DNA from: a virus
Length of the DNA: 37,521 nucleotides
Direction: 5' to 3' (one strand)
Virus record (IMG/VR): IMGVR_UViG_3300032316_000258
Coordinates: 1-37,521 of that record
In this document: in pieces, positions 1 through 37,521 of the stretch
Layout: every line of letters begins with the position of its first letter
How positions within the stretch are numbered: the stretch's first letter is position 1
The notes under the pieces: generated by a model
The model's input: only the letters and a program-made list of their open reading frames with translations
Told to the model about the DNA's origin: nothing
Database searches by the model: none
Position numbers and translations under genes: made by a program

Positions 1-15
1 AAACGCATCAACAAC
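1..15. repeat. 15-bp terminal direct repeat (circular closure)
   Basis: The bases AAACGCATCAACAAC open the window and recur exactly as its last 15 bases (37507-37521). Both copies encode K-R-I-N-N in the same frame of the tail-adaptor gene. Merging them gives one continuous gene and a circle of about 37,506 bp. This fits a circularly permuted or circularly assembled genome; it is too short for a T7-style physical terminal repeat. Confidence 0.85.
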
Positions 16-93
16 CCTGACGATATTATGTCGTTGCCGTACTCAATTGTTGCAACGCGTCAACGCTTTAACATCTTTGCCGGTAATTATTAA
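1..93 (+). CDS. P22 gp4-like tail accessory factor, C-terminal end (partial)
   Basis: Reading frame 1 is open from the first base and ends at TAA 91-93, encoding 30 residues that begin K-R-I-N-N and end F-A-G-N-Y. The first five residues repeat the last five of the frame that runs off the right edge at 37521, so this is the missing C-terminus of that gene, split only by the choice of cut point. The stop overlaps the ATG of the next gene (TAATG), which suggests translational coupling within the virion operon. Confidence 0.85.
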   Translation, partial: KRINNPDDIMSLPYSIVATRQRFNIFAGNY

Positions 94-1619
94 TGAAGTC
101 GCCTATCCTCGGCTCCGCTTATACGGCTCGCAGCGTCAACGCTGCCGACAACCGTATGATCAACTTGTTTCCCGAGGTGGTCGCCGAGGGCGGTCTAGAA
201 CCTGCGTTTCTGAACCGTGCGCCGGGGCTGCGTTTAATTACACCAGTTGGTACTGGCCCCGTGCGTGGGCTTTGGCAATACGGTGGTTACGCCTACGTTG
301 TGTCGGGCAATACGCTTTATAGAGTTGACGACCAATACGTTATTACTACGCTCGGCGTAGTTGCCAACGATGGGCCGGTGTCGATGACTGATGATGGCAA
401 CCATTTATTTGTTGCGTGTAACGGGCCAAGTTTTGTCTACAACGCCACAACAGGCGCGTTTGGTCAGATTACTGACCCTGACTTTCCTGGTGCGTTAACG
501 GTGTCTTACCTTGCGGGCTATTTTGTGTTCATAGAACCCGCTAGCCAGCGCGTGTGGACGACCGCGCTGCTTGACCCACTAAGTATTGACCCTCTTGATT
601 TTGCAAGCGCAGAGGGCGATCCTGACAACTTGGTGTCATCCATTACCGACCATTCCGAGATTTGGTTGTTTGGTACAAATTCAGTCGAGGTTTGGTACAA
701 CGCAGCAGCCGGTGCGGGTTTTCCCTTACAGAGAATCCAAGGCGCGTTTAATGAGATTGGGTGTGCCGCAACATTTTCCGTTGCCAAATTGGATAACGGG
801 TTGTTTTGGCTAGGCTCGGATGATCGCGGGCGCGGGATTGTCTATCGCTCGCAAGGCTACACCGGTGTGCGAATTAGCACCCACGCCGTCGAGTGGCAGA
901 TTCAACAGTACGGTGACATCTCAGATGCCATTGCCTACACTTATCAACAAGACGGTCATGCGTTCTACGTTTTGACCTTCCCCACCGCGCAAGCGACTTG
1001 GGTGTTTGATGTGGCGGCGCAAGCGTGGCATGAGCGAGCAAGTTTTAGCAACGGCGACTTTAGCCGTCACCGCAGCAACTGCCAAGTGTCGTTTAACCAA
1101 GAAATTATCGTAGGCGACTACCAAAACGGCAACCTGTACGCCTTTGATTTGGAAGTCTACGCAGATGGCCCACGCACTCAGAAATGGTTGCGCTCATGGC
1201 GGGCGTTGCCTACCGGCACCAATAACTTTAAACGTACCGCGCAACACTCGCTCAAGTTAATCTGCGAGGCCGGTGTGGGTTTGCCAGGCGTAACAGAGGT
1301 GCCTGGACGCGTGTACTTGAGCCCTATGATCGTGTCGGGGTCAATTGGCATTGTCGATCAGATTGAGATCATTATCGCCGTGGATGACTTTGTGCAACCT
1401 CAAGTCATGCTGCGTTGGTCAGATGACGGTGGTCACACTTGGTCAAACGAACATTGGAAGTCAATGGGCGGCGTGGGCGAGTATGGCAAGCGTGTGCTTT
1501 GGCGTCGCCTTGGCATGACTGAGAAGTTGCGTGATCGGGTGTATGAGATTTCAGGCACCGATCCGGTCAAAATTGCCATCATGGCGGCTGAACTTGACGT
1601 TGAGGCAACCAAAGCATGA
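93..1619 (+). CDS. P22 gp10-like packaged-DNA stabilisation / tail hub protein
   Basis: This 508-residue protein resembles the phage-stabilisation family of P22 gp10 (472 residues), which forms the tail hub below gp4 and plugs the portal after packaging. The N-terminus reads like the family (KSPILGSAYTARSVNAADNR, then a conserved NLFPE at about 24-28). It continues as a beta-rich chain with repeated W and GG turns, as expected of a propeller-like fold. Examples are the LWQYGGYAYVVSG stretch near residue 60 and the E-W-LFG-N-VEVWYN stretch near 190-205. It follows the gp4-like gene with overlapping stop and start, the same order as in P22. The assignment rests on resemblance and gene order. 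Confidence 0.8.
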   Translation: MKSPILGSAYTARSVNAADNRMINLFPEVVAEGGLEPAFLNRAPGLRLITPVGTGPVRGLWQYGGYAYVVSGNTLYRVDDQYVITTLGVVANDGPVSMTDDGNHLFVACNGPSFVYNATTGAFGQITDPDFPGALTVSYLAGYFVFIEPASQRVWTTALLDPLSIDPLDFASAEGDPDNLVSSITDHSEIWLFGTNSVEVWYNAAAGAGFPLQRIQGAFNEIGCAATFSVAKLDNGLFWLGSDDRGRGIVYRSQGYTGVRISTHAVEWQIQQYGDISDAIAYTYQQDGHAFYVLTFPTAQATWVFDVAAQAWHERASFSNGDFSRHRSNCQVSFNQEIIVGDYQNGNLYAFDLEVYADGPRTQKWLRSWRALPTGTNNFKRTAQHSLKLICEAGVGLPGVTEVPGRVYLSPMIVSGSIGIVDQIEIIIAVDDFVQPQVMLRWSDDGGHTWSNEHWKSMGGVGEYGKRVLWRRLGMTEKLRDRVYEISGTDPVKIAIMAAELDVEATKA

Positions 1620-1816
1620 ACCCCACCCAAATCACAGCACCGCGTGTGCCTATTGTTGACCCTGCAACGGGTTTGATCTCGCGTGAGTGGTTTAGGTTTA
1701 TCAATTCAATGTACGAACAATTAGGCAGCGGCACGGGTGCTGCGTCCGGTACGTTCACAACAACCGATTCTAAAACCGTGACGGTCGTCAACGGCATCAT
1801 TACAGGGATAGTCTAA
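1616..1816 (+). CDS. Small conserved tail-module protein
   Basis: The 66-residue product contains a proline/aspartate motif (PRVPIVDPATGLISREWFRF, residues 8-27) followed by INSMYEQLG. This pattern recurs in small phage proteins, and at fibre N-termini, lying between the tail hub and the spike or fibre gene. The C-terminal 25 residues are Thr/Val/Gly rich and probably beta-structured. It overlaps gp10 by 4 nt (ATGA) and its TAA overlaps the next ATG, so it is coupled at both ends. A linker between the tail hub and the spike is an inference from position; no enzymatic motif is visible. In P22 the neighbouring slot carries gp26, the tail needle, but this protein is far too short to be a classical needle. 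Confidence 0.7.
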   Translation: MNPTQITAPRVPIVDPATGLISREWFRFINSMYEQLGSGTGAASGTFTTTDSKTVTVVNGIITGIV

Positions 1817-2781
1817 TGTCGATCAATCTTTCAGCCTTTGCCGGTGCGGGCGCGCAATTCTCGGATGCCAATGGCGCACCGCTTACCGGTGGCTTGATAT
1901 ACACCTATCTAGCGGGAACTTCTACGCCAGCTACGACCTACACCACCCGCGACGGCACAACCAACAACACCAACCCGATTGTGTTGGATGCGGCAGGGCG
2001 CACACCGGCTGAAGTGTGGCTAGACGGTGGAGTGTTGTACAAGTTTATTTTAAAAACTTCGGCTTTTGTACAGATCGGGTCGTATGACGATATTCCCGCA
2101 ATTAACGACACCACAAGCATCAGCAACCTGATCACGGTTGCCGGTACAAACACGCTAACCGGCTTGGCAACCCCTGCTTTGGGTGGCTACGCTACGGGCG
2201 CCCAATTTAGTTTTATTGCTCAGAACACCAACACCGCTGCGGTGACAATCGACATTGACACGCTTGGTGTCAAGTCAATTACCAAGTTTGGCACAACACC
2301 TTTGGCGGCGGGCGACATCATTGCTGGCGCGTTGATGCTCATTGAGTACGACGGCACACGCTTTCAGTTGCTTAACGTCACTAGCAACACGTTTAAGTAC
2401 ATTGTTGAGCCAACTACCATTTCGGCTACTGCGGCGACCGGCACAATCAATTACGACGTAGCGACACAATCCATTGTGTACTACACGACTAACGCAAGTG
2501 CCAACTGGACACTAAACTTTAGGGCGTTGTCTTCGGCAACTCTCAACAGCTTGATGGCAATTGGTCAGACCATCACGGTTACCTTTATGGCGACCCAAGG
2601 TGCGACTGCGTACTACAACAGCGCGGTTACCATTGACGGTGCAGCCATTACGCCTAAATGGCAAAGCGGTATTACGCCAAACGCCGGTAACGCTAACTCG
2701 GTAGACACATACACCTACGCCATCATCAAGACTGCCAATGCAGCGTTTACCGTGCTAGCTTCGCAAACAAGGTACGCATAA
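1816..2781 (+). CDS. Tail spike / fibre protein with head-binding-type N-terminus
   Basis: The 321-residue protein opens with a pattern common at the virion-binding end of podovirus spikes and fibres. GAPLTGGLIYTYLAGTSTPA (residues 20-39) is followed by TTYT, NPIVLDAAGRTPAEVWLDGG (about 54-73) and YKFIL. The remainder (residues 100-321) is Thr/Ala/Asn-rich and beta-like, with a T-TVTFMATQGATAYYN segment near 260. It has no recognisable depolymerase or triple-helix catalytic motif. The chain is short for a full receptor-binding spike, so the next gene, a glycine-rich protein, may form the distal part. Role: adsorption, attached to the gp10 hub. The N-terminal assignment is good; receptor specificity cannot be read. 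Confidence 0.7.
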   Translation: MSINLSAFAGAGAQFSDANGAPLTGGLIYTYLAGTSTPATTYTTRDGTTNNTNPIVLDAAGRTPAEVWLDGGVLYKFILKTSAFVQIGSYDDIPAINDTTSISNLITVAGTNTLTGLATPALGGYATGAQFSFIAQNTNTAAVTIDIDTLGVKSITKFGTTPLAAGDIIAGALMLIEYDGTRFQLLNVTSNTFKYIVEPTTISATAATGTINYDVATQSIVYYTTNASANWTLNFRALSSATLNSLMAIGQTITVTFMATQGATAYYNSAVTIDGAAITPKWQSGITPNAGNANSVDTYTYAIIKTANAAFTVLASQTRYA

Positions 2782-3591
2782 ATGCCACGTTTATCGACCA
2801 TCGGTGTAGCTTCGGCGGGCGCGTTTGGCTTTGGTACAAACTCGCAGATTCCAATTGATTATTTAATCATTGCCGGCGGTGGTGCAGGCGCATATTCGTT
2901 TTACAACGGAGGCGGAGGAGGCGCAGGCGGTTACCGGACAAGCACTCTTAATTTAAACAGCAACACCCTTTACTCGGTTGTGGTGGGCGGTGGTGGTGCG
3001 GGAGGCATCCCTGGCGGTGCAAATGGTAGCAATTCATCGTTAGCGGGCGTAGTGTCGCTTGGCGGGGGTGGTGGTGGGTACGCAGGTACCGGCACTCTTG
3101 ATGGAAAAACTGGCGGTTCAGGTGGCGGTGGCGGTGTAACCGGCAGCGGGGGCCCCGCAGGTAGCGGCGGTGCGGGCACAGTCGGACAAGGTAATTCAGG
3201 CGGTAATGCCGCGGTTGATTCAACTGCCGGTGGAGGCGGGGGTGCGGGTGCAGCAGGTGGAACTAATGGCGGCGGCGGCGCGTCATCTTCCATTACCGGC
3301 ACGGCAGTTACCCGAGGTGGTGGTGGCGGTGCTAGCGGCGGCGGTGCGGGAGGTTCAGGTGGCGGCGGCGCAGGTGGCACGTCCGGTGGTGGTGGTGGAG
3401 GTACAGGAGGTACACCTAACACCGGTGGCGGCGGCGGCGGTGGTGGTGGAGCAGGTCTTGGAGCCAATGGCGGTTCAGGATTTATTGCTTTGCGCTATCT
3501 CGGCCCACAACGCATGACCGGTGGCACTTACTCGCTAGTTGGTGGCTATTCAATCCACGTCTTTAATTCGTCGGGTAGCTTGCAGACATGA
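2782..3591 (+). CDS. Glycine-rich fibre-tip protein
   Basis: The 269-residue product has long GGGGG tracts between two beta-type flanks. The N-terminal flank is DYLIIAGGGAGAY...GGGGGAGGYRTSTLNL, then LYSVVVGGGGAGG; the C-terminal flank is GGSGFIALRYLGP, then a strand-like GGTYSLVGGYSIHVFNSSG. The same frame of motifs occurs twice in the protein at 32221-33780, so this is a third copy of that domain. Glycine-rich domains of this type are common at phage fibre tips and may form polyglycine-II sandwiches that contact the receptor; that structure is an inference here. It lies one base after the spike gene, with no clear Shine-Dalgarno of its own. Confidence 0.7.
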   Translation: MPRLSTIGVASAGAFGFGTNSQIPIDYLIIAGGGAGAYSFYNGGGGGAGGYRTSTLNLNSNTLYSVVVGGGGAGGIPGGANGSNSSLAGVVSLGGGGGGYAGTGTLDGKTGGSGGGGGVTGSGGPAGSGGAGTVGQGNSGGNAAVDSTAGGGGGAGAAGGTNGGGGASSSITGTAVTRGGGGGASGGGAGGSGGGGAGGTSGGGGGGTGGTPNTGGGGGGGGGAGLGANGGSGFIALRYLGPQRMTGGTYSLVGGYSIHVFNSSGSLQT

Positions 3592-4061
3592 AAGTGACCT
3601 TTGACCTCAATTTTTTAAAACCAACCTTGCAGCAGAAGATTGACGTGCTGCAAAACGAACTTTTGAAAATGCCACAGGCTGACATTGTCACAACCCACGT
3701 CTTTAAAGACGGGCAGTACATCCGCACGATGATTGTGCCGCCCAACACGGTTATCGTGGGCGCGGCGCATAAATCACCCTATAAAGTTAGACTTGAAAAA
3801 GGTACAATTTCAGTCAACTTAGGTGATGAACTTCACACCTTGACCGCACCGCTAGAGTTAGATGCGCCAGCGGGTACGCGCCGAGTCGGGTGGGTAGGTA
3901 ACGAAGAACTTATATGGGTTGATATTTACGACAACCCTAGTGGCTGCACCGACATAGATGAAATGGAAGAGTTACTTTATGTCATTCCTGAATGTGGTTT
4001 GTTAGATAAAAGATTGGCGTTGGCAAACAATAATGCTAGGTTAGTCTTAACGGAGAATTAA
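3588..4061 (+). CDS. Cupin-like conserved phage protein
   Basis: The 157-residue protein has an N-terminal amphipathic helix (TLQQKIDVLQNELLKMPQAD, residues 13-32). A beta-rich body follows, including a GQYIRTMIVPPNTVIVGAAH stretch, LEKGTISVNLGDE (about 70-82) and APAGTRRVGWVGNEELIWVDI (about 95-115). Alternating strands with the L-KG-I-V-L and PAGT-R motifs look like a small cupin barrel. Only His65 and no full metal triad is obvious, so an enzymatic role is doubtful. The C-terminal third is acidic (D-I-D-E-M-E-E-L) and helical. It overlaps the glycine-rich gene by 4 nt and precedes the ejection-protein genes. A structural or fibre-associated role is inferred from position only. Confidence 0.6.
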   Translation: MKVTFDLNFLKPTLQQKIDVLQNELLKMPQADIVTTHVFKDGQYIRTMIVPPNTVIVGAAHKSPYKVRLEKGTISVNLGDELHTLTAPLELDAPAGTRRVGWVGNEELIWVDIYDNPSGCTDIDEMEELLYVIPECGLLDKRLALANNNARLVLTEN

Positions 4062-4062
4062 C

Positions 4063-5151
4063 ATGGCTGGAGTTATTGTTGGATCGGTAATTAGTGCGGG
4101 CGCGGGTCTATTAGGTAGCGCAAACAGCGCGCGCGCCTCTCGCGACGCTGCTAACACACAGGCCGAAGCCGCAAGAGAGTCAGGGCGGCTGTCGTATGAA
4201 ATTTCGCAGCAACAGCTTGCCGCGCAAAAAGAAGCGCTTGACCGGCAAATTGCAGCCTCGGGCGCAACCGTTGACAAGCAGTTGCTTGCCCAACGCGACG
4301 CGCTTGATCAGCAAATGGCTTTTCAAGCAAAAATATACGAACAACAACGGGCAGACTTTGCACCATACCGCGAATCAGGCGTTGCCAACCTTAACCAACT
4401 CAATACGCTATTGGGTATTGGCGGCAACACGGGCGCGGCAGACTACGGTCGTTTTAGAACGGCTGACTTTACGCCCGCTGATTTCGCAGCTAACAAAGAC
4501 CCTGGGTATGCGTTTCGTATTAGTGAAGGTTTAAAAGCTATTGATCGTCAAGCTGCTGCGCGTGGGGGGTTAATTTCAGGTAACGCATTAAAAGCTGCAT
4601 CAGGTTATTCTAGTGATTTGGCATCCCAAGAATATAACGCCGCGTTTAATCGTTTTCAAACTATTCGTGGCAATACCCTTCAGCCTTTTCAGACGGGTGC
4701 AGCAGCCGGTCAAAGTGCTGCGGCTATGCAAGGTCAGTCAACCGCCAACTATGGCAGCGCAGGCGGTCAAGCTATTGGACAGTTTGGCCAAGGCGCATCA
4801 GGCATCTACGGCAACGCCGGTAACGCTTTGAACACGGCGTACGGCAATTACGGTCAAGGCACAACAGGTGTATTAGGTGCCTACGGTACAAACGCCACCA
4901 ACGCGTTGACCGGCGGTGCTAACGCTCAAGCGTCAGGTATTGTTGGCGGGGCAAACGCGTTTAACCAAGGGTTGAGCGGCATCAGCAATCTTGCTAACAC
5001 TTACTACGTTAATAGTTTGCTACAGGGCCGGAATAGTAACGACCCTACTTCGCAAGCGGGTGCCACAAAAACTTACAACACCATGATGAACAGCGGTGGT
5101 TTTGGAACCGGTAGCGGTTTTGGCAATCAAGACTACGGTCAGTATTTCTAA
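4063..5151 (+). CDS. Internal virion / DNA-ejection protein (DNA transfer protein-like)
   Basis: This 362-residue protein starts with a small hydrophobic glycine-rich segment (GVIVGSVISAGAGLLGSANS, residues 3-22). A long Ala/Gln/Glu helix follows (25-100), ending in QRADFAPYRESGVANLNQL, a pattern I recognise from phage proteins annotated as DNA transfer or ejection proteins. Residues 150-200 contain DPGYAFRISEGLKAIDRQAAARGG, also typical of the group. The C-terminal half is a low-complexity Gly/Ala/Asn/Tyr region with repeated YGNYGQ-like units. Such proteins are packaged in the head and ejected to form a channel across the cell envelope. Three such genes in a row (4063-9516) match the three-protein ejection set of P22 (gp7, gp20, gp16), although the sequences are not obviously related. 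Confidence 0.7.
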   Translation: MAGVIVGSVISAGAGLLGSANSARASRDAANTQAEAARESGRLSYEISQQQLAAQKEALDRQIAASGATVDKQLLAQRDALDQQMAFQAKIYEQQRADFAPYRESGVANLNQLNTLLGIGGNTGAADYGRFRTADFTPADFAANKDPGYAFRISEGLKAIDRQAAARGGLISGNALKAASGYSSDLASQEYNAAFNRFQTIRGNTLQPFQTGAAAGQSAAAMQGQSTANYGSAGGQAIGQFGQGASGIYGNAGNALNTAYGNYGQGTTGVLGAYGTNATNALTGGANAQASGIVGGANAFNQGLSGISNLANTYYVNSLLQGRNSNDPTSQAGATKTYNTMMNSGGFGTGSGFGNQDYGQYF

Positions 5152-5161
5152 GGATTAAATC

Positions 5162-7075
5162 ATGGCACTCGACACCAACATTGCACTAGGCGTACGCCCA
5201 GTAGAGCAGCCCAATATGCTTGCCCAAATGGGGCAGATGATGCAGATTCGGCAAGCGCAGCAAGAGTATGATTCGCAAAATGCGTTGCGCGACGCGTTCT
5301 CGCAAGGTACCGACATTAACGACCCTGCCGCGTTTAAACGTATTGCGGCAATTAACCCTAAACTTGCGTTTGACTTGCGCGGTAAAGACCTTGAGCAACG
5401 GCAAAAAGGTGTTGAAACGGGCATTAAAATTAACGAAGTGTTAGGGTCTGCGCTAGGTGGTTTGGTGCAAAACCCTACCCTTGATTACGCTAGAAATACG
5501 TTTAGCCATCTTGTATCAACGGGTGTTTTACCCCCTGACAAAGCAGCAGCAATGCTTGCCAAACTTGAAGCCGAGCCTGGTCGCATTAAAGAATACGCAA
5601 CTTTAGGCGTTAACGCAGCTATCACAGCGCAAGCTAAGATGCAAGATCAAACGTCGCGCCGCAATGCAGATGTGACGTCAGGCCCAGGCTATTTGCAAGC
5701 CGGTATCGCGCGCGAACGACTTACGCAAGACCAAGCTGAACTTGCCCGTGTGCGAGGTATTTTAACTGGCGGTGCAACGACTCCTACCGCGCCTTCGGTA
5801 ACCGGTAGCGCGCCTATGGGTGGTGGTCGATTAGGTTCGGGCACTTTTAACATTCCTATGGGCGGCGGCGCTCAAACACCTGCTACCGGAGCTGCAACGC
5901 AGCCCAACGTGTTAGCAACGCAAGTTGCGCCTCTTGTTACTACTCCACCTCCTGTTAACGCGTTACTGAATCCTCCTGTTGGTCAAACCGGCGTAGCACC
6001 TGCGGCAAACCGCGTTGATCAAATTAAACAACAAATTACTCAATTGGCTAGCGTTGGCGGCGCAGTAGCAAATCAAGCATTAGAAGGCCTCATTAAAGAA
6101 TACAACGTATTAAACCCAGCGGGCAGAATTGAAATAGATTCAACCGGCACGTTGCGAACCATAGATGAAAGATCAGGTACTTCTAGGGTTGTTACCGGCG
6201 CCGATGGCAAACCTGTAATGGGCAAAGTAGCTCCTGTCACTAAAGATGTGTTAGACCCAACAGACCCCGCTCAAAAACGCATGATTACGGTTGACGCCAA
6301 CACTTATGTGGCCGGCACAGGACTTGGCGCTGGCGGAAATGACCCGCCACCTAAAGGTGTTCTTGGAGTTGCAGGCTCGCCGATACCACCTAACTATATG
6401 CGTGACCCAACTAATCCCCAGGGGCTTATTCCGGTGCCTGGCAGCGCTGCTGATCCTAACGCTGCGGTGCCTCCAAATTACCGCAAAACGCCTGACGGTA
6501 AAGGTCTTGAACCTATACCTGGTGGCCCTGCTGACCCTAAAGTATTAGCTAATCAAAATAGAGTTAAATTATCTGAGAAAGACGCGGCGGCGCGTGAAGC
6601 CAGTTATCCAAGGGCTACTTCAGCGCTTAAAAGTTTTGATGCAAAAACAGATAAATTTGACCGCGACATTGCTGAGTTGTTAGCAAACGAAAAAGGGTTA
6701 AATGAAATAACTGGATTTTTTGCGGGTAGGACAGACTTGTCTGCAATGAGTAAAGAAGCCCGTCGTGCGCTTGCTTTGTTTAATACCATTACAGCCAAAG
6801 GCGGTTTCTCTGAACTTCAAGATATGCGTAATGCGTCGCCTACTGGTGGCGCGTTGGGCAACGTATCTAACCAAGAAGGTAAACAGCTTATTGATTCGTT
6901 TGGCGCATTGTCGCGTACTCAAAACGCCAATGATTTACGCAAAAGTCTAGAAACCGCGCGCTCGGATTTACAAAACTTAAAACAACGCATGAGAGAAGCG
7001 TATGATTTAACGTACGAATACAGAGGTGCCGGTGCGGGCGCGCCCGCTCTACCCCCAGGCTTTAAAGCTGATTAA
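5162..7075 (+). CDS. Internal virion / ejection protein, second of three
   Basis: A 637-residue protein with a clear modular look. An N-terminal helical region (1-200) is rich in Gln/Ala and contains MLAQMGQMMQIRQAQQEYDS. A Pro/Thr/Gly linker (about 215-300) precedes another charged segment, then a second proline-rich linker (about 390-460) with repeated PP-NY and DPN motifs. A helical C-terminal domain (470-637) ends DLTYEYRGAGAGAP. No catalytic motif is visible. Size, composition and position between two other internal-protein candidates support an ejection role; this is an inference. The start follows AAGGATT with good spacing. Confidence 0.6.
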   Translation: MALDTNIALGVRPVEQPNMLAQMGQMMQIRQAQQEYDSQNALRDAFSQGTDINDPAAFKRIAAINPKLAFDLRGKDLEQRQKGVETGIKINEVLGSALGGLVQNPTLDYARNTFSHLVSTGVLPPDKAAAMLAKLEAEPGRIKEYATLGVNAAITAQAKMQDQTSRRNADVTSGPGYLQAGIARERLTQDQAELARVRGILTGGATTPTAPSVTGSAPMGGGRLGSGTFNIPMGGGAQTPATGAATQPNVLATQVAPLVTTPPPVNALLNPPVGQTGVAPAANRVDQIKQQITQLASVGGAVANQALEGLIKEYNVLNPAGRIEIDSTGTLRTIDERSGTSRVVTGADGKPVMGKVAPVTKDVLDPTDPAQKRMITVDANTYVAGTGLGAGGNDPPPKGVLGVAGSPIPPNYMRDPTNPQGLIPVPGSAADPNAAVPPNYRKTPDGKGLEPIPGGPADPKVLANQNRVKLSEKDAAAREASYPRATSALKSFDAKTDKFDRDIAELLANEKGLNEITGFFAGRTDLSAMSKEARRALALFNTITAKGGFSELQDMRNASPTGGALGNVSNQEGKQLIDSFGALSRTQNANDLRKSLETARSDLQNLKQRMREAYDLTYEYRGAGAGAPALPPGFKAD

Positions 7076-7083
7076 GGATTGAC

Positions 7084-9516
7084 ATGGCTTACCAAACTGC
7101 AACCAATCCTGATACCGGCGAAAGGCTAATTTTAGTCAACGACGCTTGGCAAAAAATAGAAAAATCCGCTACCAATGAGGCGGGTGAAAAAGCATACCTT
7201 GTTAAGGGAAGCTGGTTAACGCCTGACGCAAAACCCGCCGAGCCTAAAGCGGGCGAAGGTATGCCTAAAGACCGAACTGTAATGCAAGAAGTTATGCAGA
7301 TACCTGCGGGCATTTACAAAGGTTTTAAAAACGTATCTGACACGTTAATTCGCGGTGGTGCAAGTGCGTTGGATTACGCGGTGGGCACCAACACCCGCGC
7401 GGCGGTAGAAGAAGCTAAAAAGCGTGACGACGCGGAATACAATAAAGTATACGGAGCAAGCACTTTAGGTAAGTCGGGTGAGATTTTAGGTGAGATCGGC
7501 GCAACAATGTTGCCCATCGCGGGCTTGTCTAAAATCGTTGCCAAGGGCGCCGAGTTAGCCCCTTCGCTTGCTAAATTTTTAACCCCTGTTTCCAAGTCTA
7601 TTGCTTCAGGCGGGTTTAATACTGGCTTGGCCGGCGGCGCGGTAAACACAGGCGTCAGAGCGTTAGGTGGAGGCGCTGGCGGCTACATTGGTGCGGGGCT
7701 AGTTAACCCTGATGATGCAGGCATAGGCGCAACCTTTGGTGCAATTGTACCCGCGCTAGGATTACCGGCGGCTAAGTTTGTTGTTGAACAAGGTCGTAAA
7801 ATGATCGACCCTGCTACCGCAATACTTAACCAAGCGGTTGGCAACAAGGGTGGGCAAATCGTAAACGCGTTACGCAATCCTAACGCCGTGATTGTGCCAG
7901 GCTCTTCGCCTACTTCCGGTCAAGTTGCAGCACCAGTAGGCAGTACAGGGTATTCAGGTTTAACTAAAGACCTCGCAGATATGCCTCAAGTGTCACAGGT
8001 TTACGCGGACAAAGCCGCACAAACAAACGTGGCGAGGATAGAACAACAAGCGCGTGTTGACGCGCGTCTTCAAGGTGTGGTTGACCGCGTTACAAAGAAG
8101 ATCGACGACAACCTTGTCACGGTTACGCCTTCTGAAACCGGTAACAGCTTACGCGCCATTGGCGAAGCAGCTAAACAAAAGTTTAAGAAAGAAACGCTTG
8201 AGCCTGGGTACGCTGCCGCGTTTGATTTAGCGGGCAACGGCAAGATTAACATTTCAAATGTAGTAACTAAAGCCGAAGAAATTTTAGGGCAAAAGTTGTC
8301 TACGTTTGCGCCTGAAACTGCGCCTACTACAGTCAAAAAACTATTGTCGTTTCAGCCTAAAGTGCCTGAAGCCAAACCTTTGGGCGGCGGTTTAGTGTCG
8401 TCAAAAGTTAAAACTGCACCGGCGGCACCTGAAGGATTTGCTTCTGCCACGCTTGAAGAATTAGATGGTGTGCGTAAGGCTATCAACGCAGATATTCAAT
8501 CGGCCATAACGGGCAACAGGCCTACTGACTCCGCTACGTTGCGTAATTTGATTCAATTGCACAAAGAGATTGATGACGCAATTGGCAAGTCTACTGCGAT
8601 TCCCGACGCGGCAAAAACCGCTTACGCTGACATTGTTAAGACGTACCGCACCGAGTATGTGCCCCGTTTTAAAGAAGGCGCTAACGCTAATTTGTTTAAA
8701 CAAACTGCGTCTAATGAACTCAAGACTAGACCTGAAGATGTCATTACCAAATATTTTAACCCTGGTGGTGAGTCGGAGGCCAAGCAGTTTGTAAACTTGT
8801 TTGGCGGCGACCCTAACGCGTTGAAGATTGCGGGTAAAGGTATTGAAGACTTGTACCGTCAAAAGGTAGTAGACGCAACAACAGGTTTGGTAAACCCCAC
8901 AGCCCACGCCAAATTTTTAAAAGATTACGCGCAGCCCATTAAGATTATGGACGCAACGGGCATGGGGCTAGAGCAACGCTTTGCGACCATTGGCAACGAC
9001 GTGCAACGCTTGCAACGCGTACAAGGTATGCAAGGAACGAACGCGGCTAACCAATTGGCGCCGGCCATCCCTGCCGGCCCCAACGCGCTTGCGGTTGAGC
9101 AGCGTATTAGCCAGTTAACTCAAGGGCTAAACCCTCGGCAGTTAAGCGCGGTCAACGCCGTGCGTGATGACTTAGCTCGCACAGTAGAGTATGAGCGTTT
9201 AGCGCAAGCTGGCCGTACAGGCAAAGCGGGCAAGATTGCTACTGAGTTTGGTAAAGAAGGCGGTCTACCTATACCTTCCTATTTGTCTTCGCCGGTGACA
9301 GCATTTAACTTTATTGTTAAGCGTTTGCTAGGTAAAATGGACGAGAAACTTGCTATTCAATTAGCTACCGAATTAGCCAACCCCGCGTCTGCTGCAAACG
9401 CTATTGAGCGCGCAATGGTCAAACGGGGTAGTCAGGAAATCAATAATCAGTTTGCTCGCAACGCCCTTCGCCCCGTCACAATGGGTGGCATCAACGCTTT
9501 AGCTGGACAAGACTAA
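7084..9516 (+). CDS. Large internal virion / ejection protein, third of three
   Basis: This 810-residue protein has an N-terminal region (1-75) with two short W-K/R repeats (DAWQKIEKSATNEAGEKAYL and KGSWLTP). An extended Gly/Ala hydrophobic zone (about 145-240) is punctuated by GEIGATMLPIAGLSKIV, GGFNTGLAGGAVNTGVRALG and GAGGYIGAGLVNP. A long alpha-helical body and a basic C-terminus follow. The hydrophobic glycine-rich zone resembles membrane-inserting regions of ejected proteins. I looked for a lytic transglycosylase signature and found none. Its ATG follows the previous stop by 8 nt with AAGGA upstream, and its TAA overlaps the next ATG. It is probably the largest component of the ejection set. 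Confidence 0.6.
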   Translation: MAYQTATNPDTGERLILVNDAWQKIEKSATNEAGEKAYLVKGSWLTPDAKPAEPKAGEGMPKDRTVMQEVMQIPAGIYKGFKNVSDTLIRGGASALDYAVGTNTRAAVEEAKKRDDAEYNKVYGASTLGKSGEILGEIGATMLPIAGLSKIVAKGAELAPSLAKFLTPVSKSIASGGFNTGLAGGAVNTGVRALGGGAGGYIGAGLVNPDDAGIGATFGAIVPALGLPAAKFVVEQGRKMIDPATAILNQAVGNKGGQIVNALRNPNAVIVPGSSPTSGQVAAPVGSTGYSGLTKDLADMPQVSQVYADKAAQTNVARIEQQARVDARLQGVVDRVTKKIDDNLVTVTPSETGNSLRAIGEAAKQKFKKETLEPGYAAAFDLAGNGKINISNVVTKAEEILGQKLSTFAPETAPTTVKKLLSFQPKVPEAKPLGGGLVSSKVKTAPAAPEGFASATLEELDGVRKAINADIQSAITGNRPTDSATLRNLIQLHKEIDDAIGKSTAIPDAAKTAYADIVKTYRTEYVPRFKEGANANLFKQTASNELKTRPEDVITKYFNPGGESEAKQFVNLFGGDPNALKIAGKGIEDLYRQKVVDATTGLVNPTAHAKFLKDYAQPIKIMDATGMGLEQRFATIGNDVQRLQRVQGMQGTNAANQLAPAIPAGPNALAVEQRISQLTQGLNPRQLSAVNAVRDDLARTVEYERLAQAGRTGKAGKIATEFGKEGGLPIPSYLSSPVTAFNFIVKRLLGKMDEKLAIQLATELANPASAANAIERAMVKRGSQEINNQFARNALRPVTMGGINALAGQD

Positions 9517-9770
9517 TGGATTGGCAAAACTTCATCAACTTAGGTGCCGGTGGTCTACTCGCGGTAGGCGGTTGGTTTTGTCGTCAGTTATGGGATTCGG
9601 TTAAAGAACTCAAGACCGACATCTCTGACTTAAAGCTGCACGTCAGCGACGCGTACGTCAAGAAATCCGAGATCGACACAATTAAGTCCGAGATGGACAA
9701 ACGCTTTGACCGCGTTGAGATGTTGCTTGACCGTTTGTTTGATAAACTTGAAGCCAAGGCAGACAAGTAA
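9516..9770 (+). CDS. Small membrane-anchored coiled-coil protein (possible inner-membrane spanin)
   Basis: The 84-residue product has one N-terminal membrane segment (about residues 7-24, INLGAGGLLAVGGWFCRQLW). A strongly charged heptad-like helix (30-84) follows: VKELKTDISDLKLHVSDAY, then KSEMDKRFDRVEMLLDRLFD. This topology, with a short N-terminal anchor and a long coiled coil, is that of an Rz-type inner-membrane spanin. The gene sits directly before the holin and endolysin, with TAATG couplings at both ends. No Rz1-like lipoprotein with a lipobox was found overlapping it, so the spanin idea is tentative. An XhlA-like lysis accessory is an alternative, although XhlA proteins carry their membrane segment at the other end. 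Confidence 0.5.
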   Translation: MDWQNFINLGAGGLLAVGGWFCRQLWDSVKELKTDISDLKLHVSDAYVKKSEIDTIKSEMDKRFDRVEMLLDRLFDKLEAKADK

Positions 9771-10135
9771 TGGATCCAATTACACTCCTAGCCGCGCTTG
9801 GGCCCCTTGCCGTAGACTTAGGGAAATCCCTGATCGGGCGGTTTATTCAAACCGACGTCTACAAACCGACCAACGTCGCCGAGTACACGCAGATGCGTAA
9901 CACCGACCTTGAGATGTTCAAGGCAATGAACGCAGCGGGCGGCGCAGGTACAACTTACCCGTGGGTCGAGGCGATTGTCAGATTGATGCGACCAGGCGTT
10001 GCTACCGTGGTGCTCGGCACATGGGCGTACATGATGGTGACAGGGCAAGACTCGCCAGCGGTCAACAACTTCGCCTCGGCAGTCGGATTCTATTTGTTCG
10101 GTGACCGCACACTTTTCTACGCGCAGAAAAAATAA
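9770..10135 (+). CDS. Holin (GTA-type three-TM family candidate)
   Basis: The 121-residue product has three candidate membrane segments: near residues 4-20 (ITLLAALGPLAVDLGKSLIG), 73-90 (GVATVVLGTWAYMMV) and 99-113 (NNFASAVGFYLFGD). The WVEAIVRLMRPG motif (about 63-74) and the FYLFGDRTLFYAQKK C-terminus recall the three-TM holin family named for gene-transfer-agent release. Role: timed permeabilisation of the inner membrane so that the endolysin encoded next can reach peptidoglycan. It overlaps both neighbours by one base (TAATG) within a compact lysis cassette. Confidence 0.65.
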   Translation: MDPITLLAALGPLAVDLGKSLIGRFIQTDVYKPTNVAEYTQMRNTDLEMFKAMNAAGGAGTTYPWVEAIVRLMRPGVATVVLGTWAYMMVTGQDSPAVNNFASAVGFYLFGDRTLFYAQKK

Positions 10136-10560
10136 TGTTTAAATTCTCAGAACGCTCGCTCAACAACCTCAAAGGCGTACACCCTAAACTGGTTGCCGTT
10201 GTCCATCGTGCGCTTGAGTTAAGCCCGATTGACTTTACGGTGCTAGAGGGTGTGCGATCGCAAGCGCGTCAAGATGAATTGTGGGCTCAGGGGCGAACCA
10301 AGCCTGGCCCCGTCGTGACATGGGTGCAAACTAGCGGCACTCACGGCATCCAAGCCGACGGTTACGGTCACGCCGTAGACCTCGCACCATACCCGATTGA
10401 TTGGAACGATTACGCCCGTTTTGATAGCTTGGCTAACATCATGTTTGCCGCTGCCAAAGAACTTGGCGTGACGCTGCGCTGGGGCGGCAATTGGGATATG
10501 GATGCCACGATTCATGAGCGTGGCGAGTCCGATAGCCCGCACTATGAGCTATTTGAGTAG
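10135..10560 (+). CDS. Endolysin, peptidase M15 (VanY / L-alanyl-D-glutamate peptidase type)
   Basis: The 141-residue protein is a single M15 domain without signal peptide or cell-wall-binding domain, as usual for phages of Gram-negative hosts. Visible motifs are LEGVRSQARQDELWAQGRT (37-55), TKPGPVVTW, a zinc-site region SGTHGIQADGYGHAVDLAPY (67-86), the LRWGGNWD motif (about 114-121) and SPHYEL (134-139). His79 or His70, Asp82 and His136 are the likely zinc ligands. It cuts peptide cross-links in murein at the end of infection and depends on the upstream holin for export. It is the last gene of the plus-strand late block; the minus-strand operon converges on it 49 bp downstream. Confidence 0.85.
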   Translation: MFKFSERSLNNLKGVHPKLVAVVHRALELSPIDFTVLEGVRSQARQDELWAQGRTKPGPVVTWVQTSGTHGIQADGYGHAVDLAPYPIDWNDYARFDSLANIMFAAAKELGVTLRWGGNWDMDATIHERGESDSPHYELFE

Positions 10561-10609
10561 GCGCCACAGAACCCTGCGCCACCAAGGGAAGTAGGGCTTC
10601 ACATAAAAG

Positions 10610-10798
10610 CTAGTATTTTTTGATGCAGTATTCACAGTACCCTCCTAAAAGATCACTACAGACTTGACCGCACCCGTCGCAGATTAACTCGCGGGGAAAT
10701 GGTGGCGGGGGCTTCTCACGGGTGTTAAACAACCACAGAAGTGCTGCTACCATCAGGGCCATCGACGCGTAGAACCACATTATTATGTCGTATACCAT
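10610..10798 (-). CDS. Small membrane protein with two CxxC pairs
   Basis: The 62-residue product has one membrane segment (about residues 5-24, IIMWFYASMALMVAALLWLF), a proline-rich hinge (EKPPPPFPRE) and a C-terminal zinc-ribbon-like tail with Cys40-x2-Cys43, Cys47 and Cys55-x2-Cys58. The start has GGAG upstream. It is the last gene of the minus-strand operon and converges with the endolysin. A cytoplasmic metal-binding knuckle tethered to the membrane is the most direct reading; function is unknown. It is not a lipoprotein spanin, because there is no lipobox near the N-terminus. Confidence 0.65.
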   Translation of the reverse strand: MVYDIIMWFYASMALMVAALLWLFNTREKPPPPFPRELICDGCGQVCSDLLGGYCEYCIKKY

Positions 10799-10925
10799 TT
10801 CGTTTCTCCAATAGAATTTGAATGTCCACGCGTAGCATCAAGTGTTGATGACGCAGCCGTGCAATGTCATCGTCGATCTGTGCAAGGTTCTCGATAATCT
10901 GTTTGTACACTTGGCTTTCGGTCAT
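10725..10925 (-). CDS. Small coiled-coil protein overlapping the next gene
   Basis: The 66-residue product has a helical, heptad-like N-terminal 45 residues (VYKQIIENLAQIDDDIARLR) and a Gly/Ser/Val tail. A GGAG Shine-Dalgarno lies just upstream of the ATG, and the ATG overlaps the stop of the preceding gene (ATGA). Its last 74 nt overlap the following gene in another frame, which is long for this phage and lowers confidence. Either both are translated or the C-terminal part of this frame is fortuitous. Function unknown. Confidence 0.5.
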   Translation of the reverse strand: MTESQVYKQIIENLAQIDDDIARLRHQHLMLRVDIQILLEKRNGIRHNNVVLRVDGPDGSSTSVVV

Positions 10926-11554
10926 ACCCTCTCCTCAATGTTATAAAACCAATCGGTGCCGGTTGTCCACTTTCTTGTGCCGTCCACCGTCCAAAAAGTT
11001 TGTGCTGCTTGAAAGTCAGGGTGCTTGGTGTCAGCAGGGATAAGGCTTTGGTCGTACCACAGGCACCGGTTGTTCGGTTGACAAGCAAACTGTCCGTTAT
11101 CAAGCCTCAAAAAGTTAAACGACTTGTGTTCTTCGGCCTGCTCGGTAAAGCCAGTATCCACGTCCTGACCATCCGCGCAGAAGTCCACGGTGAACAAGTA
11201 CTTGCCGTACGCCCACGTCTTGTCTTTAGACATAAACTTTACGCCTAGGTTACGCAACCCGATCTTCTCAATGACTGTGAACTTGTAACCCATGCAATCC
11301 CATAGCTGTAGGACGTCGATAGGCAACGCCGCAGGGCTATCCGTGTGCCACACATAGGCGTGGATAGGCAGCTTGTCATAGAGCGCGCCATAGGCGGGCA
11401 GAAGGCTTTCAATGCGAAACACTTGGCCCCTAAGTGCCTTAATGCTCACCCAAATAGCCGGTTCGTATTCGCCGTGGCCTTTGGTGAAGTTGTACAAAAA
11501 CTCTCGACGTACGAAACACTTGAGCGGGGGTAGGGATGCGACGATGTAGCTCAC
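10922..11554 (-). CDS. Conserved phage protein of unknown function
   Basis: The 210-residue protein starts at GTG (11554), overlapping the preceding stop as GTGA. It opens SYIVASLPPLKCFVRREFLY and continues with a string of aromatic-rich beta segments (EYEPAIWVSIKALRGQVFRI; LPAYGALYDKLPIHAYVW; DVLQLWDCMGYKFTVIEK). I recognise the overall pattern from conserved hypothetical proteins in tailed phages but know of no assigned function. High Trp/Tyr/Phe content and the single-domain length suggest a globular beta-rich protein. It is co-transcribed with the helicase and nuclease genes upstream. Confidence 0.75.
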   Translation of the reverse strand: MSYIVASLPPLKCFVRREFLYNFTKGHGEYEPAIWVSIKALRGQVFRIESLLPAYGALYDKLPIHAYVWHTDSPAALPIDVLQLWDCMGYKFTVIEKIGLRNLGVKFMSKDKTWAYGKYLFTVDFCADGQDVDTGFTEQAEEHKSFNFLRLDNGQFACQPNNRCLWYDQSLIPADTKHPDFQAAQTFWTVDGTRKWTTGTDWFYNIEERV

Positions 11555-11742
11555 GGACGCAACCCCTCTTTCAGTAACTCAATACGCTCACGCGCCACAC
11601 GCAGAGAGTTCGCGCGCTGGTGCAAGCGCAACAACATCTTCACCCTGCGTTCGTGGGTGCGTTCGTACTCAAGCATGGCCATGATCTCTTCTTCAGAATA
11701 TGTAGCCATATACTCATTTAGTTTTCGCCAAGTGATTTGCAT
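11551..11742 (-). CDS. Small basic helical protein, unknown
   Basis: The 63-residue product is predicted to be almost entirely helical and positively charged (EEIMAMLEYERTHERRVKML, then QRANSLRVARERIELLKEG). A very strong Shine-Dalgarno (GGAGGAAA) precedes the ATG. It overlaps the upstream gene by 29 nt and the downstream GTG start by 4 nt. Nucleic-acid or protein binding is possible; no family recognised. Confidence 0.65.
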   Translation of the reverse strand: MQITWRKLNEYMATYSEEEIMAMLEYERTHERRVKMLLRLHQRANSLRVARERIELLKEGLRP

Positions 11743-11875
11743 ATCTTTCCTCCAGTTTTTTAACAGTTACAAAAACACGGTTGTAGGCCCGTGTCGCTTC
11801 GTTCATTAGCTTCTGCCGGTGGCGCAACACGTCCTTGGCCGCCGCCAGTTGAGCGCGTAGTAGATCAAGTTTCAT
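11714..11875 (-). CDS. Small helical protein of 53 residues
   Basis: The frame starts at ATG 11875, which overlaps the preceding gene's TGA (ATGA), and stops at TGA 11716-11714. It encodes a helical basic chain that begins MKLDLLRAQLAAAKDVLRHR and ends YANHLAKTK. The coupling on the upstream side and the fit into an otherwise unexplained gap of the operon support it. It overlaps the next gene by 29 nt, and that gene's Shine-Dalgarno lies inside it. Function unknown; composition resembles the neighbouring coiled-coil proteins. Confidence 0.6.
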   Translation of the reverse strand: MKLDLLRAQLAAAKDVLRHRQKLMNEATRAYNRVFVTVKKLEERYANHLAKTK

Positions 11876-12051
11876 TTCTGTCCTTTAAGACTATTGGTGT
11901 GCCGCTCATACTCAAGATCAAAAGCTAAACCAATAATTTTTTCATCTTGCTCTTTTATTACGTTATTTTGCGCGTCAATTAGCTTATCTTGCAACGCAAT
12001 ATGACGCTCAAGCTGCTCAATCTGCGTTTGTAGTTCTCTAGCTTCTTTCAT
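11872..12051 (-). CDS. Small coiled-coil protein
   Basis: I start this at ATG 12051 rather than the TTG one codon earlier, because AAAGGA lies 7 nt upstream of it. The 59-residue chain is a continuous heptad-like coil (ELQTQIEQLERHIALQDKLI, then AQNNVIKEQDEKIIGLAFDL). It overlaps both neighbours. Similar tiny coiled-coil genes in phage operons have been linked to host takeover in a few cases, but there is no specific evidence here. Confidence 0.6.
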   Translation of the reverse strand: MKEARELQTQIEQLERHIALQDKLIDAQNNVIKEQDEKIIGLAFDLEYERHTNSLKGQK

Positions 12052-12241
12052 CAAGTTCCTTTCGTAGTTGGGTTAATTCACGGCGTACGTCAAACAATGT
12101 GTCGGCGTACCTAATGAGTTCCTCGCGCATCACTCTGTTTGACTCTTGCAGCGCGCGTATGTACTTGGCTGTTTCGTCTTGCTCTTGAGGGTTCATAACG
12201 TACCCGTGTTCAAGATAACGTAGTGTTTTTTCAGGTGTCAT
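12038..12241 (-). CDS. Small coiled-coil protein
   Basis: The 67-residue protein has an N-terminal TPEKTLRYLEHGYVMNPQEQ segment followed by a charged helix (ETAKYIRALQESNRVMREEL; FDVRRELTQLRKELDERS). ATG 12241 overlaps the stop of the winged-helix gene (ATGA). It could act as an oligomeric partner of its neighbours. No family recognised. Confidence 0.65.
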   Translation of the reverse strand: MTPEKTLRYLEHGYVMNPQEQDETAKYIRALQESNRVMREELIRYADTLFDVRRELTQLRKELDERS

Positions 12242-12483
12242 GCTCTCAGTCCAAAAGGGTTGTGGGCGTGTTTAATAACTAAATTTTCAAAATGCTCAAC
12301 GACCGTAGGCGTGGACACTATGTAAGTAGCGGGCTCGGTATCAACGCGCTTGACTAGCCCTTTCATCTGTAAGCGCCCCAACGCGCTGTAGATGCTGCTG
12401 CGCTGTATCTTGCAATGGTCGGAAATCTCTTGCGCCGTATGCGGCTTAGTGCAAAACGCAATTATCTTGTCGGGTGTTCTCAT
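12238..12483 (-). CDS. Winged-helix DNA-binding protein (putative transcriptional regulator)
   Basis: The 81-residue product is nearly all winged helix: TPDKIIAFCTKPHTAQEISD (helices 1-2), CKIQRSSIYSALGRLQMKGL (recognition helix, residues 24-43) and a wing VKRVDTEPATYIVSTPT (44-60). The S-S-I-Y-S-A-L-G-R-L-x-x-K-G-L pattern is typical of MarR/ArsR-like folds. It is co-translated with the helicase (ATGA overlap). It is the only obvious transcription factor in the genome, so it is the prime candidate for binding the operators at 14.07-14.1 kb and 24.3-24.9 kb; that link is a guess. Confidence 0.75.
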   Translation of the reverse strand: MRTPDKIIAFCTKPHTAQEISDHCKIQRSSIYSALGRLQMKGLVKRVDTEPATYIVSTPTVVEHFENLVIKHAHNPFGLRA

Positions 12484-13814
12484 TTCAACGCCTCCAAGGC
12501 TATGTCAGACACGGCGCGCTTGTCATGCAACGCCGCCCAAATTTTTTCATCAACGGTATTGTTGGTAAGTAACACATAGACCCACACATCATTCTTCTGC
12601 CCCGAGCGATGGATACGCCCTACGGTTTGCTCATAGAGTTCAAGACTCCAAGGCAATGACAGAAAGACCATCCGGCAACCGCCGTGTTGCAGGTTAAGCC
12701 CGTGCCCTGCGCTCTTGGGGTGGACAAGTAGCAACTCCACTTTTCCCGCATTCCAGCGCTCAATAGCGTCTTTGTCGTCAAGGGTGACGGCGTGGGGGTA
12801 CTGGCGCTTGAGTTCGGCAAGTTCTTCTTTGTAGGTGTAGGCGATGATGGTATTGGCACGTTGGTTTTCCTCTAGTAAATCGTCTAACAAATCAAACTTG
12901 TGACGGCTTAACCAAATGGGCGTAGACGTGGTGATAAAACTCTTCTCACCCGCCCATGTGTCGGTGGCGTAGATAAACCCACTAGCCATCTGTTGCAGTT
13001 TGCCGGTTACAACTCCGGCGTTAATCGCCGCAATCTGTACATCACCAAAGCGCAGCACAAATTCTTTTTTCATTTCTTTGTACTGCGTCATGTCCATATC
13101 GCAGCGCATCTCAACGGTGTGGCATGGCGGCAGCTTATCGGCGTACTCCCCAGGCTCGAGCAAATAGGTTGCGGGTTTGATACGTTCCATCACATTGCGC
13201 AGCGCGTGAGGCCTTGGCATCCACTCGCCGTACTCGGGGTTTATCAGCACAAAGTAGGTCTGCATAAACGCGCCCTTGCTGCGCCCAAGCAACGACTGGT
13301 CAACGATCTTGCATTGCCCGAACACGTCCTCTAGGCCGTTAGAAGTAAACGATCCGGTCAGGCCCCAGCGCACGGTCATAGGCTCAATAACTTTAAGCAA
13401 CGCCTTGAACCGTGCGCCCGAGGGGTTTTTCAGGCGTGTCAGTTCGTCAAACACAATGCCGTCAAAGTCCAAATCTTGCGCGGCCAACCATTGCAGATTG
13501 TCGTAGTTGGTCACGACAACCCACGCATTAGATTTAAGCGCAGCCAAACGCTGTGCGGGCGTACCCACGCATACCGCTATAGGCACCGGCAATTCGGGCG
13601 CCCATTTAATGTACTCGGCCGGCCATACGCTTGTCGCCACACGTTTAGGGGCTAACACTAAAAACCGGCGGGCTTCGCCATCTGTTAGCAAAGCCGTCAT
13701 GGCAGTCAATGTAATCGCGGTCTTACCCGCACCCACTGGGGCCAACACCATTGCTCTAGGACGGGCGTACAAAAAATCAGCCGCGTCTTGTTGGTAAGGT
13801 CGTAATGTAAGCAT
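12480..13814 (-). CDS. SF2 helicase, SNF2-like
   Basis: The 444-residue protein carries the superfamily 2 motifs in order. RPYQQDA (5-11) is followed by Walker A APVGAGKT (25-32), TNYDNL (102-107), the Walker B-type box DELT (123-126), motif III LTGS (152-155), motif V HPKSAGHGLNLQ (365-376) and motif VI QTVGRIHRSGQ (396-406). The GRIHRSGQ form is characteristic of the SNF2/Rad54 branch. Such phage helicases probably act as dsDNA translocases in replication or recombination. It overlaps the VRR-NUC gene by 38 nt, and the two proteins are often found together, suggesting a nuclease-helicase pair. Confidence 0.9.
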   Translation of the reverse strand: MLTLRPYQQDAADFLYARPRAMVLAPVGAGKTAITLTAMTALLTDGEARRFLVLAPKRVATSVWPAEYIKWAPELPVPIAVCVGTPAQRLAALKSNAWVVVTNYDNLQWLAAQDLDFDGIVFDELTRLKNPSGARFKALLKVIEPMTVRWGLTGSFTSNGLEDVFGQCKIVDQSLLGRSKGAFMQTYFVLINPEYGEWMPRPHALRNVMERIKPATYLLEPGEYADKLPPCHTVEMRCDMDMTQYKEMKKEFVLRFGDVQIAAINAGVVTGKLQQMASGFIYATDTWAGEKSFITTSTPIWLSRHKFDLLDDLLEENQRANTIIAYTYKEELAELKRQYPHAVTLDDKDAIERWNAGKVELLLVHPKSAGHGLNLQHGGCRMVFLSLPWSLELYEQTVGRIHRSGQKNDVWVYVLLTNNTVDEKIWAALHDKRAVSDIALEALK

Positions 13815-14064
13815 CTATTTGTTCCTTAGTCCATAGTGTTGTGTAGTTTTGATTTAATCTCGCCATGTCGGCGGCAAAAATTTTTTGTAATTCTGACAAT
13901 CGACCTCCTTTGGTCTTGAGCTCTACAAACCATGTTGCCCCGTCAGGGAAACACGCTATACGATCGGCAACGCCACGGTGGCTTGGCGACGTGAACTTGT
14001 ACGTCTTGCCACCGGCGCGTTCGACCGCCCATTTAAAATAATTTTCGATTTCTGATTCTTTCAT
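13777..14064 (-). CDS. VRR-NUC domain nuclease
   Basis: The 95-residue protein is a stand-alone VRR-NUC (PD-(D/E)xK) domain. It has Glu5 in an N-terminal helix (KESEIENYFKWAVERAGGK), the GVADRIACFPDG strand with Asp34, then WFVELKTKGG (45-54) with Glu48-x-Lys50, and SELQ with Gln60. Phage members have been shown to cleave branched DNA such as Holliday junctions, so a role in resolving replication or recombination intermediates is likely. It is the first gene of the minus-strand operon. No Shine-Dalgarno precedes the ATG, and the predicted -10 lies only 7 bp upstream, so the mRNA may be leaderless. Confidence 0.9.
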   Translation of the reverse strand: MKESEIENYFKWAVERAGGKTYKFTSPSHRGVADRIACFPDGATWFVELKTKGGRLSELQKIFAADMARLNQNYTTLWTKEQIDAYITTLPTRRG

Positions 14065-14071
14065 GTAAAAA

Positions 14072-14101
14072 AGTATAGCACAAGCAAAAAATCGTGTACA
14101 A
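14072..14101 (-). promoter_or_regulatory. Promoter of the VRR-NUC/helicase operon (minus strand)
   Basis: Read on the minus strand, TGCTATACT (14080-14072) is an extended -10 element. TTGTAC (14101-14096) lies 18 bp upstream as a partial -35. The predicted start of transcription falls at about 14065, next to the ATG at 14064. The same TGCTATA block recurs at the other minus-strand operon (24364-24356). Confidence 0.55.
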
Positions 14102-14102
14102 T
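14097..14102 (+). promoter_or_regulatory. -10 element of the replication operon (plus strand)
   Basis: TACAAT lies 34 bp before the ATG at 14136 and overlaps the -35 of the divergent minus-strand promoter. The matching -35 (TATAGC at 14074-14079, 17 bp spacing) is poor, so activation or a different sigma contact would be needed. The two promoters share about 30 bp and probably compete. Confidence 0.4.
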
Positions 14103-14135
14103 TAAATCTCTCTAAACTAAATTGGACTACACAAA

Positions 14136-14444
14136 ATGAAAGCTAACACCATTGCATGGCTAAGTAGCACTAGCAGTATGTCGCCCGAACAAATCTTAAA
14201 TGACTCGGGTGATCGACTTGCTTCAGAAGTAATGTTGACTAAATTAGATATGGCTAAACATGGCTATACCCAAATTGGTACGGCTACGATTGAGTTTGAT
14301 TTGATTAGTAATAAAGAAATGATTCAAAACAAAGTCGTGGCGTTGCAAGCTGAAATGCAAATAGTCAAGGCTGACGCGCAAGTTAAAGTGCAAAAACTTG
14401 AAGATCAATTACAAAGCCTGTTGGCTATTGAGGTGTCAAAATGA
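14136..14444 (+). CDS. Hypothetical protein, first gene of the replication operon
   Basis: The 102-residue product has an N-terminal mixed half (SSTSSMSPEQILNDSGDRLA) and a C-terminal coiled coil (MIQNKVVALQAEMQIVKADA, then KVQKLEDQLQSLL). No family recognised. Its ATG has only a weak GGA upstream. It overlaps the next gene by 4 nt (ATGA). Position suggests an early expressed accessory of the replication genes. Confidence 0.7.
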   Translation: MKANTIAWLSSTSSMSPEQILNDSGDRLASEVMLTKLDMAKHGYTQIGTATIEFDLISNKEMIQNKVVALQAEMQIVKADAQVKVQKLEDQLQSLLAIEVSK

Positions 14445-14740
14445 ACCATACCCCAGGGCCTTGGAGTTTTCACGAAGCTAGCCGGTCAAATGAATTTGCA
14501 ATTAGAGATTACGGTTCGTCAGGCGGTTACGCGCCGATCGCAATTGTAAAAGGCGATAAAAGATCAACTCTCGCGCAATCAGCGGCAAACGCCCGTCTAA
14601 TTTCCGCTGCGCCGTTTTTACTTGAGGCTTTAGCGGAAATGCTTGTTCATTGCCAAGACGAAGAACGTAACGATGACATAGCCCGCGCGGTTTATAAAGC
14701 CCGCGCAGCCATTTTAAAAGCTACAGGGGAAACTAAATGA
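14441..14740 (+). CDS. Conserved small phage protein (TPGPW...ANARLI family)
   Basis: The 99-residue product shows a pattern very common in phage early regions: HTPGPWSFHEASRSNEF at the N-terminus, then AQSAANARLISAAPFLLEAL (47-66) and an acidic helix to the C-terminus. Such proteins appear across Proteobacteria phages with no established function. ATGA overlaps link it to both neighbours. Confidence 0.8.
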   Translation: MNHTPGPWSFHEASRSNEFAIRDYGSSGGYAPIAIVKGDKRSTLAQSAANARLISAAPFLLEALAEMLVHCQDEERNDDIARAVYKARAAILKATGETK

Positions 14741-15825
14741 ATCACTCAGCTATCGTAGGTGGCTCGACCGCCAAGCGCGTTATCGCTTGCCCAGCCAGTA
14801 TCGAAATGGTCGCTAAGATGCCGCCAAAGCCGTCTAGCAAGTACGCTGACGAAGGCACGTTATTGCACGACGCCATTAGCCAAATCCTTGACTGTAAGGC
14901 TACGCCCGAGTCTGTGATCGGTATGGTTCACGAAGGCATTACGCTCACTCAGGAGTTGTACGATGACAAGATTGCTGTGGCGTTGTCGGCGTTGGATGAA
15001 ATTGATCCCGACAAGCAGATGGAATTTGCTGTGGAAAGCAGCGTCAACTTTGGTGATCTTTTGCCAGGCGTGTTTGGAAGTGCTGATTTACTTGGCCGGA
15101 TCGGTAAGAAGGCAATTGTGTTGGATTGGAAGTTTGGCAACGGCGTGGCTGTTGAGGCAACTGAGAACGAACAGGGTATGTTCTATGCTGCTGCTGCCAT
15201 GCGTACACCTGAAACTCAATGGGTGTTTGAGGATGTTGAAGAAATTGAAATCATCATTGTTCAGCCGCCGATGATTAAACGCTGGGTGACAACGCCCAAA
15301 CGTATTGCTCAGTTTGAGTTTGACCTGATTGCTGCGGTGAACGGCCCCCGCACTAAGATGGAATCCGGTGAGCATTGCCGGTGGTGCGCGGCCAAGCCAA
15401 CGTGCCCCAAGGTGACCGGTGCTGTTGATCGGGCGCTGAAAACCGCGCTTGTGCGTATTGACGCTGACAAGATCGGCGAATACCTCTCACAAGCTGAGTT
15501 GCTTGAGGAATGGATTGACTCGGTACGCGCGTTGGCGTTTGAAATGCTTGAGAACAACGTGCGTGTGCCAGGCTTTAAACTGGTCGCCAAGCGCGGCACA
15601 CGTCAATGGGTAAACGATGAAGCGCCCGTAAAACTATTAGGTGACAAGGCTTACGAAAGTAAGCTAATCTCTGTCGCTCAAGCCGAGAAAATTATTGGCA
15701 AAAAGAACTTTCCGGCTGACGTAGCGGTAAGCGTTAGTTCGGGCAGTACGTTGGCGGCGGACTCTGATCCGCGTCCGGCGGTTATTAACCTAGGTAAGCA
15801 ACTCGCAAACCTAAAACTAATCTAA
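14737..15825 (+). CDS. RecB/Cas4-like nuclease, DUF2800 family
   Basis: The 362-residue protein matches the DUF2800 type of phage PD-(D/E)xK nuclease. It shows GTLLHDA with His44, GSADLL with Asp117, IVLDWKFG with Asp130-x-Lys132, and EQGMFYA with Gln146 and Tyr150. Cys19 together with Cys214, Cys217 and Cys223 (HCRWCAAKPTCP) forms the four-cysteine set expected for an AddB/Cas4-like iron-sulphur cluster. The C-terminal 120 residues are a separate helical region (EKIIGKKNFPADV). Role: exonuclease in replication or recombination, probably working with the polymerase and primase-helicase of the same operon. ATGA overlap with the preceding gene. Confidence 0.85.
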   Translation: MNHSAIVGGSTAKRVIACPASIEMVAKMPPKPSSKYADEGTLLHDAISQILDCKATPESVIGMVHEGITLTQELYDDKIAVALSALDEIDPDKQMEFAVESSVNFGDLLPGVFGSADLLGRIGKKAIVLDWKFGNGVAVEATENEQGMFYAAAAMRTPETQWVFEDVEEIEIIIVQPPMIKRWVTTPKRIAQFEFDLIAAVNGPRTKMESGEHCRWCAAKPTCPKVTGAVDRALKTALVRIDADKIGEYLSQAELLEEWIDSVRALAFEMLENNVRVPGFKLVAKRGTRQWVNDEAPVKLLGDKAYESKLISVAQAEKIIGKKNFPADVAVSVSSGSTLAADSDPRPAVINLGKQLANLKLI

Positions 15826-15835
15826 AAGGTACTCT

Positions 15836-16462
15836 ATGTTTAACTTAGCAAAACTCCCTGAAGTAAAGTCACTCAGTACAGCCCTGCGTACCATTCAAGC
15901 CGAAGTTGGCCCAACTGGCGTTGTGATCATCAAGATGGACAAGACTGGTCATTGGGTATTTGGGGCTGACCAAACCGAAGTCGAAGCTGACTCGACATGG
16001 GCAGTCAACCCGTTCTCATTTGTCCACGGCTACATTGCGTGGGGTGATGGTGACGTTCTAGCTGAAAAAATGGTGTCTGTGTCTGAGCCATTGCCCGAAA
16101 TGGATGACGCCCCTGCGGGCGCTAAACGTGGTTGGGAAGTGCAGGTCGGTATGTCGATCAAGTGTTTGACCGGCGAAGACAAAGGTTTGGAAGCGCGTTA
16201 CACCACCACCTCGGCCGGTGGCAAACGTGGCGTACAAACTTTGGCAGTTGCAATTGCCGAACAAGTTGATAAAGATCAAACCAAACCTGTGCCCGTTGTG
16301 TTGCTCAAAAAAGAACACTATCAGCACAAGTCGTACGGTCGCATCTTTACACCTCTGTTCGACATTCAGTCGTGGGTCGGCATGGACGGTGAAGAGCCAG
16401 TTGTTGAGGCAGAAGAAGTTGCCGAGGTAGCACCCGCCCGTCGTCGTAGGAGCGCAACATGA
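15836..16462 (+). CDS. Conserved phage protein of unknown function next to DUF2800
   Basis: The 208-residue protein is beta-rich in its central part: FVHGYIAWGDGDVLAEKM near 60-80, a W-E-V-Q-V-G-M-S-I-K-C-L strand, and HYQHKSYGRIFTPLFDIQSW near 165-184. It ends in an acidic stretch (EEPVVEAEEVAEVAP) followed by RRRR. Acidic tails are typical of ssDNA-binding proteins, and DUF2800 genes are often followed by one, so a DNA-binding accessory role is plausible. The fold is not recognisable as an OB domain by eye. ATG 15836 has AAAGG upstream at good spacing. Confidence 0.7.
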   Translation: MFNLAKLPEVKSLSTALRTIQAEVGPTGVVIIKMDKTGHWVFGADQTEVEADSTWAVNPFSFVHGYIAWGDGDVLAEKMVSVSEPLPEMDDAPAGAKRGWEVQVGMSIKCLTGEDKGLEARYTTTSAGGKRGVQTLAVAIAEQVDKDQTKPVPVVLLKKEHYQHKSYGRIFTPLFDIQSWVGMDGEEPVVEAEEVAEVAPARRRRSAT

Positions 16463-16602
16463 TTGACTTGACAATGTCTGTTGATGAAATCAACAAAATC
16501 TTGGGCGTACTTGGTCGTCAACCGTTTCACGAAGTCGAAGCGTTGATTGCTAACATCCGCCGCCAAGCATTGCCGCAGTTACCACCAGCAGTAGCCGAGT
16601 AA
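16459..16602 (+). CDS. Small protein of 47 residues
   Basis: ATG 16459 overlaps the previous stop (ATGA) and TAA lies at 16600-16602. The product (begins MIDLTMSVDEINKILGVLGR, ends LPQLPPAVAE) is helical with a proline tail. The V-D-E-I-N-K-I-L-G-x-L-x-x-x-P-F-x-E-V pattern is seen in other phage small proteins of the same kind. Function unknown. Confidence 0.65.
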   Translation: MIDLTMSVDEINKILGVLGRQPFHEVEALIANIRRQALPQLPPAVAE

Positions 16603-16608
16603 GGTTTA

Positions 16609-16700
16609 GGGGGCGGTTAGGCAAGCAATTGAGGATGCCGTAAGTGCGTGTTTTTCTTGCCTTCCAACGCACGGGCAGTAACGGCCAAATCAACGCCCCC
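16609..16700 (+). ncRNA. Structured RNA candidate (pseudoknot) in the DNA polymerase leader
   Basis: The 109-nt gap before the polymerase folds on paper into a closed, knotted structure. The outer stem pairs GGGGGCG (609-615) with CGCCCCC (694-700), continued by TT (617-618) with AA (692-693) past a bulged G. GCCGT (637-641) pairs with ACGGC (681-685), and GTGCGT (644-649) with ACGCAC (667-672). The 17-nt loop of that hairpin contains CTTGCCT (656-662), which pairs with upstream AGGCAAG (619-625) to form a pseudoknot (offsets are from 16000). The 3' outer strand ends 11 nt before the ATG, where a Shine-Dalgarno would be expected and none is present. A cis-regulatory element for the polymerase is the simplest reading. 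Confidence 0.5.
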
Positions 16701-16711
16701 ACCTCACACCT

Positions 16712-18622
16712 ATGACAATCTTATACCTAGATTTTGAAACGCGCAGCCATTGCGACTTGAAGAAGCATGGCGTCTACAACTACGCGCAAGACGCAACCAC
16801 AGACGTCTTGTGTATGTCCTACGCCTTCGACGATGAAGAGGTTGTAACGTGGTTACCCACGCAGCCCTTCCCCAAGCGTGTACGCGATCATAAGGGCCTC
16901 ATCTACGCCCACAACGCAGCCTTTGAGCGCCTGATTTTTTGGTATGTCCTACAGGTTAACTTTAAGTTAGAGCAGTTCTATTGCACCGCAACACAAGCGC
17001 GAGCAAACTGTGCGCCTGGTTCTCTTGAAGACGTAGGCCGCTTTGCCGGTGCGAGTATGAAGAAAGATTACCGTGGCGCGCAGTTGATTCGCGCGCTGTG
17101 TGTACCGCCGTTTAAAGATGATCCCGCGCTGATGCGTGAAATGGTGCAATACTGTGAGCAAGACGTGCGCGCCATGCGCGCCGTAAGTCAAAGCCTACGC
17201 CCCCTATCAGACGAAGAGTTGGAGGATTACCATGTCAACGAAAAAATTAACGACAGAGGTGTTTTGGTGGACGTGCCTCTTGCCAGCGCAGCCATCTCTT
17301 ACGCGGCCATCGAACTCGCGGACATACAGTCCATTGTCAGAACCGTCACCAATGGCGCGATCACGTCAGTCCGCTCGCCGAAGATGCGCGAGTGGGTTAA
17401 AGAAAGACTAAGTACAGAACACCTTAAACTAATGGAGATAGAAGATGGAAAGTATTCGATTGACAAGCGCGTACGGGCAAACTTACTCGCGGTCGAAGAC
17501 TTACCGCCCGACGTTGCCGAGGTTATCCAGTGCGCCGACGATTTATGGGCGTCGAGCGTTGCGAAGTTCAGCCGCCTTAAAGATTTGGCAGATGTCGAGG
17601 ATAGCCGTGTCAGAGGAGCATTTGTTTTTGCTGGAGGCAGCGCTACAGGGCGCGCGTCGTCATACGGCGCTCAAGTCCATAATTTCACTCGTCGATGCGC
17701 AAACCAACCGGAAAGCGTTAGAGAGAGCATGGTTCTCGGACGTTCCATCGTTCCCCAGTTTGGTAAAAGAGTAACCGACGTCTTAAAAGGGATGCTGCGC
17801 CCCGCAATCGTACCGGCTAAGGGTAAGTCCTTGGTGGTCGCCGATTGGAGTCAGATTGAAGCGCGTATGACCCCGTGGCTATCGGGCCGAGGCGATGACG
17901 TGTTAGACGTGTTCAGGTCGGGCCGCGACATTTATGTGCGTGAGGCGGCGGCGATGTACAAGATACCCGAAGACCAAGTGACCCCCGACCAAAGACAGAT
18001 CGGTAAGGTTGCAATCCTCGCCTGTGGCTTCGGCGGGGGTATTGGCGCGTTTAGCGCGATGGGTCGCGCCTACGGGTTGACTATGACTGAGTCAGACGCG
18101 CAGCGCACCGTTGACGCATGGCGACGTGCGAACCAATGGGCTGTGCGTTACTGGCAAGAGTTGGAAACTGGCTACATGATCGCCATGCGTAATAAGGGGC
18201 GCGAAATCGTCGCGGGTAGGGTAACCTACCTGTTTGATGGGCAACACTTATGGTACGCTTTACCTTCCGGTCGCATCCTCTGTTACCCCTACGCCAAACT
18301 TGAAGAAGATGGAATCAGCTACGCCAAAGCCGCTTGGAAGCCAGCCGTTGACGCCCGTGAATGGCCACGCGCCCGACTATGGCGTGGCTTGGCCTGTGAA
18401 AATGTCACCCAAGCCGCCGCGAACGACGTATTACGTTACGCTCTCAGAGCCGTTGAACCTCTCGGAGTTGTACTCCACGTTCACGACGAAATTGTTATTG
18501 AAACCGATCAGCCCGAAACCGTCACCGAACAACTAAGAAAAGCAATGTGTACGCCCCCGCCGTGGGCGCAAGGTTTACCGTTAAACGCCGAGATCAGCAC
18601 AATGGCGCGTTACGGTAAATAA
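16712..18622 (+). CDS. DNA polymerase, family A (PolA-like), with 3'-5' exonuclease
   Basis: The 636-residue protein has an N-terminal 3'-5' exonuclease: LDFETRS with Asp7 and Glu9, AHNAAFE near 66-72, YCEQD 147-151. The polymerase domain has motif A VVADWSQIEAR (375-385, Asp378), motif B RQIGKVAILACGFG (428-441) and motif C LHVHDEIVIE (588-597, Asp592). Counting from Lys432 (Pol I Lys758), the residue equivalent to E. coli 762 is Leu436, not Phe or Tyr. The start is fixed by family resemblance, as the exonuclease motif begins at residue 6. No Shine-Dalgarno precedes the ATG; a structured RNA fills the leader. It is the replicative polymerase of this phage. Confidence 0.95.
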   Translation: MTILYLDFETRSHCDLKKHGVYNYAQDATTDVLCMSYAFDDEEVVTWLPTQPFPKRVRDHKGLIYAHNAAFERLIFWYVLQVNFKLEQFYCTATQARANCAPGSLEDVGRFAGASMKKDYRGAQLIRALCVPPFKDDPALMREMVQYCEQDVRAMRAVSQSLRPLSDEELEDYHVNEKINDRGVLVDVPLASAAISYAAIELADIQSIVRTVTNGAITSVRSPKMREWVKERLSTEHLKLMEIEDGKYSIDKRVRANLLAVEDLPPDVAEVIQCADDLWASSVAKFSRLKDLADVEDSRVRGAFVFAGGSATGRASSYGAQVHNFTRRCANQPESVRESMVLGRSIVPQFGKRVTDVLKGMLRPAIVPAKGKSLVVADWSQIEARMTPWLSGRGDDVLDVFRSGRDIYVREAAAMYKIPEDQVTPDQRQIGKVAILACGFGGGIGAFSAMGRAYGLTMTESDAQRTVDAWRRANQWAVRYWQELETGYMIAMRNKGREIVAGRVTYLFDGQHLWYALPSGRILCYPYAKLEEDGISYAKAAWKPAVDAREWPRARLWRGLACENVTQAAANDVLRYALRAVEPLGVVLHVHDEIVIETDQPETVTEQLRKAMCTPPPWAQGLPLNAEISTMARYGK

Positions 18623-18649
18623 AAAAAAAGCCACCGGCGAGGGTGGCTT
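18621..18649 (-). terminator. Intrinsic terminator facing the minus strand
   Basis: AAGCCACC (18628-18635) pairs with GGTGGCTT (18642-18649) around a 6-nt loop. Read on the minus strand, the hairpin is followed by nine T residues (18629-18621). On the plus strand it has an A-run before it and no T-run after, so it would mainly block antisense transcription entering the polymerase gene. Confidence 0.6.
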
Positions 18650-18670
18650 AAACAACTAAGGAGTATTGCA

Positions 18671-19135
18671 ATGACAAAGTCAATTATACGCATAAAAGGT
18701 ATGACGAGAACACCTTTTTATGTATGTTGGGTGAATTTACGCCATAGATGTAGTAATCCAAACCACACTTTATATAAATGGTACGGCGCTAGGGGCATTT
18801 CTTTTTGCCCCGAATGGGCGTCTTTTGCCGGTTTTTATTCAGATATGTTTGATAGCTACGTTGTCGGGCTAGTATTAGACCGGATTGATAACGACAAGGG
18901 ATATTCAAAAGACAATTGTCGTTGGGTTACCCAAAAAATAAATTGCAGAAACACAAGAAATAATAAATTTATTCAAACCCCTGTTGGCGCCATTACGTTG
19001 GCCGAAGCCTCGGAAATATATGGTGTAAGCCCTGATTTGTTAAGTTATCGGCTTTCGCATGGTTACTCAGATATGCAAGCAATAACGACGCCGGTACGAA
19101 CCGGCGCATACAAACGCAAAGGAGTTACAGCATGA
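18671..19135 (+). CDS. HNH-like (putative homing) endonuclease
   Basis: The 154-residue protein has the layout of freestanding phage HNH-type proteins. The CWVNLRHRCSNPNHTLYKWY segment is followed by GARGISFCPEWASFAGFYSDM, VLDRIDNDKGYSKDNCRWVT and a basic C-R-N-T-R-N-N-K tail. The C-terminal 45 residues (TLAEASEIYGVSPDLLSYRL) look like a small helix-turn-helix DNA-binding repeat. In classical HNH motifs the first position is D-H; here it is D-R (LDRIDN), so cleavage activity is uncertain. It sits between polymerase and primase, has its own AAGGAG, and is more A/T-rich than its neighbours, consistent with later insertion. Confidence 0.7.
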   Translation: MTKSIIRIKGMTRTPFYVCWVNLRHRCSNPNHTLYKWYGARGISFCPEWASFAGFYSDMFDSYVVGLVLDRIDNDKGYSKDNCRWVTQKINCRNTRNNKFIQTPVGAITLAEASEIYGVSPDLLSYRLSHGYSDMQAITTPVRTGAYKRKGVTA

Positions 19136-21444
19136 ATTTTGTTGATTACATTTCAAAAGTCGCCCCCGAGGGTGAAACTTGCTTGCTAGTCAAGCAAAAG
19201 CCTGTTGGAAAAGAACAACACGCCGATGGCACGATCAAGGCGACATGGCCAGCGTTTTACCCAAGCGAGTACAAAGAAGGCGGCGCATGGTACGCCAACA
19301 CGGCCTCATTCGTTGTTGATCGATTTAAGAGTAAACCGAGTGCGTCAATCCACAATTGCGACCATGTTGCCTTTCTTGTGCTTGATGACGTAGGCACCAA
19401 ATCGAAAGCGCCCCCGCTTGAGCCGACGTGGAAGATCGAAACCTCCCCCGATAACTTTCAATGGGGCTATACGTTCGCGTTAGACGATCAACCTACGCAC
19501 CAAGTCTTTAGCGCAGCGATTAAGGCCATAGCCGAGGCGGGGTTTACGGACAAGGGTGCGACCAACGCCGTACGCAACTTTAGGATACCAGGGAGCGTCA
19601 ACCTCAAGCCCGAGCGTAACGGGTTCAAGTCGATCCTGACCGAGTTTCACCCCGAGCGTGAGTTTAGTTTGCCGCAAATTATGGGTGCGTTTGGGGTGAC
19701 TTCCGGCCCCGTCGAATCCAACGTTTACCGCCCGATCAAGATAGACGACGACGGTACCGATAACATCTTTGCGTGGTTGGCTGAGAATAGTTTAGTCATT
19801 AGTCGCCCCAATAGCGAGGGCTGGGCGGGCGTGGTTTGCCCCAATAGCCATGAGCATACCGACGGCAACCCCCAAGGCCGGTACAACCCGTCTATGCGCG
19901 CGTATTGCTGTTTGCATAGCCATTGTTTGCAGCTTGATAGCCATATTTTTCTTGAATGGGTCGAGGGCCAAGGCGGCCCGAGTGCGGCCCCAGGTCTACG
20001 CGATGAACTGCTGGCCAAGACAATGGCCAAGGCCTATGAAATTATCGCCCCCACGGCCGCTTTCCCTGATGATGTTAAAAAGCGTCAAACCGAGATTGAA
20101 CACCGCGAACTCGGGCGCGTACAAAAGCGCGAGTGGTTCGGCCGGTTTGCTTACATTCAATCCGACGATAGCTATTTTGATTTGCAAGACCGACGCGAGA
20201 TTAGCCGAGGCACCTTTAACGCGCTCTACCGGCACGTCATTTGCAAATCGATCAGAACCGGCCGTCATATTGAGGCCTCAGTCTGTTTTGATGAACTGCG
20301 CCAAGAGAACGGCGCCCCCGCATTGGTGGGGATAACATACTCGGCCGGTGACACCGTCTTGGTTAGCCGAGGCGGTGACGTGTACGGCAATAGGTGGCGC
20401 GACGCTCGGCCCGTGGCCATAGCGGGCGATATTACCCCGTGGCTAGATCATTGTAGGCACCTAGTGCCCGACGCGGATACGCTCGAGCATTGCTTTAACG
20501 TGATGGCCTATAAATTGCAACACCCCCAAACCAAGATTAACCACGCGGTGCTACATACGGGCGTACAGGGTTCGGGCAAAGACACTATGTGGCACCCGTT
20601 TATATGGGCCGTGTGCGGGGATAACGCGGTTAACCGTGGCTTGCTTGATTCTGACACTATGTCATCACAGTTTAATTACGCGCTCGAAAGCGAGATATTG
20701 ATTCTGAACGAATTGCGCGAACCCGACGCGAAAGACCGTAGAGCTCTTGCCAACAAATTAAAGCCCATCATCGCCGCACCCCCCGAATACCTGTCGATCA
20801 ATCGTAAGGGCCTGAAACCGTACGATATGGTGAACAGGTGTCTGGTACTGGCGTTTAGTAATGACGCGGTGCCGATAACGCTCGACTCGCAGGACCGCCG
20901 TTGGTTTGCCCTTAAATCAAACGCCCCCCGTATGGCCCCCGAGGTGAGCGCCAAAATATGGGCGTGGTTTGCCCGTGGTGGTGTTGCCGCGTGCGCCGCG
21001 TGGCTTGCGGCCCGCGATGTTTCGGCGTTTAACCCGTCGGCCGCGCCCCCCGTGACTGAATTTAAGTTAACCCTGATCGAACAGGGTATGAGTGCAAATG
21101 AGTCGTACCTAGTTGATATGATCCGCGAGCGTCGCGGTGTGTTCGCCGGTGGCGTCATAGCGTCGCCGTTTCACGTTATCTGCGATACCCTGTCACTCAA
21201 CGCCCCAGGCACCTATAAGGTTAGCCAGGGCGCGCTATTGCACGCGTTACTCGAGTGCAGTTGGTTCGACTGTGGCCGGCTAGCCACGCGTGAGCTCACC
21301 ACTAAAAAGCAAGTTTATTGCGCGCCTGACATGATAGGCCATAAAAAATCAGACCTGCGCGTAATGGCCGAAGGTTTGATAGTACGGGCCGGTACACCAC
21401 TTGCGGCCGTGACTCATTTAAAGCCCGTAAAAAACGCCCCGTAG
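19132..21444 (+). CDS. Primase-helicase (RepB-like primase plus SF3-type DUF5906 helicase)
   Basis: The 770-residue protein has an N-terminal archaeo-eukaryotic primase-like region (FLVLDDVG at 81-88; VRNFRIPGSVNLKP at 147-160). A candidate zinc knuckle follows (Cys236, His240, Cys260, His262, Cys265). The C-terminal ATPase has Walker A GVQGSGKDT (477-485), an acidic strand ILILNELRE (522-530) and a sensor LVLAFSND (571-578), as in phage DUF5906/D5-type primase-helicases. It primes and unwinds at the fork for the family A polymerase. ATG 19132 overlaps the HNH-like stop, and AAAGGAG lies 7 nt upstream. Its last codons contain the terminator of the opposing operon. Confidence 0.85.
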   Translation: MNFVDYISKVAPEGETCLLVKQKPVGKEQHADGTIKATWPAFYPSEYKEGGAWYANTASFVVDRFKSKPSASIHNCDHVAFLVLDDVGTKSKAPPLEPTWKIETSPDNFQWGYTFALDDQPTHQVFSAAIKAIAEAGFTDKGATNAVRNFRIPGSVNLKPERNGFKSILTEFHPEREFSLPQIMGAFGVTSGPVESNVYRPIKIDDDGTDNIFAWLAENSLVISRPNSEGWAGVVCPNSHEHTDGNPQGRYNPSMRAYCCLHSHCLQLDSHIFLEWVEGQGGPSAAPGLRDELLAKTMAKAYEIIAPTAAFPDDVKKRQTEIEHRELGRVQKREWFGRFAYIQSDDSYFDLQDRREISRGTFNALYRHVICKSIRTGRHIEASVCFDELRQENGAPALVGITYSAGDTVLVSRGGDVYGNRWRDARPVAIAGDITPWLDHCRHLVPDADTLEHCFNVMAYKLQHPQTKINHAVLHTGVQGSGKDTMWHPFIWAVCGDNAVNRGLLDSDTMSSQFNYALESEILILNELREPDAKDRRALANKLKPIIAAPPEYLSINRKGLKPYDMVNRCLVLAFSNDAVPITLDSQDRRWFALKSNAPRMAPEVSAKIWAWFARGGVAACAAWLAARDVSAFNPSAAPPVTEFKLTLIEQGMSANESYLVDMIRERRGVFAGGVIASPFHVICDTLSLNAPGTYKVSQGALLHALLECSWFDCGRLATRELTTKKQVYCAPDMIGHKKSDLRVMAEGLIVRAGTPLAAVTHLKPVKNAP

Positions 21445-21450
21445 GGCGTT
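21429..21450 (-). terminator. Intrinsic terminator of the minus-strand early operon
   Basis: AACGCCC (21433-21439) pairs with GGGCGTT (21444-21450) around CGTA. On the minus strand it is followed by a T6 run (21434-21429). It begins 10 bp after the stop of the 20-residue microprotein and lies within the last codons of the convergent primase gene. Confidence 0.75.
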
Positions 21451-21460
21451 GTGAGATGGT

Positions 21461-21523
21461 TTATAGGTCAAAGACTAGAATCATTAGAATAACGATAGCG
21501 GCCGCAATGAGTGAGATGGTCAT
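21461..21523 (-). CDS. Membrane microprotein of 20 residues
   Basis: ATG 21523 overlaps the stop of the preceding gene (ATGA) and TAA lies at 21463-21461. The product, MTISLIAAAIVILMILVFDL, is essentially one membrane helix. Coupling to the upstream gene and the terminator immediately after it argue that it is the last real gene of the operon. A second microprotein of the same type occurs at 23464-23535. Confidence 0.5.
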   Translation of the reverse strand: MTISLIAAAIVILMILVFDL

Positions 21524-21723
21524 AGTGGCATCAATCCGGCAAATAATGGGTGCAAGCGCGGTATATAGGCGCCGATATCGGCCGGAAAAACCCGTTTGAT
21601 ATAACCACGCTCGCACATCGAACGCAGGGTTACCGTGTCGCCTATTGAATAGACGGTATACGCGCGGTTGCGAACGTGCACAACGTCGCCAACGTCGACC
21701 GGCTGGCCGTTTTTATATTTCAT
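21520..21723 (-). CDS. Small basic beta-rich protein, unknown
   Basis: The 67-residue product begins KYKNGQPVDVGDVVHVRNRA and continues YTVYSIGDTVTLRSMCERGY, which reads like a short SH3- or KOW-type barrel (VGDVV, IGDTVTL). It ends in a hydrophobic LHPLFAGLMPL tail. ATGA-type overlaps link it to the genes on both sides. Possible nucleic-acid-binding or inhibitor protein; not recognised. Confidence 0.6.
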   Translation of the reverse strand: MKYKNGQPVDVGDVVHVRNRAYTVYSIGDTVTLRSMCERGYIKRVFPADIGAYIPRLHPLFAGLMPL

Positions 21724-21887
21724 GTTAAATCCCCTAATATTTTAAAATCACCGCGTACATAACCCACGGTATCGCGTAGCAAAAACTCGGCTAACGAAAA
21801 CTCGGCCAATTTAATACTTTCAAAAGTTTTATTAAAACAAGGCACAAAAGCGCCGTCGTTATCAGGGTGGCAAATAAAATATTTCAT
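21720..21887 (-). CDS. Small protein of 55 residues
   Basis: The frame starts at ATG 21887, overlapping the previous stop (ATGA), and ends with TGA 21722-21720, overlapping the next ATG. The product (begins MKYFICHPDNDGAFVPCFNK, ends VGYVRGDFKILGDLT) looks like a compact alpha/beta domain. Coupling on both sides and the absence of any other gene in the gap support it. Function unknown. Confidence 0.6.
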   Translation of the reverse strand: MKYFICHPDNDGAFVPCFNKTFESIKLAEFSLAEFLLRDTVGYVRGDFKILGDLT

Positions 21888-22066
21888 AAATACCCCAAAG
21901 TGTTATTAGATAGAATGCGAAAAGTAGCAATAGCCCCTATGCGGGCCATATAGCGCAGTTTAGGCGTGGCGGGCACTATCTCAAGGCCCAAGGCCTTAAC
22001 GCGCGTATGATGCGCGCGGATGGCCGCATATTCGCGCGAATAGGTCGATCGAATGTAAGTATTCAT
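21884..22066 (-). CDS. Small basic protein, unknown
   Basis: The 60-residue product is strongly basic (STYSREYAAIRAHHTRVKAL; TPKLRYMARIGAIATFRI). It overlaps the stop of the gene before it and the start of the gene after it by 4 nt each. No family recognised. Host-directed functions are common for such genes, but nothing specific is visible. Confidence 0.6.
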   Translation of the reverse strand: MNTYIRSTYSREYAAIRAHHTRVKALGLEIVPATPKLRYMARIGAIATFRILSNNTLGYL

Positions 22067-22209
22067 TTTTGTTTATCCAGTACGATGGTTAAAAAAGAAA
22101 TCACCTTATCCGCGTCAAAATGCGACGCGTCGGGGTTTTCTAATAACGCCAGCGCGCGCTCGCAACCTAAACGAAGCGCGGTCATCTCAATAATTTCAAG
22201 GTTTGTCAT
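22063..22209 (-). CDS. Small helical protein, 48 residues (start revised)
   Basis: I place the start at ATG 22209, because AAGGGG lies 7 nt upstream. The longer frame to 22311 would run deep into the preceding gene. The product begins MTNLEIIEMTALRLGCERAL and ends FLTIVLDKQK; it is predicted helical. Function unknown. Confidence 0.6.
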   Translation of the reverse strand: MTNLEIIEMTALRLGCERALALLENPDASHFDADKVISFLTIVLDKQK

Positions 22210-22219
22210 GTTCGGCCCC

Positions 22220-22435
22220 TTAAATAGTGCAGCAACCACAGCACGGCGCGTCGATGCACCGGCCGCGCGCGTTACGGTAAAAAGTATCACCACTAGCAAA
22301 CCGAATCTCAATAGACTTGTTTTCGGCCACTAACACGGCGCGCTTTTTTGCTTTGTTATAGTCGATTAAATCGCCGGTGTTAAACGGTTTGCCAGTAAGG
22401 GCACAGCGGCCCGCGTACTTTGCATTCATCCTCAT
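22220..22435 (-). CDS. Small cysteine-rich protein, probable zinc binder
   Basis: The 71-residue product contains KYAGRCALTGKPFNTGDLID (6-25), a knuckle-like G-x-C-x-x-T-G-x-x-F-x-x-G-D pattern. Its C-terminus has seven residues rich in Cys (CIDAPCCGCC). A treble-clef or related metal site is likely. ATG 22435 overlaps the preceding stop; ATG 22429 is an alternative start. Role unknown. Confidence 0.6.
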   Translation of the reverse strand: MRMNAKYAGRCALTGKPFNTGDLIDYNKAKKRAVLVAENKSIEIRFASGDTFYRNARGRCIDAPCCGCCTI

Positions 22436-22644
22436 TTGAAATACTCCACACGGGGCACGTTACGGTACTCTTTAAAACCGGCATCATAGGCCGCGCGGGC
22501 CGCGGGTTTATCTTCGCGCTTTTCAACACCTAGCGCGCGCCTGAGATAATCCATCTCGAACACCGCGCGCGCTTCATCGCGCTCATTACGGGCCACGGCG
22601 ACCTTTTTGCCGATGTCAAAATAAAATTCTAGAGTATTTAGCAT
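22432..22644 (-). CDS. Small charged helical protein, unknown
   Basis: The 70-residue product is a helical, highly charged chain (ARNERDEARAVFEMDYLRRA; EKREDKPAARAAYDAGFKEY). An AGGATT ribosome site lies upstream of ATG 22644 and it overlaps the next gene by 4 nt. No family recognised. Confidence 0.6.
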   Translation of the reverse strand: MLNTLEFYFDIGKKVAVARNERDEARAVFEMDYLRRALGVEKREDKPAARAAYDAGFKEYRNVPRVEYFK

Positions 22645-22663
22645 TTTGAATAATCCTATTGGT

Positions 22664-23422
22664 TTACGCTGCGACTAATTGAAGGGGGATAACGCGCCGT
22701 GCATGGCCGCGCGCATGGTCCGCGATGACGATATTTTTAGCGGCCTTCATTTGGCCCGCGCACAGCATACAGTTATCGCACGTTGTCTTTTTGCCTGACT
22801 CGGCGCTTGCCGGGCAAGATATCTCACCGGCGCGCTTGTCTAATCCTATTGATACTCTGAACGTGCGATATGAGAGCGCTTGCGCTTCAAGCGCTTGTTC
22901 GGCCGTGTCCGCGCTTGCCATTACTAGCGTTGACCAACCAAAATGATCAAAGCCTAGAGTTTGCCATTGGTGGGTATAGCCCACATGATCCGCAGTGTAT
23001 TGTGTGAGGGTTTGCCAAAGTGATACGGGAGCGGCCGCGCCGTCGCCGTACGTGCCGATTCTAAGCTTGCGGCCGGCCAGGATCCGCGCGAGTGCCTGAG
23101 GTTTAACGCGCACGTACCGGCCGCGCTTATATGCGTTAAACACGGCCAACACGGACCGGCCCACATTCACATAACACGGTGGTTCGCCGGTTTCAGCCGC
23201 TAATATTGGCCGGTGTACGCAATTGCCACATATGGCCGCGTCGTCGCCGGTTTTAAGCGCGTCGACCGGATCAATGTCCGAGCGGATAATAAAGCTTTGC
23301 ACTAGGTCCGCGCCGGTTTTCCCGTTAGCGCTTGCGCTATGCACTTTATTAATAATGACGACAATAGGCGCGCCGGTTAACTCGGACGGACCTTCATACG
23401 CGATATAACCTAGAATTTTCAT
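22664..23422 (-). CDS. Conserved cysteine-cluster protein (DUF7227-like)
   Basis: The 252-residue protein is the largest of the minus-strand operon. It begins KILGYIAYEGPSELTGAPIV and has a first metal-type cluster Cys65-x2-Cys68-x-His70 with Cys83 (ICGNCVHRP...PPCYVNVG). A central Arg/Gly-rich part (RIGTYGDGAAAPVSLW) follows, and a second cluster Cys203, Cys215-x2-Cys218-x2-Cys221 (TCDNCMLC). I recognise the pattern from proteins of phages and plasmids annotated DUF7227, with no known function. Two conserved cysteine clusters suggest structural zinc or iron-sulphur sites. The Shine-Dalgarno is TAAGG, as for most genes of this operon. Confidence 0.75.
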   Translation of the reverse strand: MKILGYIAYEGPSELTGAPIVVIINKVHSASANGKTGADLVQSFIIRSDIDPVDALKTGDDAAICGNCVHRPILAAETGEPPCYVNVGRSVLAVFNAYKRGRYVRVKPQALARILAGRKLRIGTYGDGAAAPVSLWQTLTQYTADHVGYTHQWQTLGFDHFGWSTLVMASADTAEQALEAQALSYRTFRVSIGLDKRAGEISCPASAESGKKTTCDNCMLCAGQMKAAKNIVIADHARGHARRVIPLQLVAA

Positions 23423-23463
23423 ATTTGGACCTTAAAGTGAAGTGAAGTTTATTGTGTGGGGTA

Positions 23464-23535
23464 TTACAGAAAACAGGCGACTAGCAAAGCTAGGCACATT
23501 AACAGCGCGGCCACGGTATCAGAAAATTTAGACAT
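23464..23535 (-). CDS. Membrane microprotein of 23 residues
   Basis: ATG 23535 lies one base after the stop of the upstream gene (TAATATG), with AAGGTG 8 nt before it, and TAA is at 23466-23464. The peptide begins MSKFSDTVAALLMCLALLVA and ends CFL. It is a short polar N-terminus followed by one membrane helix. The ribosome site matches those of its neighbours (compare 24060, 23422), which supports translation. Confidence 0.5.
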   Translation of the reverse strand: MSKFSDTVAALLMCLALLVACFL

Positions 23536-23536
23536 A

Positions 23537-23797
23537 TTAGGCACCTTGAATAAGTGTAGCGGCCGAGAGCTCAGCGGCCGCGAGTGTTGCGTGACTAGAT
23601 ACCGTTATCCAAGCGCTCGCGCGCTTAGTGCGAACGGTAACCATAAAAGGGCGCTTACGCGCGACGCTAACCCAGCGGCTAGTATCGCGCCAAGGTTCGT
23701 GCCGAATAAACACCAAGCGCTCGGGCCGGTGGCATATGCTGGCCCAGCTGGCGCCGGAAAGCGCGCCAGGCACGTTATCTAAAATGTAATAATTCAT
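23537..23797 (-). CDS. Small basic protein, unknown
   Basis: The 86-residue product is Arg/Trp-rich (SWASICHRPERLVFIRHEPW; VSVARKRPFMVTVRTKRASA) and ends in an Ala-rich helix. ATG 23797 overlaps the preceding stop (ATGA). An overlapping plus-strand frame of 108 codons exists, but the operon context favours the minus strand. Function unknown. Confidence 0.55.
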   Translation of the reverse strand: MNYYILDNVPGALSGASWASICHRPERLVFIRHEPWRDTSRWVSVARKRPFMVTVRTKRASAWITVSSHATLAAAELSAATLIQGA

Positions 23798-24060
23798 TTG
23801 GCCGCCTGATGCGCGCGGTGTAATTCGCGGGCAACATCCATCAATTTCATTTGTTCGTCAAAATCGATGTAGTTTTTGTTGTAACCGCCTTCGTCATACG
23901 CGCGCAGTATCGCGCGCTCATTAAACGCGCAACGTACAACGCCGTCTAAATAACGTGTCACGTCTACAAAATGCACGCGCTCATCATCTAATTGTGTTGC
24001 GTGAATAATTTGGCCTTCTTTAGCATATTCGCGGCCGGTGTTGAAAGTAATTTTGTTCAT
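23794..24060 (-). CDS. Small acidic alpha/beta protein, unknown (start revised)
   Basis: I start at ATG 24060, which has TAAGGTG 6 nt upstream, rather than the GTG three codons earlier. The 88-residue product begins MNKITFNTGREYAKEGQIIH. A beta hairpin follows (RVHFVDVTRYLDGVVRCAF), then an acidic helical end (FDEQMKLMDVARELHRAHQA). Function unknown. Confidence 0.65.
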   Translation of the reverse strand: MNKITFNTGREYAKEGQIIHATQLDDERVHFVDVTRYLDGVVRCAFNERAILRAYDEGGYNKNYIDFDEQMKLMDVARELHRAHQAAK

Positions 24061-24106
24061 AGTTAGCACCTTAGAGTTATGGCCCGCATTCGCGGGCCGG
24101 TTTGGT

Positions 24107-24295
24107 TTAGCAAATGTAATCAGGGTGGTTAGTCACGCCGAACTGCGCGGCCAGCTGGCGCAACTCGGCTTGTTCAGTCTTACGTAATGATGCGCGGATC
24201 ATAAATGACAGGCCGCGCGCAACGGCGCCGGTGTTACCAAGTGCCTGGCTTTGTTTTAGGATTACTAACTGTTTTTGGTTTGCTTTCGTTAACAT
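24107..24295 (-). CDS. Small helical protein, first gene of the minus-strand early operon (start revised)
   Basis: The upstream ATG at 24352 lies at or before the predicted transcription start and has no ribosome site. ATG 24295 has TAAGGA upstream and gives 62 residues (begins MLTKANQKQLVILKQSQALG). The product is basic and helical, with SFMIRASLRKTEQAELRQLA and a short C-terminal FGVTNHPDYIC. Function unknown. Confidence 0.6.
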   Translation of the reverse strand: MLTKANQKQLVILKQSQALGNTGAVARGLSFMIRASLRKTEQAELRQLAAQFGVTNHPDYIC

Positions 24296-24355
24296 TTTGT
24301 AGGTCCTTAGTTGGTTGTGTTCGTTTCCGTGTACTGCGCGTTTAGTGTACATAAA

Positions 24356-24364
24356 TTTATAGCA
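24356..24364 (-). promoter_or_regulatory. Promoter of the minus-strand early operon
   Basis: On the minus strand TGCTATAAA (24364-24356) is an extended -10, sharing TGCTATA with the promoter at 14080-14072. No good -35 is visible at 24379-24384, which fits an extended -10 promoter or one that needs the factor binding the boxes immediately upstream (24387-24427). Confidence 0.5.
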
Positions 24365-24386
24365 TTCACCTAGCGTTTTTTACGGT

Positions 24387-24427
24387 TTGTGAGCTTTTGT
24401 GAGGATTTTGTGAGCTTTTGTGAGGAT
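24387..24427. repeat. Four helically phased TTGTGAG boxes (two 20-bp direct repeats)
   Basis: TTGTGAGCTTTTGTGAGGAT occurs at 24387-24406 and again, identical, at 24408-24427. Each unit contains two TTGTGAG boxes, so boxes start at 24387, 24397, 24408 and 24418, spaced 10, 11 and 10 bp. They lie on one face of the helix, just upstream of the minus-strand promoter. Confidence 0.85.
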
Positions 24428-24436
24428 TGGTAAAAA

Positions 24437-24537
24437 TGTAGGGTAATTAAGGGTAATGGAAAGGCAATGTAAAGGGGCGTGAAGTGCTTTCGGAAAATGC
24501 CTTATAAATTATCGGTTTATGTGCTTTGTAGGGTAAT
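24437..24537. repeat. TGTAGGGTAAT pair and a third GGGTAAT
   Basis: TGTAGGGTAAT lies at 24437-24447 and 24527-24537, exactly 90 bp apart; a further GGGTAAT is at 24451-24457. The reverse complement, ATTACCCTACA, resembles the ATTGCCTACA core of the triplication at 24656, so both may be sites of one protein. Confidence 0.55.
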
Positions 24538-24573
24538 GAGGGTTATTTATTAGATTAGATAGTAAGATTTTAA

Positions 24574-24604
24574 ATATACTGTATATGCATACAGCAGTAT
24601 ATAT
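24574..24604. promoter_or_regulatory. A/T-rich dyad, possible operator or unwinding element
   Basis: ATATACTGTAT (24574-24584) faces ATACAGCAGTATATAT (24589-24604); the arms match apart from a 3-bp insertion. The core CTGTAT-ATGC-ATACAG is a perfect inverted repeat. It also contains a TATACT that could serve as a plus-strand -10, without a good -35. Confidence 0.45.
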
Positions 24605-24655
24605 GTCGGCGCAGTTGGCGCACGCACAACGTAGAGAGCCAGTGGACTTTGTGGG

Positions 24656-24682
24656 CATTGCCTACATTGCCTACATTGCCTA
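24656..24682. repeat. Three tandem copies of CATTGCCTA
   Basis: The 9-bp unit CATTGCCTA is repeated three times without interruption and is followed by CA. The 11-mer ATTGCCTACAT that spans the unit junctions is found again at 24930-24940, over the terminase small-subunit start codon. Confidence 0.85.
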
Positions 24683-24699
24683 CAAGGAAAACTTAATGG

Positions 24700-24815
24700 C
24701 TAAGACTTAGTGAGTATTTGCCCTAAGAATTAGTGAGTTACTCACTAACTCTTAGCCACCTAATCCTAAGACTTAGTGAGCTTGTTGGTTGTCCAACAAC
24801 CTAAGACTTAGTGAG
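24700..24815. repeat. Iteron cluster: five copies of CTAAGACTTAGTGAG
   Basis: Exact copies lie at 24700-24714, 24766-24780 and 24801-24815. A one-mismatch copy is at 24723-24737, and a one-mismatch inverted copy at 24741-24755. Each contains the dyad CTAAG-A-CTTAG followed by TGAG. The second and inverted copies together make a perfect 19-bp palindrome (24730-24748). A 7-bp hairpin, TTGTTGG (24782-24788) with CCAACAA (24793-24799), separates the last two copies. This is the usual look of initiator or repressor binding sites. Confidence 0.8.
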
Positions 24816-24852
24816 CCAACGGCCTTGTGGCATTAAGCATTCTTGAGGGCAT

Positions 24853-24881
24853 GGGGGTAGGGGGGGGAGGGCCCTGCGGGG
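24853..24881 (+). other. G-rich tract with G-quadruplex potential
   Basis: Runs of 5, 8, 3 and 4 G on the plus strand (853-857, 860-867, 869-871, 878-881, offsets from 24000) satisfy the usual four-run quadruplex pattern. A competing short hairpin AGGGC/GCCCT is also possible. It lies about 60 bp upstream of the terminase gene. Confidence 0.5.
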
Positions 24882-24921
24882 AGCCCTAGCTAGCGGAGGT
24901 TATGCCACCAAAATTTTTTTA

Positions 24922-24927
24922 TATAAT
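24922..24927 (+). promoter_or_regulatory. -10 element of the terminase / late operon
   Basis: TATAAT is a perfect -10, preceded by a run of seven T. The best -35 (TTATGC at 24900-24905, 16-bp spacing) is weak. Transcription would start at about 24934, only 5 nt before the ATG at 24939, leaving no room for a Shine-Dalgarno. Confidence 0.5.
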
Positions 24928-24938
24928 AAATTGCCTAC

Positions 24939-25424
24939 ATGACCTACAATCGCAAAATGCTATCTCTACACTTCACACCCCGCGAAGTCCGCGCCACCGA
25001 GTCGCGTTTGTTGCGCGTCTACGAAGCCGCGCGTCTTGGTCTGTCTAATGACGCGCTTGCGTTAAAGGCTGGCATGATGCCCGAGGAGTTTCGTAAACTT
25101 TGCCAGCTAGACCCTGTGGTCGAGTTAGCCGCCATGCAAGGCCGTGCGGATTCAGAGTCCGAGATGTCGCAAGTTGTGCGTGATGCGGCGTTAGCGGGCG
25201 ACGCTAAGATGGCGTTAGAGTTCTTAAAACACAAGCACGATTGGGTCGCCAAGCAGCAAGTGCAGGTGGACGTCACGCAACAGATCAGCATCATCACAGC
25301 ACTCGAGCAAGCCGAACAACGTCTAACCATAGATATGGAACCCACGGATGCAAACGACACAGTACAGCGCAACCGAAGAAATGGCTCTTATGAGCCGTCT
25401 TTGGTCGCCCAAGATCAAAGATAA
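24939..25424 (+). CDS. Terminase small subunit (probable)
   Basis: The 161-residue protein has an N-terminal helix-turn-helix-like part (LLRVYEAARLGLSNDALALK, then AGMMPEEFRKLCQLDP). A helical oligomerisation segment follows (SQVVRDAALAGDAKMALEFL, then KHKHDWVAKQ), with a charged tail. The A-A-L-A-G-D-x-x-M-A-L-x-F-L-K pattern is frequent in phage small terminases, and the gene immediately precedes and overlaps the large subunit. It would recognise the packaging site and load the large subunit. No Shine-Dalgarno precedes the ATG; the predicted transcript is nearly leaderless. Confidence 0.7.
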   Translation: MTYNRKMLSLHFTPREVRATESRLLRVYEAARLGLSNDALALKAGMMPEEFRKLCQLDPVVELAAMQGRADSESEMSQVVRDAALAGDAKMALEFLKHKHDWVAKQQVQVDVTQQISIITALEQAEQRLTIDMEPTDANDTVQRNRRNGSYEPSLVAQDQR

Positions 25425-26868
25425 CCCGTTAGCGTTTGTGTTGTACGCGTTCCCTTGGGGTCAGAAAGGTACGCCGCTTGAGAACTTCTCCGGCCCCCGC
25501 AAGTGGCAGCGCGAAGTCTTGTCAGACTTGACTGCCCACATTAAGCAAAACGGCGGCAAGATTGACTTTGACACATTCAGAATGGCAACGTCATCCGGTC
25601 GCGGGATTGGCAAATCGGCGTTAGTCAGTTGGCTCACCTTGTGGATGCTCTCCACACGCATTGGCTCGACAACTATTATTTCGGCAAACTCAGAGTCGCA
25701 GCTAAGATCAGTCACCTGGGCAGAGATTACCAAGTGGTTGGCGATGTCACTTAACAGCCATTGGTTTGAAGTTAGCGCCACACGACTCATGCCCGCTAAG
25801 TGGATTACCGAACTAGTCGAGCGTGACCTAAAGAAAGGCACACGCTATTGGTCGGTAGAAGGCAGGCTGTGGTCAAGCGAGAACCCTGATGCTTACGCGG
25901 GGGTTCACAACTACGACGGTGTGATGGTGATCTTTGATGAAGCATCCGGTATTGACGACGCCATTTGGGCGGTGACTGCTGGCTTCTTTACAGAGAACAC
26001 GCCTAACCGCTTTTGGTTGGCGTTTTCTAACCCGCGCAGAAATACCGGCTACTTTTACGAATGCCACAACTCTAAGCGTGACTTTTGGAACACCAAGATT
26101 GTGGACGCAAGGACGGTCGAGGGCACGGACAAGGCGGTGTATCAGCAAATCATCGACGAATATGGCGCCGATTCATCACAAGCTGCGGTCGAGGTTTATG
26201 GTGACTTTCCATCAGCCGGTGATGATCAGTTCATATCATCATCAATCGTTGATGAAGCCATGCGTCGCCCACGGCTCAAAGACCTATCCGCCCCCATTAT
26301 CGTGGGCGTTGACCCTGCACGGTTCGGTTCTGACTCGACCGTGATCGCCATACGCCAAGGGCGTGACATTATTGGCATTAAACGCTTCAAAGGCGACGAC
26401 ACGATGACCGTTGTGGGCCATGTCATTGAGTGCATTGAGGAATATAAGCCAGCGTTGGTTGTCATTGACGAAGGTGGCGTGGGCGGGGGCGTTGTAGACC
26501 GCTTAAAAGAGCAACGGTACAAGATTCGCGGGGTCAATTTTGGAAATAAATCCAAAAATCCGCTTATGTATGGTAATTTAAGGGCTCAGATGTGGGGTGA
26601 TATGCGTCAATGGCTTAAAACTGCATCGATTCCTAGTGACAGAGTGCTTAAAACTGATTTAATATCACCTGTAATGAAGCCCGACTCTAAAGGTACGATC
26701 TTTTTAGAGTCTAAGAAGGACATGAAAGCGCGGGGGTTAGCCTCGCCTGATGCAGCAGATGCTATATGCGTGACGTTTGCATTCCCCGTCGCGCACCGAG
26801 AGTACGCAGAACCAAAGCGCCGTAGTCAATCAACTAATAGTTTACAAACTTCTTGGATGGGAGCTTGA
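25348..26868 (+). CDS. Terminase large subunit (ATPase-nuclease)
   Basis: The 506-residue protein has an ATPase domain with Walker A SGRGIGKSA (83-91), Walker B VMVIFDEA (192-199, Asp197-Glu198) and a coupling motif FSNPRR (226-231). The RNaseH-like nuclease has acidic residues at Asp322 (VGVDPARFG), Asp374 (VVIDEGGVGGG) and the SPDAADA segment (466-472). It pumps DNA into the prohead through the portal and cuts concatemers. The frame overlaps the small subunit by 77 nt if started here; ATG 25381 (495 residues) is an alternative, and neither has a strong Shine-Dalgarno. Confidence 0.95.
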   Translation: MQTTQYSATEEMALMSRLWSPKIKDNPLAFVLYAFPWGQKGTPLENFSGPRKWQREVLSDLTAHIKQNGGKIDFDTFRMATSSGRGIGKSALVSWLTLWMLSTRIGSTTIISANSESQLRSVTWAEITKWLAMSLNSHWFEVSATRLMPAKWITELVERDLKKGTRYWSVEGRLWSSENPDAYAGVHNYDGVMVIFDEASGIDDAIWAVTAGFFTENTPNRFWLAFSNPRRNTGYFYECHNSKRDFWNTKIVDARTVEGTDKAVYQQIIDEYGADSSQAAVEVYGDFPSAGDDQFISSSIVDEAMRRPRLKDLSAPIIVGVDPARFGSDSTVIAIRQGRDIIGIKRFKGDDTMTVVGHVIECIEEYKPALVVIDEGGVGGGVVDRLKEQRYKIRGVNFGNKSKNPLMYGNLRAQMWGDMRQWLKTASIPSDRVLKTDLISPVMKPDSKGTIFLESKKDMKARGLASPDAADAICVTFAFPVAHREYAEPKRRSQSTNSLQTSWMGA

Positions 26869-26869
26869 A

Positions 26870-27328
26870 ATGCCTAATACACAACCTATCGGCGTAGCGT
26901 TTGCCGATCAAGTTATCTCCGGCGGTACAATTGACAACACACCTATTGGCTTAGCAACACCTAGCACAATCGAAGGTACAACTGTTTACGCAGACACAGA
27001 GATTGGTTATGGAGCTCCGGCACAAGGTGCGGTCACTCAGCTTACAAGCAAATCTACCGGTGTGACGCTTAACGCCTCTGCCGGTCAGATTACCTTGAAC
27101 GCAGCCTCCTTGGCTGCAACCACAAACGTAACTTTTACACTGACTAACAGCGTGTTGTCAGCCAAAGACGTGTTGCTTTTAAATGTGACCAACGGCACGT
27201 CAGCGTCTTACAACGCCTTTGTGTCTAGCATGGCAGCAGGCTCGGCTACCATTACCTTGCGTAACATTAGCGCAAACCCACTCGCTGAAGCCGTTGTCCT
27301 TAACTTTGCAATCATTCACTGCGCATAA
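26870..27328 (+). CDS. Beta-rich virion-associated protein
   Basis: I start at ATG 26870, just after the terminase stop, with GGGAG 7 nt upstream; a longer frame back to 26777 would lie inside the terminase gene. The 152-residue product has Thr/Ala/Asn-rich strands, TQLTSKSTGVTLNASAGQIT, ASLAATTNVTFTLTNSVLSA and MAAGSATITLRNISANPLAE. This is the pattern of small jelly-roll or Ig-like head proteins. A related style is seen in the gene at 36271. A capsid decoration or head-fibre role is inferred. Confidence 0.65.
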   Translation: MPNTQPIGVAFADQVISGGTIDNTPIGLATPSTIEGTTVYADTEIGYGAPAQGAVTQLTSKSTGVTLNASAGQITLNAASLAATTNVTFTLTNSVLSAKDVLLLNVTNGTSASYNAFVSSMAAGSATITLRNISANPLAEAVVLNFAIIHCA

Positions 27329-27585
27329 TGGCTAAGAAATCCGTATCTTTATCTGTGGGGCGTGGCGAGAAATTACCCGCCTCTCAAGGCGCGGGGTTAA
27401 CTGCCAAGGGCCGAGCCAAGTACAATGCGGAAACTGGCTCAAACTTAAAGGCCCCCGCCCCCAATCCTAAGACCGAAGCAGATAAAGGGCGCAAGGCGTC
27501 CTTTTGTGCAAGAATGGGTGCGGTTGCAGCCCATGCCAAGGATGGCGAACGTGCAAAGGCATCTCTTAAACGGTGGAAATGTTGA
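27328..27585 (+). CDS. Small basic conserved phage protein (DUF6321-like)
   Basis: The 85-residue basic product contains GLTAKGRAKYNAETGSNLKA (24-43), then ADKGRKASFCARMGAVAAHA and ends KRWKC. The AKGR-KYN-x-x-TGSNL plus KASFCARM combination is one I associate with DUF6321-type proteins found near phage packaging genes. Function unknown; DNA binding is possible from charge. ATG overlaps the stop of the preceding gene. Confidence 0.7.
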   Translation: MAKKSVSLSVGRGEKLPASQGAGLTAKGRAKYNAETGSNLKAPAPNPKTEADKGRKASFCARMGAVAAHAKDGERAKASLKRWKC

Positions 27586-27728
27586 AAACTGGACTCTACG
27601 CAAATATTCACGCAAAACGCGAGCGCATTAAAGAGGGCTCGGGCGAGAAGATGAACAAAGTCGGGTCAAAAAACGCCCCGACCGCCAAAGACTTTAAACA
27701 ATCAGCCAAAACTGCAAAGAAAAAATGA
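27579..27728 (+). CDS. Small basic protein of 49 residues
   Basis: ATG 27579 overlaps the end of the preceding gene and TGA 27726-27728 overlaps the next ATG. The product begins MLKTGLYANIHAKRERIKEG and ends KDFKQSAKTAKKK. It is lysine-rich and resembles a small protein often found beside DUF6321 genes (GLYANIHAKRERI, GSGEKM, GSKNAPTAKDF). Function unknown. Confidence 0.7.
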   Translation: MLKTGLYANIHAKRERIKEGSGEKMNKVGSKNAPTAKDFKQSAKTAKKK

Positions 27729-27970
27729 TCCAACCATTGCACGACAACATTGCGGTGCGTCCTGACCCGTTTGTTCAAAGCGGGCTGATTATTATGCCCG
27801 AGGAAGACACCCGCACAGGCGTGGTTGTGGCAGTTGGGCCAGGCAAGAAAGATTCAAAACGCCCGCTTATGGTGAGCGTAGGTGATCATGTCATGTACAG
27901 CGGTACAATTGACCGCAAGTACGAAGACTTGATCCTGATGAAAGACAAGGACGTAATTGGGCTTGTATGA
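27725..27970 (+). CDS. Phage GroES-like co-chaperonin
   Basis: The 81-residue product follows the Cpn10 pattern: IQPLHDNIAVRPDPFVQSGL (2-21), a mobile-loop region with hydrophobic LII (21-23), then GVVVAVGPGK (32-41), VSVGDHVMYSG (50-60) and a C-terminal DLILMKDKDVIGLV. It is shorter than bacterial GroES (97 residues), mostly through a shorter loop and roof. By analogy with T4 gp31 it could replace or modify the host lid on GroEL to help fold the coat protein. No GroEL is encoded. It is coupled to the portal gene (ATGA). Confidence 0.8.
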   Translation: MIQPLHDNIAVRPDPFVQSGLIIMPEEDTRTGVVVAVGPGKKDSKRPLMVSVGDHVMYSGTIDRKYEDLILMKDKDVIGLV

Positions 27971-30156
27971 AAGACAAAGACATCATAGAAACCGCATTGC
28001 ATCGCATGACAATGGCGATATCTGCCTATTCTGATAGCCGTGAGGATGAACTTGATGATCTTCGATTCTACGCAGCAAGCCCTGACAACCAATTTCAATG
28101 GCCAGCAGACGTGTTGGCTACTCGGGGCTCGGTTCAAGGGCAAACCATCAACGCGCGCCCCTGCCTTACGATTAACAAGTTGCCCCAGCACGTCAGACAA
28201 GTCACCAACGATCAACGCCAAAATCGACCAAGCGGAAAAGTAATCCCCGCTGACGACAAGGCTGACATTGAAGTCGCCGAGATTTTTAACGGCATGGTGC
28301 GTCACATTGAGTATATGTCTGACGCGGACGTCGCATACGACACCGCTTGCGAGAACCAAGTAGCGTACGGTGAAGGTTATATCCGGTTGCTCACCGAATA
28401 CGAAGGCCCTAATTCGTTTGATCAAAACATCAAGATCGGGCGTATTCGCAACTCATTCTCAGTCTACATGGATCCAACCATCCAAGACCCGTGCGGCTCA
28501 GACGCCCAATGGTGTTTTGTGACTGAAGACTTAATGCTCGAAGACTTTGAGCGTATGTTTCCGGATGCACAACCCGTGTCCTCGCTCCAAGCGCAAAGCG
28601 TGGGTAACGAATCTTACGCACCGTGGTTAAGCGTAGACACCATTCGGATTGCCGATTATTACTATGTCGAACACGAAAAAGCTACGCTAAACCTCTATTA
28701 CGGCAATGTAAGCGCCATGAAAGGCTCACCTGAAGATCAACAGATGGTTCAGATGGGCATGAAGCCGATCAAGAGCCGTTTGGTTGACATCAAAAAGGTC
28801 AAGCATTGCAAGATTAACGGCTTTGAAGTGCTTGAGCATAACGATTGGGCAGGTGATTGGATTCCGGTTGTGCGTGTGGTGGGCAACGAATTTGAGATTG
28901 ACGGACGCATTCATGTGTCGGGCATTGTGCGTAACGCCAAGGATGCTCAACGTATGTACAACTACTGGGTGAGCCAAGAGGCTGAGATGCTTGCCTTGGC
29001 GCCCAAAGCACCGTTTATCGGCTACGGTGGTCAGTTTGAAGGTTACGAACAAAACTGGAAAACTGCCAACACGACCAACTGGCCATACCTTGAAGTTAAC
29101 CCTGATGTGACCGACGGTGCGGGTGGGCCATTGCCGCTTCCCCAACGCGCACAGCCCCCTATGGCGTCAAGCGGCTTGCTGCAAGCCAAAGCGGGGGCTA
29201 GCGACGATATTAAGTCCACTACTGGGCAATATGACTCTAGCCTCGGACAAACGTCCAATGAGCGTTCTGGCAAGGCTATCATGGCGCGTGAGCGTCAGGC
29301 TGATACCGGCACATACCACTACGTTGATAACTTAGCGCGCGCCGTGCGCCACATTACACGCCAAATCATTGGCTTAGTGCCTAAGATTTACGACACACAG
29401 CGGGTAGCTAGAATCATGGGCGAGGACGGTGAGCCTGACTCAGCCAAGATCGACCCCATGCAGCAAGAACCGGTCAAACGAATTGTTGACCAAAACGGTA
29501 TTGAAATCGACAAGATTTACAACCCTGGTGTCGGCACTTACGACGTCATGGTCACAACCGGCCCAAGCTACATGACCAAACGCCAAGAGGCGCTTGAGTC
29601 AATGGGTCAATTGCTGCAAGGCAACCCACAGTTGTGGGCGGTTGCGGGCGATCTGTTTATTAAAAACATGGATTGGCCTGGCGCACAAGAGATGGCTAAA
29701 CGCTTTGCCAAGACTATTGATCCAAAACTCATGGACGATGGTGACAAAGACCCAGCTTTGCAAGCCGCCGAGCAACAGATGCAAGCAATGGCTAAAGAGA
29801 TGGAGCAGATGCACTCCATGCTGCAAAACGTGTCTAAGTCTATGGAAGCACAGGACATTGAGCGCAAAAACTATGAAGCACAGATCAAAGCCTTTGATGC
29901 TGAAACCAAGCGTATTTCAGCCGTTCAAGCGGGCATGACTTTTGAGCAGATTCAAGACATTGTGATGGGTACGGTTGCAGCCGCAATGGATACGGGTGAT
30001 CTGATTGGCGGCGCCCCGCAGCGTGAACAGTTTGAGATGCCACCTATGGAACAAGACATGATGCAGCCGCCTATGGATCAGGGCATGATGCCGCCTGACC
30101 AAGGCATGATGCCGCCCGATCAAATGCAACCACCAATGATGGAACCACAACAATGA
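27967..30156 (+). CDS. Portal protein, P22 gp1-like
   Basis: The 729-residue protein is the size of P22 portal (725) and has its characteristic core. Segments include TINKLPQHVRQVTNDQRQNR (about 68-87), YDTACENQVAYGEGYIRLLT (about 122-141), GRIRNSFSVYMDPTIQDPCG and a clip/stem region with TGQYDSSLGQTSNERSGKAI. The C-terminal 70 residues form a coiled barrel-like helix followed by a Met/Pro/Gln repeat (DQGMMPPDQGMMPPDQ). It forms the dodecameric vertex for packaging and ejection. ATGA overlaps join it to the GroES and Dps-like genes. Confidence 0.9.
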   Translation: MKDKDIIETALHRMTMAISAYSDSREDELDDLRFYAASPDNQFQWPADVLATRGSVQGQTINARPCLTINKLPQHVRQVTNDQRQNRPSGKVIPADDKADIEVAEIFNGMVRHIEYMSDADVAYDTACENQVAYGEGYIRLLTEYEGPNSFDQNIKIGRIRNSFSVYMDPTIQDPCGSDAQWCFVTEDLMLEDFERMFPDAQPVSSLQAQSVGNESYAPWLSVDTIRIADYYYVEHEKATLNLYYGNVSAMKGSPEDQQMVQMGMKPIKSRLVDIKKVKHCKINGFEVLEHNDWAGDWIPVVRVVGNEFEIDGRIHVSGIVRNAKDAQRMYNYWVSQEAEMLALAPKAPFIGYGGQFEGYEQNWKTANTTNWPYLEVNPDVTDGAGGPLPLPQRAQPPMASSGLLQAKAGASDDIKSTTGQYDSSLGQTSNERSGKAIMARERQADTGTYHYVDNLARAVRHITRQIIGLVPKIYDTQRVARIMGEDGEPDSAKIDPMQQEPVKRIVDQNGIEIDKIYNPGVGTYDVMVTTGPSYMTKRQEALESMGQLLQGNPQLWAVAGDLFIKNMDWPGAQEMAKRFAKTIDPKLMDDGDKDPALQAAEQQMQAMAKEMEQMHSMLQNVSKSMEAQDIERKNYEAQIKAFDAETKRISAVQAGMTFEQIQDIVMGTVAAAMDTGDLIGGAPQREQFEMPPMEQDMMQPPMDQGMMPPDQGMMPPDQMQPPMMEPQQ

Positions 30157-30515
30157 AAGTTGCAGATTTCGTAGGAATGTTTTTCTTAGCGCGCGATGTC
30201 ACGCATAGCGTACATCTAAACACACGCAGCTATTCCAAGCACAAAGCGTTGCAAAAGTTTTATGAGAATATCATTGACTTGACTGACAATTTTGCTGAAG
30301 CCTATCAAGGTCGCAACGGCATGATTGGTGCAATCACTTTGCAATCTTCTAAGAAGACGGCTAATGTCACCGAGTTCTTGGAAGACCAGCTTGAAGACAT
30401 TGAAAAATATCGCTACGACATTTGCGACAAAACAGATTCAGCTTTACAGAATTTGATTGACGAAATCATTACTCTTTATCTTTCCACGCTTTATCGACTC
30501 AAATTCCTTTCGTAA
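30153..30515 (+). CDS. Dps/ferritin-like helical protein (DUF5856-like)
   Basis: The 120-residue product is fully helical. Its first half follows a Dps-like spacing: LARDVTHSVHLNTRSYSKHK (12-31), ALQKFYENIIDLTDNFAEAY (32-51). His18, His21, His30, Asp42, Asp45 and Glu49 could form metal sites. I associate the pattern with DUF5856 in phages. Iron binding is not demonstrated by the sequence, and the chain is shorter than typical Dps (about 160), so only half the bundle may be present or it may dimerise. It directly follows the portal gene (ATGA), so a virion or head role is possible. Confidence 0.6.
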   Translation: MKVADFVGMFFLARDVTHSVHLNTRSYSKHKALQKFYENIIDLTDNFAEAYQGRNGMIGAITLQSSKKTANVTEFLEDQLEDIEKYRYDICDKTDSALQNLIDEIITLYLSTLYRLKFLS

Positions 30516-30523
30516 GGCATATC

Positions 30524-30790
30524 ATGGCAAATTACACCTACATCACGGCGTCTAAACAGATCAAAGTTGGTCAAGGCAAGCTCAAAGGCATCTTTGTAAG
30601 CGCTGCTTCCAGTACGCCTACGATCACCATCTATGACGTGCAGACCGGCACCGCCACCACAATGGTTGGTGTGTTTACGCCAGTTGCGGCTACCTTCTAC
30701 CCTTTTGGTCAGTACGACGGAGCCTTTTTTAACCAAGGGCTAAACGTGGTGCTTGGTGGTACGGTTGCTGCAACTGTCATTTACGAATAA
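30524..30790 (+). CDS. Small beta-rich virion-associated protein
   Basis: The 88-residue product reads ANYTYITASKQIKVGQGKLK, then GIFVSAASSTPTITIYDVQT, and ends GLNVVLGGTVAATVIYE. This pattern is common in phages next to fibre genes. It appears to be a single beta sandwich. TAAGG lies upstream of the ATG. A head- or fibre-associated structural role is inferred. Confidence 0.7.
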   Translation: MANYTYITASKQIKVGQGKLKGIFVSAASSTPTITIYDVQTGTATTMVGVFTPVAATFYPFGQYDGAFFNQGLNVVLGGTVAATVIYE

Positions 30791-30799
30791 AGGGTTGCC

Positions 30800-32221
30800 A
30801 TGAGCCGCTTAATCTTTAATGCCGATACATTAGGCGGCACAACTACCTTATCTTCTGCTGATGCAGTTGGTAACTTTACGATTACCGTACCCGCCGTTAA
30901 CGGCACACTATCGGTCAAAGACGCATCAAACGATGCGACCTTCCGTAACATTACGCTGACCGGTGCGGTGCTTGCCGGTGCTTGGAATGGTTCGACCATT
31001 GCCGTGGCTTACGGCGGTACGGGTGCTACGACTTTGACGGGTTACGTCAAGGGCAATGGCACAAGCGCCATGACGGCCTCGCCGACCATCCCCAATACCG
31101 ACATTACCGGTTTGGGCACCATGTCTACGCAAGGCTCGGATGCGGTTACGATCACCGGTGGCACAGCTAACGGTTTGACGATTGGGGCAAGTAACCCCGC
31201 CGCAGCTACAGTCACAACGTTACGCATCAACTCGACCTTGTCGATGGCGGGCAACACCGGTACAGCCGGTCAAGTGTTGACATCAAACGGTGCTTCCGCT
31301 GCAACCTGGCAAAACATTGCCGGTTCGGGTACGGTTACAAGCGTTGATGTGTCGGGCGGCACAACAGGACTGACTACTTCCGGTGGGCCGATTACGGGCT
31401 CGGGTACGATTACTCTTGCCGGTACGTTGGCGATTGCCAATGGTGGTACGGGTGCAACGACTGATTCTGCGGCTCGCACAGCACTTGGTCTTGGCACGAT
31501 GGCAGTCCAAGCAGCAAGTTCTGTTGCCATTACCGGCGGGTCAATTAATGGTACAAGCCTTGGTGCTACAACCGCAGGGTCAGCCAAAGTCACGACTTTA
31601 GATATTGCAACAGGTTTAACTTTAGCCACTTTGGCGGGAACTTCCGGTCAAGTGCTAACGTCAGCCGGTGCGGGTATTGTACCGACTTGGACAACCCCAA
31701 CAACCGGCACGGTTACTTCTGTTGCCGGTACAGGTACAGTCAACGGCTTGACCTTGACCGGTACGGTAACTTCTTCGGGCAGTTTGACTCTTGGCGGCAC
31801 ACTAAGTTTGGTATCACCACCAGCCATCGGGTCTACAACGCCCAACACCGGTGCGTTTACTACGCTGACATCATCAACTAGCTTTACGCCCACGGCTTAC
31901 ACCGAAACTATTGTGGCAAGCGGTACGGTCGGTGCGTCTGCCACCTTGGCAATTACTGCCGGTACGATTTTGACGGCTACGCTAACCTCTGCCACGGCTT
32001 GTACGTTTACCATGCCAACAGCAACCGCCGGTAAGTCGTTTACCTTGTTGCTCAAGCAACCCGCATCAGGCACGGCAACAACTGCTACGTTTACGGGTGT
32101 CAAATGGGGTTCATTAGGCGCGCCGACCATTACTGCAACGGTTGGTAAGCTAGACATTCTTGCGTTTATTGCAGATGGCACAAACTGGTACGGTACAGCG
32201 TCACAAGGGTACACCTACTAA
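30800..32221 (+). CDS. Tail-fibre-like protein
   Basis: The 473-residue protein is very rich in Thr, Gly, Ala and Ser and has repeated fibre-type units: VAYGGTGATTLTGYVKGNGT (about 70-89), IANGGTGATTDSAARTALGL and TAGQVLTSNGASAATWQNIA, with a related unit TSGQVLTSAGAGIVPTWTTP. These are typical of trimeric phage fibre shafts. The last 100 residues (ILTATLTSATACTFTMPTAT; TVGKLDILAFIADGTNWYG) match a frequent C-terminal domain of such fibres. It lies far from the gp10/spike cluster, between portal and scaffold, so it may decorate the head or form a second fibre. Confidence 0.7.
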   Translation: MSRLIFNADTLGGTTTLSSADAVGNFTITVPAVNGTLSVKDASNDATFRNITLTGAVLAGAWNGSTIAVAYGGTGATTLTGYVKGNGTSAMTASPTIPNTDITGLGTMSTQGSDAVTITGGTANGLTIGASNPAAATVTTLRINSTLSMAGNTGTAGQVLTSNGASAATWQNIAGSGTVTSVDVSGGTTGLTTSGGPITGSGTITLAGTLAIANGGTGATTDSAARTALGLGTMAVQAASSVAITGGSINGTSLGATTAGSAKVTTLDIATGLTLATLAGTSGQVLTSAGAGIVPTWTTPTTGTVTSVAGTGTVNGLTLTGTVTSSGSLTLGGTLSLVSPPAIGSTTPNTGAFTTLTSSTSFTPTAYTETIVASGTVGASATLAITAGTILTATLTSATACTFTMPTATAGKSFTLLLKQPASGTATTATFTGVKWGSLGAPTITATVGKLDILAFIADGTNWYGTASQGYTY

Positions 32222-33780
32222 TGTTTGCTTACCACACTCTCTTTCAAGCCATGTTTGGCGCACCCCCTGTTACCGTAACGTATCTTGTTGTGGCGGGTGG
32301 TGGCGGGGGTGCCAATACAATTGGTGGCGGCGGCGGCGCAGGTGGGTTTTTAACTGGTACTGCAACTGCTTTTACTAACACTTCGTATACCGTAACAATT
32401 GGTGCAGGCGGTGCGGGTGACACTAACGGATCTACTTCGTCTTGTACTTTAGTAGGCACATCCGCGGTCGGTGGTGGTAGAGGCGGCGCTTATACAGGCG
32501 CAGGCGCTAGTGGAGGCTCCGGCGGCGGCGGCGGTGGCACTGACTCAGGAACTTCAACAGGCGGCGCGGCAACTTCAGGGCAAGGTTTTGCCGGAGCAAC
32601 AGGTGTTTCCGGTAGATTAGGCGGCGGTGGTGGTGGTTCTGCTGCTGTTGGAGCAACAGGAACTTCAAATACTGGTGGTCGAGGTGGTAATGGAACAGTA
32701 TTTAGCATCACAGGCTCAACTTATGCTGCGGGCGGTGGCGGCGGCGTAGATAGCATCAACGGCAGCACCCCTGGTTCAGGTGGTACGGGTGGGGGTGGAA
32801 ATGGAAACACAGGTTCGGGAAATGGATTTGCAGGAACGGCTAACACAGGCAGCGGCGGAGGCGGCGGAGGGAATACATCCGGCGGGGCAAATGGTAGCGG
32901 CGGCCCTGGTGGTTCGGGCGTAGTCATTATTGCTTACGCAGGCGCGCAAGTCTTTGAGGGCGGCACAGTTACATCTTCCGGCGGAAACACAATCCATACT
33001 TTTACTTCGTCAGGCGCTTTTGGCCCTGGCTATACCGTTTCATATTTGGTTGTTGCGGGCGGCGGTGGCGGCGGACTTAACGGCGGTGCGGGTGGAGGTG
33101 CGGGCGGTCTATTAACCAGTTCCCTAACTTTAATAACCGGCACGTCTTATACGATCACTATCGGCGCGGGCGGTGCCGGTGCACCTAATACAAGCAACCC
33201 TGGAGTTAACGGCTCAAACTCTGTTTTTAGTTCTGTAACTTCTACCGGCGGTGGAGGGGGCGGCTCTTATTCAGGTTCAACATCACCCAACGGTGTTGCG
33301 GGCGGTTCAGGCGGCGGCGGTTCACATACGGGCGGCGGCGGTGCAGGGGTATCCGGTCAAGGTTTTGCAGGCGGCGCAGGAAACTTAAACCCTGTAGGCG
33401 GTGGCGGCGGCGGTGCAGGAGCAGTAGGCGCTAACGCCCCGTTTGTCACTACAGGTGGTAATGGCGGTGTGGGTGTATCTTCTTCGATTACCGGCACAGC
33501 TACATTTTATGCGGGTGGTGGTGGCGGTAGCAACGGTGGCACAGGCGGCAATGGCGGTGGAGGTGCTGGCGGCGGTGCTGGTGTTGCGGGAACGGTCAAT
33601 TCGGGCGGCGGCGGTGGTGGTGGTTTAGGTGGCGCCGGTGGTCAAGGTGGTTCGGGTGTTGTCATCTTGTCAATTCCAACTACCAAATACAGCGGCACAA
33701 CCACAGGCTCACCCACCGTCACAACTAGCGGTGCAAATACAATATTGACGTACACAAGCTCGGGGAGTTACACAGCATGA
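32221..33780 (+). CDS. Glycine-rich fibre-tip protein with two tandem domains
   Basis: The 519-residue protein contains two similar units. Unit 1 (about 18-270) starts VTYLVVAGGGGGANTIGGGG and ends GGSGVVIIAYAGAQ, followed by a connector strand GGTVTSSGGNTIHTFTSSGA. Unit 2 (about 274-500) starts VSYLVVAGGGGGGLNGGAGG and ends QGGSGVVILSI, followed by a similar terminal strand. Each unit is a glycine-tract core between beta flanks, as in the protein at 2782-3591. It is probably the receptor-contacting extension of the preceding fibre, whose stop adjoins this ATG. The DNA repeats make the gene prone to recombination. Confidence 0.7.
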   Translation: MFAYHTLFQAMFGAPPVTVTYLVVAGGGGGANTIGGGGGAGGFLTGTATAFTNTSYTVTIGAGGAGDTNGSTSSCTLVGTSAVGGGRGGAYTGAGASGGSGGGGGGTDSGTSTGGAATSGQGFAGATGVSGRLGGGGGGSAAVGATGTSNTGGRGGNGTVFSITGSTYAAGGGGGVDSINGSTPGSGGTGGGGNGNTGSGNGFAGTANTGSGGGGGGNTSGGANGSGGPGGSGVVIIAYAGAQVFEGGTVTSSGGNTIHTFTSSGAFGPGYTVSYLVVAGGGGGGLNGGAGGGAGGLLTSSLTLITGTSYTITIGAGGAGAPNTSNPGVNGSNSVFSSVTSTGGGGGGSYSGSTSPNGVAGGSGGGGSHTGGGGAGVSGQGFAGGAGNLNPVGGGGGGAGAVGANAPFVTTGGNGGVGVSSSITGTATFYAGGGGGSNGGTGGNGGGGAGGGAGVAGTVNSGGGGGGGLGGAGGQGGSGVVILSIPTTKYSGTTTGSPTVTTSGANTILTYTSSGSYTA

Positions 33781-34178
33781 GTTATTTTGCAAGAGTACCA
33801 ACAATTACAAATGGCAAAGGCATCGTGGATAATGTCATTGCTGCTGATCAAGCGTTTATTGACTCAGGTTTAGAAGGCGACCCTAGTATGTGGTGGCAAA
33901 CCTCATACAACACCCACGGCAACGTGCACTACGGTCAAGACGGTCAACCTGATGGCGGCGTAGCGCTGCGCGCAAACTATGCCGGAATTGGGTACACGTT
34001 TGATGAAACTGTTGTCCAAGATGGTGCGGTCGGTGTGTTCTACGCGCCCCAACCTTACCCATCTTGGATTCTAAATACCCAAACGTATTTGTGGGAAGCA
34101 CCTGTACCTTACCCTAACGACGGACAAAATTACACTTGGGATGAAGCAACTCAATCATGGGTGCTTGCGCCCGTATAG
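33777..34178 (+). CDS. Fibre-associated protein with PYPSW motif
   Basis: The 133-residue product has a pattern familiar from many aquatic phages. SYFARVPTITNGKGIVDNVI (2-21) is followed by WWQTSYNTHGNVHYGQDGQP, ALRANYAGIGYTFDE, then PQPYPSWILNTQTYLWEAPV (82-101) and YTWDEATQSWV. It often lies beside fibre genes or at fibre C-termini. Function is not established; assembly or capping of the fibre is a reasonable inference. ATGA overlap with the glycine-rich gene. Confidence 0.75.
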   Translation: MSYFARVPTITNGKGIVDNVIAADQAFIDSGLEGDPSMWWQTSYNTHGNVHYGQDGQPDGGVALRANYAGIGYTFDETVVQDGAVGVFYAPQPYPSWILNTQTYLWEAPVPYPNDGQNYTWDEATQSWVLAPV

Positions 34179-34193
34179 TCTAAGTAATATACT
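34165..34193 (+). promoter_or_regulatory. Promoter upstream of scaffold and coat genes
   Basis: TTGCGC (34165-34170) and TATACT (34188-34193) are spaced 17 bp apart. Transcription would start near 34200, at the first base of a hairpin-containing leader. It would give extra expression of scaffold and coat from within the late block. Confidence 0.5.
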
Positions 34194-34200
34194 AATCGTA

Positions 34201-34230
34201 CTGGTGCGATCCACCAGGACTCCTCGGAGT
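34201..34230 (+). promoter_or_regulatory. Two tandem hairpins over the scaffold ribosome site
   Basis: CTGGTG (34201-34206) pairs with CACCAG (34212-34217). Immediately after, ACTC (34219-34222) pairs with GAGT (34227-34230). The second hairpin contains the GGAG Shine-Dalgarno (34226-34229) of the scaffold gene, so it may modulate its translation or stabilise the 5' end. Confidence 0.5.
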
Positions 34231-34235
34231 TACAA

Positions 34236-34991
34236 ATGTCAGACGAAGTAAGCCCAGCGGAAGTACCCGCGCCGACACCGGAAGTTACGGCAGAACCGGT
34301 AGTTGAAGTATCTGCGCCGGAAGTACCCGAAGCAGCACCTAAGACCTTCTCACAAGAGGAATTAGACGCAGCCATCGGCAAGCGGCTCGCACGCGAGCAG
34401 CGAAAGTGGGAAAGGGAAAGAGCGGTTCAACCTGTTGCGCCTCAAGCACCGGTCACGCCCGAGCAGTTTGCCTCAAACGAAGATTATGTCGAAGCCTTGG
34501 CAGAACAACGTGCGGAGCAAAAACTAGCGGAGCGCGAGCAGCGCAAGCAACAAGCTGAAATACTCGAAACCTATCACGACAAGGAAGAGGAAGTTCGTGC
34601 GAAGTATGAGGACTTTGAACAAGTCGCATACAACCCGAATTTGCCAATTACTACCGTGATGGCCCAAACCATTCAGGCCTCGGACAACGGCCCCGAAGTG
34701 GCTTACCACTTAGGTGCAAACCCCCGAGAAGCGGAACGGATTTCACGTCTTTCGCCTATCATGCAAGCCAAAGAGATCGGGAAGATTGAGGCTCAGTTAG
34801 CCGCAAACCCACCGGTCAAAAAGACTTCAAACGCACCAGCGCCGATTTCACCTGTTTCAGCACGATCATCCGGCTCACCGGCCTACGATACGACTGATCC
34901 ACGCTCTATCAAGTCAATGTCTACTTCCGAGTGGATTGAGGCAGAAAGATTGCGACAGATAAAGAAGCACGAAGCGCGTACCCTCCGCTAA
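34236..34991 (+). CDS. Scaffold protein (probable)
   Basis: The 251-residue protein has an acidic Pro/Glu/Val N-terminus (SPAEVPAPTPEVTAEPVVEV). A long charged helix follows (EELDAAIGKRLAREQRKWER; YVEALAEQRAEQKLAEREQR), then a Pro/Ser linker and a basic C-terminus (ERLRQIKKHEARTLR). A helical acidic rod with a basic C-terminal coat-binding end, directly before the coat gene, is the standard design of podovirus scaffolds such as P22 gp8. No protease motif was seen. It directs prohead assembly with the coat protein. Confidence 0.85.
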   Translation: MSDEVSPAEVPAPTPEVTAEPVVEVSAPEVPEAAPKTFSQEELDAAIGKRLAREQRKWERERAVQPVAPQAPVTPEQFASNEDYVEALAEQRAEQKLAEREQRKQQAEILETYHDKEEEVRAKYEDFEQVAYNPNLPITTVMAQTIQASDNGPEVAYHLGANPREAERISRLSPIMQAKEIGKIEAQLAANPPVKKTSNAPAPISPVSARSSGSPAYDTTDPRSIKSMSTSEWIEAERLRQIKKHEARTLR

Positions 34992-35009
34992 CTTATTTTA
35001 GGAATTATC

Positions 35010-36218
35010 ATGGCAAATAGCATTCTTACCATTGACATGATCACCCGTAAATCCCTCGAAATTCTCGAGAACAACTTGGTGATCAGTCGCAACGTCAATC
35101 GTCAATACGACGATTCATTCGCCGTTGAAGGCGCAAAAATTGGTTCAACTCTGCGTATTCGCTTACCCGACCGCGCGTTGGTAACTGACGGTGCCGCCTT
35201 GCAAGTTCAGGACGACAACGAACAGTTTACAACTTTGACTGTGTCGAGCCAAAAGCACATTGGCGTGAACTTTACCTCTGCCGAACTCACCATGCAATTA
35301 GATGACTTCGCAGAACGCGTTCTCAAGCCTCGCGTTTCACAATTGGCATCAAGCGTTGACGCTGACGTGGCAACTGCCTACAAAGGCATTTACAACTCGG
35401 TGGGTACACCTGGCTCAACTCCTTCGACTTCGCTAGTTCTGCTCCAAGCACAACAGAAGTTGAACGAATTTGCCACACCCATGAACCCACGTTATGCGAC
35501 TGTTAACCCAGCCGCCAACGCCGGTTTGGTCGAGGGCCTGAAAGGTCTGTTTAACCCAACTGGTACTATCAGCCGTCAGTTCAAAAACGGTATGATGGGC
35601 GAAGGCGTATTGGGCTTAGACGAGATCAATATGTCGCAGTCGATTGTTCAGCACACAACCGGTGTCACACCAACTGCCCCAATCGTGGCAACTGCTGTGT
35701 CTACCCAAGGTGCAACATCGATTGACATTAGCTTCACAAGCGGCTCACCCACGTTCAAGATCGGTGATGTGTTCACCATTGCCAACGTGTTTGCAGTTAA
35801 CCCACAAACCCGTCAGACAACTGGTGCTTTGCAGCAATTTGTCGTAACTGCTGACGTAACTGTTTCGTCAACAACTACAGCAACTCTGCAAGTTCAACCA
35901 CCAATCTTCACTTCAACTAACGCTTTGGCTACTGTGAATTCGTTCCCCGCCGCTAGCGCCGTGTTGACGTTCTTGGGTGGTTCAAACACAGCGTACCCAC
36001 AAAACTTGATCTATCACAAAGATGCGATCACGTTGGCTACCGCTGACTTGTTGTTGCCACAGGGTGTGGACATGGCTTCGCGCCAAGTGCATAACGGTAT
36101 TTCGTTGCGTATCGTGCGTCAGTACGACATCAACAACGACCGTATGCCTTGCCGTGTGGACGTCTTGTACGGCTTTAACGCAATTCGTCCGGTCACCGCC
36201 GTACGTTTGTGGGGCTAA
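35010..36218 (+). CDS. Major capsid protein, P22 coat (gp5)-like
   Basis: The 402-residue protein matches the P22 coat family (430 residues) in its start and core: NSILTIDMITRKSLEILENN (3-22), then LVISRNVNRQYDDSF, GSTLRIRLPDRALVTDGAAL and SSQKHIGVNFTSAELTMQLD. An Ig-like insertion is suggested by the Thr/Val-rich part (residues about 220-310). The end YGFNAIRPVTAVRLWG is typical. It forms the HK97-fold shell on the scaffold. AGGA precedes the ATG, and a hairpin terminator follows the gene. Confidence 0.9.
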   Translation: MANSILTIDMITRKSLEILENNLVISRNVNRQYDDSFAVEGAKIGSTLRIRLPDRALVTDGAALQVQDDNEQFTTLTVSSQKHIGVNFTSAELTMQLDDFAERVLKPRVSQLASSVDADVATAYKGIYNSVGTPGSTPSTSLVLLQAQQKLNEFATPMNPRYATVNPAANAGLVEGLKGLFNPTGTISRQFKNGMMGEGVLGLDEINMSQSIVQHTTGVTPTAPIVATAVSTQGATSIDISFTSGSPTFKIGDVFTIANVFAVNPQTRQTTGALQQFVVTADVTVSSTTTATLQVQPPIFTSTNALATVNSFPAASAVLTFLGGSNTAYPQNLIYHKDAITLATADLLLPQGVDMASRQVHNGISLRIVRQYDINNDRMPCRVDVLYGFNAIRPVTAVRLWG

Positions 36219-36221
36219 ACA

Positions 36222-36255
36222 GAGTGGGGGCGTAAGCCCCCTCTTCTCAACTTTT
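36222..36255 (+). terminator. Intrinsic terminator after the coat gene
   Basis: GGGGGC (36226-36231) pairs with GCCCCC (36236-36241) around GTAA; three further pairs extend the stem after a mismatch. A T-rich tail follows (TTCTCAACTTTTT, 36243-36255). It would act as a partial terminator that keeps coat mRNA in excess over downstream genes. Confidence 0.65.
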
Positions 36256-36270
36256 TAAAGGAAATTCATC

Positions 36271-36669
36271 ATGCCAGTTCTTCCAAACGGCGCAGGTGGC
36301 TATCAATTAGGCGATGGCAACGAAACCGAAATTAACATGGTCACACAAGTGACTCCTACAGCTAAAACAGCCGCAGCCACTCTGACTGCTGCTGAGTTGG
36401 CAACCGGTATCATCACCTATAACGGTGCTGCTGCTGCCTTAACAATGCCTTTGGGCACAGCACTAGAAGCTGCTTTCCCAAGCATGAAAGTCAATAGCTG
36501 TTTTGACTTTTTCATTATCAACATTGGTGGCACAAACGCTGCCACAGTTACGGCTAACACCGGCGTGACTTTGGTTGGTACTGCTGCTGTTTCGGCAAAC
36601 ACTTCTTGCAATTGGCGTGTTCGCAAGACCGCTGAGAATACCTACGTCGCCTTGCGCGTCGCAGGTTAA
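36271..36669 (+). CDS. Beta-rich capsid-associated protein
   Basis: The 132-residue product has Thr/Ala-rich strands (TAKTAAATLTAAELATGIIT; AVSANTSCNWRVRKTAENTY) and a FDFFIINIGGTNAATVTANT core. It follows the coat gene and its terminator with AAAGGA before the ATG. A decoration or minor head protein is the likely role. It resembles the protein at 26870-27328 in style rather than in clear sequence. Confidence 0.65.
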   Translation: MPVLPNGAGGYQLGDGNETEINMVTQVTPTAKTAAATLTAAELATGIITYNGAAAALTMPLGTALEAAFPSMKVNSCFDFFIINIGGTNAATVTANTGVTLVGTAAVSANTSCNWRVRKTAENTYVALRVAG

Positions 36670-36675
36670 TGCAAA

Positions 36676-36700
36676 GAGGGGCGGGTGATCCTCGCCCCTC
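36676..36700 (+). other. Intergenic hairpin without a T-run
   Basis: GAGGGGCG (36676-36683) pairs with CGCCCCTC (36693-36700) around a 9-nt loop. No T-run follows, so it is more likely an mRNA stabiliser or processing site than a terminator. Confidence 0.5.
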
Positions 36701-36715
36701 GCACAAGGATTCTGA

Positions 36716-36880
36716 ATGCAAATTTATCTTAGACACCCAATCCACGGCACTAAAGTTGCTACGATGGAAATTGAAGCCGAAGCTGATGTTCAAAACGGGT
36801 GGGAAGTGTACAATTTAGACGCGCCTAAAGTTGAGGCTGCGCCTGTGAATGAGTTAAAACGACGTCGTAAAACGGAGTAA
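36716..36880 (+). CDS. Small protein of 54 residues
   Basis: The frame from ATG 36716 to TAA 36880 encodes a product beginning MQIYLRHPIHGTKVATMEIE and ending VNELKRRRKTE. AAGGA lies 8 nt upstream. Proteins of this shape (short beta hairpin, WEVYN, basic tail) often sit between coat and adaptor genes in P22-like phages. Function unknown. Confidence 0.65.
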   Translation: MQIYLRHPIHGTKVATMEIEAEADVQNGWEVYNLDAPKVEAAPVNELKRRRKTE

Positions 36881-36882
36881 GC

Positions 36883-37521
36883 ATGACCACAACCACAGCC
36901 GGTGATCAAATCAATGGGGCGCTACGCCTAATCGGTCAACTGGCTGAAGGTGAAGAACCGTCTGCTGCGACCGCCAACGATGCGTTAGCCGCACTCAATC
37001 AGATGATTGACTCATGGAACACCGAGCGTTTGTCGGTGTTTTCAACGCAAGATCAAGTCTTCTCTTGGTTGCCAGGCTTTGCCACACGCACTCTCGGCCC
37101 CACGGGCGACTTTGTAGGCAACCGCCCTATTCTGATAGATGACTCGACTTACTTCCGTGACCCGTCGTCTAACATTTCGTTTGGCATTAAGCTAATCAAC
37201 CAACAGCAATACAACGGCATTGCGGTCAAGACCGTGACGTCTACTTACCCGCAAGTCATGTTTGTCAACATGACTTACCCCGACATTACGATGACTGTCT
37301 ATCCGGTGCCTACCAAGGTGTTGGAATGGCACATTGTGTCGGTCGAGGAACTGACTACTGCTGCGTTGTTGTCCACGCCCTTGGCGTTCCCACCAGGCTA
37401 TCTTCGTGCGTTTAAGTACAACTTGGCTTGTGAGATTGCACCTGAGTTTGGTGTTGAGCCTAGCCCCCAAGTGTCGCGCATTGCCATGTACTCTAAGCGC
37501 AACCTCAAACGCATCAACAAC
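36883..37521 (+). CDS. P22 gp4-like tail accessory factor (head-to-tail adaptor), N-terminal 213 residues
   Basis: The frame starts at ATG 36883 with GGAG 7 nt upstream and runs open to the window edge. It continues at bases 16-93 for a total of about 238 residues. The start TTTTAGDQINGALRLIGQLA, the N-D-A-L-A-A-L-N-Q-M-I-D-S-W segment (about 29-42) and F-A-T-R-T-L-G-P-T-G-D-F (about 68-79) are typical of the gp4-type adaptor family. It binds below the portal and joins it to the gp10 hub encoded next. It is longer than P22 gp4 (166), as in other P22-like phages. Confidence 0.85.
   Translation, partial: MTTTTAGDQINGALRLIGQLAEGEEPSAATANDALAALNQMIDSWNTERLSVFSTQDQVFSWLPGFATRTLGPTGDFVGNRPILIDDSTYFRDPSSNISFGIKLINQQQYNGIAVKTVTSTYPQVMFVNMTYPDITMTVYPVPTKVLEWHIVSVEELTTAALLSTPLAFPPGYLRAFKYNLACEIAPEFGVEPSPQVSRIAMYSKRNLKRINN

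Follow-up and report, generated by a model that had tools for sequence, protein, structure and literature searches.

The leader of the DNA polymerase gene of this phage contains a real and strongly conserved knotted RNA, some 95 bases long, which recurs in many freshwater phages as a single copy per genome, whatever the neighbouring genes, and is a diverged variant of the architecture of Atu_At1, with a likeness at the level of homology. The window analysed here, i.e. the whole stretch of 37,521 nucleotides of the viral record IMGVR_UViG_3300032316_000258, carries one copy, directly before the gene of a family A DNA polymerase (polA). We consider that this copy is probably one of a class of ~95-nt pseudoknotted RNAs, widespread among phages and akin to the Rhizobiales small RNA Atu_At1, which act as independent structured small RNAs.

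The sequence-only reading had placed four stems (P1, P2, P4 and P5) in the gap before polA; direct reading confirms each of them at its place and recognises an extra helix, P3, that had escaped the earlier reader. The gap extends over 109 nt from the stop codon (16600–16602) of an upstream ORF, for which no family was found, to the polA ATG at 16712, and a Shine-Dalgarno sequence is absent from 16701–16711 (ACCTCACACCT), both as previously described. The features of the region, all on the plus strand, are the following.

16459..16602, +, upstream ORF of 47 aa, its stop 6 nt 5' of P1
16609..16700, +, whole pseudoknotted RNA domain, matched by model R1 at 16607–16702 (88.6 bits, E about 1e-24), a match that is not independent, the window being among the 67 sequences used to build R1
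16609..16615, +, P1 closing stem, 5' strand GGGGGCG; two-sided changes at 7 of 7 pairs
16616..16618, +, unpaired GTT (GTTA with the first P2 base), invariant in 67 sequences
16619..16625, +, P2 pseudoknot stem, 5' strand AGGCAAG; 100% paired, two-sided changes at 4 of 7 pairs, G-U present
16629..16632, +, P3, 5' strand TTGA; TTGA/TCAA, TCAA/TTGA and TCGA/TCGA types all found
16633..16636, +, unpaired GGAT at the P3–P4 junction, invariant in 67 sequences
16637..16641, +, P4, 5' strand GCCGT; pairs 1–3 100% paired in the alignment, the remaining two read from the window sequence
16644..16649, +, P5, 5' strand GTGCGT; two-sided changes at 6 of 6 pairs
16651..16655, +, U-run in the P5 loop, 5' of the P2 3' strand; UUUU invariant, in Rhizobiales members too
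16656..16662, +, P2, 3' strand CTTGCCT, inside the P5 loop (alignment pairing)
16667..16672, +, P5, 3' strand ACGCAC (alignment pairing)
16681..16685, +, P4, 3' strand ACGGC (alignment pairing)
16686..16689, +, unpaired CAAA at the P4–P3 junction; C-(A/G)-AAT conserved
16690..16693, +, P3, 3' strand TCAA (alignment pairing)
16694..16700, +, P1, 3' strand CGCCCCC, partner of GGGGGCG (alignment pairing)
16712..18622, +, family A DNA polymerase gene, polA (Pfam DNA_pol_A, 3.5e-20)

Directly 3' of polA lies a free-standing HNH endonuclease gene (window 18671–19135); relatives have varied ORFs inserted on the other side of polA, between the RNA and polA.

From all loci 105 distinct members were parsed, 67 of which, all phage sequences, form the alignment used for covariation. 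RNAalifold recovers P1, P3, P4 and P5 from it unaided. For the pseudoknotted structure 98.6% of the 1805 pair cells are paired, compared with 77.6% in shuffles and 33–51% in slid controls, and two-sided changes occupy 387 cells where 94 are expected. They concern 21 of the 27 pairs, some of them in the interleaved stem of 7 bp that makes the pseudoknot; the covariation score was reached by none of 500 shuffles, and six slid versions came nowhere near it. The compensatory changes sought in homologous leaders are found, and both the H-type pseudoknot and the outer stem that closes it are borne out, with five covarying helices. On the other hand, a folding energy no better than that of shuffled sequence had been put forward as an argument against the element, and this is indeed what the nested minimum free energy gives (z -1.00 and -1.19). 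Certainly this energy fails to support the element, yet it is uninformative since the energy test is blind to the pseudoknot, so that covariation decides.

P2 exists as AGGCAAG/CTTGCCT, AAGCCAG/CTGGCTT, AAACCAG/CTGGTTT and AAGTCAG/CTGGCTT, and the G-U pairs among these types favour RNA. One could nevertheless imagine that the element works at the DNA level and folds as single-stranded DNA, at a replication origin or at a site of recombination or insertion, since genomes have a single copy and replication genes are often close to it. We hold this for the least probable reading: the sequences retain G-U pairs (U-G at pair 9–93 in 28 of 67, at pair 34–82 in 18 of 67), and in Agrobacterium the relative is expressed as RNA (PMC3738593).

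A search with the polymerase gave 80 viral loci; about 19 have the motif near polA, while at about 61 the leader of the related polA gene is without it, so that the expected conserved association with polA does not appear. A DNA pattern derived from the conserved core retrieved at least 120 stretches in viral contigs, its coding false positives (GGCGTTAAGTCAGCCATCGAGGATGAAGC type) being dropped by demanding the U-run and the tail. Each of 24 positive phage records contains one strong copy, and the R1 search gave no copy in five records with a related polA. In the window a second match (10082–10173, minus strand, 23.1 bits) was taken as chance, far below true members. At two of the about 19 polA loci with the motif, L010 and L011 (2135–2215), it is shortened; L011 has lost both P2 strands and kept the other helices. 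By sequence similarity, the leader or a consensus-like member gave nothing convincing against phage and plasmid records; R1 matched, in 300 Burkholderiales genomes, one MAG only, on a contig that is possibly phage, and a pattern scan of genome contigs gave 46 stretches with two clear members. Structured RNA candidates of viruses have been catalogued in silico on a large scale, and the motif may figure in such catalogues without a name.

The genes that surround the RNA are diverse. Downstream proteins (84 members) comprise family A DNA polymerases (16) and another DNA polymerase family (4), small (11) and large (5) terminases, 5'-3' exonucleases (9), methyltransferases and others; Cas4-type nuclease and PAPS reductase are further types. 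Upstream we find a family annotated as nucleotidyltransferase (17), and also ssDNA-binding proteins, HNH nucleases and terminases. An ORF separates an intact motif from polA in L002, L004, L005, L009, L013 and L016; in L128 and L136 the motif has an endolysin gene on one side and a phrog_6637 gene on the other and is antisense to the two, and in L136 TATAAT directly precedes P1; in L164 the ORF after the motif (1893 aa) is convergent. Besides, cores at different loci are 92–97% alike and their P1 stems only 36–64% alike: near-identical cores carry unrelated P1 stems, P1 belonging to the locus and the core to the element.

These observations bear on the proposal that the RNA is a switch or an autoregulatory site of the polymerase. 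What stands of it is the structured pseudoknot RNA; the switch is not supported, the element being placed once per genome and before many unrelated genes, and autoregulation of polA fits neither the motifs that remain intact with an ORF inserted before polA nor the antisense copies of L128 and L136. The varied neighbours and the single copy make an independent small RNA likelier than a polymerase switch, and the place before polA in the window is probably incidental. The leader pseudoknot of T4 gene 32 and the translational operator of T4 gene 43 (DNA polymerase), each of which is dedicated to a single gene and the protein it encodes, are similar in that a structured RNA lies by the start codon in the leader of a phage replication gene; they differ in that the RNA described here precedes many unrelated genes and is antisense to others. 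In the same way, the H-type pseudoknot riboswitches preQ1-II and SAM-II share with the element a compact pseudoknot and a U-rich loop, but their models do not match it and the downstream pathway is inconsistent.

The tight placement between co-directional genes, with both neighbours on the strand of the motif in 77 of 105 members, nevertheless speaks against an independent RNA and resembles that of a cis-element. The RNA might thus be a riboswitch or a protein operator, P1 blocking expression as a terminator stem or over the ribosome landing site. An ORF starts at most 40 nt 3' of the motif in 56 of 105 members, a T-run of at least five directly follows P1 in 27 of 105 (background 1.3%), downstream replication genes are common, and Atu_At1 of Agrobacterium is itself just upstream of ligD. 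In the polA loci, moreover, the ATG is 6–12 nt 3' of P1. At the opposite, the downstream genes are unrelated and the single copy is strict, the copies of L128 and L136 are antisense to both neighbours, copies stay intact despite ORFs inserted before polA, and many of the Rhizobiales copies are preceded by stress-type promoters of their own. Promoter-like sites also occur 3' of the RNA and 5' of the next gene in L161, L197 and L094, a weak group as a class, those of L161 and L197 counting against cis action. Altogether a general cis-regulatory function seems unlikely to us, and a cis role for particular downstream genes is still conceivable.

The polA loci, in which the upstream stop is 3–7 nt 5' of P1 and the ATG, 6–12 nt 3' of it, has no Shine-Dalgarno sequence, could also suggest that P1 joins the upstream stop to the downstream start and so scaffolds translational coupling, with reinitiation on genes devoid of Shine-Dalgarno such as polA. 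In this direction, related polA genes lacking the element rely on a stop/start overlap, e.g. TGATG, and in others that slot is occupied by a different GGGG...CCCC leader. Such a scaffold would however leave unexplained the elaborate conserved core and the pseudoknot, and also the copies that are non-operonic, antisense or from Rhizobiales, which renders it quite improbable.

Other RNA elements accompany the motif. One kind of leader before polA, GGGG-AAAGCGGATGCCGAAAGGTGCAGCGAGTA-CCCC, is found in L075, L078, L080, L081, L162 and L175 (about 1620–1660, minus strand), possibly with a loop-E-like GAA/AGUA, and has no match in Rfam; two further kinds of GGGG...CCCC-closed polA leaders, with unrelated interiors, are present in L029, L069 and L076. 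A second recurring element is a hairpin, CGCATG-RRGATTG-(25–70 nt)-CARTCYYC-AGCCGTGTTGG, with about 20 genuine instances (L139, minus strand, 4722–4990; L115, L094, L161, L117 and others). It is often directly 5' of the pseudoknot motif, sometimes twice in tandem, its pairing is kept with R/Y changes, and its closing strand GTGTTGG is also the P1 5' strand of the motif. In L175 the GGGG-AAAGCGGATGCCGAAAGGTGCAGCGAGTA-CCCC element, the pseudoknot RNA and the hairpin stand in a row before polA. Finally, in L161, a 38-kb phage, the pseudoknot RNA is followed after about 175 nt by a Betaproteobacteria-1 RNA (RF02932, 91.3 bits; 4146–4263, minus strand), which hints at betaproteobacterial hosts and at an RNA-rich region.

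Scanned against Rfam, the window reaches the gathering threshold of no family, so that the conserved RNAs evoked earlier near DUF2800 genes are not recovered. Atu_At1 (RF02496) aligns over its full length (consensus 1–108) to the window at 18.4 bits and to relatives at 20.9, 26.5 and 27.1 bits (E 0.019 for the last). The gathering score of 60 bits in cmscan is reached neither by the window nor by the relatives (18–27 bits), and membership of RF02496 by the Rfam threshold was accordingly rejected. The converse search is a stronger test than these alignments: a model built only from Rhizobiales members of RF02496, R2, was run on 772 kb of phage DNA, and its ten best matches all fall exactly on the motif, the window first. 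R1 matched only one of 31 Rhizobiales loci, and R2, with stricter filters, gave one match only in 385 Alphaproteobacteria genomes; RF02496 is present in 36 of 297 Rhizobiales genomes.

Counted separately for covariation, phages and Rhizobiales have in common helices P1, P3, P4 and P5 and the pseudoknot P2. Both display the same order: P1, the 7-bp P2, P3, a GAUG-type internal loop, P4, a purine link, and P5 with its U-run loop. GGATG is common to the phage motif and to Atu_At1 of Agrobacterium, and the counterpart of GTT(A) in most Rhizobiales members is a similar G-U-C-A-A. They differ by a GCC...GGC mini-hairpin in the 3' part of the Rhizobiales RNA, and by the location of phage copies between phage genes. 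The covarying 7-bp P2 of Atu_At1 (members L258–L287) is missing from the Rfam structure line as the alignments display it.

The Atu_At1 family appears to have EcfG-type promoters: GGAAC occurs 30–40 nt 5' of P1 in 22 of 31 Rhizobiales members, 17 of which or of the remainder of the 31 have a complete EcfG-like site, compared with 0.24% in control windows. No such promoter was seen at phage copies in the flanks read by eye, and the promoter scan around them gave only a weak excess, with clear upstream promoters of their own in few members. In Agrobacterium C58 the RNA is on plasmid At; it corresponds to pAT_55271R, a 118-nt RNA mapped by RACE and seen by Northern blot (PMC3738593), whose start is the 5' end of the motif. 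No function of Atu_At1 was found in the literature. A self-cleaving ribozyme, or another RNA-processing element, might be evoked by the small compact pseudoknotted fold with its invariant unpaired bases in varied genomic places. This is very improbable, as no Rfam ribozyme family matched even at permissive thresholds, and the Rhizobiales 5' end sits where the EcfG-like promoter would start transcription, so that cleavage is not needed to explain it.

An RNA acting by itself fits the single copy, the arbitrary neighbours, the two orientations, the movable core and the stand-alone relative with its stress-type promoters. The five helices and the unpaired core (GTTA, GGATG, U-run, C-R-AAT) form a compact fold whose ends are joined by P1. 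The unpaired bases that are conserved belong to internal loops and to the pseudoknot and resemble a folded binding site more than an antisense seed; binding of a putative cellular protein is therefore the first guess, a small ligand being less likely. The window copy is predicted to be made within the transcript of the replication operon, then released, P1 sealing both ends of the freed RNA, which would act in trans. The T-runs 3' of P1 in 27 of 105 members would fit such a release. More tentatively, with chances that we put somewhat below even, it could represent phage small RNAs of a widespread and so far undescribed class, whose homologue is a stress-induced alphaproteobacterial small RNA: an accessory and movable core, present once per genome, would act in trans on a host factor, sometimes in an array with further structured RNAs. 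GsrN of Caulobacter, an EcfG-controlled small RNA (PMC5869019), is comparable in that it comes from an alphaproteobacterium and depends on the general stress sigma factor, as many of the Rhizobiales relatives appear to do; its description differs by action through a C-rich 5' loop and by predicted homologues typically near the stress-response locus, and mentions no pseudoknot.

A guess made on a single genome thus becomes a well-supported RNA class, with covariation across the full pseudoknotted fold, and is linked to an experimentally detected Rhizobiales RNA whose pseudoknot is omitted from the current Rfam structure line. The unexplained stress RNA to which the phage element is distantly related comes from soil bacteria, and the function of both the phage RNA and Atu_At1 is now directly testable.
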